From assembly GCF_024029775.1 (NCBI RefSeq), contig NZ_CP097122.1, positions 372,001 to 436,000 of the forward strand: a DNA stretch of 64,000 nt. The letters are read 5' to 3'. Numbering within the stretch: position 1 is the stretch's first letter; every line of letters begins with the position of its first letter. Below the pieces are notes generated by a model. The model searched no databases, had not been told where the DNA came from, and saw nothing but the letters and a program-made list of their open reading frames with translations. Shown in pieces: positions 1 to 64,000 of the stretch. Both the position numbers and the translations under genes were made by a program. Origin of the DNA: Fructobacillus americanaquae. Lineage in GTDB: Bacteria > Bacillota > Bacilli > Lactobacillales > Lactobacillaceae.

Positions 1-450
1 TGATAAACCAGCCACAGAAGGGACGAATGTTCGCACGATTGGAATATAGCGGCCTAAGATGATGGCCATCGCGCCTCGCTTCGCAAAGAATTGCTCAGCT
101 TCTTCAATATATTTAGGCTTAATCATAATTGAAAACGGCCGGTGATTTAACAACTCGCGCCCGCCAGTTCGTAGAATCCAATAATTCATTGAATCACCGA
201 CAACAGAGGCAATAAAGAAAACCACCATAAAAACCCAATGATTCAAACCGGCTTCTTGGCCAGCTGGTGTCATTGAAATGGCACCAGCAGCAAACAACAG
301 TGAATCACCTGGTAGAAATGGCAAAACCACTGCCCCAGTTTCAATCAAAACAATCACAAATAAAATCAAATAGGTCCAGATACCAAAGTGGGAAACCAAG
401 TTTGCCAGGTGGACATCAATGTGCAAGGTAAAATCAATTATGCTACTCAT
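1..450 (-). CDS. DedA family membrane protein (partial, runs off left edge)
   Basis: The first 150 codons of a minus-strand gene are present with no stop; the 3' end lies beyond base 1. The start ATG (448-450) is preceded by GGAGAA. Residues around 40-50 read ETGAVVLPFLPGDSLLF, the conserved DedA/SNARE-associated re-entrant signature, followed by hydrophobic helices and by GRYIPIVRTFVPSVAG near the break, also typical of the family. DedA proteins are polytopic membrane proteins, several of which flip undecaprenyl phosphate or phospholipids; the substrate here cannot be told from sequence. No operon partner is visible on the right; the next gene, a permease, ends 217 bases away. Confidence 0.9.
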   Translation of the reverse strand, partial: MSSIIDFTLHIDVHLANLVSHFGIWTYLILFVIVLIETGAVVLPFLPGDSLLFAAGAISMTPAGQEAGLNHWVFMVVFFIASVVGDSMNYWILRTGGRELLNHRPFSIMIKPKYIEEAEQFFAKRGAMAIILGRYIPIVRTFVPSVAGLS

Positions 451-666
451 TCTTTTCTCCGTTTTGTAAGGCTCAGCATCACGCTGTACTAGCCAGTGAC
501 ATTCAACAAGCATAAGCCTATTGGGTGGTGGTTGTTGACAGGTTCTACTTTCTTACTAGGATACTGTTTTTTGGACTCAGCAACCATACCAATCAAATCT
601 AAGCTTCTTCTGATTTATTTTCAGAATCCAAAGATAAAATTAGTCTCGTTTTTTCATCAAAACACG

Positions 667-2025
667 TTAAGCCTTTTTAAAGGCCTGGACAGTCGTAAAG
701 ACAATTAACCAGATAGTAGCGCCAATTGCGGGTACCATCGCACTTTGGTTAAAGAACAACGTCAGGTAAATCAGGACAAAGCCGATAATGGCAATTGGCA
801 CAAAGAACTTTGGCGCAATCATCAAGAAACCGTCCTTCAAGTAGTCGTTTGACTTACGGTACTGCCAGTAAGTTACCAGCGTCAACACATAAATCATGAT
901 AAACAGATCTGTTGAGGCAGAGGTAACGAAAGTAAAGGCATCCGAAATTTGTGGTAAAACGGCAATAATGGCAGAACAAGCCACCAAAGCTGCTGTAATC
1001 AAAACAGCATTAGCAGGCAACTTGTGCTTTGACATCTTGGTAAACGGCTTCAAGGCCTTGTTCTTTGATTCAACAGCCAATGAATAGAAGTTTCGTGAAG
1101 CTGAGAAAATCACAGAGTTCAAAGCAGAAGCAGCAGATGTCAAAACAACAAAGTTAACTAAAGCTGCAGCCCAGTTAACCCCAGCTAACTTAAAGACGAC
1201 CACAAAGGGACTTTGGTTAGCTGGAATTTGTTGCCATGGATAGATAACCATGATGGTTGCCAAGGCGCCTAAGTAGAAAAACAAAATTCGGAAAGGAATT
1301 TGGTTAATTGCCTTTGGCAAAACCTTACGAGCATCCTTTGTTTCGGCTGCTGTCATTCCGATAAATTCCATTCCAACGAAAGCAAACATAACCATCTGGA
1401 AACTATTAATAAAGTTACCGACACCATTTGGCATCAGTGAGAAGTTACTAACCAAGTTGTTAACCGAAACTGGTCCTTGGCTCGTCTTAAAGCCGGTCAA
1501 CAGCATGATAATTCCAGTAGCAATCAGTGACAAAATAGCCACAATCTTAATCATCGCAAACCAGAATTCAGCTTCACCATACAATGCTACCGCAATCAAA
1601 TTAACTGAAGTTAAAATCACGAGAATCACAATTTGGATTAACCAAGCTGGCCATGATGGAAACCAAAATTGCACGTACTTTCCAATCGCTGTTAATTCGG
1701 CCATTCCCATGAAGGCAACGGTCAACCAATAAGACCAGGAAGCAAAAGTTCCAGTTTTCTTGCCCAAGTACTTAGACATGAAGGCAATAAACGTATGCTG
1801 GGTTGGGTCAGCATACAGCATTTCCCCAATCGCACGCATCACAACAAACATTAATAGGCCAATAACGGCATATGTTAGCAAAATTGCTGGTCCAGCAAAG
1901 TGAATCGAATCCCCGGCACCCATGAAAAGTCCGGTTCCAATCGTTCCACCGATGGCAATCAGCTGAACATGACGGTTACTGAGCCCTTTATCTCCCTCAA
2001 GAGCTCCGTTATTTTCTGAAGACAT
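667..2025 (-). CDS. APC/AAT-family amino acid permease
   Basis: A 452-residue polytopic membrane protein of normal length for amino acid-polyamine-organocation transporters, with about twelve hydrophobic segments. The N-terminus carries the family consensus GGTIGTGLFMGAG (about residues 26-38) in TM1, which binds the substrate backbone, followed by MRAIGEML (about 63-70) and the E-TKDARKVLPKAI loop around residue 230, as in AAT-type proton symporters such as CycA, LysP or ProY. Substrate specificity cannot be assigned. It is probably monocistronic: thrS upstream appears to have its own terminator and DedA is separated by a non-coding gap with no gene. Confidence 0.9.
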   Translation of the reverse strand: MSSENNGALEGDKGLSNRHVQLIAIGGTIGTGLFMGAGDSIHFAGPAILLTYAVIGLLMFVVMRAIGEMLYADPTQHTFIAFMSKYLGKKTGTFASWSYWLTVAFMGMAELTAIGKYVQFWFPSWPAWLIQIVILVILTSVNLIAVALYGEAEFWFAMIKIVAILSLIATGIIMLLTGFKTSQGPVSVNNLVSNFSLMPNGVGNFINSFQMVMFAFVGMEFIGMTAAETKDARKVLPKAINQIPFRILFFYLGALATIMVIYPWQQIPANQSPFVVVFKLAGVNWAAALVNFVVLTSAASALNSVIFSASRNFYSLAVESKNKALKPFTKMSKHKLPANAVLITAALVACSAIIAVLPQISDAFTFVTSASTDLFIMIYVLTLVTYWQYRKSNDYLKDGFLMIAPKFFVPIAIIGFVLIYLTLFFNQSAMVPAIGATIWLIVFTTVQAFKKA

Positions 2026-2081
2026 GATTTATCTCTTTTAATCCTTTAATTTCGCGTTTAAAAACACTCTTACAAACAACA

Positions 2082-2109
2082 AATCAATTCACTAGCGAGT
2101 GGCTTGATT
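2082..2109 (-). terminator. probable thrS terminator
   Basis: On the minus strand AATCAA-GC-CACT-CGCT-AGTG-AA-TTGATT forms an interrupted stem just after the thrS stop and is followed by a T-rich stretch. The internal loop makes it weaker than other terminators in the window. Confidence 0.5.
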
Positions 2110-2122
2110 GTTGGTGACTACA

Positions 2123-4081
2123 TTACTCTTCTACTCGAGAGTAGTTGGCAACATCTTTTAAGACTAAGTCTTTAAAGGCGTCAGCCGACATCTTCTCTGT
2201 TGCTTGTTGACCATAGCGACGAACCGTAACCGTTTGGTTATCTTGTTCATCATCACCCAAGACCAACGTATATGGGACCTTTTTGGTTTGCGCTTCACGA
2301 ATCAAATAGCCCATCTTAGCTTCCTTCGTTTCAACGTTGGCACGCAAGCCGGCTTCCTGCAGCCCTTGCTTAATCTGGTTGGCATAGGCACCATGAGCAC
2401 CGTTGTTAACAGGAATAATTTGCACTTGCAAAGGTGCTAGCCAAGTTGGGAAAGCACCCTTATAGATTTCAATCAAGTAGGCCGTAAAGCGTTCCATCGT
2501 TCCAACAATACCACGATGGAGCATCACTGGCCGATGATTGTCTTGACCATCCTCACCAACATAAGTCAAATCAAAGCGTTCTGGCAACAAGAAGTCCAAC
2601 TGGATGGTTGACAATGTTTCTTCACCACCCAAGGCCGTCTTGGTTTGAATGTCCAACTTAGGACCGTAAAAGGCCGCTTCACCTGGAGCTTCGAAATAAT
2701 CCAAGCCCATGTCGTCCATGGCCCGCTTCAACTGCGCCTGTGACTTTTCCCACATTTCATCGTCATCAAAGTACTTGGCAGTGTTTTCAGGATCACGGTA
2801 TGACAAACGGAAACGGTAATCCGTGATATTAAAGTCTTCGTAGACAGCCATTGTCATCTTCAAAATTGACTTGAATTCTTCTTCCAATTGGTCTGGTGCC
2901 ACGAAAGTGTGCCCATCGTTCAAAGTCATTTCACGAACACGTGACAAACCAGTCAAGGCTCCAGACTTTTCATAACGGTGCATCATACCCAATTCAGCAA
3001 TACGCAATGGCAAGTCGCGGTAAGAGCGTGGCTTGTGCTGGTAAACTGAAATGTGAGAAGGACAATTCATTGGACGCAATTCCAAGTACTCGCCATCCCC
3101 CATGTCCATTGGTGGGAACATGTCTTCACGGTAGTGATCCCAGTGACCCGAAGTCTTATACAAGTTCAAGTTTGACAAAACTGGTGTGTAAACATGCAAG
3201 TAATCGTTGGCCAATTCCTTGTCGACGATATAACGCTCCACTTGGCGGCGGATAGTTGCACCATTTGGCAACCAAACTGGTAACCCTGAGCCAACCTTTT
3301 GACTCGTAAAGAACAAATCTAAGTCACGCCCAATATTACGGTGATCACGTTCCTTGGCTTCAGCACGACGTTGCAAATCGGCTTCCAAATCTTCGGCATT
3401 CCAGAAGGCCGTTCCATAAACACGTTGCAAAACGGCGTTATCTGATTGACCACGCCAGTATGAACCGGCAACAGAAACCAACTTAAAGTGCTTAATCCAA
3501 CCAGTTGATGGCACCAAACCACCACGGTCTAATTCAATATGTTCACCTTGAACGGCCACCGAAATCGGCTCGTCTTCAGGCAAATCATTAATCAATTCCA
3601 CCTTATATGGGTCGTCCTTGAAAGTTTCCAAGGCTTCAGCACGAGTAATTTCATGTGACAAGATTGGCAAATCTTCTTTAACAATCTTCTTCATCATCGC
3701 TTCGATTTCTGGAAAATCTTCCACAGAAACTTGGTTTCCAGCACCGTTATCAGTATCGTAATAGAAACCATTTTCGATAAATGGTCCAACTCCGAAGTGT
3801 GCATGAGCAAACTTTGGCAAGCGACGCATTGCTTGAGCAAGCAAGTGCGCGGTCGAGTGACGCAGGATGTCCAATGATTCCTCGTCGGCGGTAGTGATTA
3901 ATTGAAAATCACCACCCGCGGTCAGAGGATCATTCATCCCAACATAGTGTCCATTCAGCTTTGCTGAAACAGACTTTTTTGCCAATGACTTTGCAATGGA
4001 ACTTGCAACATCAATGGGCTTGATGCCAGCTTCGTAAGACTTCTTAGCGCCATCAGGGAAATTTAATGTAATTTCTGCCAT
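2123..4081 (-). CDS. thrS: threonyl-tRNA synthetase
   Basis: Charges tRNA-Thr. The 652-residue protein has the standard order: TGS domain (about 1-62, starting [19 protein letters not shown]), editing domain with the [10 protein letters not shown] metal motif (about 70-80), class II catalytic core with [12 protein letters not shown] (zinc-ligand Cys) and GFYYD, and a C-terminal anticodon-binding domain. The open frame extends 26 codons further upstream, but ATG at 4079-4081 is preferred: it has the AGAAAGAAGG Shine-Dalgarno site and matches family starts, while the extension falls inside the T-box leader. Expression should be controlled by that leader in response to uncharged tRNA-Thr. Confidence 0.97.
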
Positions 4082-4129
4082 TATGATTGCCTTCTTTCTT
4101 TTTTCAAATTGCTGATTTGGAAAATGAAA

Positions 4130-4380
4130 CATAAAAAAACCCTTTGTGCGTTTGCACAAAGGGACGTGTCACCGTGGTACCACCCAATTTCCAGATAAAA
4201 CCAATATCTGGGTCTTTGAGACAGCTAACGGTGTCAACCGGGTTAACTTTCAATTCCTACTCGCTAACCATTCAGAGGTAGTCAAAAAATTAGGGTCCTG
4301 CTTACTTCCACCAACCGTAAGCTCTCTATCAGGACTTGCTAACCTAAGTTATCCTCATCAGCAATTTCTATGATTAAATA
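4130..4380 (-). promoter_or_regulatory. T-box leader of thrS
   Basis: Read on the minus strand, the region between the 38-codon microgene and thrS contains the T-box core GGGTGGTACCACG (near 4175-4190), followed by a strong intrinsic terminator, CCCTTTGTGC-gttt-GCACAAAGGG with a U tract (4135-4166). Uncharged tRNA pairing with the T-box bulge should favour the antiterminator. The upstream part (to about 4380) has the length expected for stem I. I did not fix the specifier loop; a threonine ACC codon would be expected. Confidence 0.9.
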
Positions 4381-4405
4381 TAACACGACCAAAAAAAAAT
4401 ATCAA

Positions 4406-4522
4406 TTATTTCGCATCAGCCAAAACCTGGGCCAGTGCCTGGCGGGCTTTGTCATCATGGTCCAAAATGCCATTATCATAAACGTTTTGCAAGGCTGCAA
4501 CTTGGTCTTTATTCAATGCCAT
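4406..4522 (-). CDS. 38-residue small acidic protein, unknown function
   Basis: An ORF of 38 codons (MALNKDQVAALQNVYDNGIL then DHDDKARQALAQVLADAK) with a near-perfect AAGGAGGA site 8 bases before the ATG and a consensus TATAAT -10 (4551-4556) upstream. It has no membrane segment and no Cys, is Ala/Asp/Gln rich, and is predicted helical. It is transcribed divergently from the flavodoxin gene and lies directly ahead of the thrS T-box leader. I do not recognise the family. The strong translation signals are the main evidence that it is real. Confidence 0.7.
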   Translation of the reverse strand: MALNKDQVAALQNVYDNGILDHDDKARQALAQVLADAK

Positions 4523-4550
4523 ATCAAACATCCTCCTTGTATTTGTGACT

Positions 4551-4556
4551 ATTATA
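4551..4556 (-). promoter_or_regulatory. -10 box for the 38-codon microgene
   Basis: TATAAT on the minus strand, about 29 bases ahead of the microgene ATG. No clear -35 consensus is visible. Confidence 0.6.
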
Positions 4557-4635
4557 AGATAAGAATTTTAAAATTACCAGTCTTTCAAATCAGCTTAGCT
4601 CTTCTTTTGTGCAAACAGAGCCACAGTAAATTTTG

Positions 4636-4641
4636 TATAAT
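4636..4641 (+). promoter_or_regulatory. -10 box for the flavodoxin gene
   Basis: TATAAT 33 bases before the flavodoxin ATG, back to back with the divergent -10 at 4551-4556. The -35 is weak. Confidence 0.55.
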
Positions 4642-4674
4642 AGTACTAAATCTCATAGCCAAAGGAGGCAGACA

Positions 4675-5136
4675 ATGCCTGCAGCAAATCTCACAGCCCA
4701 AGTCGTTTTTGCCACAATCACTGGCAACAACGAAGCCGTTGCCGATATTTTAGTTGAAGAACTTGAAAACCAAGGAGTTTTTGTTAAGAAAAGCGAAATC
4801 TCTCAAACCGAACCCGAAGAATTACAAAACTTTGATCTCGGTTTTGTTGTCCCTTACACATACGACGAGGGATCACTCCCCGATGAAGGCCTCGACTATT
4901 TTGATGACCTCGCTGACGTGGCCTTAACTGATTTTACCTATGCCTTAGCAGGTTCTGGTGACACCTTTTACGGTGATCTCTATTGCCTAGCACTTGACGC
5001 CTTTGATGAACAATTTCAAAAGACCGGTGCCAAGCGTGCCGGTGAATTAACCCGGATCAACCTCTATCCGAGTGACCAAGATCGCAAGAAATTATTAGCC
5101 TTGGTCCAGGCTGCATTAGCCCAGGTACAAAAATAA
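4675..5136 (+). CDS. short-chain flavodoxin
   Basis: A 153-residue soluble flavodoxin-fold protein. The N-terminal FATITGNNEAVADIL matches the FMN phosphate loop consensus (F-x-S/T-x-T-G-N-T-E-x-A), and YALAGSGDTFYGDLYCLALD (about 98-117) is the second FMN-contact loop, in which short-chain flavodoxins have an aromatic after the Asp. Overall it is strongly acidic, as electron carriers of this type are. ATG 4675 is chosen over an upstream in-frame start because of AAAGGAGG 6-7 bases ahead. Partner enzymes are not in the window. Monocistronic, ending in a strong terminator. Confidence 0.88.
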   Translation: MPAANLTAQVVFATITGNNEAVADILVEELENQGVFVKKSEISQTEPEELQNFDLGFVVPYTYDEGSLPDEGLDYFDDLADVALTDFTYALAGSGDTFYGDLYCLALDAFDEQFQKTGAKRAGELTRINLYPSDQDRKKLLALVQAALAQVQK

Positions 5137-5210
5137 ATAATTAAAAGCGTTCAAACGAATAGCACAGATTAAAAATTAACGAGCGCTTCACTCCTCTATT
5201 AGCAAGCAGC

Positions 5211-5244
5211 AAAAAAGGCAAGCCCAATCGGGCTTGCTTTTTTT
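5211..5244. terminator. bidirectional terminator, flavodoxin / yebC
   Basis: GCAAGCCC-aatc-GGGCTTGC flanked by A6 on the left and T7 on the right, between two convergent genes, so it can stop transcription from both sides. Confidence 0.9.
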
Positions 5245-5265
5245 AATTAGCCTTGAAAGTCAAAA

Positions 5266-5991
5266 TTAGTCTTCAGCAGTTGTATAAACAGCCAAAACAT
5301 CTTCGTTTTCTTCCAGTTCATCGACTAAACTATCCAACTTTTCACGATCTTCATCAGAAATCGCCATTGGGTTTTGCGCAATCATTGAAACTTCAGCATC
5401 AGCGAATTGATAACCAGCTTCTGTCAATGCAGCTTCGACAGTCTGGAAATCGCTTGGCTCTGTGTAAATCTCAAATGCTTCATCAGAAGTTTGTACATCT
5501 TCAGCGCCTGCTTCCAACGCCGCTTCCAAAATAGTGTCCTCATCCAAATCAGGGTTCTCTGAACGGTCAATCACCAAGTAACCCTTGCGGTCGAATTGGA
5601 AGGCAACTGAGCCAGAAGTCCCCAGTGATCCACCGAAGTGCTTGAATGAATTCCGTACAGAAGAAACTGTTCGGTTAATGTTATCAGTTGAAGCTTCAAC
5701 CAAAACGGCCACTCCAGCTGTTCCATAACCTTCATAAGTTACTTCTTCGAACTTGGCACCACCGGCACCTGAAGCTTTGTCCAAAGCTCGTTGGATGTTA
5801 TCCTTCGGCATGTTCGCTGCCTTAGCCTTGTCAACAACCAAACGCAATGAAGCGTTCATTTCGGGATCGGCACCGCCAGCCTTTGCTGCAACATATAAGT
5901 CGTGCGCAAGCTTTTGGAAAATTTTTCCACGCTTAGCATCTTGGGCGTTTTTACGACCTTGAATGTTATGCCATTTACTATGTCCTGACAT
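5266..5991 (-). CDS. YebC/PmpR family translation/transcription factor
   Basis: A 241-residue protein beginning [20 protein letters not shown], the invariant YebC start, with three domains: N-terminal helical (1-80), central (80-135) and a C-terminal acidic domain (AVYTTAED end). Family members were described as transcription regulators (PmpR), and more recent work links YebC proteins to ribosome function at proline-rich stretches. AAGGAG precedes the ATG. It is convergent with flavodoxin, and 75 bases separate it from the upstream YutG-like gene. Confidence 0.95.
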
Positions 5992-6066
5992 TGTGTCTTC
6001 TCCTTAAAAAATTAAAATACAATTTATTGTAACAAAAATCGCATTGATTAACCAGAGAAAATTCGA

Positions 6067-6555
6067 TTAGTAATCGTTTCCACCAAGAACCTCAAGGTAA
6101 GTCATCGCAGCAGATGAAATCAAGGCTGCTAAGATATCGTCCAAGTAAACGTTGACGGTATCGGTCCGATCGTTAATTTCACCGATCAAGCCAGGCTTTT
6201 CATCGTCCAAACGTCCATAATGCACCGTGGCTGCGGCTGAGAATTGTTGGGTAATGCCGATTGCCAAAATTTCATCGACATTGTGACCATTAGCATCACG
6301 CTGCAATCGGGCCTTCAATGGTTCTGAATCAGGCATCAAAACTGCTTGTTCATCCAAAAAAATGGCTGTCAAAATGATGTCGGCGACTTCATCCTTGTGC
6401 AACACCCGGTTAATCGCCTTATCGAGGGCATCCCCATCAACTTCATCATGAAACTTCTCAATCAAAAAAGTCTCTGTTCCTTCAAAAACGTCCTGCAACG
6501 TAACGCCACGGGCAATCAATTTCTCAATGGCTGCTTGTTGGAGTGCTTCTGTCAT
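6067..6555 (-). CDS. phosphatidylglycerophosphatase A-related protein (YutG-like)
   Basis: A 162-residue protein matching the PgpA/YutG family from memory: N-terminal AIEKLIARGVTLQDVFEG, a middle HNVDEILAIGITQQF block, and a C-terminal DRTDTVNVYLDDILAAL block where acidic residues would bind Mg2+. Classical PgpA is a membrane phosphatase removing phosphate from phosphatidylglycerophosphate, the step that supplies PG for cardiolipin synthesis. The catalytic role of the shorter, mostly soluble Gram-positive YutG type is less certain. It starts 16 bases after the serA stop, so it is probably the third gene of a serC-serA transcript. Confidence 0.82.
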   Translation of the reverse strand: MTEALQQAAIEKLIARGVTLQDVFEGTETFLIEKFHDEVDGDALDKAINRVLHKDEVADIILTAIFLDEQAVLMPDSEPLKARLQRDANGHNVDEILAIGITQQFSAAATVHYGRLDDEKPGLIGEINDRTDTVNVYLDDILAALISSAAMTYLEVLGGNDY

Positions 6556-6571
6556 TTTTTATTTCTCCCCT

Positions 6572-7744
6572 TCAATCCTTGTTTTGATACAATTCAACGT
6601 TCAAAACGTTTTCAATGGCTGCTAGGTTATCGACAATATTGTCCTCTTGTCCTAATGGTAACTGATTTAGCGCCAAAAGGGTATAGGCATAGTCACCAAC
6701 TGCGCGGTTTGATAATTCTTCGATGTTTAAGTCAAGCTCCCCGACGACCTTTGTAATTTGTCCAATCATATTTGGCACGTTATTGTGCAAAACGCCCAAC
6801 CGATACTTAGTTGTAAAGGGTTCGTTAATATCTGGGTAGTTGACTGAATTCACAATATTGCCACTGGTCAAATAGTTGTCTAATTGTTTGGCTGCCATCA
6901 AGGCAGAAGTATCTTCTGCTTCAACCGTTGATCCACCAATGTGTGGCGTAATGATTACCTTGTCATGATCAAACAAGACATCACTACTAAAATCAGTAAT
7001 AAACATCCGCAACTTATCAGCATTCAAAGCCTTCACCGCTGCCTCATCGTCGACAATGCCACCCCGGGAGAAGTTAATCAAAGCCGCATTTGTCTTCATT
7101 TCTGCCAATTTAGTGGCATCAATAAAGTGGTGGTTTTCTTTCGTATAAGGGATATGCACCGTGACAAAATCAGACTGCTGCAGGACCTCATCGACACTTT
7201 TGGCATGCGTAATATGCCGATCAACACGCCAAGCAGTATTAGCATTTAGTCCTGGATCATAACCAATGACCTTCATGCCAAAAGCCAAGGCGATATTAGC
7301 AACTTTCGATCCAACATTCCCAAGGCCAATGACGCCAAGCGTCTTTTCATACAGTTCCGTACCACGGTAACCACCCTTGTTGGCTTCCGTGCGCAGTGAA
7401 ACATCGCCCCCACGAACTTGGTTAGAAAAATTAATCGCCCCCACGATTGGTCGGGCTGCCATAATCAACGCGGCCACTGTTAATTCCTTGACAGCGTTGG
7501 CATTGCCACCGGGAGTATTAAAGACTGGAATGCCCCGTTTGGATAAATCAGTCACCGGAATATTATTAAAACCGGCTCCGGCACGAACAACGGCCTTAAC
7601 TGAGTTTGGAATTTGCTCCTTGTGTAAGTCTTGGGAGCGCAACAAAAGACCATCGGGGTCCTGGTCACCGTTAATCTCATAACCATGATCCTTCAAATAG
7701 TCCAAACCGGTATGACTAATCGCGTTATACGTTTTAATGTTCAT
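6572..7744 (-). CDS. serA: D-3-phosphoglycerate dehydrogenase
   Basis: First step of serine synthesis: oxidises 3-phosphoglycerate with NAD. The 390 residues contain a substrate domain (VVRAGAGFNNIP, about 50), a Rossmann NAD site (GVIGLGNVGSKVA, about 137), INFSRGGIVDD (about 223) with the catalytic Arg, TPHIGGSTVEAED with the catalytic His (about 254), and a C-terminal ACT domain (about 318-390) that usually binds serine for feedback. This is the short ACT type without the extra intervening domain. Its ATG overlaps the serC stop by four bases (ATGA), so the two are translationally coupled. Confidence 0.95.
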   Translation of the reverse strand: MNIKTYNAISHTGLDYLKDHGYEINGDQDPDGLLLRSQDLHKEQIPNSVKAVVRAGAGFNNIPVTDLSKRGIPVFNTPGGNANAVKELTVAALIMAARPIVGAINFSNQVRGGDVSLRTEANKGGYRGTELYEKTLGVIGLGNVGSKVANIALAFGMKVIGYDPGLNANTAWRVDRHITHAKSVDEVLQQSDFVTVHIPYTKENHHFIDATKLAEMKTNAALINFSRGGIVDDEAAVKALNADKLRMFITDFSSDVLFDHDKVIITPHIGGSTVEAEDTSALMAAKQLDNYLTSGNIVNSVNYPDINEPFTTKYRLGVLHNNVPNMIGQITKVVGELDLNIEELSNRAVGDYAYTLLALNQLPLGQEDNIVDNLAAIENVLNVELYQNKD

Positions 7745-8832
7745 GATTTGTGTTCCCTCTCCGCTTTCTGCAAAAATGTAATCAATGCCTCGACTGCTGT
7801 CATCGGCTGGGCATTATACAAGGATGCCCGAAAACCACCAACCGAACGGTGACCGGCAAGGTTGTGCAGGCCCTCTTGATCAGCTTGCCAGCTGATTTTT
7901 CGATCTAAATCATTGTCTCCCGTTGTAAAGACAACGTTTGTTAAGGAGCGTTGCTGACCACAAACAGGGACTTGATAAAAATCAGACTGATCTAAATAAT
8001 CATAAAGGCGCTTGGCCTTCTTTTGATTGTTTAAATAAAGTTGCTTGACACCTCCCTGTTCAAAAACCCAATCCAAAACAAGGCTGAGGGCGTAAATACT
8101 AAAGACGGGCGGAGTGTTGTACATCGAGTCCTTGTCGATGTATGACTGGTAACGCATCATTGGACCAACACCTTCAATTTTTTGCTCAGCAAGCCAATCT
8201 TTTTTAACGATGGCGAGCGTGACACCGGCAGGCCCCAGGTTCTTTTGGGCTCCGGCAAAAATGGCTGAAAAATCAGACACATCGTAAGGCTCAGCTAGAA
8301 TATTAGAAGACATATCTGCCACCAAGTGTCCAGGAGTTTTGGGCAAGTTTTCTTGATGGTAAGTGCTACCTTCAATAGTATTGTTGGTGGTGATGTGGAG
8401 ATAGTCATAGTCAGCAGCAGCAAAATCAGCTGGTAACTTTGGCAAAGAGCGGTAGTGGTCTGGCTTTGAGCTAGCGACAATGGTGGCTTCTTTGCCAACT
8501 TCTTGCGCGGCCTTGGCTGCCTTATTGGCAAAGTTACCGGAATCTAAAACCGCAATTTTGTTCTTCTGATTGGCCAGGTTGAGAGGGAGCATCTCAAACT
8601 GTAGAGCCCCCCCACCTTGAATAAAGAGCACAGCGTAATCGTCTGGGATGTCCATCAATTGACGCAGGCGTTCTTCTGCATGATGAATAATCCCATCAAA
8701 CTGGGAGCTACGATGAGAAATCTCTAAGATACTGTAATGCGAGTTTTCTTCCTTCTCCAAATCTTCTCGAATCTGCTTAATCACCGAACTCGGCAGGACC
8801 CCTGGCCCAGCCGAAAAGTTATAACTACTCAA
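7741..8832 (-). CDS. serC: phosphoserine aminotransferase
   Basis: Second step of serine synthesis, a PLP aminotransferase. The 363 residues begin with YNFSAGPGVLP, the family N-terminus, and contain FAGAQKNLGPAG with the PLP-binding Lys and GHRSVGGFRASLYNA near the end. The start is TTG at 8830-8832 with GGAGG seven bases ahead; the longer frame reaching 8973 has no homology upstream of this point and overlaps the leader hairpin. It needs PLP, whose synthesis genes pdxST lie at 60-62 kb. Confidence 0.93.
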   Translation of the reverse strand: MSSYNFSAGPGVLPSSVIKQIREDLEKEENSHYSILEISHRSSQFDGIIHHAEERLRQLMDIPDDYAVLFIQGGGALQFEMLPLNLANQKNKIAVLDSGNFANKAAKAAQEVGKEATIVASSKPDHYRSLPKLPADFAAADYDYLHITTNNTIEGSTYHQENLPKTPGHLVADMSSNILAEPYDVSDFSAIFAGAQKNLGPAGVTLAIVKKDWLAEQKIEGVGPMMRYQSYIDKDSMYNTPPVFSIYALSLVLDWVFEQGGVKQLYLNNQKKAKRLYDYLDQSDFYQVPVCGQQRSLTNVVFTTGDNDLDRKISWQADQEGLHNLAGHRSVGGFRASLYNAQPMTAVEALITFLQKAEREHKS

Positions 8833-9018
8833 CGTTTTTCCTCCTTCTGCACCAACAAAAAAACACAGGGCAGCCTCTAGCGCCCCGTGCCCAATACGGT
8901 CAAAATAAAAGAACTGAAAGACACACAGTAAACTTAAAAGTTCAGACGCCAGCGGCTGATTGTAGTCCATCAATCGTTGGTAAGTCCCATTACCTGCGGG
9001 CCTACTTCTCCTCGATTA
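8833..9018 (-). promoter_or_regulatory. serC leader with internal terminator (candidate attenuator)
   Basis: About 185 bases lie between the predicted transcription start and serC. A hairpin CACGGGGC-(10)-GCCCTGTG followed by a U run (plus-strand 8856-8889) sits only 24 bases upstream of serC, ahead of its Shine-Dalgarno site, so readthrough must be regulated or partial. Further 5' the RNA contains GGTAA-tgggac-TTACC. There is no T-box core (TGGNACCGCG) and no run of serine codons in the short ORFs, so the ligand is unknown. Confidence 0.6.
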
Positions 9019-9024
9019 GTATCC

Positions 9025-9052
9025 ATTTTAAGAAAATTTTAATTAAAGTCAA
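9025..9052 (-). promoter_or_regulatory. serC promoter
   Basis: Minus strand TTGACT (9047-9052), a 16-base spacer, then TAAAAT (9025-9030). Transcription would start near 9018, divergent from the tRNA-Leu gene. Confidence 0.7.
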
Positions 9053-9098
9053 GACTTGTAATTAGGACTTATCCAAGGTATACTTTTACTTGTTTGTT

Positions 9099-9182
9099 GC
9101 CGATGTGGCGGAACTGGCAGACGCGTACCGTTCAGGTCGGTATGGTGATTTCACCGTGCAGGTTCGATTCCTGTCATCGGCA
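9099..9182 (+). tRNA. tRNA-Leu (anticodon CAG)
   Basis: Acceptor GCCGATG pairs with CATCGGC followed by discriminator A; TACCG-ttCAGgt-CGGTA forms the anticodon arm with anticodon CAG; a long variable arm (TGGTGA-TTTCACC region) marks a class II tRNA; the T arm contains GGTTCGATTCC. CCA is not encoded. Length is 84 bases. Confidence 0.96.
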
Positions 9183-9245
9183 TAGAACAATGCTTTAAAA
9201 CAAGCATTTCTAGCTTCAAGTGTACAAAAAATGTACAAAACAAAT

Positions 9246-9288
9246 AAAAAACACCTCAAATCTTAATTGACTTGAGGTGTTTTTTATT
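9246..9288. terminator. terminator downstream of tRNA-Leu
   Basis: AAAAAACACCTCAA-(about 12)-TTGAGGTGTTTTTT with A and T runs on both sides; works in both orientations. Between tRNA and terminator there are two TGTACAAAA copies, discussed in findings. Confidence 0.9.
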
Positions 9289-9293
9289 TTTTC

Positions 9294-9368
9294 TTATTCT
9301 AGCTGCTCAATAGTTCCCACAAATTCATGACCACTACCAGCGCTTACTACTACATATTTGAGTTTTAC
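9294..9368 (-). other. possible 24-codon micro-ORF remnant
   Basis: Minus-strand frame GTA-AAA-CTC... reads VKLKYVVVSAGSGHEFVGTI then EQLE and stops just before the bidirectional terminator. AAGGAG lies five bases ahead, but the codon at the expected start is GTA, not GTG or ATG. It may be an inactivated microgene or chance. The rest of 9369-9596 has no convincing gene. Confidence 0.25.
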
Positions 9369-9596
9369 TCTTTCTCCTTACACTGAAATTCAACCGAAAA
9401 AAAAGGTGAAAAAACACAAAAGTGTAAATTTTATTTAAAAAGCAAAACAGTTTCCCACCAGAATTGCTTTTCTGTCGGGAAAATTCTATACTCATAACTG
9501 TTGTTCTTGTTAATTTTTCTAACATTTTTATCCAAGGACCGATTTTTGTTATTTTGCAAAAAAAATAAAAACATTTCAAAGGAGTCCTTCTTTTTT

Positions 9597-10397
9597 ATGA
9601 TAACAGACCATTATTTACAAGCCTTTCTTTTCCTGCTGCCGATGGGCATTTTAGCCGGAATTGTCAGTACTACTGCAGGGCTGGCCTCTCTTGTTTCCTA
9701 CCCCGCGCTTTTAGCAGTTGGGATTCCACCAGTTTTTGCTGATGTTACCAACACCGCCGCACTCGTGATGACTGGTTTTGGTTCCATGTTTTCTTCCAAA
9801 AAAGAATTAACCAGCCATAAAAAAGAATTGATTAAAATTTTTCCATTAACTATTTTAGGATCAATCTTTGGTGCTTGGCTACTCCTATCACAGCCCGCTT
9901 CCTATTTTTCTAAGATTGTTCCCTTCTTTGTCTTGCTTGCCGGTTTACTCCTTTTTTCACAAATCAATAAATCGAAGTCAAACCCGCTCAACTTGACTCG
10001 TGATGAATCAATGGAAAACGATGCCCATTCACCAGTCTATAAAACAGTGATTTCTGTCGCCATTCTGTTGGTTGGAATGTATTGTGGTTACTTCGGTGCG
10101 GCCGGTGGCGTGATGCTTTTAGCCATCCTTTCTGCCACGACCACGATGAACTTCTCATCCTACAATGCGGTCAAGAACGTTTCCCTTGGTGCATCAAACT
10201 TGATTGCAACCCTGATCTACGCCTTTTCTTCCCACATTTACTGGGGACTGGCACTACCAATGGGGATTGGCCTCTTCATCGGTGGCTATATCGGTCCAAA
10301 AATCGTCCGCGTTATTCCAGATAAGATATTAAAAATCATTGTTAGTATTTTAGCAGTCTTGCTAGCTATTGACCTCTTCGTGAAGGCTTATTTCTAA
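9597..10397 (+). CDS. TSUP (TauE/SafE) family membrane transporter
   Basis: A 266-residue polytopic protein with about eight hydrophobic helices in two repeats. The N-terminal PMGILAGIVSTTAGLASLVSYP and the equivalent second-half VGMYCGYFGAAGGVMLLAIL are the paired glycine-rich signatures of the sulfite exporter TauE/SafE family, which moves sulfur or organic anions. The charged central loop (about 120-150) separates the halves. ATG 9597 is chosen because AAAGGAG lies upstream, although the spacing of about 12 is long; the frame upstream is AT-rich non-coding. Substrate unknown. Confidence 0.9.
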   Translation: MITDHYLQAFLFLLPMGILAGIVSTTAGLASLVSYPALLAVGIPPVFADVTNTAALVMTGFGSMFSSKKELTSHKKELIKIFPLTILGSIFGAWLLLSQPASYFSKIVPFFVLLAGLLLFSQINKSKSNPLNLTRDESMENDAHSPVYKTVISVAILLVGMYCGYFGAAGGVMLLAILSATTTMNFSSYNAVKNVSLGASNLIATLIYAFSSHIYWGLALPMGIGLFIGGYIGPKIVRVIPDKILKIIVSILAVLLAIDLFVKAYF

Positions 10398-10416
10398 AAG
10401 TAAATCCGCATCATCC

Positions 10417-10450
10417 AAAAGAGTTGACCAACTACCGGTCAGCTCTTTTT
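10417..10450 (+). terminator. terminator after the TSUP gene
   Basis: AAAGAGTTGACC-aacta/cc-GGTCAGCTCTTT with one G-T pair, followed by T5. Confidence 0.85.
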
Positions 10451-10519
10451 GCTTTCTTCAAAACTCGCAAGATTCATTGGCGAAACCAACTATCAGAGCT
10501 ATAATCAATTTAGATAGTA

Positions 10520-10528
10520 TGGTATAAT
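10520..10528 (+). promoter_or_regulatory. extended -10 promoter of the NAD(P)-binding protein gene
   Basis: TGGTATAAT matches the extended -10 consensus; no good -35. It leaves an about 85-base 5' leader. Confidence 0.6.
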
Positions 10529-10618
10529 TTCTTTATCGTATCTTTTAAAAATACAATAAGAGACACTACCTCTTAAATTCAACTAACCATCATACGCTTA
10601 GCATCGAAAGGAGTTTTC

Positions 10619-11269
10619 ATGAAAGTATTAATTATTGGCGCAACAGGAATGGCAGGTTCCGCAACAGTTAAGGCAGCATTGGCTGCCGGCGATGAAGTCA
10701 CTGCCAACGGTCGGTCAGCCGACAAACTTGCTGATTTGAAAAAGGAATTTCCAACCATTAAGACATTGCAACAGGATGCCTTTGAATTAACACAAGATGA
10801 TTTGGCAGCTTTTGACGTTGTCGTCGATTCTTTTTCAGCTCCAACCAAGGCTTTCTTGCAAATTGACCTTGCTGCCCACCTCGTTCACCTCGTCCGTGAA
10901 CAAAAAAAGCCACGCCTGGCCTTTATTCTTGGTGCCGCTTCACTCCATACCGGAGATGACCGTCACCTCTTGCTTGACGATTTAAAGAAAATTCCAGGAT
11001 CAGAAGAATGGGTGAGCGTACCAGCCAACCAGGTTCTCGAACTCGATTTTTTGAGAAGTGTTGAAAACGTTTCTTGGTTTGGAATTTCACCATCGATGGA
11101 CTTCATTGCTGGCCCAGCCGATCCTAAGCCATTAATGGGACAAGATGATCTTTTGACCAATGATGAAGGAAAATCAGTGGTGACAAGTGCTACCCTGGCC
11201 AACGCCTTAGTGGCCGAATACCACGATCCAAAACATCCTAACCAACGTTTTACCATTGCTAACCACTAA
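10619..11269 (+). CDS. NAD(P)-binding Rossmann protein (atypical SDR, NmrA/YwnB-like)
   Basis: A 216-residue protein beginning MKVLIIGATGMAGSATVKAA, the GxxGxxG dinucleotide site of atypical short-chain dehydrogenase/reductase proteins, with Arg after the second strand (NGRSADKL) suggesting NADP preference. ILGAASLHTGDD (about 100-111) is in the position of the catalytic Ser region, but no YxxxK is evident, as in atypical SDRs that bind flavin or act as redox sensors. Reaction unknown. AAAGGAG sits ahead of the ATG. It is convergent with the asp3-like gene across a shared terminator. Confidence 0.85.
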   Translation: MKVLIIGATGMAGSATVKAALAAGDEVTANGRSADKLADLKKEFPTIKTLQQDAFELTQDDLAAFDVVVDSFSAPTKAFLQIDLAAHLVHLVREQKKPRLAFILGAASLHTGDDRHLLLDDLKKIPGSEEWVSVPANQVLELDFLRSVENVSWFGISPSMDFIAGPADPKPLMGQDDLLTNDEGKSVVTSATLANALVAEYHDPKHPNQRFTIANH

Positions 11270-11284
11270 TCAATGATTTGTTAA

Positions 11285-11322
11285 CAAAAAGGCCCCGAAA
11301 TTTCAAATTTTCGGGGCCTTTT
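11285..11322. terminator. bidirectional terminator
   Basis: GGCCCCGAAA-tttcaaat-TTTCGGGGCC with flanking A5 and T4 between two convergent genes; it can end the aSec operon as well as the SDR gene. Confidence 0.9.
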
Positions 11323-11359
11323 CAGCGTTCACAACATGCTCATGGTTATCATTATAGGA

Positions 11360-12955
11360 TTAAGTTCGATTTCTAGTGAAAAAGCCCCGAAGCTGTTTCT
11401 GGCGGTGACCTTCAGCACTAGCATCTCGTTCTTGCGTATTCGTTTGCTCTGACTCCAAAGGTTCTTTTGCGCTCGTTGAATCTAATTCTACAGATTCTTC
11501 TAAGTAATTTTTATCTGGTTCTGGTGTTGCAGTGGTCCCCTCAACAGCCTGGGTTGTTTTTCCCTGAGCCGAATCAATTAATGGCAAAGCATCTGGTGAC
11601 TCTGACAATTTGTCAACTACCTGATTTTGATTCACCGCAACCCCTAACTGAGATAGTACAGATTCTTGCCGATCTTGCGTCAATGGGGGTAAATCACTCG
11701 GCACTAAAACTGGTCCTAATGGTGGCAAAGGTTGATCAGGTGCGACGTCTTGATTGGTAGCAGTGACGAACAGACTTTTTTCACCAGCAACTTTCTCTGG
11801 GTGCTGCTGGCCATCTGAATTACTGTCTTGCTTTTTGTTCATTGACGAATCACGGTTGACCTCACCGCCCCGAATTTGCTTTTTTTGCGTCTGCTCATCT
11901 TTTTTACGTTGCTTTTCTTCCTCACGGGCTGCTCGAATCCGTTTCAGCTTTTCCTGCCGACTTTCTGGCCATTCAGGATAAGCTAATTGCTGCAGAAGTT
12001 CTGTCTGAGAGCGGATAACCTGGATGGGACTAGCACTTTTCGCCAAAGAGTAGTGAACCAATAAACTGTCATTGGCATCCAGCAATCTTTCAATTTGTTC
12101 TGGTAGTGAGGACAAAAAGTCCGATAAATCAGTTGAATACCGGTCGATCCCTGCTGGCAAAACAAGCTGGTCGGGATTGGCAACAATTGCTTTTGCCCCT
12201 TTCACGGCCTGCCGGTATTGCAATGCCACCATGGAGGAAACCAAACCATAGCCAACAAATTCAACGTCCTTAGCACGAGCTTGCTTTTTGGCTTGATTGA
12301 TCACTTTCAAGACTTCTTCATTATAAAAATCTTGGCAATGAAGCAAATCAGTCGCAAGGTACAAAACTGCCTGCGGTGATTTTTTCACCGCGTGAATTGG
12401 ATAAGCTGTTTGACGAAATTCTGGTTCCGAAAGAATCACTCGCAAGGTTTTACTAGCCAACTGATTTGGCATATCCAGATACGCCCCGAGGAATTCGGTA
12501 ATTTGCTGGTCCTGGTCGAAAAGCCAGCCAGCCACTTTTTCCGCCACCGTTACCTCATAAAAAGTAAAATCACCCGTCCCAGCCGACATTAAGTCTAATC
12601 GGTAGTGATCATAAATCCTTGGAACCTTTAAATCCAAAAAGTCGCCGTTTTGGTACTGGCTACTGATAACTTGATCCTTTTCGTCAAAAAAAGTCCAGTT
12701 CAAGTAGGCGTGCATTCGTTTGGAATTTTGCACCCGCCGAGTGGTTTGATAAATGCGACCTGGCTTCAATCGGGGTAAATCAGAAAAAGACTTATCCTGA
12801 TAATAATTCGCTGCATCCGTCCATGAGGCAATGACTTGGCCAGAAGGCAAAAAGTGGTTCGTATAATGAACCTCATCCTCCTTGATAAAGTCAACAATTG
12901 CTCCCTGCAATTCATGAAGGGCCGTTTGCGGTTGCCAATAAATTTGATATTGCAT
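11360..12955 (-). CDS. asp3: accessory Sec protein Asp3-like, enlarged, with degenerate hydrolase-like domain
   Basis: 531 residues, far longer than usual Asp3 proteins (about 150-300). Residues 1-150 (MQYQIYWQPQTALHELQG start, FFDEKDQVI, then a TFYEVTVAEK strand) match the Asp3 beta-rich domain. Residues about 150-330 contain VEFVGYGLVSSMVALQYR, which aligns with LILAGYSMGSYAAMYYAG of the neighbouring Asp2, but the nucleophile Ser is replaced by Gly, so it looks like a catalytically dead copy of the hydrolase fold. Residues about 340-531 are charged, Q/E/K-rich and probably disordered, with the start of a coiled coil (KRIRAAREEEKQRKKDEQ). It has no signal peptide, so it is cytoplasmic. Its ATG overlaps the asp2 stop by one base. 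In streptococci Asp3 bridges Asp1 and Asp2. Confidence 0.75.
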   Translation of the reverse strand: MQYQIYWQPQTALHELQGAIVDFIKEDEVHYTNHFLPSGQVIASWTDAANYYQDKSFSDLPRLKPGRIYQTTRRVQNSKRMHAYLNWTFFDEKDQVISSQYQNGDFLDLKVPRIYDHYRLDLMSAGTGDFTFYEVTVAEKVAGWLFDQDQQITEFLGAYLDMPNQLASKTLRVILSEPEFRQTAYPIHAVKKSPQAVLYLATDLLHCQDFYNEEVLKVINQAKKQARAKDVEFVGYGLVSSMVALQYRQAVKGAKAIVANPDQLVLPAGIDRYSTDLSDFLSSLPEQIERLLDANDSLLVHYSLAKSASPIQVIRSQTELLQQLAYPEWPESRQEKLKRIRAAREEEKQRKKDEQTQKKQIRGGEVNRDSSMNKKQDSNSDGQQHPEKVAGEKSLFVTATNQDVAPDQPLPPLGPVLVPSDLPPLTQDRQESVLSQLGVAVNQNQVVDKLSESPDALPLIDSAQGKTTQAVEGTTATPEPDKNYLEESVELDSTSAKEPLESEQTNTQERDASAEGHRQKQLRGFFTRNRT

Positions 12956-14493
12956 TAACGCCAGCCCTCCTGTTTAATAACTTTGGCCTGTCGACCAATC
13001 TCTTTTTGCAAAAATTCAACCATCGCCTCTACTTGATCTTCATGATAACCGGGCATTTGCTCGCGATTAACGGCGACATGATGATGACGGAAATATTCCA
13101 ATAGTTTTGGTAATGATTCCCCATCATATTCGTCCTGAGTCGTCGTAAAGAGCGAAACCTCACCATTACGCCAAGTCAATTGATCCAACGAATGCCAGAG
13201 TTTTTGATTTAAACGTTCAGTATCCGATCGATCAAGCCGACCGGTTAACAAATAGCGAACATCTAAAATCCAATCATGGTTAACACCGCTATGAGCAAAG
13301 TCCCCCTTGGCAGTGAAGGTTCCCAAATTGATAATTGGCTTAGCCAACACCAAGTGATCAGCAGCAACCTGACCCGCATAGTACATTGCTGCGTAAGAAC
13401 CCATTGAATATCCAGCTAAAATCAGTTCGTCGTCTGTTACTCGCACTGCCTCTTGAGCGCTCCTGATTTTTTCCTTAATCAAGCCCTCGTATTCTTCATT
13501 GCCGACCATGAAAGCACCGCCTTGGGCTCTGGGATCCGTCAAAAGTAAGTATGGATAGCCCAAATCAGACAGTGGCCCCATCATCTCAAATCCTTCCACG
13601 TGAAGGCGAGTACCGACGAAGAGCACAACCAGTGGCCCCTTTTTAGTGCCCGGGTTAAAGTAAGAAAGAACTTCCTGCCCATCCTCAGTCATATCCCGAC
13701 TTCCACCAGGCAAAAAATACCCTAACCCGTGGCGAGACCGCCGTTGGTGCACATTATGCAGGTCCAGGGTTCCCTTGCCCTTGGCAAGCACGAGAATTTG
13801 ATAATCCTGGTACGAAGCTGGCGCCTTAATCGCCGTCAATCGCCGCATTGCAGGTCCTTGAATCATCTGTAATTGCTGTAAATGACCATTATGGTAAAAC
13901 ACAAAACACAATGCTAATTCAGCATCCCCAGTCTGTTCGTAATCACAGTAGACAAGGTTCTCTTGTTCTGGCTGATAGTCCCCTGGAAAGGTTTTCAACG
14001 TGCCAATTTGCTGGTAGTCAGCGCCAAAATCGCCATCAATCGCCGTCGAAAACCGCCCCGACCGCTTGAGCTGCCAACGATAATTTTTGACCGGCAAAAA
14101 TTGCGTTTCAGAGAAACGAGTTGGAAAACCAGCTTGTCCCAAATATAAATCACGAATAATTCGATCAGCCACCTCTGCTGGCTTTTTTTCCTGAAAATAA
14201 AATGCACCACGATCATCTAGCGCCTGCTGCAACTCCCGGTTGAAGCCAACGGTATTTCCCAAATAAATAACTCGATAAGCCGGCCACTCCCTGATTTGAC
14301 GAGACAAAACAGTCGAATCAATCACGAAATCGGTCAACAAAACATATGTATAAGCTAAAAAACTGGGATCTTGTTGTCGAGCCAACAAGAAAGGTAAGTC
14401 CAAGCTAGTAGTATAATGCCAGTCCAAATTTTCGTTTTGAACTTGGTCGGTCCAATCCACTTCTCCAATTTGTAAAATTGACATCTGGGCCAT
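12955..14493 (-). CDS. asp2: accessory Sec protein Asp2 (acetyltransferase/chaperone)
   Basis: 512 residues with N-terminal SILQIGEVDW, as in Asp2 proteins, a beta-rich middle, and a C-terminal alpha/beta hydrolase domain. The nucleophile elbow GYSMGS puts Ser at about 363, FTTTQDEYD supplies the acidic residue, and MPGYHEDQ places His at about 484; this agrees with the triad described for streptococcal Asp2, which O-acetylates GlcNAc on serine-rich adhesins. All three residues are present, so the enzyme is probably active. GTG at 14496 is open, but ATG 14493 is chosen since it lies six bases from AAGGAGG. It acts in the cytoplasm with Asp1 and Asp3. Confidence 0.88.
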   Translation of the reverse strand: MAQMSILQIGEVDWTDQVQNENLDWHYTTSLDLPFLLARQQDPSFLAYTYVLLTDFVIDSTVLSRQIREWPAYRVIYLGNTVGFNRELQQALDDRGAFYFQEKKPAEVADRIIRDLYLGQAGFPTRFSETQFLPVKNYRWQLKRSGRFSTAIDGDFGADYQQIGTLKTFPGDYQPEQENLVYCDYEQTGDAELALCFVFYHNGHLQQLQMIQGPAMRRLTAIKAPASYQDYQILVLAKGKGTLDLHNVHQRRSRHGLGYFLPGGSRDMTEDGQEVLSYFNPGTKKGPLVVLFVGTRLHVEGFEMMGPLSDLGYPYLLLTDPRAQGGAFMVGNEEYEGLIKEKIRSAQEAVRVTDDELILAGYSMGSYAAMYYAGQVAADHLVLAKPIINLGTFTAKGDFAHSGVNHDWILDVRYLLTGRLDRSDTERLNQKLWHSLDQLTWRNGEVSLFTTTQDEYDGESLPKLLEYFRHHHVAVNREQMPGYHEDQVEAMVEFLQKEIGRQAKVIKQEGWR

Positions 14494-14523
14494 CACGGTC
14501 CTCCTTCAAAAGTTATTCAATAG

Positions 14524-14604
14524 TTAGTTGTCCTTCATCGCATCAGCCAAGCTATTCCCGTTTAACTCAATTACCTTCTGACGGCTAACTTTTTGTTTAA
14601 AATC
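14524..14604 (-). other. +1-frame coding-like tail after asp1
   Basis: Directly after the asp1 TGA the +1 frame stays open for 26 codons: DFKQKVSRQKVIELNGNSLA then DAMKDN and TAA. The composition looks coding. It may be a lost or programmed C-terminal extension of Asp1, or a separate microprotein starting at an upstream TTG. No clear Shine-Dalgarno site precedes that TTG. Confidence 0.4.
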
Positions 14605-16036
14605 AGCGTAACTCAACCCGCCATTTAGCAGCTAAAGCGTCACTGGCATAGTCCGATTGAATCTTTAGCAAAGAATCCTGAACTCCCTGCCAATTTTGTT
14701 GATCCAAGAGCCAATTCAAACTCGTCACAATATCACTAACACTTTGAACGTGCTTTGTCTCTGGTGCCTGGTAGGCCGTTTGGGTTTTGGTCAGAGAAGG
14801 CAGCCCGTATGCCAAGGCTTGTGCTTGTAGCGACAAATCGACCTCATCGGCGAGATCAATCACGACCGATGCGGTTTGCAGATACTCCTGTCGCTTTTGA
14901 GGTGTCTGCCAATCAACTAGAACAAACTGAGCAGGCAACGTCTCTAACCGTTCGGGGGACAAAGTTTGGCTCTGCGCCAACTGACCTAATTTTGCGGTTA
15001 GCAATTGCTGAAAGCCAACCTGCCACATATCATTTTCAACAATAATCACCAAATCATCATGCTCAATCGCCAAGTCAAAAAGTGTGGTAAAGATATGGTT
15101 GGCATAATCAACTGAAAGCAAACCCAAGCGCCAATAGCAAACAAAGTGCTTCTTTGGTACAGCATTTTTAGTCGCCAAATCAACAGCAAAGGGTCCCAAA
15201 ACAAGCGGTTGGTGAACTAGGTTGAAAGCAGATGAAAGTGGCACTTGCCCCGTGACAGTTTCAAAAGACAACAGATCGTTTGGACCCAATTTTTGGCTAG
15301 TTTCAGCCCCGTAAAATGGATAGTCCAAGACTAAGACCCGCTGATTTCCTTTGATTTGCTGAGCAATGGCTAAATTTTTTACCGAAGGTTCGACCAGGAG
15401 GGTTTGGTCTGACAGCGATTGGAGATGCAAAACCACCAGTGATTCAATCAAGACCCCCATTTCAGTAAAAGTTTGCTCAGAACCGTCCGGTAACAGCGCC
15501 TTCACTTGACCGGTCTGACAGTCCTCTTTTGCAACAACCGCGCCACTTTGGCTAAGATAGTCAATCGTCTGCAATGATTCTTCTTGGTAGGTCAATACCC
15601 GTGAAACAAAGCCCCGATCATCAATCGTCAGTTGTTGCTCAAGTTGACCATTTTTCAGCAAATCAATGCGATCAATCAAATCTGCTTTGGGATAAGTAAA
15701 ATAGATTGTCGCATAGTGGACTAAGTCAACCAAGACCACGATTCGGTCATACATGCGAACAAATTCAGCATTTTTTGGCCAAGTAAAATCAGTTAAATCA
15801 AGTGGCTGACGATCCTTTTGCGTTACTTGTTGCAATTCGTCATAGGCTGACCAATATTGAATGGCTTCAATCTGCGCCTGACCCAGCCAGGTTCTCAACC
15901 GTGGCAAGTAATTGGCAAAAATAACCGTCACCTGGTCTTCGGCACGCAAAAAGAGCTTGGTCAAAGCCAGACTACTATCAACTTCGTTTTTTGAGTTCGA
16001 ATTTTCTTGCCAGGTGGGCAATAAGAATATGTTCAA
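14603..16036 (-). CDS. asp1: accessory Sec protein Asp1
   Basis: 477 residues. The start MNIFLLPTWQENSNSKNEVD corresponds to the FIP-W N-terminus of Asp1 proteins, which have a GT-B-like fold without catalytic activity and help hand the adhesin to SecA2. The sequence is diverged, with a C-terminal part resembling a glycosyltransferase second domain (VIIVENDMWQVGFQQLL, FVLVDWQTPQKRQEYLQ, then ALAYGLPSLTKTQT). The start codon is TTG with GGAGAG seven bases ahead. It sits 22 bases after the gtfB-like stop. Assignment rests on order, N-terminus and size; Asp1 is poorly conserved. Confidence 0.8.
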   Translation of the reverse strand: MNIFLLPTWQENSNSKNEVDSSLALTKLFLRAEDQVTVIFANYLPRLRTWLGQAQIEAIQYWSAYDELQQVTQKDRQPLDLTDFTWPKNAEFVRMYDRIVVLVDLVHYATIYFTYPKADLIDRIDLLKNGQLEQQLTIDDRGFVSRVLTYQEESLQTIDYLSQSGAVVAKEDCQTGQVKALLPDGSEQTFTEMGVLIESLVVLHLQSLSDQTLLVEPSVKNLAIAQQIKGNQRVLVLDYPFYGAETSQKLGPNDLLSFETVTGQVPLSSAFNLVHQPLVLGPFAVDLATKNAVPKKHFVCYWRLGLLSVDYANHIFTTLFDLAIEHDDLVIIVENDMWQVGFQQLLTAKLGQLAQSQTLSPERLETLPAQFVLVDWQTPQKRQEYLQTASVVIDLADEVDLSLQAQALAYGLPSLTKTQTAYQAPETKHVQSVSDIVTSLNWLLDQQNWQGVQDSLLKIQSDYASDALAAKWRVELR

Positions 16037-16057
16037 GGTTTCTCTCCTTTATCAACC

Positions 16058-16891
16058 TCAAGCGAACAGTTCAACCTTATCTAAGGGAAGTCCCGCCTTC
16101 TTTAGTTTTTCGTGGTCACTTTTTGCCACCAATACACGGCTAACACCATATTTTTGTTTCGTTAAGACCATGACCAAATCAGGCCAGACATTTCCCTGTT
16201 CATCCAAAACACCCTGTGGCAGGGCCAGAGTTGACCCCGTTGGTGCTAAAACTAAACAACGGTCAACTGTACTAATTTGGACATCGCAGTGTCCCTGCTT
16301 TGCTATCACATGTTCCAAGTAATTCTCGGCAGAATCATAGTGGCGCTGCCTTTGATCAAGAACAAAGTTGCGCATCCCTTGAAAATAAAAGTCTTGGCAA
16401 ACCAGCTGATCAAAGCCAACGTAAAAATCAGATTGAAGCAGTTGGCCATTACTAAAATATTGTTTGGCGAACAAACGGCCATTGCGTTGATAAATGTCTT
16501 TACGCTCGACTTGACCACCTGCGTTCTGCCAAGTCACGGCCTGCACGAGGCGGTTAGAATTGGCGAACCAGCGTACGTCCGCCACCAAGTGTCCAGCCAC
16601 GGAAATACTCTTCGTCCAATCCTGATTGACAACCAATTGACCCTGGTTAGGAACTTTTAAATCATAAAACCAGAGTCCCTCACCAGCTACTTGATCGGCC
16701 AAATAACTTTGACTACAAAGGTCAAAAACTTGGTGTAATTCTAAGCCAAGATCACGGGCAATTTGAACAGCATCTTCATGTGGGGTTGCCAGCCAAAGTT
16801 CATCCAACTCACCAGCCAGCACTTGATTAATTTGCCAAGCAACTGCCTGCTGGTTTCTTTCATCAAAACTATTAATTAGTGCAACTTTCAT
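16058..16891 (-). CDS. short GtfB-like protein (adhesin glycosyltransferase chaperone)
   Basis: 277 residues versus about 440-450 for GtfB. VPNQGQLVVNQDWTKSISVA, the DIYQRNGRLFAKQYFSNGQL repeat-like beta strands and SDFYVGFDQLVCQDFYFQG match the beta-meander insertion of GtfB that binds the acceptor polypeptide. The C-terminal GT-B domain of normal GtfB is missing; the frame stops cleanly and asp1 begins 22 bases later. GtfB with GtfA adds the first GlcNAc to serine-rich adhesins. Its ATG overlaps the gtfA-like stop (ATGA), supporting complex formation. Confidence 0.75.
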   Translation of the reverse strand: MKVALINSFDERNQQAVAWQINQVLAGELDELWLATPHEDAVQIARDLGLELHQVFDLCSQSYLADQVAGEGLWFYDLKVPNQGQLVVNQDWTKSISVAGHLVADVRWFANSNRLVQAVTWQNAGGQVERKDIYQRNGRLFAKQYFSNGQLLQSDFYVGFDQLVCQDFYFQGMRNFVLDQRQRHYDSAENYLEHVIAKQGHCDVQISTVDRCLVLAPTGSTLALPQGVLDEQGNVWPDLVMVLTKQKYGVSRVLVAKSDHEKLKKAGLPLDKVELFA

Positions 16892-18360
16892 GCTAGTTCA
16901 TCCTCCAATTCCACCCATTTTTCAGTAACCTTTTCTGTCAAAAATGGCCGGCAAGAAGCGATTGCACCAGCTGAAAGCCGATCGTAATCTTGGAAACAAG
17001 ATAAAATAGCCTCCGCAAGCTGGACCACATTGTTGTTACGATCAGCATCGGTTGTTAAAAAATCAGCCAAATAACCATTTTCACCGGGATGGATCAATTC
17101 CTTAGCGCCAAAGTTATTTGCATAACTAGCAACTGGGAGGCCCTGACTTAATGCTTCCAGATAAGTCAAGCCAAATCCCTCAGAGTATGACGCGGAAACA
17201 AAAACATCATAACGCTGCAAATCCTTTGTCACATTCTGAGATAAACCAGCTAAGACAACGCGATTAGTCAAACCAAGATCCTTAATTTGCTTGGCTAATT
17301 TTTTCTGCTCGGCCCCGGCACCATAGATAGTCAAATTGACGTCATGACCACGTGCCACTAAAACGTGAACAGCATCAATAATTTGGTCAATGTGCTTTTC
17401 TTCATGCAAACGCGAGGCTGTCACCAAATTTAGTTTTTGATTCTTCCTGGTCTTTTTTTGGCCAAGATTCGTTACCCCACCAACGGGAATGGCATCTATC
17501 TTATCGAGGTTTTTCGCTGCGGTATAACCTTGCAAATCACTCTTTAGAGCCTCTTTTTGTGCCTTGGTTGCCACAACAACCGCATCATACTGGTCCAAAT
17601 GATCCAATGTGTACTGATAAAAATTATTAAAAAGAATGTGCCCGTTCTCTTCACTAACCTTGTGGTTAGCATGAACCATGCCAACAATTTTCTGCGTCGA
17701 ACCCGCTACTTTTTGTCGGACCAGGGCTTCATCATAGAATGTTCCCCGATCAATAAAATACGTATTTTGTCCAAAATGTACTTCAAGTTGATTTAAGAAA
17801 AAAGTCACTAACTCGTCAAAAGTCAAGAAATAGTAATTTTCCCCTAAGAAATTCGTCAGATGAATGTCCTGCATGATTTTTTCACCTGGCCCCTGTCGAT
17901 ACGACCACTCGACCTGATGTGTCCCCTTCGTCAAGGAAACATAAGCATCATCAACAATATAGATATTTTTTTCTGTATTAAAAATCTTATCGCGTAAACG
18001 ACGAATTTGGTAATTACCGGAACTTTGAGTCGTAATCATGCGCTGCGTATCGGTTTGATCAATTAAAATCTTTTCGTGGCTCTTGTGCACTTCGTCAGCA
18101 GGCAAACCATGATCCAAGTAGTCAAAAGGGTCGGCAGCTAACAAAAAGTCATAAAGACCAATAACCTGATTTTCTGGTAAATGCCATTCACGCATATGAA
18201 CATGCAAATCTTGCAGTAAATCAGTAAAGACAATTTTGAATGGTAATTGTCCCTTTAAAAAGCATTGAGCCCGATAGAATTGAGCATGTTCAACGCCCGA
18301 ATTGCCGTGACCCATACCTTGGTTAAGAAAAAAATTCATAAAGACACATACTGCTTTCAT
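16888..18360 (-). CDS. GtfA-like glycosyltransferase of the accessory Sec locus
   Basis: 490 residues, family GT4. The N-terminal SGVEHAQFYRAQ matches the GtfA consensus SGVE-AQ-YR. The C-terminal Rossmann domain carries VTASRLHEEKHIDQIIDA, VVLAGLSQNVTKDL, the EGFGLTYLEALSQGLP E-x7-E motif and a GENGYLADF tail. In streptococci GtfA/GtfB transfers GlcNAc from UDP-GlcNAc to Ser/Thr in the cytoplasm before export by SecA2/SecY2. The start has no Shine-Dalgarno site at ATG 18360; an internal ATG eight codons later (MNFFLNQGMGHGNSG) is possible. It heads the five-gene operon, right after the pta terminator. Confidence 0.87.
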   Translation of the reverse strand: MKAVCVFMNFFLNQGMGHGNSGVEHAQFYRAQCFLKGQLPFKIVFTDLLQDLHVHMREWHLPENQVIGLYDFLLAADPFDYLDHGLPADEVHKSHEKILIDQTDTQRMITTQSSGNYQIRRLRDKIFNTEKNIYIVDDAYVSLTKGTHQVEWSYRQGPGEKIMQDIHLTNFLGENYYFLTFDELVTFFLNQLEVHFGQNTYFIDRGTFYDEALVRQKVAGSTQKIVGMVHANHKVSEENGHILFNNFYQYTLDHLDQYDAVVVATKAQKEALKSDLQGYTAAKNLDKIDAIPVGGVTNLGQKKTRKNQKLNLVTASRLHEEKHIDQIIDAVHVLVARGHDVNLTIYGAGAEQKKLAKQIKDLGLTNRVVLAGLSQNVTKDLQRYDVFVSASYSEGFGLTYLEALSQGLPVASYANNFGAKELIHPGENGYLADFLTTDADRNNNVVQLAEAILSCFQDYDRLSAGAIASCRPFLTEKVTEKWVELEDELA

Positions 18361-18385
18361 TCAGATTTTTGTTAAAATAATGGCA

Positions 18386-18419
18386 AGAAAGGGCTAACCA
18401 AGGACTCGGTTACCCCTTT
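18386..18419 (-). terminator. terminator after pta
   Basis: Minus strand AAAGGGGTAACC-gagtcctt-GGTTAGCCCTTT, one mismatch, then a T-rich stretch; separates pta from the glycosylation operon. Confidence 0.75.
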
Positions 18420-18430
18420 AATGCACTTAA

Positions 18431-19420
18431 TTAACGTTGTGCCAGAGCTTGAGCTGCTGTGATGATGGCTACCTTGACCACATCATCTTTAGAAGCACCC
18501 CTGGAAAGGTCTGAAACCGGCTTGGCCAGTCCTTGCAAAATTGGGCCAATCGCCTCAAACCCGCCCAAACGTTGGGCAATCTTATAGCCGATATTCCCCG
18601 ATTCCAAACTTGGAAAGACAAAGACATTCGCCTGACCAGCCACCGCTGAGTCGGGTGCCTTGGCATTAGCTACCTTTTCAACAACGGCTGCGTCAAATTG
18701 CAAATCGCCATCAATTTGTTCGGCTAATTCTGGTGCCAATTCCTTGGCTATCTTTGTCGCTTCCTGAACCTTTTCAACTTGGGCACCCTTAGCAGACCCC
18801 TTCGTTGAAAATGAAAGCATGGCCACCTTTGGCTTGATACCAAAAATCTTAGCAGTATGGGCTGATTGAATAGCTATTTGGGCCATCGTTTCAGCATCAA
18901 TGTCGATATTAATGGCACAGTCAGCAAAGACAAAACGCTGATCTCCTTTTTGCATAATAAAGGCACCAGAAATTCGGCGTGAACCAGGAGCCGTCTTAAT
19001 TAACTGGAGGGCTGGACGTACCGTATCACCAGTTGGATGCACTGCCCCAGAAACCATCCCCTCGGCAGCCCCCATTTGGACCAGCATCGTACCAAAGTAA
19101 TTTTCATCTTGGAGCCACTTTTCAGCTGTTCTTTCATCCGTCTTGCCCTTACGGCGCTCAACTAAGGCCTTAATCATCTTGACGCGTTGATCTGCTGAAA
19201 CAGTTTTGATATCAACAATTTCCACCTGGTTTAGACTTAATTGAAGTTTCTTTGAAAGGGCAACAATCGCCTCTTTTTCACCCAAAATAATTGGGTTGAC
19301 CAAGTCTTCTTGGGCCAATTCAACGGCTGCTGTCAAAACCCGCTCGTCCGTTCCCTCAGGAAAGACCAGGCGAATTTTTTGGCCCTTAATTTCTGTTTTA
19401 AACTGATCGAAAAGTGACAT
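18431..19420 (-). CDS. pta: phosphate acetyltransferase
   Basis: Interconverts acetyl-CoA and acetyl phosphate; in heterofermentative lactic acid bacteria it works with acetate kinase to gain ATP. The 329 residues are the short form (no N-terminal DRTGG-like regulator): LVFPEGTDERVLTAAVEL at the start, MVSGAVHPTGDTVRPALQLI (about 118-138), then FADCAINIDIDAE and the C-terminal GNIGYKIAQRLGG. GGGAG precedes the ATG. Preceded by an extended -10 promoter; no convincing cre site seen. Confidence 0.96.
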   Translation of the reverse strand: MSLFDQFKTEIKGQKIRLVFPEGTDERVLTAAVELAQEDLVNPIILGEKEAIVALSKKLQLSLNQVEIVDIKTVSADQRVKMIKALVERRKGKTDERTAEKWLQDENYFGTMLVQMGAAEGMVSGAVHPTGDTVRPALQLIKTAPGSRRISGAFIMQKGDQRFVFADCAINIDIDAETMAQIAIQSAHTAKIFGIKPKVAMLSFSTKGSAKGAQVEKVQEATKIAKELAPELAEQIDGDLQFDAAVVEKVANAKAPDSAVAGQANVFVFPSLESGNIGYKIAQRLGGFEAIGPILQGLAKPVSDLSRGASKDDVVKVAIITAAQALAQR

Positions 19421-19455
19421 ATTTCTGCTCCCTTTTGTTCGTTAGTCTTTTCTAA

Positions 19456-19464
19456 AGTATACCA
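19456..19464 (-). promoter_or_regulatory. extended -10 promoter of pta
   Basis: Minus strand TGGTATACT in the 87-base ung-pta gap. The -35 region is poor. Confidence 0.55.
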
Positions 19465-19507
19465 AAATTTCTTTCTTTTATTACCCCTTTACGGGCAAAT
19501 TTCAAAC

Positions 19508-20185
19508 TTATTTCAGCCAGTTAACAGGTACCTCTTGGTGCCTTTCTAAAAAGGCATTAGTCTTTGAAAATGGTTTAGAACCAAAAAAACCTCGATAGGC
19601 AGCCAATGGGCTTGGGTGTGGTGCCATTAAAATGAGGTGTTTTTCAGCATCGATTAAACGCGCTTTTTGCTGAGCTGGCTTCCCCCACAGGATGAAAACT
19701 TTTGGCCGTTGATCAGCACTCGCTGCCTTAATCGCTGCATCTGAAAGCTCTTCCCAGCCTTTTTTTTGATGGCTATTGGCTTGACCGGCAGCAACCGTCA
19801 AAACCGTATTTAACAGCAAAACACCTTGACTTGCCCATGTTGTTAAATCATGGCTTGACCGATTAAACCCGACATCACTGGCCAATTCTTTTAAGATATT
19901 ACGCAATGACGGTGGCGCTGCTAAAGTATCAGGCACTGAAAAGGCCAGACCCTGGGCCTGACTTTCGCCATGATAGGGGTCTTGACCTAAAATAACTACT
20001 TTCGTTTGCGCTAACGGTGTCTTCTCAAAAGCCAAAAAAACGTTTTCACGCTGCGGATAAACTGGTTTTTGAGGATTTTGATAAATTTCACTTAAAAATG
20101 ATTCGGCCCGGTGCTGATAGACTATTGGCAAAAGAGGGGCTAAGGCCTGGTCCCAGTCAGTTTTGGTCAAAGAAAAATCAGCCAT
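19508..20185 (-). CDS. ung: uracil-DNA glycosylase
   Basis: Removes uracil from DNA in base excision repair. 225 residues: [21 protein letters not shown] (about 63-84) holds the catalytic Asp of the water-activating loop; LLNTVLTV binds uracil; [15 protein letters not shown] has the HPSP(L) minor-groove loop with the catalytic His. AGGAG lies 11 bases before the ATG. Confidence 0.97.
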
Positions 20186-20289
20186 AGTGTATACTACTCC
20201 TAATAAGACATTTCATTAACACTGTACCAAAGAAAATGATGAGAGAAAACGCCACCTAAGACGTTTTTACCCAATCTTAAGGACTCTTT

Positions 20290-21018
20290 ATGCTTAGCCG
20301 AGACAAACTACTTGATTTAAAAGAACAATACATGGCCGACCCACAGTCACTAGCCAAAATTGATGCGGTAATTCAAACTCTGACAGCCCTTGATTACCAA
20401 CAGCTGCCACCGCACCAGCTCCCCAACCTTCTCGAAGATGTCAAATCCTTAAGTCGCCATCCAGAACGTCTCCTTCTTGATGACGCATTAGCACAGCTAA
20501 GGGAAACACTGATTGTCAACTACGGGCTCTGGTTTTTACCAAACACAGATTGGGTTCAGGATTTAGTCCGCTTCGCCGATTCTCGACCGATTGTTGAGTT
20601 AATGGCCGGTAATGCCGCACTTTCTGCTGCACTAAAAGCGCAAGGACATGTTGTGACAGCTGTCGATAATCTCGATTGGAGTGGACAGGATAATCAACGG
20701 CCTGTCCCCTGGACAGCCGTTAGCAAACAAGCTGCACTCACAGCCGTCAAAGAGAGTCTCCACAAAGCCGATGACCCAAATTCTCAACCAATTTTTGTGA
20801 TGGCTTGGGCACCAGATACCAGTGATGATGACTGGAAAATTTTACAGTATCTGCGGAGCCAGTCCCAACCTTTTCACTTAATTGTCATTGGTGAAAAGAA
20901 TGGTGCCACCAATTCAAAAAAATTCTGGCAAGAGGCTGATTTGGAATTGAATGCTGTTTTAAATCAGCATTATCAAGCCTTTGACATGATTCAAGATGTC
21001 GTTTATCTGGTACATTGA
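20290..21018 (+). CDS. SAM-dependent methyltransferase-like protein
   Basis: 242 residues. A helical N-terminus (1-90) is followed by VELMAGNAALSAALKAQGHV then VTAVDNLDW (about 98-127), which is motif I (E/D-x-G-x-G-like with G-N) and the acidic end of strand 2 expected for SAM binding. FVMAWAPD (about 170) is in the place of motif IV. No recognised substrate motif, and the glycine loop is imperfect, so activity is uncertain. AAGGA precedes the ATG. It is the only plus-strand gene in this stretch, divergent from ung and convergent with cls. Confidence 0.65.
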   Translation: MLSRDKLLDLKEQYMADPQSLAKIDAVIQTLTALDYQQLPPHQLPNLLEDVKSLSRHPERLLLDDALAQLRETLIVNYGLWFLPNTDWVQDLVRFADSRPIVELMAGNAALSAALKAQGHVVTAVDNLDWSGQDNQRPVPWTAVSKQAALTAVKESLHKADDPNSQPIFVMAWAPDTSDDDWKILQYLRSQSQPFHLIVIGEKNGATNSKKFWQEADLELNAVLNQHYQAFDMIQDVVYLVH

Positions 21019-21053
21019 TCAGTTAAGCAAGTTAAAAATTTATTAATTTTAAC

Positions 21054-21083
21054 AAAAAAGAAGGCCAAAGCCTTCTTTTTTTT
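21054..21083. terminator. bidirectional terminator between convergent genes
   Basis: AAGAAGGC-caaa-GCCTTCTT with A and T runs on both sides. Confidence 0.9.
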
Positions 21084-21120
21084 GATCGACCTAATTCTGG
21101 AGACAATATCAATCTGATTT

Positions 21121-22593
21121 TTATAAAATTGGTGCCAGCAGCCTGGCGACATACTGTTTAAAGACCAGCCAACGGCCCTGTTGGGCAAAGCTCGTCACCG
21201 TTTGCTCACTGGAAACAGTTAAATCCTGCTTAAAGACATGGGCAAGATGATGAGCTAAGTCAGAGTCGTATAGAAAGGCATTCACTTCGAAATTCAACTT
21301 AAAGGAACGAAAATCCAAATTAGCCGAACCAACAGAAGCCAAATGGTCATCAACCACCATCGTCTTAGCGTGCAAGAAACCATTTTTATAATAATAAATC
21401 TTAATTCCGTACTTAGCTAACTGCGCAGCATAGTACTGGGTAGCTCGATAAACAAAAGGGTGGTCTGGCATACAAGGGACCATAATTCGGACATCAACGC
21501 CCGAGTTAGCGGCAATTCGTAAAGCATCAAAGGTTGAATCATCGGGGATTAAATAAGGTGTTTGAATCCAGCAGCGTTTTTTGGCCAATTGGATTAAGCG
21601 GATATAGCCCATCTTAATTTGTTCGTCATCTGTTTCAGGACCGGAAGTCACAATTTGTAAGTTTGACTTGCCCTGCAACGCTAATGACAACGGTGGAAAG
21701 TAACAGTCTGACGTCACCGCCATCGGTCTCTTAGGATCAGAGGCGTTCCAATCCAACAAAAAATGAGCTTGAAGTGAGTAAACGCCCGAACCTGTCATTC
21801 GCAAGTGGGTATCGCGCCAATGGCCAAATTTTTTATCACGGCCAAGGTATTGGTCGCCAATATTAAAGCCACCAACATAGCCAATTTTACCATCGATCAC
21901 CACGATTTTACGGTGATCACGAAAGTTCAGCTGAAAATCGATTAGTGTCAGTCGCCTTTTCAAGAAAGGCGCAGCATGACCGCCCGCCGCTCGCAAGGGT
22001 GCAAAGAACCGCTTGGTGGTTCCAAAAGATCCCAGGGCATCGTAAATTACGTGCACCTCAACACCGGCTCGAGCCCGTTCAACTAAAATATCTCTGATTT
22101 CATGACCCAGCTTGTCACTGTAAAAAGTATAAAACTCAAGGTTAATATTTTTTTCTGCCTGCCTCAAATCCTCTTTTAAGTGGTCAAAGAAAGCCCGACC
22201 GGAAGTCAGGAATTTCACCCTATTTTTTGTTGCCAAGGAGGTTTGATTAATATTTTGAAACAGTGTCACCAAAGACTGGGCCTGAACTAAGGAAGCTTGC
22301 GTTTCGTTAAAATGCGGAACGAACCCCTCCCGTTTACCACGCTCATCGGCTTCTTGAATCAAATCGGCGATTTTTTCATTCATCGCCGATGTATCCTGGC
22401 CTTGATAGGCAAAAAGCCGGCGCTGTGATAGCTTCCGGCCCGCAAAAGAATAAATAATAAAACCAAGAACCGGAATTAAAATCAGCACCAAAATCCAAGC
22501 CCAAGTAGCGGCGATGTCTCTTGGTTCCCGAAATACCGTAATAACGGCAACGGTTGTATTAATCATTAAAAGTACTAATAGTGTTGTGAGCAT
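21121..22593 (-). CDS. cls: cardiolipin synthase
   Basis: Condenses two phosphatidylglycerol molecules into cardiolipin at the membrane. 490 residues: two N-terminal membrane helices (1-55, MLTTLLVLLMINTTVAVITV then ATWAWILVLILIPVLGFIIY) and two phospholipase D HKD motifs, HRKIVVIDGKIGYVGG (about 220-235) and HAKTMVVDDHLASVGSANLD (about 400-419). Normal length. Shine-Dalgarno site is weak (AAAGGC). Confidence 0.96.
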   Translation of the reverse strand: MLTTLLVLLMINTTVAVITVFREPRDIAATWAWILVLILIPVLGFIIYSFAGRKLSQRRLFAYQGQDTSAMNEKIADLIQEADERGKREGFVPHFNETQASLVQAQSLVTLFQNINQTSLATKNRVKFLTSGRAFFDHLKEDLRQAEKNINLEFYTFYSDKLGHEIRDILVERARAGVEVHVIYDALGSFGTTKRFFAPLRAAGGHAAPFLKRRLTLIDFQLNFRDHRKIVVIDGKIGYVGGFNIGDQYLGRDKKFGHWRDTHLRMTGSGVYSLQAHFLLDWNASDPKRPMAVTSDCYFPPLSLALQGKSNLQIVTSGPETDDEQIKMGYIRLIQLAKKRCWIQTPYLIPDDSTFDALRIAANSGVDVRIMVPCMPDHPFVYRATQYYAAQLAKYGIKIYYYKNGFLHAKTMVVDDHLASVGSANLDFRSFKLNFEVNAFLYDSDLAHHLAHVFKQDLTVSSEQTVTSFAQQGRWLVFKQYVARLLAPIL

Positions 22594-22648
22594 CTGCTTG
22601 CCTTTATTTCACCCTGTGAAAGTCCGGTTTTGTACCAGCTGCTAGTCC

Positions 22649-23182
22649 TTAGTATTCCATCAAAGCAACAAACGGTACTTCGCCGGCTTCCATAATCTTC
22701 TCTCGACCGTGGAGGTCCTCTAATTCAATAATAAAGGCAACCCCGGCCACAACGCCACCTAATTCTTCCACAATCTTTCGGGTAGCATTGATGGTTCCAC
22801 CAGTTGCTAAAAGGTCATCAACAATCAAGACCCGTTGCCCTGGTTGGATAGCATCCTCGTGAATTTCCAACTCATTAACACCACCGTACTCCAAAGTATA
22901 AGAAGCTGAGACGGCTTTACGGGGTAGCTTACCAGACTTACGCGCTGGTACAAAACCGATGCCCATGGCATAGGCCAATGGTGAACCAACAATGAAGCCC
23001 CGTGATTCTGGTCCAGCAATCAAGTCGACATCTAAGTCTTTGGCGAAGTCAACAATTTGATCAATTGCTTGCTTATAAGCTGGTCCATCACCCATCAATG
23101 GTGAGATGTCACGGAAAGAAACACCAGGTTCTGGATAATCTTCCACAGTGGCAACATAATCATGTAAATCAATTTTACTCAT
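22649..23182 (-). CDS. apt: adenine phosphoribosyltransferase
   Basis: Salvages adenine to AMP using PRPP. 177 residues: [20 protein letters not shown] (about 54-73), the flexible loop [14 protein letters not shown], and the PRPP motif [13 protein letters not shown] (about 119-131). It follows recJ by 25 bases on the same strand, an arrangement common in Gram-positives. GAGG precedes the ATG. Confidence 0.97.
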
Positions 23183-23207
23183 TTTTTATTTCCTCAAACC
23201 GGGTTCA

Positions 23208-25298
23208 TTAACCGGCAAAATACCGCTGGTATGTGACAGAGTTTGCCAAGGGCTTTTTACTGGTACTTGGTAAACACAAAATGGTCCCTGCATTCATTTT
23301 AACAAAACCAAGGTCCAAAAAGACCTGAATCATTAATTTAAATTGCTTTTCTTGCATTGAAAGTTCGGATAATACAACTTCTAAATGCCCGATAATGTCC
23401 AAATTTTGGTGTCCGTACAAATATTTATATAATCTGGCAAAGTCTTGACTATTCGTTTGACCGATTACCTGGGCCAATGTTTTGGATGAATTTTTAACCG
23501 TAGCTTGTGCAGTCTGGGCTGTTTGGGCTACTTGCTTGTTAACCTGACGAACAGCTGGCCCCATTGGCGTAGGCTGACCTTGTTCCGTTGCGACAAAGGC
23601 TAAATCTTCCAGCATCAGCTGCAACCTAGTTTTACCGGCAAAGGTATTTACACCAACCTTACCTGCTAGTGTTGCCTGCCTTTTTTCTTGGGCTTCTTTC
23701 ACCAACTCGGGCTGGTTGAAGGCCAAAGCTTCAACAAGTCCCCGCCCACCACGGAAATTCAGCTTTAAGTGTTGATTGAGCGCTCCCATTGATTGCACCG
23801 ACTCTAATGGTACATCCTCAACAGCAATGACCGGCTGTGGGTTTCCTTGCCCAAATGGCTCAAGTAAGGCTAATTGCTGGTAAAAGTCAGGCGTTAAAAG
23901 ACGTGGCTGCACAACCAAATTAACAGCCAATTTTTGATCAGCAAATTGCAGGTCAGCCCCATCTTGTTGAACCAAGCTTTGGACTACCGGCAATTCGTCC
24001 AGCACCATGCTCACTCCTAAAGCACCAGCATGACCACCGAAACTAGTAAAGTGATCACTATAGGCCTGCAAGAAGGCGTGCAAATCAAAGTCCCCAAAGG
24101 ACCGACCAGAACCCTTGTAAACGCCATCAACGAGTGCAAGAACCACCACGGGCTTTTTCACTAATTCGGCCAAACGGGCAGCGACAATGCCAAGAATCCC
24201 CTGGTGCCAATCTTGACCGGCAATCAGTAAGATATTGTTCTGCTGATTTTTTTTGTCTAAAGCTTGCTCTTTTGCCTGGTCAAAAACAGTATCCACTAAA
24301 GTTCGGCGTTGATCATTGAGCTGTTCGACTTCCTTAGCAATTGCCTTAGCTCGGTCCGGGTCCTTTGTTAGCAAAAGTTCCAACCCTAACTGACCATTGG
24401 TTAGTCGACCAATTGCGTTTAACCGTGGCGCAATCTTGAAACCGATCGTCTCAGCTAAGATTGCTTGTCCCTTGGCATGTTTGGCACTCTTTAACAGTGC
24501 TGCTAAACCAGGTCTGGGATTTTCCTCAATTTGCTTAAGTCCCCAGGTCACAAAGGCTCGGTTTTCATCAGTCAAAGAAACCACATCGGCCACAGCCCCC
24601 ATGGCAACCAAATCCAAAAATTCTACTGGTAAGTCTTCCAACGATTCAGCGGGTTGGCCATCGGCTAAAATTGCCTGGGCAACCTTAAAAGCAACCCCCG
24701 CTCCTGATAAATCAGTAAAAGGATAGTTTCCCTCTGGATGACGTGGGTGGATGATCGCATAGGCCTCAGGCAGGGTTTCTGGCAGTGCGTGATGGTCAGT
24801 CACGACCACATCAATGCCAGCACCTTGCGCCCAAGCAATCGCCTCGTGCCCACCCACACCGTTATCAACGGTGATAATCAAACTTGCACCGGTTTCTTCA
24901 ACTAAGCGTTGATATGTCTTCAGATTAGGCCCATACCCATCTTCAAATCGGTTTGGAATGTAGGGGGTGACTTCTGCACCAAGCGAGGTTAATGTTTCCA
25001 CCATAATCGCGGTACTCGTGATGCCATCGACATCATAGTCACCGTACACCAATATTGGTTCAGCAGTAAACACCGCTTCTTGAATCCGCTCCACTGCTTT
25101 TTCCATATCGAAAAATTCGTTTGGATCATGAATACTTTGAAAATCAGGGTGCAAAAAAGCTTGGGCCTCTTTAACATCCTTGATGCCGTTTTGCACCAAA
25201 AAACCTGCTGTAACTGGGTTTAAGTGTAATTGTTCCTGTAACCATTGGCTACTTGTTTGATCCGGTTGGTCTAACAACCGCCAATTACTTGGTACCAT
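23208..25298 (-). CDS. recJ: single-stranded-DNA-specific exonuclease RecJ
   Basis: 5'-3' exonuclease of recombination and repair. 696 residues with DHH domain motifs [14 protein letters not shown] (about 80-93), [20 protein letters not shown] (about 158-168), and DHHA1 [12 protein letters not shown] (about 405-416), then an OB domain and a C-terminal extension as in Lactobacillales RecJ. ATG 25298 ([14 protein letters not shown]) is chosen over the longer frame because AAGGAG is just ahead; it then overlaps rnz by 14 bases. Residues 570-600 hold a QTAQTAQA low-complexity linker. Confidence 0.95.
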
Positions 25299-26241
25299 GC
25301 TGCTCCTTCTTGAATGGGACATCAACCACGTCGAAGTCACGGGCAACATAGGTATTTGGGAACAAATGCTTCACATCGCTTATGAACTTCTTTAATAATG
25401 GGCCAATATAGCGGGCAGAGATGTGGACTAAGACCAATTTGCCAATATGACTGTCAAGTGCGAGGTTAGCCGCATCACGAGAGGTGGAATGTCCATGTGC
25501 CCGTGCTAATTTACTTTCTTCTTTACTTTGACCATAGGTTGATTCGTGGACCAAAACATCTGCACCTTGTGCCAAAATCTTGGCTTGGTCGTTTGGAAGT
25601 GTATCCAAAATAAAGGTCACGACCCGGCCCGGCTGGGCTGGGCCAAGATAATCCTGACCGTTAATCACACGACCATCGTCCAAGGTAACTGTTTCGCCAG
25701 CCTTTAAGCGGCCATAAACAGGACCGGCCGGAATTTGATCAGCCTTTACCTTATCAATCAGCAACTCTCCTGGATGTGCTTTTTCTTCCACCCGAAAACC
25801 CCAGGCCTCAATTCGGTGCTTCAAGGGAGCCGCGACCACTCGGAAGGTTTCATCTTCAAAGATCGTTCCGACCTCAATTTCAACATAGTGAACTGGATAA
25901 GACAAGTGCGTATCTGAAATTCGTAAAGCCGTTTGAACAAAAGACTTCAAACCCTTGGGGCCATAAATCGTCAGCGGTTCACTTTTATCGGCACCCTGAA
26001 AAGACCGGGAGGACAATAAACCAGGTAAACCGAAGATATGGTCGCCATGCAAATGGGAAATAAAAATTTTTTCAATCTTTCGAGGGCGAATTGTTGTTTG
26101 CAAAATTTGGTGCTGGGTCGCTTCCCCAACATCAAAAAGCCACACAGCATTCCGTTCATCAAGCAGCTTCAAAGCAACGCTAGCCACATTGCGAAATTTA
26201 GATGGTTGGCCCGAGCCGGTTCCTAAAAATTCCAGTTCCAT
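25285..26241 (-). CDS. rnz: ribonuclease Z
   Basis: tRNA 3'-end processing endonuclease of the metallo-beta-lactamase fold. 318 residues, starting [34 protein letters not shown] (about 63-76) is the zinc motif, [15 protein letters not shown] covers the exosite region, and [10 protein letters not shown] and [16 protein letters not shown] supply later metal ligands. This fits a genome where CCA is added after transcription, as with the tRNA-Leu here. Confidence 0.96.
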
Positions 26242-26292
26242 CGGTCTTGTCCTTTATCCTCTATTCGATCTACCGATGCTTACTAGTACAAA

Positions 26293-27036
26293 TTAATCAT
26301 CTGCTAATTCACTCTTAATATCATCCAATAGGTCGCGTTCTTCATTTGTAAATACCCGATTTTCTAACAAATCAGGTCGACGCAAGTATGTCTTTTTTAA
26401 CGCTTCTTTCAACCGCCATTCAGCGATTTTACCGTGGTTTCCAGAAGTTAAGACTTCTGGTACGCTGAGCCCTCGAAAGTCGGCTGGTCGCGTGTATTGT
26501 GGGTATTCTAGCAAGCCGTCAGCGAATGAATCACCTGCTGCCGATTCGGCATTGCCCAAGACATGGGGTAAAAAGCGCACCGTTGCATCAATCATAACCA
26601 TCGAGGCTAGCTCCCCACCAGTTAACACATAATCGCCCAGTGAAAGTTCCTCATCTACCAAGGTCTTGATTCGTTCATCATAGCCTTCATAATGACCGGC
26701 AATAAAAGTTAAATGGTCATAGTTCGCCAATCGCTTTGCATCCGTGTGGTCAAACTTCTTTCCAGCCGGATCCAACAAGATGACATGCCCAGCACTTTTT
26801 TCAGGACTATTTTCCTTGACAGCTTCTAAGGCATCAAAAATCGGTTGGGGCGTCAGTAACATGCCAGCCCCACCACCGAAGGGATAGTCGTCAACATTAT
26901 TATGTTTGTTTGTCGTATAATCACGAAAGTCGGTCACGGCAAAATCAAGGTCACCACGGTCGATGGCCTTGCCGATAATTGATTGACGCATCGGCGCAAA
27001 CATATCTGGAAAAAGGCTTAAAACATCAATTTTCAT
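26293..27036 (-). CDS. trmD: tRNA (guanine-37-N1)-methyltransferase
   Basis: Methylates G37 of tRNAs to prevent frameshifting. 247 residues (usual length) from [20 protein letters not shown]; the SPOUT trefoil knot is seen in [13 protein letters not shown] (about 105-117) and [20 protein letters not shown] (about 128-147). The start overlaps the end of rimM by 11 bases, so they are coupled. Part of the rpsP-rimM-trmD cluster. Confidence 0.97.
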
Positions 27037-27553
27037 CGTCAAATAGCCCTTCCAAGACATCAATGGTAATCAGCTTATCAGCCACATTGACCTCTTTTAC
27101 GACGTCATCGATCACCGGAATTAAGCCATCTTTGCCTTTGGGACGCTTCATAATCCAAACATCGTTGGCTCCGGTCGTCATAATTTCTTTGATTTCACCC
27201 ATAGTTTGCCCGTTTAAGTCGACGACGGTGCAGCCAATGATTTCGTTGTAGTAATACTCCCCATCGTCAAGGTCAGCGCGGTCTGCTTCATCAACAAAGA
27301 TGTCCTGGCCCTTAAAAATTTCAACCTGGTTAATATTATCAACACCCTCAAAGGTGACCAACCACATGCCCTTATGAACCCGGGCCTTGGCAATCGTTTC
27401 CTTGACATATTTTCCCCGGTCCAAACGATAAATAGCTTGGCCCTTTTGAAAGCGGTCGTCCGCAAAATCCGTAATGGCTTTGATTTTTAACTCACCACGA
27501 ATGCCGTGTGTATTGACAATCGTTCCAATTTTAAAGTAATTTTTTGTTTCCAT
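27026..27553 (-). CDS. rimM: 16S rRNA processing protein RimM
   Basis: Assists maturation of the 30S head with S19. 175 residues: N-terminal RimM barrel ([20 protein letters not shown]) and C-terminal PRC barrel ([20 protein letters not shown], then [20 protein letters not shown]). The start at [10 protein letters not shown] matches the family N-terminus exactly, yet there is no Shine-Dalgarno site; an extended -10 box ends eight bases before the ATG, which points to a leaderless transcript. Confidence 0.96.
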
Positions 27554-27560
27554 ACTCTCT

Positions 27561-27579
27561 ATTATAGCAAAGCTTTGCT
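27561..27579 (-). promoter_or_regulatory. rimM promoter with 14-bp palindrome
   Basis: Minus strand TGCTATAAT: extended -10 with hexamer at 27561-27566. The perfect palindrome AGCAAAGCTTTGCT (27566-27579) covers the spacer. The predicted +1 is one base before the ATG at 27553. Confidence 0.6.
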
Positions 27580-27592
27580 TATCTTAGCTTGT

Positions 27593-27630
27593 TCAAAAAG
27601 AAAAAACTACCAAATGAACTTTGGTAGTTT
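27593..27630 (-). terminator. terminator/attenuator between rpsP and rimM
   Basis: Minus strand AAACTACCAAA-gttca-TTTGGTAGTTT followed by a T-rich tract; reduces readthrough from rpsP into rimM. Confidence 0.85.
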
Positions 27631-27652
27631 CCACTTTAAAAACCAGTTTGTC

Positions 27653-28099
27653 TTAAACCAATTCCAACAAATCAGCCTTCTTAGCTGATGCTGGGTAGTC
27701 GATACCCTGGGCGTCCAAGTATGCCTTAATTTCGGCAACCTTGTTCTTAGCCGTTGGCTTTTCAGATGAAGCAGCCGCAGCTGGCTTAGCAGCTACCGCT
27801 TTCTTTGTCTTAGCAGGCTTTTCAGAAGCTGCACCAGCCTTTTGTTCAGCATACTTAGCCATGATTCCAGCCTTTGACAACAAGTTACGAGCTGTATCAG
27901 ATGGTTGTGCACCATTTGCCAACCAAGCCAAGATCTTAGCTTCGTCCAACTTTACTTCTGCTGGAACAGTAATTGGGTTATAAGTTCCCACTGTTTCGAT
28001 AAAACGACCGTCACGTGGTGAACGTGAGTCAGCGATAACAACGCGGTAGAATGGACGCTTCTTAGCACCCATCCGCTTCAAGCGAATTTTAACTGCCAT
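27653..28099 (-). CDS. rpsP: 30S ribosomal protein S16 with C-terminal HeH-like extension
   Basis: 148 residues; typical S16 is about 80-95. Residues 1-85 are ordinary S16 ([20 protein letters not shown], then [13 protein letters not shown]). Residues about 86-112 are an Ala/Lys/Pro linker, and 113-148 ([20 protein letters not shown] then [10 protein letters not shown]) resemble the helix-extended-loop-helix (HeH/LEM/SAP-like) nucleic-acid-binding fold. GGAGG precedes the ATG. Its promoter overlaps the ileS terminator. Confidence 0.96.
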
Positions 28100-28131
28100 A
28101 ATATAATTCCTCCGTATTTCTTTACTTCTCT

Positions 28132-28160
28132 ATTATGCCAAATATAAAAAACGATGTCAA
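28132..28160 (-). promoter_or_regulatory. rpsP promoter
   Basis: Minus strand TTGACA (28155-28160), 17-base spacer, CATAAT (28132-28137), also with a TG extension. The -35 hexamer lies in the 3' arm of the ileS terminator hairpin and the U tract forms the spacer. Confidence 0.8.
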
Positions 28161-28185
28161 GTGTTTTTACTTGACATCGTTTTTT
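28146..28185. terminator. ileS terminator
   Basis: Perfect inverted repeat of 17 bases, AAAAAACGATGTCAAGT/ACTTGACATCGTTTTTT, around a six-base loop; strong intrinsic terminator for the minus-strand ileS. Confidence 0.95.
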
Positions 28186-28205
28186 AAAATCCAAATAACT
28201 GATTT

Positions 28206-31004
28206 TTAAGCTTCAAAACCTTCTGCTAAAGCAGCTGGGTAATACTTCCGAACCAATTCAGCTTCAGCTTTTGATAATTCTGGGAAAGCTTCATCAGCTC
28301 CCAAGTCTTCGTGATAGCGACGGTCACGTGGTGACAATCCACCACGGGCCTTTTCGACTAAGACAGGCACGCCATCAAAGCTTGGCACCGTTTCCACTAC
28401 CTCTTCACGATCCTTCAAGTCTAGCTGTGAGACCATCAAGATCAAACGTAAGTCTAAGTGTAAATCAGCTAAAACGTTCTTCTGATCAGCCGTCAAATAC
28501 AGCGTCATGGCTGCTTCGGCATTCTTACCAACCAAGCCATCAGTTCGAGCAGCTTCGATTGCCTTGTTCGCTGCCGAACGCAATGTAAAGACTGTTTCCC
28601 ACTTGACCATCATGTCTTCAGTTTCTGGCAAATCCTTTACCGTTGGCATGTCTTGCAAGTAAGCGTATTTCGTGTTGGTATGTGGGATATATGACCAGAT
28701 TTCTTCAGCCGTGTGTGGCAAAACTGGCACCATTAACTTCGTTAAGGCCGTCAAAATTTCATAGAAGACAGATTGCATTGAACGACGCAAAGCGGAATCC
28801 GGCGCTTCAACATACACCACATCCTTGGCGACATCCAAATAAAAGGCCGATAAGTCAACATTAATAAAGTTAATCAACCGAGAGTAAATTTCATTGAGAC
28901 GGTAGTTATCGTAACTATCCTTCAAATCTGCTACCAAGTTATTCAACAATACCGTTGCATATTGGTCATGGGCAGCACGGTCTGCAAAGGCAACTTGGTC
29001 AGTTTCATAATCAAAGTCAGCTGTGTTTGCCAACAAAAAGCGCATAGTATTGCGAATCTTACGGTAAGAATCAGCAACTTGCTTCAAAATTTCATCTGAA
29101 ACCGGCATATCCTGGGACGTATCAACTGAGATAGTCCACAAACGCAAAATTTCAACACCAAATTTGTTCCCAACATCCAATGGTGAAATCGTGTTTCCAA
29201 ATGACTTTGACATCTTGTTGCCCTTACCATCCAAAGTAAAGCCTTGTGATAGCAAGTTCTTGTAAGGCGCCTGGCCCGTTACAGCCACAGAAGTAATCAA
29301 TGAAGAGTTAAACCAACCACGGTACTGGTCAGATCCTTCCAAATACAAATCAGCAGGATAGTCCAATTGAGGACGTTGCCGCATCACCCCATTCCAAGAA
29401 GAACCGGAATCAAACCAAACGTCCATGATATCTTCTTCCTTCTTGAAGTGGCCATTTGGTGAATGTTCGTTCGTATAACCTTCTGGCAACAAGTCCTTAG
29501 CTTCACGTTCAAACCAAACATTTGAACCGTGCTTTTCAACCAATTGGGCAACATGTTCAATAATATCAGCATCCAAAATCGCTGTTCCATCTTCTGCATA
29601 AAAGATTGGTAATGGCACCCCCCAAACACGTTGACGAGAAATGACCCAGTCTCCACGACCAGCAATCATGTTATGCAAGCGCTTTTGACCCCAAGCTGGG
29701 AAGAAGTTAACCCCATCAATTTGGTCCAAAATATCTTTTCGGAAATTATCAATTGAAGCAAACCATTGCGGCACAGCTCGCCAAATAATTGGCTTCTTTG
29801 TTCGCCAATCAAATGGATATGAGTGAGTAATCTTTTCCTTAGCCAAGAACAACCCGGCATCCGTCAACTTAGTGATAACCGTGCCAGTGACATCATCATA
29901 GAACCGACCTTCAAAATCGGGGCCCGCATTCTTGGTCATGTTTCCCTTTTCGTCAACCGTCACAACAACATCTAAGCCGTATTCCTTTGAAACATTGTAA
30001 TCATCTTCACCAAAGCCTGGAGCCGTGTGGACCAAACCAGTTCCAGAATCCAAAGTAACATGGTCGGCATTCATAACCACTTCTTCAGCATCAGCGTCCC
30101 AAGGATGGTAAGCCGTAATCTTATCCAAGTCTTGGCCCTTATATGAATCCAAAACTTCGTAATCTTCCCAGCCAAACTTTGGTGCAACCGTTTCCAGCAA
30201 TTCCTTGGCTACAACATACTTCTTGTCTTGACCAGTTGGCTTCACCAATACATAGTCAAAATCAGGGCCCAGGGTAATTCCACGTGAAGCGGTAACCGTA
30301 AATGGTGTCGTGGTCCAAACAACCAAGTAAGTGTCGCCATCCAAGATTCCCTTGCCATCCTTAACGCGGTTCGCATAGAACAATGAAGTTGACTTGATGT
30401 CGTGATATTCAATTTCGGCTTCCGCCAAAGCTGATTCGGATGACCATGACCAATAGACAGGTTTAGCTCCCTGGAAAATGTAGCCCTTCTTGGCCATCGT
30501 ACCAAAGACGCGTAACTGTGCGGCTTCGAATTCAGGTTGCAAAGTGATATATGGGTGATCCCAATCAGCCATAATCCCCAAACGCTTAAAGTCATTGCGC
30601 TGCTTGTCAACTTGCTCCAAAGCAAAATCCTTGGCCAGGTTGCGCCATTCACTCTTTGGCATTGACTTACGATCATGACCAGCCTTTGTTAGCTGCTGTT
30701 CGATTGGCAAACCGTGTGTATCCCAGCCAGGAACATAAGGTGCATAGTAGCCGTTCATGTTCTTGTAGCGGACAATAATGTCCTTAGTAATCTTATTCAA
30801 GGCGTGACCCAAGTGAATGTTACCATTGGCGTATGGAGGGCCATCATGCAAGTTAAAATGTGGCTTTTGCTCGTTTTGTGCCAGTCGTTGTTCATAGAGG
30901 TTGTCATCGTACCAACCTTGTTGCCGTTCTGGCTCCGTTGTTGGCAAAGAGCCTCGCATCGGAAATGCTGTTTTTCCTAAATTCAATGTGTCTTTATACT
31001 TCAT
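28206..31004 (-). CDS. ileS: isoleucyl-tRNA synthetase
   Basis: 932 residues, class I. The HIGH motif is [16 protein letters not shown] (about 55-70), the CP1 editing domain contains [14 protein letters not shown] (about 230) and the KMSKS motif reads GNKMSKSFG (about 595). The anticodon domain is complete. The C-terminal zinc region is unusual: where bacterial IleS normally has two CxxC pairs, this protein has [16 protein letters not shown] and no Cys at all. GGAG precedes the ATG and a T-box leader lies upstream. Confidence 0.97.
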
Positions 31005-31032
31005 AAGAGACTCCTTTCAATAAACGAAAAAA

Positions 31033-31275
31033 CGTCCTGTGCCCAAAAATTTGGGACAACAGGACGTTTTTTACGTGGTACCACCTATCTTCCGCTAACC
31101 ATCGGTTAACGCTCTAACTGGCGATAACGGGCCAAGCCGTCAAACTTACTCTTAGTTCAGTTTGATTAAGGGTAAGGGATGTAAAAAAGCTGAGGGAATG
31201 ACCATCTTACACCGGACATGGCTCGCTAACAATATCAACTTTTTCAAACTGGCTTACACCGTTAATAAATCATTT
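31033..31275 (-). promoter_or_regulatory. T-box leader of ileS
   Basis: On the minus strand AGGTGGTACCACG (about 31074-31087) is the T-box core, followed by the terminator ACGTCCTGT-(loop containing TGTCCCAAATTTTTGGGCA)-ACAGGACGT and a U run (31033-31070). The upstream 190 bases have stem I length. It would respond to uncharged tRNA-Ile; specifier not fixed. Confidence 0.9.
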
Positions 31276-32046
31276 TTACTTTGGTTGCCCATTTTCAGGA
31301 AAAACGACCACTGTTGGATCTGCAACTTCCGCTTCTACCTCAACTGTTTCACTTTCAGCAGGCTTCTCCCCTTCACTAGGTTCGATTGGACCTTTAGCAA
31401 AACTTGGGACTTCTTTAATGTCGGTTGGCAACGGCTTTTCTTCAGTACTATCCTGACTAGTTGGTGCTGAAACGACTGCTTTCGAGGCAGGATTCAACCA
31501 ATCGTTCGTTTCAGCCAAGACCTTTTCCGATAATTCAGAAGCAGGTAACTTGTCAACTGCCTGTGATAATTGTCCCTGCTCAAGCAAAGCTTTTTGTTGG
31601 TCAATCAGTGACAGGAATGATTGCCGGAAACTATCAACTCGCTGACGCAAGCGGTTTTGTTCGTCAATTAAATCAACATTCTCTTGCGCCAAACGGGCAG
31701 ATTCAGCTTCAGCTTTTTGATGGGCTTCATCAACAATTTGCTTGGCTTCATCTTGAGCATGGGTCAATTGCGACTTCACTTCAGATTCCGTCTCAGAGCG
31801 CAAACGTGAGGCAGCGCTTTGGGCAAACATGATTGATTCGTTCACTTGATCACGTTCACCTTCGAGCTCATCAATACGGTTTTGTTGCTGACGATTTTGT
31901 TGTTGTAATTTCTCAAAATCAGCCAATAAGGTACGGTAATCATTATTGACTTCATCCAAGAAAGAATCAACTTCGCGTGCGACATATGCCCGTGATCCCT
32001 TTCTAGTGAATTCATGGTTTAAAATCTCATCTGGTGTTAATGCCAT
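31276..32046 (-). CDS. divIVA: cell division/polarity protein DivIVA
   Basis: 256 residues: N-terminal lipid-binding motif (MALTPDEILNHEFTRKGSRA, then YVAREVDSFLDEV) followed by long coiled coils (about 40-150) and an acidic, proline-containing C-terminal tail. Binds negatively curved membrane at septa and poles and recruits division and cell-wall proteins. GGGAGG lies 13 bases before the ATG. Last gene of the division cluster. Confidence 0.95.
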   Translation of the reverse strand: MALTPDEILNHEFTRKGSRAYVAREVDSFLDEVNNDYRTLLADFEKLQQQNRQQQNRIDELEGERDQVNESIMFAQSAASRLRSETESEVKSQLTHAQDEAKQIVDEAHQKAEAESARLAQENVDLIDEQNRLRQRVDSFRQSFLSLIDQQKALLEQGQLSQAVDKLPASELSEKVLAETNDWLNPASKAVVSAPTSQDSTEEKPLPTDIKEVPSFAKGPIEPSEGEKPAESETVEVEAEVADPTVVVFPENGQPK

Positions 32047-32073
32047 CTTATCTCTCTGCCTCCCGAATTCATC

Positions 32074-32868
32074 TCATCGATGAATAATATTAAAAACTGC
32101 TTTGATTTTATCCTTTTTGCTCTGCCCTGACAAGCTTTCTAAGCAAATTCTTCCATATTTTCTCACTGAAATCACATCTTTTAGGGAAATTTGCCGGTCA
32201 ACCTGATCACTAACAGTCCAATTAACTTGCACAGAGCCACTGGTAACTAAAGCTTGTGCTTTTGCACGTGCCAGTTTGAATGCAGCTGCTACAACCACAT
32301 CAAGACGCAACGATTTGACTAAGAGAAATTGATCTTGGCCATCTTCTTCCTTTTGAAAGGCGTGCTCGAAGCTAATTGTTTGCCAGTCGGTCTTAACCTT
32401 GCCAATGCGACCAATCTCTTGGCGAATAAAGCCGACTAATGGCTGGTCAACCGCTAATTGAACTTGCCCTGCATCTTCTTTAACCACGATATCGCCAAAG
32501 CCTGACCGATCGAGTCCGGTGTGTACAAGTGCACCTAGGATGTCTTTATGGCGCAGGCTGACAAACTTAACCGGAAAGGTCAATTCTAACAAAACTAGTT
32601 GAAAGTCACTTTCCTCAACCTCATAAAAATCAGGTGCAATCACGATTCGCTTTGATTCAGCTTGGTCAAAAATCCCGTCTTCCAACATTTTTAGGCCTGC
32701 ATGCTGATTCACCAGCGTTTGCGCAATGTAGCGCTGTCGCGGATTTAAAAATTTGGTCAGAACTAATCGATAGTCGATTTCTGCCTGATTTACCCAGTCG
32801 AGGGCTTGCTTCACAAAATCGCCCTCACTTTCGTGAAAGTGCTGGGCGATAGCCTGCTGATTACTCAT
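32074..32868 (-). CDS. YlmH family S4-domain RNA-binding protein
   Basis: 264 residues. The C-terminal S4 domain (LDVVVAAAFKLARAKAQALV, then GSVQVNWTVSD) is preceded by the YlmH N-terminal domains (FLNPRQRYIAQTLVN). YlmH homologues bind ribosomal complexes and rescue stalled translation, and lie next to division genes in Gram-positives. The start ATG follows directly after the yggT stop. Confidence 0.93.
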   Translation of the reverse strand: MSNQQAIAQHFHESEGDFVKQALDWVNQAEIDYRLVLTKFLNPRQRYIAQTLVNQHAGLKMLEDGIFDQAESKRIVIAPDFYEVEESDFQLVLLELTFPVKFVSLRHKDILGALVHTGLDRSGFGDIVVKEDAGQVQLAVDQPLVGFIRQEIGRIGKVKTDWQTISFEHAFQKEEDGQDQFLLVKSLRLDVVVAAAFKLARAKAQALVTSGSVQVNWTVSDQVDRQISLKDVISVRKYGRICLESLSGQSKKDKIKAVFNIIHR

Positions 32869-33123
32869 TTAAAAGAACCATGCCAAGGCATATTGTGCCA
32901 AATCCAAGACGATAAAAGCGATTAATGGTCGCAAATCTAAGATGCCAATTGGTTTGATAAAAGAGAACCATGACAAATATGGCGTCACAATTTTCCCTAA
33001 TTCACGGCCAAACCATGTGTTATAAGCACCTGGAAACCATGACATCAAAACATAGACAATCAGTGCATAAGAATAAATCTTAAGCAGCCACGCAATAATC
33101 GTGACTAGTAGTAGTCCAAACAT
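32869..33123 (-). CDS. YggT family membrane protein (YlmG)
   Basis: 84 residues with two hydrophobic helices (LLLVTIIAWLLKIYSYALIV and LDLRPLIAFIVLDLAQYALA) and the YggT consensus LMSWFPGAYNTWFGRELGKI. Always found with sepF/ylmH; role in septum-related membrane organisation is not well defined. Confidence 0.93.
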   Translation of the reverse strand: MFGLLLVTIIAWLLKIYSYALIVYVLMSWFPGAYNTWFGRELGKIVTPYLSWFSFIKPIGILDLRPLIAFIVLDLAQYALAWFF

Positions 33124-33128
33124 AAATA

Positions 33129-33569
33129 TTAATACCGACCTTGATTATCAAGGTTTTCACTCATAGAGCCTGCTACTTCATAAGTTGAAGGTGTCAACAA
33201 GAAAATTTTCTCACCAACTCGTTCCATCGAACCCGAAACAGCATAGACAGCGCCGCCAATATAATCTAAAATTCGCATTGCTTGTTCCTCTTCCAACTGG
33301 GAAAAGTTAACAATCACAGCATCCCCTTCAATCACTTGACTGGCAATTGCTCGTGAATCAGCGTAAACCTTTGGTTCAAAAAGAGCAATGCGACCTTGCG
33401 CAACTCCAGCAGCTCCAGTTTGATTCTGATTTTTAAATGCGGTCATTTGCTTGTTTGCTGCAGGCTTTTGCTTTTGAACAGGTTGTTGCTCAGGTGCCTC
33501 TTCATAGCTCTCTTCTTCATAATAATCATCATCGCCCGAAAAAAGGCGCTTAATCCCATCAAATGCCAT
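33129..33569 (-). CDS. sepF: cell division protein SepF
   Basis: 146 residues: membrane-anchoring N-terminus (MAFDGIKRLFSGDDDYYEEE), Gln/Pro-rich linker (30-65), and the SepF core (IALFEPKVYADSRAIASQVI, then GDAVIVNFSQLEEEQAMRIL and DYIGGAVYAVSG). Polymerises into rings that bundle FtsZ and tie it to the membrane. 13 bases after ftsZ. Confidence 0.95.
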   Translation of the reverse strand: MAFDGIKRLFSGDDDYYEEESYEEAPEQQPVQKQKPAANKQMTAFKNQNQTGAAGVAQGRIALFEPKVYADSRAIASQVIEGDAVIVNFSQLEEEQAMRILDYIGGAVYAVSGSMERVGEKIFLLTPSTYEVAGSMSENLDNQGRY

Positions 33570-33582
33570 TAGTCAATCCCCC

Positions 33583-34839
33583 TTATCGTTTCTTGAAGAA
33601 TGGTGGCTGATCATCATCTTCGTTTGACAAGTCTAAATCAATATTTTGGTTAACCGGCTCAACGGGATCAAAAGCTCTCTTTTGAACGCCATCGAACTGA
33701 CCTGTTTGGTTACTTGGCCGTTTGCTAGTCGTGATATCCCAATTTTCAAAGGGATCATCCTTACCAGGCACGCTCTGATTTAAAGACTGGTCTTGACCAG
33801 TTCGAGCAAAAAGACCATTTTGCTCTGACTCATTTGTTGATTTGTCTTGTTGAACGGAACGTTTGAGGGGTTTGACACCACCCGCTTGCAAACCGGTCGC
33901 AATCACCGTAATTCGAATTGAATCGCCTAAGTCTTCGTCAACAGAAGTTCCAAAAATAACGTTAACGTCGCGACCGGCTTCTTGGTTAATCACATCAGCA
34001 GCAGTCTGAGCTTCGTACAATGACAAATCAGGACCACCGGTGATGTTCAACAAAACATCTTCAGCACCAGACATATCAACTTCGAGTAATGGTGAAGAAA
34101 TGGCAGCCTTCGTTGCATCACTTGCACGGGATTCACCATTGGCGACCCCAACACCCATCAAAGCTGGTCCAGCATCTTGCATAACTGTTTTCACATCGGC
34201 AAAATCCAAGTTAATGAAACCAGGATTGGTAATCAACTCTGAAATACCACGAACACCTTGGGCAACAACGTCATCGACAATCTGAAAGGCTTCCGACAAT
34301 GGTGTCTTCAAATCGATGCGGTCCTTGAGCTTTTCGTTTGTAATCACAATCAAAGAATCAACGGATTCAGATAAGGCTTGTAACCCTTCTACCGCATACT
34401 TTGATCGCTTTGGCCCTTCCCATGAAAATGGGCGAGTAACAACAGCGACCGTCAAGGCCCCCATTTCTTTAGCCGCCTTAGCGACGATTGGAGCAGCACC
34501 ATTTCCGGTTCCACCACCCATTCCGGCTGTCACAACAACCATATCGGCACCCTCTAGGGCTGATTTAATTTCTTCTTCAGATTCTTCAGCTGCCTTGGCA
34601 CCACGCTCAGGATTTGAGCCGGCACCAAGTCCACCAGTTAATTTTGGTCCAATTTGAACCTTTTGACGAGCCTTTGATTTATCTAAGGCCTGGACATCAG
34701 TATTGGCAACAATAAAGTCAACCCCTTGGATGCCTTCGTCAATCATATGGTTGACCGCATTAGATCCACCACCACCAACACCAATGACCTTGATGATAGC
34801 GCCGGCTTGATCCTGCGTTTCGTCGATTGTAAAATCCAT
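33583..34839 (-). CDS. ftsZ: cell division protein FtsZ
   Basis: 418 residues, tubulin-like GTPase. [13 protein letters not shown] (about 22-34), the signature [16 protein letters not shown] (about 107-122), and T7 loop NLDFADVK are intact. A variable Q/N-rich linker (about 320-400) leads to the C-terminal peptide [11 protein letters not shown] that binds FtsA and SepF. Confidence 0.98.
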
Positions 34840-34863
34840 GAAAGTTACTCCTTTGGGAATGTT

Positions 34864-36216
34864 TTATTCGTTGTCGTCTGGTTCTGCAAACAAGGAAGCG
34901 AGCGTTGACTTTACTCGTGAAAATACTCCTGGTTTCTTTTCAGCTGGATCGAGGTAAACCCCTTCCTCGCCTTGTGCTTCAATGACATCATTATCACCAT
35001 CGTCAACCAAGTGATAATGGCTGGCTTGGTCCTTTGCTGCTTCTTCCACCTGTTGTCCCATCAGGACTGCCTTGATTTCCAAGGCTAAGTTACTTTGGAA
35101 AGCTTGATGGGAAGCATAGGCAAGGGCTCGGGCGAAGCTCGGATGACGCAAGCCAATTTGTGTTGGCTGTGCAACCTGAACATTTGAACCAAAATGTTCT
35201 TGAGCCTTAGCAAGAACTCCAGGTGTTGCTGCGTTGCCACCAGTAATGAGAAAACCACCCGGTAATTCTTCAGCACCAATGGCTTGTAACTGCTGGTCTA
35301 AACGATCAAAAATTTGGTCGTAACGCGCTGCCATAATTTCAGACAGATACTGTTCGTCAACCGCCTTTTTTTCCGTTAAGCCAACGGCATTCACATAAAA
35401 TTGCTGCTTAGCCGATGCCTGGTAAGAGTCGGCTGACCCATATTTTTTCTTAACAGATTCAGCCTCATCAACACTAATACCAAGAACTGTCGAGATATCC
35501 TTAGTAACCTGGATACCACCCTCATAATCCACGGTCATATACTTTACCTTGTGATCATGGACGACAGAAGCAGTTGACTGGCCACCAGCTAAATCAATTA
35601 GAATCGCGCCAAAGTCTTGTTCAGCGTCATTTAGAAAAGCGGGTGCCAAAGCAATTGGTGCTAAAACCAGTGACTGCATCTGTAAACCAGCCTTTTTAAC
35701 AGCGGTCTTAATCGTGTCAACGACTTTACTTGGTGCCAAATAAGCTAGTCCTTGGACTTCCAAACGAACACCAATCATATCGGTTGGATCTTTAATGCCA
35801 TCAAAACCATCAACAATAAATTCGTTTGGTAAGAATTCAACAACCGTTTGGTCTTGAACTGAAAGCGAATCGAGGGCTTGATGTGTCACATTGACGACAT
35901 CTTGATTCGTAATTTGTTTATTTTGATTTTCAATCGAAACGAGCCCGGTCACCGTTTGGATGTCCACATGGTTAGCTGGTAAGCCAACAACCACCTCGTT
36001 AACTTCAATATTTGCCTTTGCAGCAGCCTGTGAAACTGCTTGTGAAATGGCCTCAGCCGTTTGGTTGATGTCAACAATCACGCCACGGCGTAAACCAGCA
36101 CCAGGGGCACTGCCCGTAGCAATGACGTTGAAGCGACCATTTTCGCTTTGGGCAACGACCACTTTAACCATGGTTGTCCCGATATCTAATCCAACTATCA
36201 CGCCATCTTGGGTCAT
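34864..36216 (-). CDS. ftsA: cell division protein FtsA
   Basis: 450 residues, actin-like ATPase that anchors FtsZ. VGLDIGTTMVKVVVAQSENG at the start is phosphate loop 1; ILIDLAGGQSTASVV (about 203) phosphate loop 2; GGFLITGGNAATPG the adenosine motif. The C-terminal helix RVKSTLASLFAEPDDNE resembles the membrane-targeting amphipathic tail. GGGGAG precedes the ATG; 24 bases separate it from ftsZ. Confidence 0.97.
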   Translation of the reverse strand: MTQDGVIVGLDIGTTMVKVVVAQSENGRFNVIATGSAPGAGLRRGVIVDINQTAEAISQAVSQAAAKANIEVNEVVVGLPANHVDIQTVTGLVSIENQNKQITNQDVVNVTHQALDSLSVQDQTVVEFLPNEFIVDGFDGIKDPTDMIGVRLEVQGLAYLAPSKVVDTIKTAVKKAGLQMQSLVLAPIALAPAFLNDAEQDFGAILIDLAGGQSTASVVHDHKVKYMTVDYEGGIQVTKDISTVLGISVDEAESVKKKYGSADSYQASAKQQFYVNAVGLTEKKAVDEQYLSEIMAARYDQIFDRLDQQLQAIGAEELPGGFLITGGNAATPGVLAKAQEHFGSNVQVAQPTQIGLRHPSFARALAYASHQAFQSNLALEIKAVLMGQQVEEAAKDQASHYHLVDDGDNDVIEAQGEEGVYLDPAEKKPGVFSRVKSTLASLFAEPDDNE

Positions 36217-36275
36217 GCAAATCTCCCCTTTTTTAATAAAAATTTAGAAATTAAACCTAAAAATAATCTTATCAT

Positions 36276-36281
36276 ATTATA
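36276..36281 (-). promoter_or_regulatory. -10 box ahead of ftsA
   Basis: Minus strand TATAAT about 60 bases upstream of the ftsA ATG, in the 112-base divIB-ftsA gap; suggests a separate ftsA-ftsZ promoter, as in other Gram-positives. -35 weak. Confidence 0.55.
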
Positions 36282-36328
36282 CCTTACTCTGGTAGGGCTT
36301 AGAGCCAATTTATGAGCAAGTTTTTTCA

Positions 36329-37033
36329 TTATGAACCATTATATGGATATGAGTATGATCCATATTGCAAATCAACAATCCCAACTGTCGACATTTGCGC
36401 TGCAATCCCAGCATAATATTGCATTTTATCGGCCAATGTATTCTGAGTTGCATAAACCGTATTGCCGTCATTCATTGACAATACTAGTTTATCGCTATTA
36501 TTTGTATCTGGTGCAAATTTAATCTCGCCAATATCCTGACGTATTGGCTTATCCAAAGAAGAAACTGCCCTAGCAACCCTTTTAATCCGGGTCACAGAAG
36601 AAAAATCAGTATAGATGGGTCCCTGACCATCAACTTGGTTGATTTTGCTTTGATTTCCGGCTGAATCGAGTTGATACCATTGTTCACCCTTCTTTAGAAA
36701 ACCGGCATTAATTTTCTCACCTGCTTCAATTGAAACCGTGCTCTTTGTTAATGAAATTTTCACCTGCGAAATTTTATCGTTACTTCTTTTTAGTTTTTGT
36801 TCTAAAAAAGTTTCTTGAAAGAAAACTTGGTAACGGTAATCACCGGGCTTAATCCCCACTTCTTTTTCAATTGTCTCAGATGGGATATTGCCAGCATCAA
36901 CATTAACTGTCGTAATTTTCACCCAAGGTTGCCAAATCATTAAAATGGTTGCGATTGCTGCCAAAAAAATAAAGGACACGGTGGCACTGGTCCATCTGGG
37001 ATTCATTCGCATTGTCATTTTAATTCTTTGCAA
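36329..37033 (-). CDS. divIB: cell division protein DivIB/FtsQ
   Basis: 234 residues, bitopic: one membrane helix (TVSFIFLAAIATILMIW, about 18-35), POTRA domain (VNVDAGNIPSETIEKEVGIK, about 45-65) and beta domain (YQLDSAGNQSKINQVDGQGP). Short cytoplasmic tail compared with streptococcal DivIB. The start is TTG at 37031-37033 with AGGAG eight bases ahead; the murG stop TAG is part of that site. Links FtsL and PBP in the divisome. Confidence 0.92.
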   Translation of the reverse strand: MQRIKMTMRMNPRWTSATVSFIFLAAIATILMIWQPWVKITTVNVDAGNIPSETIEKEVGIKPGDYRYQVFFQETFLEQKLKRSNDKISQVKISLTKSTVSIEAGEKINAGFLKKGEQWYQLDSAGNQSKINQVDGQGPIYTDFSSVTRIKRVARAVSSLDKPIRQDIGEIKFAPDTNNSDKLVLSMNDGNTVYATQNTLADKMQYYAGIAAQMSTVGIVDLQYGSYSYPYNGS

Positions 37034-37044
37034 GGCAATTACTC

Positions 37045-38145
37045 CTAGTCTTTGATGACTGATTTGATCAAGCGATAGAACCGGTCACCGGCATCGGTGA
37101 TCCCAACAGCTGCTGCTTGAACCTTCATGGCTTCTGCCTGTTGGTCGTTTAATAGCAAAGCATCCGCAGCCTTGACCAAGGATTGGCCATTAAAATCAGG
37201 TTCCTTAATCGACAAAGCAGCTCCCGCTTCCACCAAGGCACTCGCATTTTTAGTTTGGTGGTCACCCGTCACAAACGGCGATGGCACCAAAATAGCTGGT
37301 AGACCAAGAGCCGTTAATTCGGCAATCGATGTTGCCCCTGCCCGAGAAACCAAAACATCCGCCTTTTTCATCACAGCTGGCATGTTATCAATATAAGGCA
37401 AAACTTTAATATGATCGCCAAGTGTCAGGCCCCGCTCTTGCAACAAGCGGTTAAAGTTATCAATTCGCTTTGGTCCGGCAACCAAGACAACCTGGTAAGG
37501 ACGGTCATTGAATGTTGAAATCGCATCAAGAGTCGCTAAGTTAATGGCTGGTGCACCTTGTGACCCCCCAAAAATCAACAACGTCTTTTTGTCATCCTCT
37601 AATCCATAACTCGTCCATGAAAAATCAGATTGAAGGTTCGCAACTTCCTGAGCTCTGGGATTACCAATCACCGCTGTTTTATCAACCGGGAACTGGTCCT
37701 TAGCTGCTTCAAATCCCAGTCCAATTTTGGTTGCATTTTTAGCCAAAAACTTGTTGGTCACACCAGCAACTGAGTTTTGCTCATGAATGACCGTTGGGAT
37801 GCCCATTTGTTGGGCAGCATATAAAACAGCACCGGAAACATAACCACCAGTACCAACAACGACATCCGGCTGAAAGTTCTTTAAAATTTTCTTAGCAGCA
37901 GCAGTGGCCTTCAAAAATAAATAAATCGTTTTAAAATTGGTTAACGAGAGCGAGCGCGAAAAACCTTGGACCTCCAATTGCATAAAAGGCAAGTTTGTCT
38001 TTGGCACGATCTGCTTTTCAACTCCACGGAAAGAACCAATATACAAAAATTCGGCTTCCGGTTCCTTTTTCTCAATGATTTTGGCCAAAGCTAAGGCCGG
38101 ATAAATATGGCCTCCCGTTCCACCACCTGATAACACTATTTTCAT
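37045..38145 (-). CDS. murG: UDP-GlcNAc:lipid I N-acetylglucosaminyltransferase MurG
   Basis: 366 residues, GT28. GGGTGGHIYPALALAKIIEK at the N-terminus binds the lipid carrier, VVGTGGYVSGAVLYAAQ (about 97), FGGSQGAPAIN and the C-terminal VSRAGATSIAELTALGLPAI (about 268-287) bind UDP-GlcNAc. Makes lipid II on the inner leaflet. Follows murD by 11 bases. Confidence 0.97.
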   Translation of the reverse strand: MKIVLSGGGTGGHIYPALALAKIIEKKEPEAEFLYIGSFRGVEKQIVPKTNLPFMQLEVQGFSRSLSLTNFKTIYLFLKATAAAKKILKNFQPDVVVGTGGYVSGAVLYAAQQMGIPTVIHEQNSVAGVTNKFLAKNATKIGLGFEAAKDQFPVDKTAVIGNPRAQEVANLQSDFSWTSYGLEDDKKTLLIFGGSQGAPAINLATLDAISTFNDRPYQVVLVAGPKRIDNFNRLLQERGLTLGDHIKVLPYIDNMPAVMKKADVLVSRAGATSIAELTALGLPAILVPSPFVTGDHQTKNASALVEAGAALSIKEPDFNGQSLVKAADALLLNDQQAEAMKVQAAAVGITDAGDRFYRLIKSVIKD

Positions 38146-38156
38146 CTTTGCTCTCC

Positions 38157-39512
38157 TTACCCAATCTGCAAACTATTTTTTAAGGCTTGTTCGTAAGCAT
38201 CCCCACGAATTTCAAAATTAGGATATTGATCCCAAGAAGCGGCGGCTGGTGAAAAGAGAACTACTTCTCCTGGCTTGGCCATTTGGACAGCCAATGGTGC
38301 CGCTTCTTCGACTGATTTGACAACCGTTACCGGTAAATTCAAGGAATTGGCCAAAGCCTTCACCTTATCGTGCGTTTCCCCAAAGGCAATTACCTGACGA
38401 ACATGCTTTAGGTCTGGGGCCAAGCGAGACAAGTCATCCCCACGGTCTAGTCCCCCGGCCAGCCAAACAACTGGCTGGTGAAAGGCAGATAAGGCGGCTT
38501 GCGTCGCTTCAATATCAGTTGCCTTCGAATCGTTATAATACAAGACACCCTGCTTTTTAAACAAGAATTCCAACCGGTGCTTAACGCCCGAAAAGGTCTG
38601 CAAAACATCAACGATGCCTGCTGGGTCAGCACCCGCAACCGTTGCTGCCGCGGCTGCCGCTAAAACATTTTCCAAATTAGGTTGGCCAACAAGCTTAACA
38701 TCTTTGAAAGGCATTAGTGTTTGTCCTGCAAAAATGAGATCATCGCCACGTTGATGAGCATAGGCCGCTTGGTCTTGATCATCAAAGAGCAATACCTGAG
38801 CTGCTGTCTTACTTTCAATTAGTGGCGTATCTGGTCCCTGCCCATTTAAAATCAGAAGCTGATCAGGCCGCTGGTTCTCTGTGACGTGAATCTTTGCCGC
38901 TAAGTAAGCCGTTCTCGTATGATGGAAGTCTAGATGGTTTGCAAAGACATTGGTAACCACGGCAATATCAGGCTGAATCATTGGAATCCCAACTAATTGG
39001 AAAGAAGACAATTCTAAGACAAGCGTATCTTCCTGCTTCATCGGACCAATAACCTGACAAACTGGCGTTCCAATATTACCAGCAACAACGACTTTCCCCT
39101 GTTTTGGATCGGCTTGCAGCATCTTGCCCAAAAGCGTTGTGGTCGTCGTCTTCCCGTTTGAACCGGTAACAACAATCAAACGTCCAGTAAAAGTCGACAA
39201 GGCAACAGAAACTTCAGTCAAAATTGGGATCTTCAACCGCTCCGCTTTTGCTAGCAATGGTTGTTCATAATGGATACCTGGATTTTTAACGACAAAATCA
39301 GTTCCTTCGGCCAAAGATTCTGCTTGGTCGTTTTCCAAAAAGACAACACCGGCAGCTTGCAAGGCTTTAAAATCAGCGTCTTCTTCAATTTTGTCCCGAT
39401 TGGCAACTGTGACTTGTGCACCAAGTTCTACTAGACGCTTGGCAGCGGCCTTCCCTGATTTGGCCCAACCCAACACTAATACTTGTTTGTTTTTAAAATT
39501 TAACTCTGCCAT
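38157..39512 (-). CDS. murD: UDP-MurNAc-L-alanine--D-glutamate ligase
   Basis: 451 residues. VVTGSNGKTTTTTLLGKML (about 113-131) is the Mur ligase P-loop, FANHLDFHHT follows, and YYNDSKATDIEATQAAL (about 315) and FSPAAASWDQYPNFEIRGD mark the later domains. ATG 39512 is used since AAGGAGAAGGGT precedes it; the frame runs nine codons further with no support. Confidence 0.97.
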   Translation of the reverse strand: MAELNFKNKQVLVLGWAKSGKAAAKRLVELGAQVTVANRDKIEEDADFKALQAAGVVFLENDQAESLAEGTDFVVKNPGIHYEQPLLAKAERLKIPILTEVSVALSTFTGRLIVVTGSNGKTTTTTLLGKMLQADPKQGKVVVAGNIGTPVCQVIGPMKQEDTLVLELSSFQLVGIPMIQPDIAVVTNVFANHLDFHHTRTAYLAAKIHVTENQRPDQLLILNGQGPDTPLIESKTAAQVLLFDDQDQAAYAHQRGDDLIFAGQTLMPFKDVKLVGQPNLENVLAAAAAATVAGADPAGIVDVLQTFSGVKHRLEFLFKKQGVLYYNDSKATDIEATQAALSAFHQPVVWLAGGLDRGDDLSRLAPDLKHVRQVIAFGETHDKVKALANSLNLPVTVVKSVEEAAPLAVQMAKPGEVVLFSPAAASWDQYPNFEIRGDAYEQALKNSLQIG

Positions 39513-39590
39513 ACCCTTCTCCTTTTTTCTTGAACACACAATGCTGATTTTTTATGTACAGTGGTTAACGTTATTAACCACTTTTAAATT

Positions 39591-40550
39591 CTAGTAAAAA
39601 ATGAAAACAGCCAAAATGGCCAAAACTAATCCAACTGACCAAAAGGCAATATCAATTTGCCACTCCGACCAACCAAATTTTTCAAAGGAGTGGTGAATTG
39701 GCGCCATTGGAAAGACTCGCTTATGGAAAAAGTGATAAGAAAATGTCTGAATAATAACAGACAAAGTTTCAATCACGAAGACCAAACCAATAATTAACAG
39801 TGAAATCACAGCATGCAGCAAGATCGATTCAACTGCCAAACCAGCCCCCAAGGCGAGCGAACCCGTATCGCCCATAAAAATCTTAGCCTTTGGTAAATTG
39901 AAAATCAAAAAGCCAACTAACGTTCCAATCAAAATCAGGTTAAAGGAAACCATCGCCCAATCAGCGGCCCAATAAGCCATGACTGCATAGGCACCGTAAG
40001 CAATAATGGCTAACCCACCCAAAAGGCCGTCAAGACCGTCGGTTAGGTTTGTTGCATTCGACCAACCTACTAACCAGAACCAGATAAAGATGACATAGAA
40101 ATAGCCCAAATAAACAACACCAACAACTGGTAAGTTAATAACGGCTGGCACCTTTAAGGCCCAAAGCAAGAACATCACCACCACGGCCGATAGCGTTTGT
40201 GACGCTAATTTTGGCTTAAAAGCAAAGCCATCATCGGCATGCTTCAGCAGTTTCAAAACATCATCGACAGCACCAATTAAGGCAAATGAACCAATCGCTA
40301 CTGAAAGAGTCAAAACTGTCGTAAAAGCAGTTGAATTTTCATAGGTCCTTGGCAAACAAAAAGAAACGATGATTGCCACCGAGACGAAGACGGCTCCTCC
40401 CAATGATGGTGTACCGGCCTTTTGCTGGTGGTCTGGGCCCAAGACCCGAATGACGGCCTGTTCCTTACTTTGCTTTAATTTTTTGATCACCATTGGCATC
40501 AAAAGTGCTGTGATAGCCATTCCCAAGAGGAATTCTAGTACAACTGACAT
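39591..40550 (-). CDS. mraY: phospho-MurNAc-pentapeptide transferase
   Basis: 319 residues with about ten membrane helices. Motifs: GTPSLGGAVFVSVAI, GAVDDVLKLLKHADDG (Asp pair near the active site), NLTDGLDGLLGG and MGDTGSLALGAGLA, and the HHSFEKFGWSEWQI loop. Makes lipid I from UDP-MurNAc-pentapeptide and undecaprenyl phosphate. Its ATG overlaps the pbpX stop by one base. Confidence 0.97.
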   Translation of the reverse strand: MSVVLEFLLGMAITALLMPMVIKKLKQSKEQAVIRVLGPDHQQKAGTPSLGGAVFVSVAIIVSFCLPRTYENSTAFTTVLTLSVAIGSFALIGAVDDVLKLLKHADDGFAFKPKLASQTLSAVVVMFLLWALKVPAVINLPVVGVVYLGYFYVIFIWFWLVGWSNATNLTDGLDGLLGGLAIIAYGAYAVMAYWAADWAMVSFNLILIGTLVGFLIFNLPKAKIFMGDTGSLALGAGLAVESILLHAVISLLIIGLVFVIETLSVIIQTFSYHFFHKRVFPMAPIHHSFEKFGWSEWQIDIAFWSVGLVLAILAVFIFY

Positions 40551-42694
40551 TACGTTCTCTCCTTAAAGTTGACGCTAATTTTACTTTGACCAGTCACCGC
40601 TGTACCGGCCGTCACGCTTTGCTTCTCGCCATAACCAGACCCTGTTAAGGACATTTTGACTTTTGCTAGATAGCCCCAAGACAAAACATCATTTTTCGTC
40701 CAAGAGCTAAAATCAGGAACAGTGACTGCACCGCTTGCCGTCAAGAAGACGCGCTGACCCTTAATGGCATCCTGATTTCCTTTAATTGATTGCGCCGAGA
40801 TGGTACCACTTGAACCCAAAGTTGTTACAGACAGGCCCGCATTTTGTAGTGTCTGCTCAGCTTGGCTAATCGACAAGCCCTTCACGTCAGGAACTGTGAC
40901 CTGGTTGGTCTTTGACTTAACACTATCATCCCCATCGTTTAGTGCCTGAAGTATCACTGGTCGAAAGACATTGTTCAATGTAATTTGAATGTTGGCATCT
41001 GGGAAAACCTGTGGCTGGCGAACCGCTATATACATAATATACTTTGGATTTTGTTCAGGCACAATTGCCATCACCGAATGAATATCATTTGTTAACCCAT
41101 CCAGGTACTTTCCATTCTCGGAAATCTGTGCGGTTCCGGTTTTAGCAGAAACCTGATAACCAACATCTGACAAACTATATTGTTTAGCCGTTCCATCATC
41201 GGCATTGACAACCCCGGCCATTAAAGACAAAACTTGCTTGGCAGTACTTGCTGAAATGGGATTAGCGACCTGAGTCGTCTTGCCCTGGTAAACAACTTTC
41301 CCCGTCTCCGGATTGGTGACTCGGTCAACCAGGTAAGGTTTAATTTCCTTTCCCCCATTGGCAATGGCTGTATAAGCCTGAAGGAGCTGGGCCGGGGTTA
41401 CCCGAATAGCTTGACCATAGGCCGTGTTAGCCTGATCAATTGGTTGTTCAAAAGACATTGACCCGGCTTCTTCGTTTGGTAAATCCATCCCAGTCTTTTT
41501 CAAAAAACGGAACTTATTGATATAAGATTTCCAAGTGCTAGCACCAAGAGCCTGTTCCAAATGCGCAAAACCAACGTTTGACGACCGTTCATAGGCTTGG
41601 CGGTAAGTTAAAGTACCCTCATTATTGCCAAAGGCATCGACCACCTTTTGGCCATTAATATCATAGGTTCCAGATTGATAAGTATCATTTGGATGCCACT
41701 TGCCTTCTTGAATAGCAGCCGCCAGCGTAATAGTCTTCATCGTGGAACCCGGTTCAAAGGACCCTTGATTAACCAAGTTTTCCCAAGCAGATGAGAGCCC
41801 ATCCTGCGTGTTGGGATCGAAATTTGGCCGTTGCGTAGCGGCCACAATCTTACCCGTTTTTGCTTCCATCAAAACCGCTACAGCCGACTTAGCCTTTGTG
41901 CCAGCAAAGAGAACGTCCATTCGGTTTTCAAGCGTGGCCTGCAACTTTTCATTCAACGTTAAGGTCACATTGTTCCCATTTTCAACCTGATTCTTTTTAG
42001 AAGTTTCATTCTGATTTCCAAGAGCAGTCTGGATACCATCTTTACCTCGTAAGGTATTGTTTTTAAAAGCCTCGATTCCCAAAATTCCACCCAGTATTCG
42101 CGTACCGGCAGAATTTATCGTTGAATTTGTTAAACCAATAATATGGGAGGCCATACGGTTATTCGGATAATACCGAGATGGCTGGGAACTAAACTTAATG
42201 CCAGTTAAATTTAAAGCCTTAATTTTATTATAAGTATCGACACTGAGGTTTTTCGCCTTAGGACCAAATTCGACTTGAAGCTTGTCAGAGGTCAACTGAG
42301 CATATAAGTCATCATAGCTGATGCCAAGAATACCACTAAGTTTCTGTGCCGTATCTTTCTTGTCAATCACATAGTCAGGCTTGCCTGTTTTCGTTACTTG
42401 CTTTTTATCCAAAACAGCATACATATCATAAACAGTCGAATTATCCGCCAGGACTTGACCATCCGAATCCAAAATTTGCCCACGAGTAGCCGGCACAGTT
42501 TCCTTTTGCATAAAGGCCAATCGAGTGGCAGCAGTTAGGTTATGGTGATTGACCACCTTAAAACCAGCAATCTGAAAAAGACGACCACCCATGATTAAAA
42601 TAACACAGAAAGCCCCCACAAAAAGGAGGCCACCGAAACGTTTACCATTCCGTGTTATTTTTTTCCCGAGTTGTCGTCTTTTCTTCTGCTTCAT
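40550..42694 (-). CDS. pbpX: penicillin-binding protein 2x-type transpeptidase with two PASTA domains
   Basis: 714 residues, class B PBP of the septum. One N-terminal membrane helix (FGGLLFVGAFCVILIMGGRL), a dimerisation domain, and the transpeptidase domain with STMKTI (active Ser, about 313), SSNVGF and KTGTAQ (about 530). Two C-terminal PASTA domains (about 590-712: VTVPDVKGLSISQAEQTL and TVPDFSSWTKNDVLSW). Start is four bases after the ftsL stop with no good Shine-Dalgarno site, so translation is probably coupled. Confidence 0.95.
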   Translation of the reverse strand: MKQKKRRQLGKKITRNGKRFGGLLFVGAFCVILIMGGRLFQIAGFKVVNHHNLTAATRLAFMQKETVPATRGQILDSDGQVLADNSTVYDMYAVLDKKQVTKTGKPDYVIDKKDTAQKLSGILGISYDDLYAQLTSDKLQVEFGPKAKNLSVDTYNKIKALNLTGIKFSSQPSRYYPNNRMASHIIGLTNSTINSAGTRILGGILGIEAFKNNTLRGKDGIQTALGNQNETSKKNQVENGNNVTLTLNEKLQATLENRMDVLFAGTKAKSAVAVLMEAKTGKIVAATQRPNFDPNTQDGLSSAWENLVNQGSFEPGSTMKTITLAAAIQEGKWHPNDTYQSGTYDINGQKVVDAFGNNEGTLTYRQAYERSSNVGFAHLEQALGASTWKSYINKFRFLKKTGMDLPNEEAGSMSFEQPIDQANTAYGQAIRVTPAQLLQAYTAIANGGKEIKPYLVDRVTNPETGKVVYQGKTTQVANPISASTAKQVLSLMAGVVNADDGTAKQYSLSDVGYQVSAKTGTAQISENGKYLDGLTNDIHSVMAIVPEQNPKYIMYIAVRQPQVFPDANIQITLNNVFRPVILQALNDGDDSVKSKTNQVTVPDVKGLSISQAEQTLQNAGLSVTTLGSSGTISAQSIKGNQDAIKGQRVFLTASGAVTVPDFSSWTKNDVLSWGYLAKVKMSLTGSGYGEKQSVTAGTAVTGQSKISVNFKERT

Positions 42695-42698
42695 CTGC

Positions 42699-43076
42699 TT
42701 ACTGGTTTACATTCCGAACGTTATTAGTACTCTGTTCCATATTAGCTGATTGGGCAACCTTTTCCAAGTTGTCACGATTCGTTTTTGATTGAATGTCACC
42801 ACGATAAGAGTCGTTTTCTTCTTTCACGTTGGTGACCTTCTGGGAGATCTGTTCATTTTGAGCATCGACTCGTTGCATGGTCACAGTTGTTGCCACTGTT
42901 CCCATCATTAACAGTAAGACAATCCCGGCCATAAAAATAACCAAGCCACGTTCGCGTTTTGTCCAGACGGCTGCCTGGTAGCGTTTTTTGGTCCGAACTT
43001 TTTTGGCAGACGGTGTGACGGGCTGCTCAGGTAAGGCAGTCGCCAAATTTTGATAGCGATAAGCGTTTTGTGCCAT
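42699..43076 (-). CDS. ftsL: cell division protein FtsL
   Basis: 125 residues: basic cytoplasmic N-terminus, one membrane helix (GLVIFMAGIVLLLMMGTVAT, about 44-63), then an extracellular coiled coil ending NMEQSTNNVRNVNQ. Identified by position between rsmH and pbpX and by topology. AAAGGAG precedes the ATG. Confidence 0.92.
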   Translation of the reverse strand: MAQNAYRYQNLATALPEQPVTPSAKKVRTKKRYQAAVWTKRERGLVIFMAGIVLLLMMGTVATTVTMQRVDAQNEQISQKVTNVKEENDSYRGDIQSKTNRDNLEKVAQSANMEQSTNNVRNVNQ

Positions 43077-43138
43077 TTTTGAACTCCTTTACTAGTAACT
43101 TTGCCAAACAAAAATCATCACATTGCTGATTGAAAGCG

Positions 43139-44092
43139 TTAAGAACCTTCGCGCTTCAAGCGGACAATGCCTCTTAATTGCGCCGAAGCAGATCGATGAT
43201 TTTCAGTTTGCTCTTCTTCACTTGGCTTAATCGCCTTACGTGTCAATAATTCATAGTCTGCCTGCATTTGTTCAGGCAAAAGTGGCAAACCACGTGGTAA
43301 ATCAGGTGTGGCTGCCTTCTCACGAAACATCTGCTTAATCAACCGGTCTTCTTGCGACTGGAACGAAATTGCTGAAATTCGTCCATGAACAGCCAAAAGG
43401 TCTAAAGCCTGCGTCAATGAGTCTTCAAGAGCCCCTAATTCATCATTAACGGCCACTCTCAAAGCTTGAAAGGTCCGCTTGGCCGGATGGCCCCCATGAC
43501 GTCTAGCTGGTGCTGGAATCGCCTCTTTAATGATTTCAACTAGATCAAAGGTGGTTTCAATCGGCTTTATTTCCCGCGCTTGTTCAATCTTGCGAGCGAT
43601 GGCTTTACCAAAGCGATCTTCCCCGTAACGAGTCAAAACTCGGACCAAATCTGAAAAAGGCCAATCATTGACAATTACCTTTGCTGTTAAGTCCTGACGA
43701 CGATCCATGCGCATATCCAATGGTGCATCATGGTTATAAGAAAATCCTCGGTCACCTTGGTCAAACTGAACGGAAGACACGCCCAAATCGTACAAAACAC
43801 CATCAACTTGGTCGACACCAAGGTCATTTAGGCTTTGCTTCAATGTGCGAAAATTTTGGAAAACCAAAACTAACTGACCATCAGCAATTTCTCGTTCATA
43901 CTGCTTTTGATTATGTACGATGGCGGTCTGATCTTGGTCAAAGGAATAAAGGGTCCCAGTGGTCAATTCTTTGAGAATTTCTCCAGTGTGACCCCCACCA
44001 CCCAAAGTTGCATCGACGTAAATTCCGTCTGGCTTGACCGCCAGCAATGCAACCGCCTCTTTTTGGAGGACCGTTACGTGTTCAAATGCCAT
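43139..44092 (-). CDS. rsmH: 16S rRNA (cytosine-1402-N4)-methyltransferase
   Basis: 317 residues. [20 protein letters not shown] start, [16 protein letters not shown] (SAM motif), [20 protein letters not shown] and [20 protein letters not shown] are all family hallmarks. AGGAGG lies eight bases before ATG 44092; the frame extends 12 codons upstream without support. Confidence 0.97.
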
Positions 44093-44156
44093 TTTAATGT
44101 CCTCCTGTTTCACACTACTCTCGTTCATTTTTTTGGTTCACGTTCAATAAATAACC

Positions 44157-44588
44157 TTAAAAATCAAAGTCAACCAATCCTTCAGCAATTTCATCAAAGT
44201 TTTCAGCAGTATCCTCGGTATAGGCCTGCCAATTTTCCTTTGACCAAATTTCAAAAGAATCACCGGCGCCCGTCACAACCACTTCTTTATCGATCTGGGC
44301 ATAGTCTTGCAGGTTACCATCAACAATGATGCGCCCCTGCTTATCAAACTCTGCTTCTTTAGCGCCGGCTAAAACAAAACGCTTAAAGGCCCGGGCTTCT
44401 TTTTTCCCAAGCGGCAAAGTGTTTAATTGTTCCTCTAAGTTTTGCCAAACCGACATCGGCATGGCCCGTAAGGCATGTTCCATCCATCGGACAATCACGA
44501 AAGATTCACCCAATTGATTTCGAAACTTAACAGGGATGGTGAGCCGACCCTTGGAGTCTAAATTATGTGAAGATTCCCCCATGAACAT
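44157..44588 (-). CDS. mraZ: transcriptional regulator MraZ
   Basis: 143 residues with two AbrB-like swapped-hairpin repeats: MGESSHNLDSKGRLTIPVKF and EAEFDKQGRIIVDGNL, each with the D-x-K/Q-G-R core. Binds tandem GTGGG-type repeats in its own promoter to repress the dcw operon; three such repeats lie just upstream. AAAGGAGG precedes the ATG. Confidence 0.96.
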   Translation of the reverse strand: MFMGESSHNLDSKGRLTIPVKFRNQLGESFVIVRWMEHALRAMPMSVWQNLEEQLNTLPLGKKEARAFKRFVLAGAKEAEFDKQGRIIVDGNLQDYAQIDKEVVVTGAGDSFEIWSKENWQAYTEDTAENFDEIAEGLVDFDF

Positions 44589-44624
44589 CGGCGCACCCTC
44601 CTTTCTTAAAGATAACTTAACAAT

Positions 44625-44654
44625 AATTTACCACATTCCCCCACATTCCTCCAC
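44625..44654 (-). promoter_or_regulatory. MraZ binding repeats (three 10-bp units)
   Basis: Minus strand GTGGAGGAAT, GTGGGGGAAT, GTGGTAAATT in tandem with exact 10-base period, 37-66 bases upstream of mraZ. This matches the known MraZ box layout of TGGGN units separated by five bases. Confidence 0.85.
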
Positions 44655-44685
44655 TCTTCTCGTAATTTTTTTTAAAATGTTGGTA

Positions 44686-44728
44686 ATAAAAAAAGCTTAA
44701 ACCCTAAAAAATTAGGATTTAAGCTTAG
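44686..44728 (-). terminator. terminator upstream of mraZ
   Basis: Minus strand AAGCTTAAATCCTAA-tttt-TTAGGGTTTAAGCTT followed by T5; ends the DUF3397 gene and insulates the dcw operon. Confidence 0.9.
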
Positions 44729-44741
44729 TGGGGAATCGACC

Positions 44742-45083
44742 CTATCTTTTTAAAATCACAGCTAGAACACACAAGGCAAGCATCAAAATAATCCCAAGTA
44801 TGCCAGTCGCCTGCCAATACCGATGGCAAAAGAAAGCCAGTCGTTGGCGGTGCCACAAAGCAATCGAATTCCAAATTGCCCCAATTAACAGCCATACAAC
44901 TAAAATAGCTAACAAATCAGATCGATAAAAGGCCGCACCCCAAGTCAAATGTGCGAAAACAAAAGTCGGAATGACAGCAAGGTCCAAGACACCAATTTTT
45001 GGAAAAGCGCGATAAAAAAGTCGCCACAAAATAATTAAAAAGAAAATGGCTAACCAAATTGCAGGCCAATAAAACCACATCAT
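44742..45083 (-). CDS. DUF3397 family membrane protein
   Basis: 113 residues with about four hydrophobic helices and short charged loops (WRLFYRAFPKIGVLDLAVIP). This position directly upstream of mraZ is typical for DUF3397 proteins in Lactobacillales; function unknown. ATG 45083 is used because AAGAGGTG precedes it; the longer frame to 45131 lacks a site. Confidence 0.75.
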   Translation of the reverse strand: MMWFYWPAIWLAIFFLIILWRLFYRAFPKIGVLDLAVIPTFVFAHLTWGAAFYRSDLLAILVVWLLIGAIWNSIALWHRQRLAFFCHRYWQATGILGIILMLALCVLAVILKR

Positions 45084-45191
45084 AACATTCACCTCTTTGT
45101 CAACTTTACCAAGGTCAGTTGAGAATTTCAATTTCTTTCATCTATATGTTATGATACATTTAAATTACTCAGGAGAATGTTGCTACCAATC

Positions 45192-45428
45192 ATGGCCAAG
45201 AAAAAAGCAAAGAAAAAAGTAAGTCAAACACCCATTCAAAAAAATGCAAACGTTGATACCGAACTGCAAGATGAAGTTATCCGTCAATTAAATAAACGAC
45301 CAATCCCAAAGGTTGAAAAGAAAAAGAAGAGTAAGTTCCAGATTTGGACTTGGATCATGTCAATCTTTATGGTGATTGTCATGGCCGGTTCCGTTATCTA
45401 TGCCGCCATCGCTGCCATTGGCCACTAA
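45192..45428 (+). CDS. DUF4044-like small membrane protein
   Basis: 78 residues: very Lys-rich N-terminus (MAKKKAKKKVSQ), a charged region, and one C-terminal membrane helix (IWTWIMSIFMVIVMAGSVIY). This matches DUF4044 proteins found near the dcw cluster. AGGAG is 16 bases before this ATG; alternative starts at 45177 (ATG) or 45180 (TTG) lie nearer to it, so the start is uncertain. Divergent from the DUF3397 gene. Confidence 0.75.
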   Translation: MAKKKAKKKVSQTPIQKNANVDTELQDEVIRQLNKRPIPKVEKKKKSKFQIWTWIMSIFMVIVMAGSVIYAAIAAIGH

Positions 45429-45432
45429 AAAA

Positions 45433-45474
45433 AATAAAAAAAACGCCGACTAATTGCTATGGTCGGCGTTTTTT
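45433..45474. terminator. bidirectional terminator
   Basis: AACGCCGAC-(11)-GTCGGCGTT with A and T runs, between the convergent DUF4044 and fakA genes. Confidence 0.9.
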
Positions 45475-45487
45475 ACGTTAAATAATT

Positions 45488-47194
45488 TTATTCAACAGAT
45501 AGCAAGAATGGATAAAGGTCCTGACCACCGTCATGAACTTCGCATTCCAAGTCTTCATCAAGGTCATCAACTGCTTCGGTCAAAGCCTTGATATCTTTCT
45601 TTTTTGCATCCTTACCAGTAATGATCGTGACAATTTCACTATCATCGTCTAACATCTTCGCTAAAGTATCCTTGGCTGTTTCCACTAACTTTTGGCCAAC
45701 GACAACGATTTCGCCATCAACCATTCCTAGCCAATCACCTTTTTTAATGGTTTGACCATGCAACGTTGTATCACGAACCGAATGAGTAATCTGGCCAGAA
45801 ACAACTGTTGCTAACTGTTCAGTCATGGCTGCTTGATTATCCGTTACCGAAACCGTCGGGTTGTAGCCCAACATTGCTGTTAAGCCTTGCTGAATCGTCC
45901 GTGACTTCACTACTTCAACCGGCACATCAACCAAGTCTTTCGCCTGGTCAGCCGCCAAGAAAATATTCGAGTTATTTGGCAAAATGATTGCTGCCTTTGC
46001 TTGTGACTTTTCAATGGCTTCGACAAAATCAGCCGTTGAAGGATTCATTGTTTGACCACCGGTAATCACCTGGTACACGCCCAAAGAATCAAATAATTGT
46101 GCTACGCCATCACCAGCTGCTACTGCAAAAACCGCTACATCAGGGGCCGGCTTTTGTTCTTGTGTAACCTGTTGGTTCTTTCGGTCTTCTTTTTCTTGTT
46201 CATCGATGACGGCCTGCTGTTGATCACGCATGTTATCAACCTTGACCTTGACCAATGAGCCAAATTCACCACCCCAATGAATAATCGCACCGGGATCCTC
46301 AGTATGAACGTGAACCTTGACAACATCTTCGTCATTGATGACCAAGAGTGAATCACCCTTGTCAGCGATGTAATCATAAAAAGTTTGGTAGTCGAATGGC
46401 TTTTCAACCGTTGTTCCCTTACCAATTTCAACCATGACCTCCGTACAGTAACCGTACTGAATGTCTTCTGGCCGTAATGATTCATTTGCTTGGGCACCCG
46501 CATGCAACTTTGAAACCATCTGATCAAGTTCGGCGTTATCAGGCGTCTGTAAATTTTCTTCTGAAATTGTACCCGAAATTACTTCAGCAAAAGCTGACAA
46601 AACCAAAACAAGACCCTGGCCACCAGAGTCGACTACACCAACTTCTTTCAAAACAGGCAAAAGGTCAGGTGTCTTGTCTAAAGCCACTTGAGCAGCGTGG
46701 GCGACCTGATCCATCATCGTTGGTAAATCAGCACCAGCATTGGCCGCTTGATCAGCAGCAGCCGCAGATTCACGAATTACCGTTAAGATAGTACCTTCTG
46801 TTGGCTTCATCACTGATTTATAAGCGACTTGAGCAGCCATCATCAAAGCATCGGCCAAATCTCGGGCTGAAAGGTTATCCTGATCAGCCAAAGAATCGGC
46901 CATGCCGCGGAATATTTGTGACAAGATCACGCCAGAATTACCACGAGCCCCCATTAAAAGGCCTTTCGCTGTGGCCTTGGCTAAGGCCCCAACCGTTTCT
47001 TCCTGGGCATCACGCTCGTATTGCGCACCTGAAGCCATTGACATGGCCATATTGGTCCCTGTATCTCCGTCAGGAACGGGAAAAACGTTTAACTTGTTAA
47101 TGTTCTCCGCATTCGCAGTCAACTTGGCCGCGGCGGCATTGACCATCTTGCCATAATCGGCAGCAGTGATAGTCATTATTTTTTCTGCAGTCAT
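45488..47194 (-). CDS. fakA: fatty acid kinase catalytic subunit FakA (DAK2/DegV-linked)
   Basis: 568 residues. N-terminal DhaL/DAK2 domain: NVFPVPDGDTGTNMAMSM with the Mg-ATP aspartates, GARGNSGVILSQIFRG, DSGGQGL. The middle and C-terminal domains (GYCTEVMVEIGKG, then HVHTEDPG) bind the FakB acyl carrier. Phosphorylates exogenous fatty acids so they can enter phospholipid synthesis; FakB/DegV partner not in the window. Start at ATG 47194; a TTG at 47230 inside asp23 is less likely. Follows the Asp23 gene. Confidence 0.92.
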   Translation of the reverse strand: MTAEKIMTITAADYGKMVNAAAAKLTANAENINKLNVFPVPDGDTGTNMAMSMASGAQYERDAQEETVGALAKATAKGLLMGARGNSGVILSQIFRGMADSLADQDNLSARDLADALMMAAQVAYKSVMKPTEGTILTVIRESAAAADQAANAGADLPTMMDQVAHAAQVALDKTPDLLPVLKEVGVVDSGGQGLVLVLSAFAEVISGTISEENLQTPDNAELDQMVSKLHAGAQANESLRPEDIQYGYCTEVMVEIGKGTTVEKPFDYQTFYDYIADKGDSLLVINDEDVVKVHVHTEDPGAIIHWGGEFGSLVKVKVDNMRDQQQAVIDEQEKEDRKNQQVTQEQKPAPDVAVFAVAAGDGVAQLFDSLGVYQVITGGQTMNPSTADFVEAIEKSQAKAAIILPNNSNIFLAADQAKDLVDVPVEVVKSRTIQQGLTAMLGYNPTVSVTDNQAAMTEQLATVVSGQITHSVRDTTLHGQTIKKGDWLGMVDGEIVVVGQKLVETAKDTLAKMLDDDSEIVTIITGKDAKKKDIKALTEAVDDLDEDLECEVHDGGQDLYPFLLSVE

Positions 47195-47201
47195 CTTCTT
47201 T

Positions 47202-47561
47202 TTAATCCTTGGTTTCAATTCCTTGGACAATCACGTTAACTTCGGGTACATGAATTCCCAAATAACTATCCAAATAATACTTGACTTTGCGTTGAACCGA
47301 CGTGGAAATCTCTGCTAACTTCATGCCATAACGCACAACAATATAAACATCCACAATAACGCCAGCGGCCGTTTGCGAAACAACAACACCGCGACCATAA
47401 TTTTCCCGGTTCAAAATTTGGTTCATACCATCACGCAAAGTCGCCCGTGAAGCCATGCCAACCACACCAGGGTTGGCAATTGTGGCCCCACCAACAACCG
47501 ACGCGATTACGTCGTTTTCAATTTTGATTTCACCATTTTGAGTTTGAATCTTAATTGCCAT
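47202..47561 (-). CDS. Asp23/Gls24 family envelope stress protein (YloU)
   Basis: 119 residues: MAIKIQTQNGEIKIENDVIA, VVGGATIANPGVVGMA, then VIVDVYIVVRYGMKLAEIST are family hallmarks. Always next to fakA. The Shine-Dalgarno AAAGGAA lies about 26 bases from the ATG, but a GTGGGG/CCCCAC hairpin between them could bring the two close. GTG at 47564 and TTG at 47579 are alternative starts. Confidence 0.92.
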   Translation of the reverse strand: MAIKIQTQNGEIKIENDVIASVVGGATIANPGVVGMASRATLRDGMNQILNRENYGRGVVVSQTAAGVIVDVYIVVRYGMKLAEISTSVQRKVKYYLDSYLGIHVPEVNVIVQGIETKD

Positions 47562-47567
47562 CACGTT

Positions 47568-47586
47568 GTTGTGGGGCAAAAAACCC
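47568..47586 (-). other. hairpin between Shine-Dalgarno and start of the Asp23 gene
   Basis: GTGGGG-ttttttg-CCCCAC on the minus strand; not followed by a U run, so not a terminator. It separates AAAGGAAC from AACAACGTG-ATG. Confidence 0.6.
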
Positions 47587-47614
47587 CACGTTCCTTTCTG
47601 TTTACGATAACCCT

Positions 47615-47623
47615 ATTCTACCA
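47615..47623 (-). promoter_or_regulatory. extended -10 promoter of the Asp23-fakA operon
   Basis: Minus strand TGGTAGAAT about 55 bases upstream of the Asp23 start. Confidence 0.5.
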
Positions 47624-47742
47624 TGTTCTAAGAAAAGGTTCTAATCTGCGCACCAGTGGCTTGAGCGTCATTTATCATAATCCCTATCGATGGTAAACAT
47701 CAGCTGCCAAAAGACTGAGCTTAGTCATCAACAACTGATAAT

Positions 47743-47770
47743 AAAAAAACCACCCTCAAGTGGTGGTTTT
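47743..47770 (-). terminator. rpmB terminator
   Basis: Minus strand AACCACC-acttga-GGGTGGTT then T6, directly after the rpmB stop. Confidence 0.9.
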
Positions 47771-47970
47771 TAAACACGTTCAATTAAGCCGTTCTTCAAT
47801 CCGGCCTTCAAAGTACGTGCCGTTAAGTAAACTTTCTTAGGTGCGGAACCGTTAATCTTAACAGTAACCTTTTGCAAGTTTGGCTTCCAGCTACGACGAC
47901 TTGAATTCAAGGCGTGTGAACGTTGATTACCAAAACGGGTGCGTGCACCAGTAATTGCATCTTTTGCCAT
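47770..47970 (-). CDS. rpmB: 50S ribosomal protein L28
   Basis: 66 residues, [20 protein letters not shown] then [17 protein letters not shown]; cysteine-free (C-minus) form that does not need zinc. AGGAGG precedes ATG 47970. The longer frame to 48006 includes the Shine-Dalgarno site itself, so it is not used. Confidence 0.96.
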
Positions 47971-48029
47971 GTCTGACCCTCCTATCCGAGCCGAGGTATT
48001 GTTCATGCTCTTCTTATCAACAATACAAT

Positions 48030-48038
48030 ATTTTACCA
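48030..48038 (-). promoter_or_regulatory. extended -10 promoter of rpmB
   Basis: Minus strand TGGTAAAAT about 60 bases upstream of the ATG. Confidence 0.5.
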
Positions 48039-48039
48039 G

Positions 48040-48320
48040 AATAAAAGGCCTTTAGCAAGAGCAGAAGTCAATTTAACCATCGGTTCAACCTCAAATTCAA
48101 AAGCAATTCGCTCTATACGTGCCTTTTACCCACTTTTTATCTAGAAAATTACTTATACTAAAGCTTTTCCCTAGTCCATAATAACGAATTCCAGCACTAA
48201 AGGCAAAGCAAATTATAAACTTTGCTGATTTATATTCGACCAATCTGTACAAAATCACTATGTTAGTAAAATTTGCTTGCAACAAAACTCTTTGCCCCAA
48301 CTCATAGGCTCATCAGCAAA
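48040..48320. other. intergenic region without a supported gene
   Basis: About 280 bases, AT-rich. A 67-codon TTG-initiated frame on the minus strand (48097-48300) has no ribosome site and no family features. No tRNA or obvious structured RNA seen. Confidence 0.6.
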
Positions 48321-48324
48321 AAAT

Positions 48325-48360
48325 ATAAAAAGGTGCCGACACAATTATTGCCGCCACCTC
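48325..48360 (-). terminator. trxA terminator
   Basis: Minus strand AGGTGGCGGCA-ataattg-TGTCGGCACCT with one mismatch, then T5 and an AT-rich tail. Confidence 0.85.
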
Positions 48361-48381
48361 TATCAAAATCAATTTTTACAA

Positions 48382-48699
48382 TTATGCGTACTTTTGCAAA
48401 ATTTGAGCTAATTGCTCCTTGTTATGGAAACCGGTAATCCGTTCAACGGCTTGACCATCCTTTGTCACGACCAAAGTTGGAATTGCACGAATACCGAAGT
48501 TTGCAGCAGTTTCCTTGTTTTCATCAACATCAACTTTATAAAAGTTAATATTCTTAGTAGCATCTTCATCAGACAAAGCATCTAAAACGGGTGATTGCAT
48601 CTTGCAAGGACCACACCAAGTTGCCCAAAAATCCGTAATGGCAACGCCAGTGGCGGTTTCTTTTTCGAAATTTGCATCAGTAATTGCTGTTACAGCCAT
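48382..48699 (-). CDS. trxA: thioredoxin
   Basis: 105 residues with the redox motif WCGPCK (about 29-34) in DFWATWCGPCKMQSP, cis-Pro in IRAIPTLVV, and the C-terminal helix. Starts directly after the thiN stop. Reduces cytoplasmic disulfides; thioredoxin reductase not in the window. Confidence 0.96.
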   Translation of the reverse strand: MAVTAITDANFEKETATGVAITDFWATWCGPCKMQSPVLDALSDEDATKNINFYKVDVDENKETAANFGIRAIPTLVVTKDGQAVERITGFHNKEQLAQILQKYA

Positions 48700-49374
48700 T
48701 TACTTACCTCCATCTTTACTCTGAGTAACGATCATGATTCCACTGTCAAAAGACAAGTGGACCAATTCATCAATAAATTCATTTGATGACCACATTATAG
48801 CCTTACTTTCTTTCTGTGTCAAGGTATACTTCGCATCAATGATTTCCAAATTATCAACTATACCCAATGGCATAAAGCCTAGATATTTCATACCTTTAAT
48901 GTGCTGAACCACCTTTTCCCCAGGCAACAAATAAGAAACAACATTCTGCTGATCAACCAGGGCAACCCGTTCCACTAAATTTGGCAAATCAATCTCTTGT
49001 GCCAATTCAGTAAAGCCAGCCATTGCTGGAAAAGTTAAATTAGCTAAAAGATGGTCGAGACGGCCACCAGTTGCTCCATAAACTCTGATTTCATCTGCAC
49101 CGAGACTAGCTGCAGCCTTGATGGCTAGCTGCGTATCAGTAAAGTCTTTTTCCGGAGGAAAACGATAGACATGGTTAGCTTCCAAATGACTGGTAACTTC
49201 CTCAAACTCATCTTTTGTCAAAGAATCAAAGTCGCCAACCACCGTTTGAAAGTCCATTCCAGCCTGCATTAAGTACCAAGCGCCACGATCAGCACCCAAC
49301 CACTGCCCTTCTTGCTCAAAAATATCATCAGGCCAAAATTCAGTCGGACCCCCAGCTAAGATATTAATTCGCAT
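48700..49374 (-). CDS. thiN: thiamine pyrophosphokinase
   Basis: 224 residues. INILAGGPTEFWPDD start, GADRGAWYLMQAG, VGDFDSL (about 46-52), FPPEKDFTDTQLAIKAA (about 72-88), GATGGRLDHLLANL (about 101-114). Converts thiamine to TPP, needed by phosphoketolase in heterofermenters. AAAGGG precedes the ATG. Confidence 0.93.
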   Translation of the reverse strand: MRINILAGGPTEFWPDDIFEQEGQWLGADRGAWYLMQAGMDFQTVVGDFDSLTKDEFEEVTSHLEANHVYRFPPEKDFTDTQLAIKAAASLGADEIRVYGATGGRLDHLLANLTFPAMAGFTELAQEIDLPNLVERVALVDQQNVVSYLLPGEKVVQHIKGMKYLGFMPLGIVDNLEIIDAKYTLTQKESKAIMWSSNEFIDELVHLSFDSGIMIVTQSKDGGK

Positions 49375-49394
49375 TCAATTACCCTTTCTTTTCG

Positions 49395-49422
49395 AAAAAA
49401 GCCAAGCAAAAATTTGCTTAGC
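49395..49422 (-). terminator. rpe terminator
   Basis: Minus strand GCTAAGCAAA/TTTGCTTGGC with a small loop followed by T6. Confidence 0.85.
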
Positions 49423-49456
49423 CCATTTTAGATTATTATTTAATAAACTGTCTGTT

Positions 49457-50113
49457 TTACTTAGTTAAATCCAGCAACTTAGCAACTTTAGCAGCTGGAT
49501 CCTTCTTATCGTAGACATATGAACCAGCAACGAAAACATTTGCACCGGCAGCGGCCGTCAAAGCAATCGTTTTATCGTTAATGCCACCATCAACTTCGAT
49601 ATCGTAGTCCAAACCATTATCTTGCTTATAAATAGACAATTCCTTAATCTTTTCAACCATTTCTGGCAAGAAGGCCTGACCGCCAAAACCAGGATTAACC
49701 GTCATTACTAAGACCTGGTCGACCATTGTTAAGACAGGAATAATAGCTGACACCGGTGTTCCGGGATTAATCACCACCTCTGCCTTCACACCAGCAGCTT
49801 TAATCATTTGTAAAACACGGTGAATATGTGGCGTCGATTCCACGTGAACTCCAATTAAGTCAGCACCAGCCTCAGCCAATTCTTCAACATGGTTTTCTGG
49901 GTGGACAGCCATCAAATGGACATCCAAGAACAAATCAGTTTGCGGGCGTAATTGCTTTACCCAAGCTGGACCATAAGCCATCGATGGAACAAATGAACCG
50001 TCCATCAAGTCGATGTGCAAATACTTTGCACCAGCCTTTTCCACCAAGGCGACATCTGCGCCTAACTTGGTGACATCCGCACTCAAAATTGATGGAGCAA
50101 TAATTCCTGCCAT
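49457..50113 (-). CDS. rpe: ribulose-phosphate 3-epimerase
   Basis: 218 residues, TIM barrel. IIAPSILSADVTKLG start, HIDLMDGSFVPSMAYGPAWV (metal His/Asp), VHLMAVHPENH, VLVMTVNPGFGGQAFLPEMV and IEVDGGINDKTI. Interconverts ribulose-5-P and xylulose-5-P, the phosphoketolase substrate. GAGGAAAA precedes the ATG. Confidence 0.97.
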   Translation of the reverse strand: MAGIIAPSILSADVTKLGADVALVEKAGAKYLHIDLMDGSFVPSMAYGPAWVKQLRPQTDLFLDVHLMAVHPENHVEELAEAGADLIGVHVESTPHIHRVLQMIKAAGVKAEVVINPGTPVSAIIPVLTMVDQVLVMTVNPGFGGQAFLPEMVEKIKELSIYKQDNGLDYDIEVDGGINDKTIALTAAAGANVFVAGSYVYDKKDPAAKVAKLLDLTK

Positions 50114-50178
50114 GTTTTCCTCTTTTCCTCAGCGCTCGGCATGTTGAGAATTCATTGCCAAATTAGCAATCATCCCCT

Positions 50179-51084
50179 TTACTGACGCCATTTTTGGCTC
50201 GTCTTTTGATAGACTGGCCGTTTCCCTTTAATAATTTGATAAAACAGTTCGTAACTATTATACCGTGCTTGTGAAATACTGCCAAGGGCAACCCCCTCTT
50301 TCACCGCACAACCAGGTTCATTGATGTGCGAGCAAGTCCGAAAGCGGCACTGGCCACTGACCGCTTTTATCTCAGGAAAGTAATTTCCTAATTCTTCAAC
50401 CGGAAAGTCAAAGACTTCATAGGATGAAAATCCTGGCGTGTCAGCAATCAAAGCCTCAAAAGCTGGGACTAAAATTAACGAAACTTGTCGAGTTGTATGT
50501 TTTCCACGCGAGAGCGCTTTTGAAACAACCCCCGTCTCTAACTGCAATTCTGGTGCCAAAGTGTTTAGTAGCGTTGATTTACCCGCTCCTGTTTGACCCA
50601 TCGCCACCACAACCTGTTTTTTCAAAATTGGCTGGAAAGCGGCAGCAACATCATCATCGGAGGCGATGACATCATAACCAATCGCACGATATTCGGCTAA
50701 GGTTGCCTCAAAATCTTGTCGATCAGTCGAATCGAGCAAGTCCATCTTGGAAAAATAGAGGACAGGTTTCACGAAAGCGGCCTCAAGCGCTACCAATTGC
50801 CGATCCAACAAATTTTGAGAAAAGGCTGGTTCAACAACCGAAGTCACAACAATGGCTAAATCAACATTAGCAATGGGTGGTCGCACCAAAGCATTTTTCC
50901 GATCATGTAACGCCCAAATAAAACCCTCGCCGTTTTCCGATTCAAAATCAGCAAAATCGCCGACTAGGGGGCGGTGGTTTTTTTGACGAAATTGTCCGCG
51001 CGCTCGCGTGCGTTCAACAACCCCATCATCCATCATGATGTCATAGTAACCGGCCAACGACCGAATAATCCGTCCTGTTTTCAT
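50179..51084 (-). CDS. rsgA: ribosome small-subunit biogenesis GTPase RsgA
   Basis: 301 residues, circularly permuted GTPase. N-terminal OB domain ([20 protein letters not shown]), then YFSKMDLLD (G4), [14 protein letters not shown] (P-loop, about 164-177), the HTTRQVSLI switch, [10 protein letters not shown] (G3), and the zinc motif [19 protein letters not shown] 51084 fits the family start but has no Shine-Dalgarno site; an extended -10 box ends six bases earlier, suggesting a leaderless transcript. Confidence 0.96.
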
Positions 51085-51090
51085 ACGCTT

Positions 51091-51099
51091 AGTATAGCA
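51091..51099 (-). promoter_or_regulatory. rsgA promoter, predicted leaderless start
   Basis: Minus strand TGCTATACT; hexamer 51091-51096. Counting seven bases from its end puts +1 at 51084, the A of the rsgA ATG. Confidence 0.6.
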
Positions 51100-51185
51100 T
51101 ATTTTTAAAAATTCCAGTGAACACCACAAACCAAATTCTAACAAAAAAAGAAAAACATCAAATTTATGTTAAGTTTGATTTTTAA

Positions 51186-51214
51186 TCAAAAAAGCCACTA
51201 AAAAGCGGCTTTTT
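51186..51214 (-). terminator. pknB terminator
   Basis: Minus strand AAAAGCCGC-ttttta-GTGGCTTTT then T run; a second weaker hairpin (ATCAAA/TTTGAT with U tract) follows at about 51150-51180. Confidence 0.85.
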
Positions 51215-51241
51215 ATCATCACTGTTATGCCAAAATTCAAG

Positions 51242-53113
51242 CTAATGGTTATTGGACGAAGGTGATGAGGAGGAACTCGAGGACGAAGACGAAGAAGAGT
51301 TCGATGAATTATTATTCGAATCATTACTATTATTGTTGCTATTCGTACTATTTTCCTGGCCAGCAGAAATCGTCAAGGTTAGCGTTTTATCGGAAGTAAT
51401 CTGCGAACCAGCTGGTATATCTTGGGCAATTACCTGACCACTTGTTTGGCTAGAATTTGTAAAGTTAAAACTGAGCTGAATCCGGTTCGAATTTGCCCAG
51501 TTCATTGCATCACTTTGGTTCTTACCAACCAGGTTTGGCACTTGAACCTTACTTGGACCAGTTGAAACCGTTAAAGTGATTGTCGTTGAACTAGGATCAA
51601 CAGCGGTAAAGGCCGCAGCCGATTGGGAAATGACTTCCCCACTCGGAACATCAGAACTAGCTTGGCTTTTTCGCTTAACGGTGAAGCCTTGACCACTTAG
51701 CTGCGCCGCTGCTTCGCCATAGCTCCAACCACTATAGTCGGCTAGAGTGACCTTATTCGCACCAGAGGAAACCACCAAAGAAACGGAAGTTCCCTTTTTT
51801 AGGTAGGCGCCCGATCCAGGTTTCGTCTTCATCACTTGGCCACTAGTAACCGTCTTGGACGACGCATAAGTTGGACCGGACACCGTCAATCCAGCATCAG
51901 AAAGCTTGCTTTCAGCTTGGTTTACAGACATATTGGTGACATCCGGCATAGTGACATAGTTATTTTTAAAATAACTTGCCCCACCAAAGCTAGCCAACAA
52001 CAAGACTAGCATTACTAAGGAAACAACCCACTTTTTGGCCGACTTGTACTTAACACCATTTTTGGACAAAACCTGACGAACAAACTTTGGCATCCGATCA
52101 ACTTGCATGGCAATTTCTTTGATCGACATTCCCTGCTTAGCATAATCAATAATTTGATCAGTGACCGATTTTCCTTCTTCGGGATCTTTTAAAATATCAG
52201 GGTCAGCCACATAGGGGCGATCTGCTAAATCAGTATCAACTAAACGCGTCTCATCAGAGGTTTCTGGCACGTACCGACTCTCTTTGGAGCGTCTTTTCGA
52301 CAACGAAGTTTTAAGGTCAGCGGCCATATCTTCAGCCGAAAAATAGCGGTCTACTGGATTTTTAGCAGTTGCCCGCAAAATAACATTTTCTAATGGCTGG
52401 GGAACCTGGCTATCAAAATCGCGCACAAAAGGCATTGGCATGTTCCCATGCTTATAAGCCACTTGTTCTGGCGTATCACCTTGATAAGGCACTTGGTTCG
52501 TCAACAGTTCATACAAAATAACACCCAGCGCATAAATATCGGACTGGGCAGAGGCATGCTGACCGATGGGCAGTTCCGGCGCCAGGTAATGAATTGAGCC
52601 GATCACCGTGTGTACCTGAGTCAACGACTCTGATTTTTTGGCCGTTGCAATCCCAAAATCGGTAATCTTCACTTGCCCTTGTCGATCAATCAAGATGTTT
52701 TGTGGTTTCAAATCACGATGAATAATACCAGCACGATGGGCAGCTGCCACTGCATCCAAGATTTGTTCCATGATATCAACAACCTTGTGATAAGGGATTG
52801 GAAAATGCGCCTGCGTGTAATCCTTCAAATCCATCCCATCGACATATTCCATCACCAAATAAGAAGAGCCATCAAACTCACCGGCATCATAAACCTGGAC
52901 AATATGGTCGTTGACCAAAGCTGTTGCTGCTTTTGCCTCACGTTGAAAGCGTTCAACAGCGTCTGGTTGGTCCTTGATGTCCAATCGAATCATCTTCAAC
53001 GTAACATCACGGTTTAAATAAGTGTCAAAAGCTTGGTAGACATTGGCCATGCCACCACCACCCAGAGGGTGCACTACACGGTAGCGGTGATCAATCATCG
53101 TTCCTTGTTCCAT
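51242..53113 (-). CDS. pknB: PASTA-domain serine/threonine kinase
   Basis: 623 residues. Kinase domain 1-270: GGGGMANVYQAFD, the invariant Lys in VTLKMIRL, HRDLKPQNILID, ITDFGIATA. Juxtamembrane region, one membrane helix (WVVSLVMLVLLLASFGGASY, about 365-385), and three extracellular PASTA domains (about 393-590). The C-terminus is a Ser/Asn tract with more than ten consecutive Ser, probably surface exposed. Senses muropeptides or lipid II and phosphorylates division and wall proteins. Overlaps stp by one base. Confidence 0.95.
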   Translation of the reverse strand: MEQGTMIDHRYRVVHPLGGGGMANVYQAFDTYLNRDVTLKMIRLDIKDQPDAVERFQREAKAATALVNDHIVQVYDAGEFDGSSYLVMEYVDGMDLKDYTQAHFPIPYHKVVDIMEQILDAVAAAHRAGIIHRDLKPQNILIDRQGQVKITDFGIATAKKSESLTQVHTVIGSIHYLAPELPIGQHASAQSDIYALGVILYELLTNQVPYQGDTPEQVAYKHGNMPMPFVRDFDSQVPQPLENVILRATAKNPVDRYFSAEDMAADLKTSLSKRRSKESRYVPETSDETRLVDTDLADRPYVADPDILKDPEEGKSVTDQIIDYAKQGMSIKEIAMQVDRMPKFVRQVLSKNGVKYKSAKKWVVSLVMLVLLLASFGGASYFKNNYVTMPDVTNMSVNQAESKLSDAGLTVSGPTYASSKTVTSGQVMKTKPGSGAYLKKGTSVSLVVSSGANKVTLADYSGWSYGEAAAQLSGQGFTVKRKSQASSDVPSGEVISQSAAAFTAVDPSSTTITLTVSTGPSKVQVPNLVGKNQSDAMNWANSNRIQLSFNFTNSSQTSGQVIAQDIPAGSQITSDKTLTLTISAGQENSTNSNNNSNDSNNNSSNSSSSSSSSSSSSPSSNNH

Positions 53114-53973
53114 TAGTTTTGCCTCCCTGTTTGTTGTGGCATTTCTTGGTCAGTATCTGATTGTTGACGAACATCGGCATACGCCTTGGCCGCCATTTGT
53201 TGATTTGGATTCGTTAAATCTGTCACCAGCAATGCCGTAATATTATCCGGTGCCTGGCGCGCATTGGCCGCCTTCATTAGCGCCCGGATTCGTTCGGTTA
53301 GGTCTAAGACAGACCCCAATGGCGGCTCATTTCCTGGCCGGTGGCGTCCTGGTTGGAGCAATTTGACCTGGTCTTCAATTGAAAGAATCTTGGCCAGACC
53401 ATCGGAGGTCAAATAAAGCCAATCATCTTTTTTAGGGACAAAAGTTGTCCATTCAAGGTCAACTTTTTGATTGACCCCCAAATAGCGGGTTAAAGAATTG
53501 GCTTCGGGTAGGCTTTCATCATAAATTTGACCACTATCCCGCTTAATTTCATTCCGCAGGGTGTGATCAAAAGTCAACAATTCAGCCTTTTTCCCCCGCA
53601 AGAAATAAGCCCGAGAATCACCTGCATTTGCAACTAAAATTTTTCCCGGCAAGCAAGCAGCCAAAACCACTGTTGTCGCCATATTGTTAACCCGAGGATT
53701 TTTTTGTCCTGCTAACAAAATAGCGCGATTGGCCAAGGCGGCTTGATGCACCAACCAGGCCTTCACACTTTCTGGATCGGTCATGTTCCTTTTTTGCCAA
53801 GCAGTACCAAGGGTTTCCACCACAATTTGGCTGGCCTGCTTAGAACCCGGATTAGAGGCAACACCATCAGCGACAACCACTAAGGCTTCGCCTGATTGAT
53901 TATAAAAGGCGCCCACTGCGTCTTGATTATCGACCCGAGTAGGGCCTTTTTCGCTGATATAAGCAATTGCCAT
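53113..53973 (-). CDS. stp: PP2C-family protein phosphatase, partner of PknB
   Basis: 286 residues. Metal-binding DNQDAVGAF (about 17), VVADGVASNPGSKQAS (Asp-Gly motif, about 34), VANAGDSRAYFLRG (about 113) and a C-terminal APDNITALLV. In this protein the usual VADGMGGH is VADGVASN. A basic/Gln-rich C-terminal tail follows. Reverses PknB phosphorylation. Confidence 0.95.
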   Translation of the reverse strand: MAIAYISEKGPTRVDNQDAVGAFYNQSGEALVVVADGVASNPGSKQASQIVVETLGTAWQKRNMTDPESVKAWLVHQAALANRAILLAGQKNPRVNNMATTVVLAACLPGKILVANAGDSRAYFLRGKKAELLTFDHTLRNEIKRDSGQIYDESLPEANSLTRYLGVNQKVDLEWTTFVPKKDDWLYLTSDGLAKILSIEDQVKLLQPGRHRPGNEPPLGSVLDLTERIRALMKAANARQAPDNITALLVTDLTNPNQQMAAKAYADVRQQSDTDQEMPQQTGRQN

Positions 53974-53978
53974 CGTAT

Positions 53979-55325
53979 CTAATCCTTCCTTTGAAGGGTA
54001 GCTACGAAAAAGCCGTCCGTTTCGTAGTCATCTGGATAGATTTTCAACACATCCTCTACCCGATCATCCTTCAACTTTTTATCGGTTGGTGTCTTCAACA
54101 AGGTAAAATCAGGATTTTCAGCTAAAAAGCGTTCAATCACGCCATCGTTTTCCTGATTTAAAATCGTACAAGTACTATAAACCAAACGGCCGCCTGGCGC
54201 TAATCGCTTTGCGGTCGCATTTAAAATCGAAAGCTGTAAGTCAGCGAGGTGCAAAACATCTTCAAGCGACTTTTCATAGCGAATTTCTGGTTTCCGTCGC
54301 AAGAGCCCTAAGCCAGAACAAGGTGCATCGACCAAAATTCGATCAAAGTCTTGGTCCAACTTTTCTGGCACCTGTCGAGCATCCAAAGCTTTTGCCTCAA
54401 CCCGGTCAGCTAAACCAAGGCGTTTCGCATTGGCTTTAATCAACTTAACCTTGTGATCGTGGATATCTAAGGCCAAAACTTTGGCATCCCCCGATAAATA
54501 CTGGGCAATCTGGGTCGTCTTGCCACCAGGAGCAGCCGCCGCATCCAAAACCAAATGAACGGATTCATCAATGGCTAGTGCCTCAACCGGCAACATGGCG
54601 GATTCATCTTGAATCGTAATCAGACCTTCAATAAAGGCTTTAGAAGAAGCCACATGACCACCAGTGACGACTAGTGCATCGGCAGCCACAGCGGAATCTG
54701 AAACAAAGAGACCTTCGGTCACCAAACTTGCCTTTGCATCAGCAATCGTTGTCTTCGCCGTATTAACTCGGACAGACTGGGCCGGTGCTTCATTCAAAGA
54801 GGCCAAAATACTCTTGGTCTTATCTTCCCCGACTTGATCCAATAAGGCTTTCACCAGCCAAACGGGTAACGAATAGGAAATCGATAAACGTTCGATTGGA
54901 TCTGCAATTTTACTTTCATCAAGAAGACCCGTGCGGTCCATATTATGCAAAATAGCCGTGACAAACTTGGCTGTCCCAGCATTTCCAAGGGTCTTAGCCA
55001 CTTCAATGCTTTCGTTGAAAATGGCATGCTTAGGAATTTTGTCTAGTTTATGCCATTGGAACAATGCCGTCAAGAGCAATTCCTTGACCCATGGTTCTAA
55101 TTTTTTCCCTTTCACAAAGGGGGCCAACCAGTACTCCAACAATAAGCGGTACTGAATAGTCCCATAAACGAGCGTGGTCAAAAGCCCCTTATCAACTGCT
55201 TTAAGCTGATGGCTCTTGATCACCTGGTTCAACTGTAGGTTGGAATACGCACCGTTTTTAATTTTAGCTAGGGTAACAACCGCTAGTAAACGGGGACTTT
55301 GACTACTTTTTACTTGATTAGGCAT
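53979..55325 (-). CDS. rsmB: 16S rRNA (cytosine-967-C5)-methyltransferase
   Basis: 448 residues. NusB-like RNA-binding N-terminus (LLTTLVYGTIQYRLLLEYWL) and a catalytic domain with VLDAAAAPGGKTTQIA (SAM), VDAPCSGLGLLRRKPEIRY (motif IV Cys) and VYSTCTILNQEND (catalytic Cys). ATG 55325 follows GAGGAAG and overlaps fmt by eight bases. Confidence 0.95.
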   Translation of the reverse strand: MPNQVKSSQSPRLLAVVTLAKIKNGAYSNLQLNQVIKSHQLKAVDKGLLTTLVYGTIQYRLLLEYWLAPFVKGKKLEPWVKELLLTALFQWHKLDKIPKHAIFNESIEVAKTLGNAGTAKFVTAILHNMDRTGLLDESKIADPIERLSISYSLPVWLVKALLDQVGEDKTKSILASLNEAPAQSVRVNTAKTTIADAKASLVTEGLFVSDSAVAADALVVTGGHVASSKAFIEGLITIQDESAMLPVEALAIDESVHLVLDAAAAPGGKTTQIAQYLSGDAKVLALDIHDHKVKLIKANAKRLGLADRVEAKALDARQVPEKLDQDFDRILVDAPCSGLGLLRRKPEIRYEKSLEDVLHLADLQLSILNATAKRLAPGGRLVYSTCTILNQENDGVIERFLAENPDFTLLKTPTDKKLKDDRVEDVLKIYPDDYETDGFFVATLQRKD

Positions 55326-56289
55326 TAACTTCCTCAACGGTGACCCACTGGTCGCCCACTGCATATTTTTGACCGGCACCATTCAAATAGGCGGTAACGG
55401 CCATCACACTCTTGCCGGCTGGCTGCAGACTCTCTATTGCTAACTGCGTGCCATCAGCGGCCGCAATCACCAGGTGTTTCTTATCTTTTTTGGTAATCAC
55501 GCCCGGATTCGCTGCTGTTTTTTCAGCCAAGGGGGTCGTCTCCACCAGCTTAAAACGTTCACCGCCAACCACGGCATGGGCCGGATGAGTTGGATACAAA
55601 GCACGAATATGGCAATTTAACTGTTCAGCAGTCTCTTTTTCAAAGTCTAGGTTTTGCTGATTACGACTGATATTTGGTGAAAAGCTGACCTGGTCAGGGT
55701 CTTGAGGTTTTGCTTGGGCTGTTCCGGCTGCCAATTTTGGTAAATTAGCCAAAACTAACGGTGCCGCAACAGCACTCAACTTATCAAACATGGTCCCAAC
55801 ATTATCGGTTGCCTCAATCGGTACCTTGACCACATCAATCACATCACCAGCATCCATTTTCTTGACCATGTACATCAATGAGACGCCGGTTTCTCGGTCA
55901 CCATTCATGATTGCGTAATGAACTGGTGCACCACCACGGTACTTTGGCAGCAAGGAAGCATGGGCGTTTACCGCCGCTACCTTGGCCGCCTCCAGTAACT
56001 TTTCTGGCAGAAATTGTCCAAAAGCAGCCGTTACGATAAAATCAGGTGCCAGCTTTATCAACTCAGCCATTTCAGCTGATCCACTGATTTTTTCTGGCTG
56101 CAAGACTGGTAAAGCATGGGCTAAGGCAGCCGTCTTTACCGGACTTGGGGTCAACTTTTGCTTACGCCCCTGTGGGCGATCCGGCTGAGTCACCACAGCC
56201 AAAACATCATATTGGGGATCAGCCACTAAGACCTCTAAAATTGGGACAGCAAATTGGGGTGTTCCCATAAAGACAACGCGATTGGTCAT
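55318..56289 (-). CDS. fmt: methionyl-tRNA formyltransferase
   Basis: 323 residues. RVVFMGTPQFAVPILEVL start, NAHASLLPKYRGGAPVHYAI (about 110-129) with the HxSLLPxYRG motif, GVSLMYMVKKMDAGDVI, and C-terminal IKALQPAGK-like IESLQPAGKSVMAV. Formylates initiator tRNA. GAGGAAG precedes ATG 56289. Confidence 0.96.
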   Translation of the reverse strand: MTNRVVFMGTPQFAVPILEVLVADPQYDVLAVVTQPDRPQGRKQKLTPSPVKTAALAHALPVLQPEKISGSAEMAELIKLAPDFIVTAAFGQFLPEKLLEAAKVAAVNAHASLLPKYRGGAPVHYAIMNGDRETGVSLMYMVKKMDAGDVIDVVKVPIEATDNVGTMFDKLSAVAAPLVLANLPKLAAGTAQAKPQDPDQVSFSPNISRNQQNLDFEKETAEQLNCHIRALYPTHPAHAVVGGERFKLVETTPLAEKTAANPGVITKKDKKHLVIAAADGTQLAIESLQPAGKSVMAVTAYLNGAGQKYAVGDQWVTVEEVNA

Positions 56290-56440
56290 TAACTTCCTCA
56301 CTAGTTCTGCCGACCAGAATGCCGGCACTTTCATTTATTATAACAAATTCAATCAAAAGACTCATTGACGCTAGCAAAATGCCGATTAAGCACGGTTTAT
56401 ATGGCAGCAAAGCGCCTTACCAAGCCCACCTGTCTCCTCC

Positions 56441-58864
56441 TTACATAAAGGTAACTGGGTCACGCTTGACCGAAAGTTGGAAGCCGGCTTTAGCCTTTTG
56501 TGACCGGTCAACCAAGTCACGCAGCAAGGAATCTGCCTCATGGGGCTTCTTCAGTTTGAGCAGAATCTGGAAATAGTAGCGTCCCTTTAGCTTGGCGATG
56601 GCTTGGGGTGATGGCCCCAGCATCAAAACATCCTCTGGCAACTTTTTTCTCAACCAAAGACCGATTTTGGCACTCTGGACCGCCACCAGGTTTTCATCAG
56701 GGTGTGAACTCTGAATCTGAATCGTGTAGTAGTAGGGTGGAAATTCACCCGCATGGCGGATAGCCATTTCTTGCCGGTAAAAGCCTTCGTAATCATGGTG
56801 CTTTGCAAATGTCAGCGCGTAATGCTTGGGATTAAACGTTTGAATCACAACCTCTCCCGCCCGATTACCTCGACCGGCTCGGCCGGCAACCTGGGTAAGG
56901 AGTTCAAAGGTTTTTTCACTAGCACGAAAATCAGGTAAGCCCAGACCCGTATCGGCATTTAAAACGCCAACTAGCGTAACATCCTCAAAGTCCAAGCCTT
57001 TGGCTACCATTTGTGTCCCCAACAAAATTTGTGCTTTTTTAGCTCCAAAATCAGCCAAGGCTTGCGCCATGGCCCCCTTCTTCTTGGTGGTATCCTGGTC
57101 CAAGCGAATGACCGGGTATTCCGGGAGCACACGGCCCAATTCTTCTTGGACCTTCTCAGTCCCTGTGCCATAGTAGCGGATGCGCTTGGACCCGCAATTT
57201 GGACAAATATGTGGGATTGGTGCTTGGAAGTCACAGTAATGACACTTAAGGGTTTTCGTATCCATGTGCAGAGTCATGGCCAAGTTACAATTGGGGTCTT
57301 TAGGTACGTAGCCACAATCCCGGCACATTACAAAGGATGAAAAGCCGCGCCGGTTCAGTAACAAAACCGCTTGTTCCCCACGAGCCAAATGATCTTTCAA
57401 CTTTTCCAAGAGTTCGGTTGAAAAATTGGTATCCCCTTTTTGAACAACTGTCTGTCGCATATCAACAATCTTAACCGGTGGCAACGTGGCCGCTGCCGCA
57501 GCCCGTTTTGTTAGCGTCAGCAACCGATAAACACCTTTTTGTGCTCGTGCCCGGCTTTCCAGTGAAGGCGTTGCCGAACCTAAAACAACGGGCGCCTGAT
57601 GATAGGCACCACGCCACAGGGCCACATCACGGGCAGAATAATGCGGATTTTCACTCTGACTATAGGAAGTTTCATGTTCCTCATCAACGATAATCAAGCC
57701 TAAATGAGAAAGTGGTGCAAAGACCGCTGACCGGGCCCCAACCACCACCTTGACCTGACCGGATTGAATTCGCCGCCATTCATCATAGCGTTCCCCGGCA
57801 GACAAAGCAGAATGAAGGACCGCAGTTGCATCCCCAAAACGGTCGGCCACCCGTTTTTGCATTTGCGGCGTCAATGCGATTTCGGGAACTAAGAAAAGAA
57901 CTTGTTTCCCCTGGTCAATCGCCTTTTGCGCTGCCTGGAGGTAAACCTCGGTCTTCCCAGAACCGGTAATCCCCTCAAGCAAAAAGGTCGTCTTTTCCTT
58001 GGACGTAATGGCTGCCGTCACGGCATCGTAGGCTTTCTGCTGATCTTCATTTAACACCTTAACCGCTTCAATTTTACCAGAGGCCATCGCTCCTGGACGC
58101 CTTTTTTGCTCAACCTGGCGCTTCACCAACCAACCATTTTTAACACCCGTCGTCAATGTTGCCGCAGCAACGTCCACTTGAGCCAACCAATCGCGCTTCG
58201 TAAAGGTTTCACCAAGGTGGTCCAGGCAAAAAGCCAACAAAGTAGCCTGACTTTTAGCTGATTGACGCAGCGTTTCTTTCGCATGATCCAATCGGTCCTG
58301 GTCACTGGTTACCTGATAGGCCAGTTCCGTTTTAATCCGGCCCTTATTTTCAATCACCGTTTCAATTGATAATTGACCTGCGGCCGCTAGCTGGCGTATC
58401 CGCCGCCATTCCTTAGCCGAAAAGTCTTTGGTTTTGACCAAGCGCTCCACTTGACCATCGAAGTAAGCCAGGCGGTCGGCGGGCAACAAGTCTGAATGGG
58501 CCCGTAAGCGTTTTTTATAAGATGCCTTTAGAGCGGTTGGCAACATCAGGGCCAAAAAAGAGACTTGGAATGAAAAATTAGTTTGCGCCAATTCATCGGA
58601 CAAAGCCAGCATTTCCTGGTTGAGAACCGGATGGTCATCCAAGACAGTCAAAATATCCTTAACTTGGTCAACGGCTAAATCAGTTGGCAAGTCAACATCA
58701 GTTTTTAACACATAACCCAAAACCGAACGGTGACCAAAGGCGACCAAAACACGCACACCGGGTTGCACTGCAGCTTGAATTTCATCAGGAATTAAATAAG
58801 TATACGGCCGATTCGTTTGCTGGGTGGGAACATCCACCACCACCTGTGCATACCTGAGTGCCAT
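56441..58864 (-). CDS. priA: primosomal replication helicase PriA
   Basis: 807 residues. N-terminal 3'-end-binding domain (AQVVVDVPTQQTNRPYTYLI), Walker A EGITGSGKTEVYLQAA (about 295-310), DEEHETSY, zinc region CRDCGYVPKDPNC, CHYCDF, CPNCG (about 520-565) and helicase motifs RLDQDTTKKKGAM, QVAGRAGRGNRAGEVVIQTF. Restarts stalled forks. Perfect AGGAGGTGA Shine-Dalgarno site. Confidence 0.97.
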   Translation of the reverse strand: MALRYAQVVVDVPTQQTNRPYTYLIPDEIQAAVQPGVRVLVAFGHRSVLGYVLKTDVDLPTDLAVDQVKDILTVLDDHPVLNQEMLALSDELAQTNFSFQVSFLALMLPTALKASYKKRLRAHSDLLPADRLAYFDGQVERLVKTKDFSAKEWRRIRQLAAAGQLSIETVIENKGRIKTELAYQVTSDQDRLDHAKETLRQSAKSQATLLAFCLDHLGETFTKRDWLAQVDVAAATLTTGVKNGWLVKRQVEQKRRPGAMASGKIEAVKVLNEDQQKAYDAVTAAITSKEKTTFLLEGITGSGKTEVYLQAAQKAIDQGKQVLFLVPEIALTPQMQKRVADRFGDATAVLHSALSAGERYDEWRRIQSGQVKVVVGARSAVFAPLSHLGLIIVDEEHETSYSQSENPHYSARDVALWRGAYHQAPVVLGSATPSLESRARAQKGVYRLLTLTKRAAAAATLPPVKIVDMRQTVVQKGDTNFSTELLEKLKDHLARGEQAVLLLNRRGFSSFVMCRDCGYVPKDPNCNLAMTLHMDTKTLKCHYCDFQAPIPHICPNCGSKRIRYYGTGTEKVQEELGRVLPEYPVIRLDQDTTKKKGAMAQALADFGAKKAQILLGTQMVAKGLDFEDVTLVGVLNADTGLGLPDFRASEKTFELLTQVAGRAGRGNRAGEVVIQTFNPKHYALTFAKHHDYEGFYRQEMAIRHAGEFPPYYYTIQIQSSHPDENLVAVQSAKIGLWLRKKLPEDVLMLGPSPQAIAKLKGRYYFQILLKLKKPHEADSLLRDLVDRSQKAKAGFQLSVKRDPVTFM

Positions 58865-58928
58865 CGCGGGTCACCTCCTCTTCTGTCATGTTTTCAATCG
58901 TTTACTAGCAATCAATAAAGCTGGAATA

Positions 58929-58955
58929 AAAAAGACCCGAAACGTTCAGGGCCCT
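58929..58955 (-). terminator. terminator after nadR
   Basis: Minus strand CCTGAA-cgt-TTCGGG hairpin within a GGGCCC/GGGTC context followed by T6. Confidence 0.65.
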
Positions 58956-58959
58956 TGTT

Positions 58960-60075
58960 TTAAACCTTGGTCAAATTGATGCCAACTTTATCTTCAATAA
59001 TTTCCAAAGCCTGCATATAACGGGCATAATAGCCTGCCGGATCATCGGGTCCTCCCCGACGATCCAAGGCCACTGCCAAGTCAGCATAGCCATAATCCGC
59101 AATCACCTGCCAGAGGTGACGGTCAAATTCGGCACTTTCAATTGGATCTGCGCCGTTCAAAACAGCTACCGTTGGTGGAATGACCAAAATTAGGTCTAAT
59201 TTTTCTTCATGAATGGTATTCTCAAATAGTGGTAACAATTGGGCCAAATCAGCTTTGGGTAACCACTCTCTTGCTTCCACCATGGTCACCATCGCATCTG
59301 TATCAAAGAAAGTCAAGCCGTTATTGGCCGGCGAATTAATCTCGGCCGAATTAGCATCATATTGTCCTTGAATAATCCGTGAATAATCCTTTAAAAGTAA
59401 TTCACTATCAAAGACATTTGACTTTTCCTGGTAAGTTCGTGAAAACTCTACCGAAAAAGGCGAATTCGATGTTCGCGCTAAGCGCCTGGTTAAAGTTGAT
59501 TTACCCGTTTGTGGTGCCCCAACGACCAAAATCTTTTTAGCAAAATGGCGCCGAAAAACACGGTTAATAAAGTCCCAGTTGCCTAGGGGGTCCTTACGAA
59601 CAGCTGTTGCCGACACCTTCAAAATGGTCCGATCCATTAATGAAACACGAAAATGCCCATCTTTTGGCAACATCTTTTCGAGCATTTCCTTATATTCTGC
59701 TTCACCTGTATATAGCGTAATCTGTGCCTCAGGGTTCACAATATTTCGGCGAATCGTTGCGGTCAACCGGTCTGTCCATTCCTGCCAACCATTAGGCATC
59801 TGAGGGATATCATCTTCATTGATGTAATCAACCTTGATGTTGTCTTCATCATTGAAGGACTCCCGTAAGTAACGGAACCGCTTTTCAACCGGCAAACCGA
59901 TTTGATCCCCACGATCACCTGTGTAACCAGAAGTAATCACAACGACCCCATCATTCAGGGCTGCGGCCTTATAAATTTCGGCTTGGTGCCCAATGTGCAT
60001 CGGTGCCAAGGTTCCAAAAAAAACCCCAATTCGGTCACCTGTTAAGTTTGCTTTAACTAAGTTTTTTTTGACCAT
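58960..60075 (-). CDS. nadR: NadR-type NMN adenylyltransferase / nicotinamide riboside kinase
   Basis: 371 residues. N-terminal nucleotidyltransferase with GVFFGTLAPMHIGHQAEIYK (GTxxPxHxGH, about 18-37) and SATAVRKDPLGNWDFI (about 167, the STxxR-like motif); C-terminal kinase with P-loop GAPQTGKSTLTRRLA (about 192-206) and FFDTDAMVT. It lacks the N-terminal HTH of enterobacterial NadR, so no repressor role. Makes NAD from salvaged nicotinamide riboside. ATG 60075 follows AGGAAG. Confidence 0.93.
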   Translation of the reverse strand: MVKKNLVKANLTGDRIGVFFGTLAPMHIGHQAEIYKAAALNDGVVVITSGYTGDRGDQIGLPVEKRFRYLRESFNDEDNIKVDYINEDDIPQMPNGWQEWTDRLTATIRRNIVNPEAQITLYTGEAEYKEMLEKMLPKDGHFRVSLMDRTILKVSATAVRKDPLGNWDFINRVFRRHFAKKILVVGAPQTGKSTLTRRLARTSNSPFSVEFSRTYQEKSNVFDSELLLKDYSRIIQGQYDANSAEINSPANNGLTFFDTDAMVTMVEAREWLPKADLAQLLPLFENTIHEEKLDLILVIPPTVAVLNGADPIESAEFDRHLWQVIADYGYADLAVALDRRGGPDDPAGYYARYMQALEIIEDKVGINLTKV

Positions 60076-60228
60076 CAGTCTTCCTAACATCTATTTTATC
60101 AAACACTTCACTGGCAAAATCAGCCAGTGCATACTAATTTTATTATACCAAAGATGGTCAAGGGAGAAATAGAAAGGCAATTTTATCGACATTTCATCCA
60201 CTCATTCACCCTCTTTAACCTAAAACAT

Positions 60229-60266
60229 CAAAAAAGACAACATCGGCCTACAGACCATTGCTGTCT
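60229..60266 (-). terminator. pdxST terminator
   Basis: Minus strand AGACAGCAATGGTC-tgta-GGCCGATGTTGTCT, with wobble pairs and one mismatch, then T6. Confidence 0.75.
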
Positions 60267-60298
60267 CTTGAATTTATCGTATCGTTTATTGATTTTAA

Positions 60299-60856
60299 TC
60301 AAACTGATGCGCTGACCATCTCCGAGAAAAGTTGATGTAACCGAGGGTCATCAGACAGTTCCGGGTGAAATGACGTTGCCAAAATATTACCATGTTTAAC
60401 GGCAATAATCCGATCGCCATCAATCTTTGCCAATACTTCAACGTCAGCTGCAACCTGCTTTAAGTATGGAGCTCTGATAAAGATACCGGGAAATGGCTGA
60501 TCAAAACCGGCTACATCGATATTAGCCTGGAAGCTATCTTTCTGCCGGCCAAAACCATTCCGCTCCACTTCACCTTTAATACCGGCTAAGGCATCTGGGC
60601 GGGATAAGAGTACCAAACCAGCACAGGTTCCAAAAATTGGCAGTCCTGACGCTACTTTTTCCTGCAGAGGCTTTAATAAAGCAAATTTGAGCAACAAGTT
60701 CATCATTGTTGTACTCTCACCCCCAGGAATAATTAGACCATCAACCTGGTTTAAATCTTCTTCTGAGAGAACCTTTTTCCCTGCTACACCAGACTGGGCA
60801 AGCATGTTGATATGCTCGTCAACAGCACCTTGTAAATCTAAAACACCAATTACCAT
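60299..60856 (-). CDS. pdxT: pyridoxal 5'-phosphate synthase glutaminase subunit
   Basis: 185 residues. VIGVLDLQGAVDEHINML, GLIIPGGESTTMMNLL (about 40-55), FGTCAGLVLLS (nucleophile Cys, about 77), and SFHPELSDDPRLHQLF with the His-Glu pair. Supplies ammonia to PdxS. The start is 20 bases after pdxS, so translation depends on the pdxS transcript. Intact, unlike pdxS. Confidence 0.95.
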   Translation of the reverse strand: MVIGVLDLQGAVDEHINMLAQSGVAGKKVLSEEDLNQVDGLIIPGGESTTMMNLLLKFALLKPLQEKVASGLPIFGTCAGLVLLSRPDALAGIKGEVERNGFGRQKDSFQANIDVAGFDQPFPGIFIRAPYLKQVAADVEVLAKIDGDRIIAVKHGNILATSFHPELSDDPRLHQLFSEMVSASV

Positions 60857-60875
60857 CTGCTCGTCCCTTTTTCAA

Positions 60876-61761
60876 TTAGATTCCGCGTGGAGCCATCTTG
60901 TCTTCGTCGTGCAAAGTAGCTGTATCGATTCCCTTCATTGGAGCACCCAAGTTCTTTGAAACTTCAGCAATCAAGTGGTAATCCGTTGGGCTAGCCGTTG
61001 CAGTCACAATTGCCTTGGCAAACTTAGCCGGATTTTCTGACTTAAAGATACCAGAACCAACAAAAACGCCATCGGCACCGAGATTCATCATCAAAGCAGC
61101 GTCGGCTGGCGTTGAAATGCCACCGGCAGCAAAGTTAACCACTGGCAACTTTCCAGTTTCATGAATTTCTTGAACCAAGTCTAATGGTGCCCGCAAGTCA
61201 CGGGCAATGGCCATTAAATGTTCGGGCTTTTCGTTTTGAATGTGACGAATCTGTTCGTTCACCCTTTGCATATGGCGAACTGCTTCCACAACGTCACCTG
61301 TACCGGGCTCGCCTTTCGTACGCAGCATTGAAGCTCCTTCGCCGATTCGACGCAATGCTTCCCCAAGGTCACGGCAACCACAAACAAATGGGACTGTAAA
61401 TTCATTCTTAGCAATGTGGAAGTTGTCATCGGCAGGCGTCAACACTTCACTTTCATCGATATAGTCAACACCAATACTTTCTAAAACGTGGGCTTCGGCA
61501 ATATGGCCAATCCGAGCCTTGGCCATTACAGGGATTGAAACCGCAGCCATGATTTCTTCAATCATGGCAGGATCTGACATCCGTGCACCCCCCCCCAGCA
61601 GCACGGATATCAGATGGTACACGTTCCAAGGCCATCACAGCAACAGCACCGGCTGCCTCTGCAACCTTGGCCTGCTCAACGTTGGCGACATCCATGATGA
61701 CCCCACCCTTTTGCATCTGTGCCATCCCTCGCTTGACCGTAATTGATCCAGTTTCTTTCAT
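60876..61761 (-). pseudogene. pdxS: pyridoxal 5'-phosphate synthase subunit PdxS, frameshifted at G9
   Basis: Two overlapping frames together give a full-length PdxS (294 residues once one base is removed). Frame one, from ATG 61761 (GGAGG upstream), covers [20 protein letters not shown] to [12 protein letters not shown]; frame two resumes at [20 protein letters not shown] and runs to the stop, including VMAKARIGH (Lys81 equivalent), [10 protein letters not shown] (Lys149 equivalent) and the normal C-terminus. The break is at nine consecutive G (plus-strand C9, 61588-61596); eight would restore the frame and read AAGGGARM. Everything else is intact, so this is a recent loss, slippage-controlled expression, or a sequencing error. 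Confidence 0.85.
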
Positions 61762-61848
61762 GACAATACATCCTCCACAACCTATTCTAATAAAAAGATT
61801 AAAAAATAAATTTCCAAAATCAGTAAAACCGAACTATTGGATAGAATG

Positions 61849-61857
61849 ATTATACCA
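61849..61857 (-). promoter_or_regulatory. extended -10 promoter of pdxST
   Basis: Minus strand TGGTATAAT; transcription start about 80 bases upstream of the pdxS ATG. Confidence 0.6.
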
Positions 61858-61861
61858 TAAA

Positions 61862-62300
61862 GGGTATTAGTCTTAATGTTATTATTATTACACATTCATT
61901 TAAGCAAAATAGAAACATTTCCTACATTAAAAATGGCAAAAAAATTAAAAATAGCCAAATGTAACTGAAATTCGATTGAAATTTCTAGTTTGAATTGAAA
62001 TAATCCTTTTTATTTACAAAATTATTGGTTATTTTTCTATTTTTAACCTTTTTTGCAACAAATAAAGACCAAAATAATACAATTTATTCCTTTTTCCCTG
62101 TATTTAGTTCTGCAGTGAATTTAACAAAATCATGCCAAGAGGAAAAAACAATAGTATCCATCAAAATTGATCAAAGGAAAAGCACCCAACATTACCATTT
62201 TGACACTGATAAACATGCAGTTGATTGCTAAGTCGACAGCGAGTACTATCATTAATAGAAGTCTCAAATAAGCCCATGAACCAAAAAAGGAATGGCCCAT
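61862..62300. other. AT-rich intergenic region without a supported gene
   Basis: About 440 bases with base composition clearly richer in A and T than its neighbours. A 68-codon TTG-initiated plus-strand frame (62025-62231) has no ribosome site. No tRNA, terminator or regulator gene seen. Confidence 0.6.
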
Positions 62301-62537
62301 TCAGAGCAATTTCTTTATTTTTTTTCGATTAATAAATATAGTCCATAACCAGCTTAGAACCATTAAGATTGCAAAACCAGCCACATTAACGATCAAACTA
62401 TTCAGCCAGCCAAGCAAAGATTGACCGGGCGAAAATAAGTTCACTAATAAAATATAAATAATATTGAGAGCGGTCACCAGAACAATCGCGGCTGTTCGTG
62501 GATAAAGGATGGTCAGTTCGGTTATTTTATTTCTCAT
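62301..62537 (-). CDS. small two-helix membrane protein, unknown
   Basis: 78 residues with two hydrophobic helices (TAAIVLVTALNIIYILLVNL and VAGFAILMVLSWLWTIFI), a basic C-terminus (NRKKIKKLL) and no conserved motif I know. ATG overlaps the stop of the upstream gene (ATGA), so the two are coupled and may form a pair. Confidence 0.6.
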   Translation of the reverse strand: MRNKITELTILYPRTAAIVLVTALNIIYILLVNLFSPGQSLLGWLNSLIVNVAGFAILMVLSWLWTIFINRKKIKKLL

Positions 62538-62863
62538 GTCGTAGTATTCCTAAAAAAGATGATCAATACAATTAAAAGCATGGTCCAGAGCATGCGAACC
62601 AGGTGATGGTGGTAGTTAATTTTACCACTCAAAAAGCCACGGTAGAATGTTAGTCCCTGTAGTGAAACTAAAATCAAAATACTACTGATTTGAAAAAACA
62701 GGTGGTGGGCAAAAACAGCGATAAGGATCAAGACAATATTTAAAAGCAGGTTAATGCCATGCCAAAACTTTTTTTGACTCTTTTCCAAACAAAGCGATTG
62801 AATAGAAGCCACAATCATTAATAGCGCGTACAACCCTAGTAAAATTCGAGCAATTATTGCCAA
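62534..62863 (-). CDS. small polytopic membrane protein, unknown
   Basis: 109 residues with about four hydrophobic helices (LLGLYALLMIVASI, INLLLNIVLILIAVFAHHLF, ISSILILVSLQGLTF, WTMLLIVLIIFF) and a His-rich loop (NYHHHLVR). Start is TTG at 62861-62863; a GAGGTGG site lies about 15 bases upstream, so the start is uncertain. No family recognised. Confidence 0.55.
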   Translation of the reverse strand: MAIIARILLGLYALLMIVASIQSLCLEKSQKKFWHGINLLLNIVLILIAVFAHHLFFQISSILILVSLQGLTFYRGFLSGKINYHHHLVRMLWTMLLIVLIIFFRNTTT

Positions 62864-62978
62864 CTCCGCTCACCCACCTCTACATTACGTTGGCTTTAGT
62901 CTAAAGTATCTCAATTAATTTAGCAATTTTATTGATTGATTTTTGATAGCGTTAACGATCAACCACTATAATGCCAAC

Positions 62979-63003
62979 AAAAAAACGCCTGAATAGGCGT
63001 TTT
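62979..63003 (-). terminator. terminator after the small charged proteins
   Basis: Minus strand AACGCCT-attc-AGGCGTT then T5. Confidence 0.88.
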
Positions 63004-63006
63004 CAC

Positions 63007-63144
63007 TCATTTTTCGTCAGCTTTTTCACGACTTTCGTGCGATGATTTGACGAACTTTGATTGCTTTTCTAGGCGTTCATCCTGGCGCTTAGCATCTTCA
63101 ACTTTACGGGCATCCGCCGCTTCAAATTCATGCTTTTTTTCCAT
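63007..63144 (-). CDS. 45-residue highly charged protein, paralogue of the next gene
   Basis: ATG at 63142-63144 with GGGGGA eight bases ahead; TGA at 63007-63009. The sequence is almost all Lys, Glu, Asp, Arg, Ala (RKVEDAKRQDERLEKQSK core), with no membrane segment and predicted helical. It shares the RxVEDAKxxDxR core with the 64-residue neighbour, which ends 21 bases upstream. Function unknown; composition resembles stress-induced disordered proteins. Confidence 0.7.
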   Translation of the reverse strand: MEKKHEFEAADARKVEDAKRQDERLEKQSKFVKSSHESREKADEK

Positions 63145-63165
63145 AATGATGTCCCCCAATTATGC

Positions 63166-63360
63166 TTATTGACCTTCGAAATTTTTCTTTTCGTTCTCGA
63201 ATTCCTCGTTGTCGTAGCGAGCATCCTTGTGCTTGGCATCCTCAACACGAGTGTTTGCCTTCTCTTCATGGGCTTCAGCGGCGTGTTCTTGAGCCTGCTT
63301 ACTTTTTGCCTCTTCAAAAGATTCGCGGTTCTCTTTTGAACCATCACGTAATGTTGCCAT
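63166..63360 (-). CDS. 64-residue highly charged protein, unknown
   Basis: MATLRDGSKENRESFEEAKS then a Lys/Glu/Ala helix, TRVEDAKHKDARYDNEEFEN and the end FEGQ. GGGGGA precedes the ATG, the same unusual site as its paralogue. No Cys, no membrane helix. A TATAAT box lies 30 bases upstream. Two-gene operon ending at the terminator near 62990. Confidence 0.7.
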   Translation of the reverse strand: MATLRDGSKENRESFEEAKSKQAQEHAAEAHEEKANTRVEDAKHKDARYDNEEFENEKKNFEGQ

Positions 63361-63389
63361 CCTTAATTCCCCCTTTTCAATATATTACG

Positions 63390-63395
63390 ATTATA
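63390..63395 (-). promoter_or_regulatory. -10 box for the charged-protein operon
   Basis: Minus strand TATAAT 30 bases from the ATG. No clean -35. Confidence 0.5.
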
Positions 63396-63559
63396 ATACT
63401 ATCGTGACAAATTTTAAAGACAAATGTTAAAAAGATCCAAGTATTTATTTTTCCGACCACGCCCACAGAAAATCAGCCGCACAATAACTTAATCTGGATT
63501 CCAATAGAAAGACTTCTATCACTGCCAAACTAACATTTTATTTAGAATACGCTCAAGCT

Positions 63560-63762
63560 TTAATTTTTCCGATACTTTTTAACCACCCAGTCAACCAACA
63601 TCGAAAAAACGGTCATAACGGCGAGCCCCAAGTAGAGTGAGGCCCAATAGGATATTGGCTCTTGAGGAGAAATCAAAGACCCAATCAACACGAAAAAAAT
63701 TCCAAAACTCCGACAAAGAAGGTCGCAAAAGTTCGACGATAGTGCATGACGATTGTTTGCAT
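63560..63762 (-). pseudogene. small membrane protein, apparent frameshift in a T7 tract
   Basis: From ATG 63762, with GGGGAG eight bases ahead, the frame reads MQTIVMHYRRTFATFFVGVL then EFF and stops early at TGA 63685-63687. If the T7 (plus-strand A7, 63693-63699) had one more T, it would continue as FVLIGSLISPQEPISYWASL and so on to KKYRKN at 63560, a 67-residue two-helix membrane protein. The frame open at 63560-63796 lacks a ribosome site at its own TTG start and has a less membrane-like N-terminus. Family unknown. Confidence 0.55.
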
Positions 63763-64000
63763 CTGCTTTCTCCCCAGGGACTGCCCACCTGCTCAAAGTC
63801 TCGGTTGCAACTTTTTTCTAGGAACACATACCAGAAAAAATTCGCATGAAATGTTCAATTCAACAAAATTTCGACCGAACAGCAAATTTTTGCCAATAAA
63901 GATTAAAAAATAATAAACAACCACTCTTTAATCGCTTTTTATTAGAAAAATATAAAAAAATGATAAACTTAACCTTAGAAAAGTATCGAATAGTGTCTGA
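63763..64000. other. right-end region without a supported gene
   Basis: AT-rich, several A/T runs. A possible promoter area for the minus-strand gene to its left or for genes beyond the window; nothing coding is supported. Confidence 0.5.

Follow-up and report, generated by a model that had tools for sequence, protein, structure and literature searches.

In Streptococcus gordonii, GtfA and GtfB add GlcNAc in the cytosol, and Asp1, Asp2 and Asp3 (Asp1-3) help SecA2 to engage the pre-protein (PMC5578698). Acetylation of GlcNAc by Asp2 takes place only during transport through the accessory Sec (aSec) system, and the general Sec machinery of this species exports GlcNAc-glycosylated GspB in un-acetylated form (PMC5578698). 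In L. plantarum, HexNAc is added to Acm2 and other proteins within the cell, before secretion, by Gtf1 and Gtf2, which resemble the initiating SRRP pathway (PMC5796085). The staphylococcal enzymes SdgA and SdgB are GtfA-like GT4 enzymes for SD-repeat adhesins. We know of no Asp1-3 in the SdgA/SdgB system.

The most plausible place for the five-gene set studied here is between the S. gordonii and L. plantarum systems, with Gtf and Asp proteins and without SecA2/SecY2. It has in common with the aSec systems of S. gordonii, S. agalactiae and L. reuteri the homologues of GtfA, Asp1, Asp2 and Asp3, the residues of the Asp2 triad and, in some members, KxYKxGKxW-type Ser-rich surface proteins. It differs from those systems in that 21 of 26 carrier genomes have no SecA2 reaching the cut-off and 20 have neither SecA2 nor SecY2; in addition, it forms a separate Asp2 clade, its Asp3 ends in a characteristic tip, it occupies a fixed core locus, and no adhesin gene is part of the locus analysed. 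A GtfA/GtfB-like pair is shared with L. plantarum, whose system is described in a review as two Gtf proteins, whereas Asp1-3 are conserved alongside the pair here (PMC5796085). A search of the open-access literature, which was not exhaustive, found no published report of a Gtf-Asp locus without SecA2/SecY2. The portions consulted of a 2026 paper on the giant surface proteins of fructophilic bacteria mention the SecA2-SecY2 system and not these Gtf-Asp genes.

The window, that is, the whole stretch of 64,000 nucleotides of Fructobacillus americanaquae that was analysed, carries on its minus strand, at 11360-18360, five ORFs in the order gtfA, gtfB-like, asp1, asp2 and asp3, all where the preliminary description had placed them. 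These are gtfA (16888..18360), encoding a GT4 O-GlcNAc transferase homologue of 490 aa; the gtfB-like gene (16058..16891), encoding a half-length GtfB of 277 aa with the first Rossmann domain and a beta-meander; asp1 (14603..16036; 477 aa); asp2 (12955..14496), encoding an alpha/beta-hydrolase-type protein of 513 aa; and asp3 (11360..12955; 531 aa). The locus had been called compact, with overlapping stops and starts, which holds for two of the four joints, gtfA/gtfB and asp2/asp3, but not for the others, where 21 bases precede asp1 and 106 bases separate asp1 from asp2. The terminators proposed on both sides were borne out by RNA folding. A terminator-like hairpin in the pta-gtfA interval marks the upstream edge of the unit (18361..18430, minus strand; -22.4 kcal/mol, z -3.8), and a bidirectional hairpin 3' of asp3 (~11286..11323, both strands; -24.4 kcal/mol, z -5.8 on the minus strand and -7.0 on the plus strand) also lies 3' of an SDR gene on the plus strand. 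As previously noted, neither secA2, secY2 nor an adhesin gene adjoins the locus.

The assignment of the products to the Gtf and Asp families is upheld by both profile and fold. Of the putative GtfA/GtfB priming pair, GtfA matches TIGR02918 (E=9.6e-65) with 219 bits, far below the equivalog cut-off of 575. Its best solved relatives are GtfA (5e9t_A, 1.2e-46; 4pqg_A, 3.9e-43), followed by SdgB (2e-30) and TarM (7e-19), and it retains the SRLHEEKHID stretch, aligned to solved GtfA, as well as the EX7E motif EGFGLTYLE. The GtfB-like member, with 277 aa compared to about 440 for GtfB, corresponds to the N-terminal half only and matches TIGR02919 at 2.5e-7 over residues 70-197 only. Its AlphaFold2 model (pLDDT 93.5), superposed with VIA-align along its full length (1..277), finds its best fold match in SdgB 1..303 (Z 21.9) and also covers 1..273 of the 447 residues of GtfB 5e9t_B (Z 20.3). 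Since the whole model spans just these portions, the protein is predicted to be without the second Rossmann domain. The half-length GtfB was considered as a hallmark of this branch and rejected, as it also occurs in the aSec-type loci L041, L042, L095 and L096. The GtfB model, like GtfA, matches TarM too, which would suit a TarM-like activity with teichoic acid or another wall polymer, rather than a protein, as the glycosyl acceptor. We consider this quite improbable, because GtfA matches solved GtfA and SdgB much better than TarM and lies beside Asp1-3 in 17 five-gene loci, in one case right behind a serine-rich-repeat gene.

Asp1 matches PF16993 (3.4e-25), the solved Asp1 5vae_A (6.3e-15) and TIGR03713 (1.2e-37), in the last case with 130 bits, slightly below the cut-off of 136. 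Asp2 matches PF16929 (8.5e-74) and, over the cut-off, TIGR03712 (8.4e-77), and its family profile matches 6oyc_B (2.2e-74) and 6lnw_B (9.7e-72). The Ser-Asp-His triad residues are present in the protein of the window, within the motifs GYSMG, DEYD and GYHE. In four members of the clade, namely ESL0958 (L032), L. rapi, L. fallax and L. miyukkimchii, the nucleophilic Ser is replaced.

Asp3 matches TIGR03711 (E=1.8e-29) over residues 3-136 of 531, and Pfam concurs for Asp1, Asp2 and Asp3. The streptococcal Asp3 in L098 has 174 aa, compared to the 531 aa found here, where an Asp3 fold (residues ~1-140) is followed by an alpha/beta domain (~150-300), a low-complexity linker and the tip LRGFFTRNR. 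The model of residues 1-347 (mean pLDDT 84) matches S. agalactiae Gap3 (6oyc_C, 310 aa; E=2.7e-18). The linker between the alpha/beta domain and the tip is highly variable in length among members. The tip, [LI]xx[FLW]F and usually basic, closes all 23 members with readable ends and none of eight aSec Asp3s, compared to 0.27 expected by shuffling, a count in which the 23 sequences are related and not independent. This conserved tip could serve as a docking peptide, with either the membrane or the general Sec machinery as its target.

The genome to which the window belongs consists of a single contig of 1.41 Mb, estimated to be 98% complete. Profile searches of this contig found housekeeping SecA and SecY only, and neither SecA2 nor SecY2. 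The single SecA exceeds the cut-off of the housekeeping SecA equivalog (1056 bits; cut-off 814) and stays below that of SecA2 (889 bits; cut-off 930). The single SecY likewise exceeds the cut-off of housekeeping SecY TIGR00967 (432 bits; cut-off 254) and stays below that of SecY2 (170 bits; cut-off 250). The preliminary description had left two alternatives, that the partners are encoded elsewhere or that a modified substrate is exported by housekeeping Sec. An ordinary split aSec locus, with secA2/secY2 and an adhesin gene elsewhere in the genome, would resemble Leuconostoc, which spreads these genes over two loci, and SecA2 is indeed present elsewhere in the genomes of some species. Given that the one-contig genome encodes only the housekeeping forms, we reject the split locus here as next to impossible, the residual chance being a SecA2 in the estimated 2% that is unassembled. 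The best remaining alternative is the second one, with a presumed housekeeping route for a substrate that would be glycosylated and acetylated.

The same gene order recurs in related genomes, and hence the arrangement is not due to chance. The nearest named relatives are other Fructobacillus species (the Asp2 of F. tropaeoli is 91% identical); Asp2 is present in 13 of 13 searched genomes of the genus, and in each of the 13 the five genes were directly observed at one locus, with pta and ung as neighbours. Two Convivina species and one further genome of the Lactobacillaceae (L114) have the five genes with pta adjoining. Ten Leuconostoc genomes carry asp1-asp2-asp3 alone, at a different fixed site, and in nine of them a pair of gtfA and short gtfB lies at a separate site, always followed by a phosphoglycerate kinase gene. 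L. fallax, the tenth, has no intact GtfA, only a broken aSec-type gtfA. L. pseudomesenteroides has the trio, the pair and a second, five-gene copy just downstream of a serine-rich-repeat gene, which reaches the contig end; one ORF of 215 aa lies between that gene and the five-gene copy. The locus belongs to the vertically inherited core of Fructobacillus, Convivina and Leuconostoc and is no isolated oddity, a point that the preliminary description did not anticipate. A mobile-element origin was rejected, since a search of viral contigs, reaching only fairly close relatives, found no relative of the locus and plasmid matches were all below 60% identity; among the plasmid matches listed, the annotated ones were aSec asp2. 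The reading as a defence system was likewise rejected, with zero PADLOC matches.

The locus or the trio is carried by 26 genomes, that of the window and 25 named ones, the latter being drafts or of unstated completeness. Five of the 26 encode a SecA2 scoring above the curated cut-off, namely L. rapi, L. holzapfelii, L. pseudomesenteroides, L. inhae and F. pseudoficulneus; for SecY2, the genomes above the cut-off are those of L. rapi, L. holzapfelii, L. pseudomesenteroides and L. fallax. L. inhae has SecY2 as fragments, the SecA2 of L. fallax is broken by stops, and the second SecY of F. pseudoficulneus scores 215 bits, below the SecY2 cut-off, and adjoins its secA2. In 20 of the 26 carriers, profile searches found neither protein. 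L. rapi, L. holzapfelii, L. pseudomesenteroides and L. inhae each encode SecA2 and a canonical GtfA near each other on one contig, and the SecA2 of F. pseudoficulneus sits in a separate aSec locus with asp and gtf genes of its own. This aSec locus of F. pseudoficulneus also has its own Ser-rich protein and exists beside the SecA2-independent locus (L035 and L164).

In a maximum-likelihood tree of 34 Asp2 sequences, the 23 from these loci are separated from 11 of SecA2/SecY2-linked loci by a split with support of 100/100. All 11 comparators have SecA2 or SecY2 genes adjoining; the tree is unrooted and compatible with a branch that has lost SecA2/SecY2 or that never had them. Relative to F. tropaeoli, dN/dS is 0.08-0.11 for all five genes, compared to 0.05 for pta and 0.07 for ung, values which indicate that the set is under strong purifying selection. 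Given the separate Asp2 clade and the low dN/dS, comparison at the sequence level marks the set as old and maintained, not as a relic. Some Asp2s have lost the nucleophile, and the aSec locus of L. fallax is decayed in the way that a relic left behind after the loss of secA2/secY2 might be, with stops in secA2 and a broken gtfA. For the present locus such decay is highly improbable, as all five genes are intact and constrained like their neighbours, synteny is fixed throughout the genus, and the set forms its own clade and coexists with the separate aSec locus of F. pseudoficulneus. In L. fallax (L176), asp1 of the decayed locus is split into two ORFs, and secY2 and asp2 are open.

Because most carriers have neither SecA2 nor SecY2, the Asp helpers probably serve the ordinary export machinery or act solely on sugars. 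We favour, with some confidence, a SecA2/SecY2-independent Gtf-Asp branch in which exported proteins are glycosylated and Asp1-3 take part in their hand-over to housekeeping Sec. We infer the sugar, its acetylation, the binding of candidate substrates, the route of export and the roles of Asp1-3 and the tip as follows. GtfA would place GlcNAc onto Ser/Thr-rich stretches of the pre-protein in the cytosol, aided by the half-length GtfB as an acceptor-binding partner. The Asp1-Asp2-Asp3 complex would then bind the glycosylated pre-protein, and Asp2 proteins with an intact triad may O-acetylate part of the sugar. The product would leave through housekeeping SecA/SecYEG, with the C-terminal tip of Asp3, on its linker of variable length, possibly docking to the membrane or the general Sec machinery. 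Since acetylation by the Asp2 of S. gordonii is confined to aSec export (PMC5578698), some other coupling would be needed for acetylation in the present system. The loss of the Asp2 nucleophile in four members, and the L. fallax trio without an intact GtfA, speak against the favoured reading.

A simpler possibility is a pure modification module, in which GtfA/GtfB and Asp1-3 act only on glycans, Asp1-3 stay outside export and housekeeping Sec works unaided. The export of GlcNAc-GspB by the general Sec of S. gordonii (PMC5578698) and the glycosylation of Acm2 and other proteins by L. plantarum Gtf1/Gtf2 (PMC5796085) are in line with it. We regard it as unlikely, since all three asp genes persist despite the loss of the nucleophile from four Asp2s, which favours a non-catalytic role, and the conservation of the Asp3 tip points to a docking partner. 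A hand-over role for Asp1-3 remains our preferred reading. More speculatively, Asp1-3 may not be dedicated SecA2/SecY2 parts at all but, in Leuconostoc, Fructobacillus and Convivina, a separate and long-standing system, in which the tip-docked Asp complex hands glycosylated pre-proteins to SecA/SecYEG; we put this forward tentatively and with more doubt than belief. The members of the clade, found in food and with insects, are a natural setting in which to examine what Asp1-3 do without SecA2/SecY2.

As regards candidate substrates, C. intestini encodes a serine-rich-repeat protein of 3671 aa, with a KxYKxGKxW signal and an LPNTG anchor of the LPXTG type; Ser/Thr-rich windows take up 2635 of its residues. 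In C. praedatoris a similar large serine-rich ORF runs off the contig end, and neither SecA2 nor SecY2 was found in these two Convivina genomes. F. tropaeoli has several Ser-rich surface ORFs. The linked case of L. pseudomesenteroides is not on its own a proof of independence, since SecA2 and SecY2 are also present there. Searches for dipeptide patterns found no serine-dipeptide array in the genome of the window and no array match in 9 of 13 Fructobacillus genomes, and hence serine-rich-repeat proteins are not the general substrate. The built-in control of the Ser pattern is uninformative, its reversed form being close to its own reverse complement, and in some Leuconostoc the counts, which take in simple repeats and other reading frames, were left out of the evidence for adhesins. 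For a reliable listing of wall-anchored proteins in these genomes, the LPXTG profile is too short.

Acceptors in the genome of the window were sought by patterns and profiles. An L-type-lectin adhesin with a KxYKxGKxW signal and a Ser/Thr-rich region (L178:340-4478) is broken across three reading frames. A secreted LysM-CAP protein whose linker is rich in Ala, Ser and Thr may be regarded as a candidate acceptor, by analogy with L. plantarum Acm2, in which a linker of this kind is glycosylated (PMC5796085). A compact signal peptide was considered as a possible mark of housekeeping export; the signal peptide of the aSec-linked protein of F. pseudoficulneus is compact as well. Elsewhere, the repeats of three very large KxYKxGKxW-type surface proteins of 4814, 3566 and 2287 aa (G000:C1:136493-150937, L085; 163877-174577, L087; 213760-220623, L088) abound in Ala, Asp, Gln and Asn, and these proteins are without a serine array. 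Within the window, at 51242-53113, an ORF of 623 aa combines a kinase-like N-terminus with a low-complexity stretch rich in Ser and Asn.
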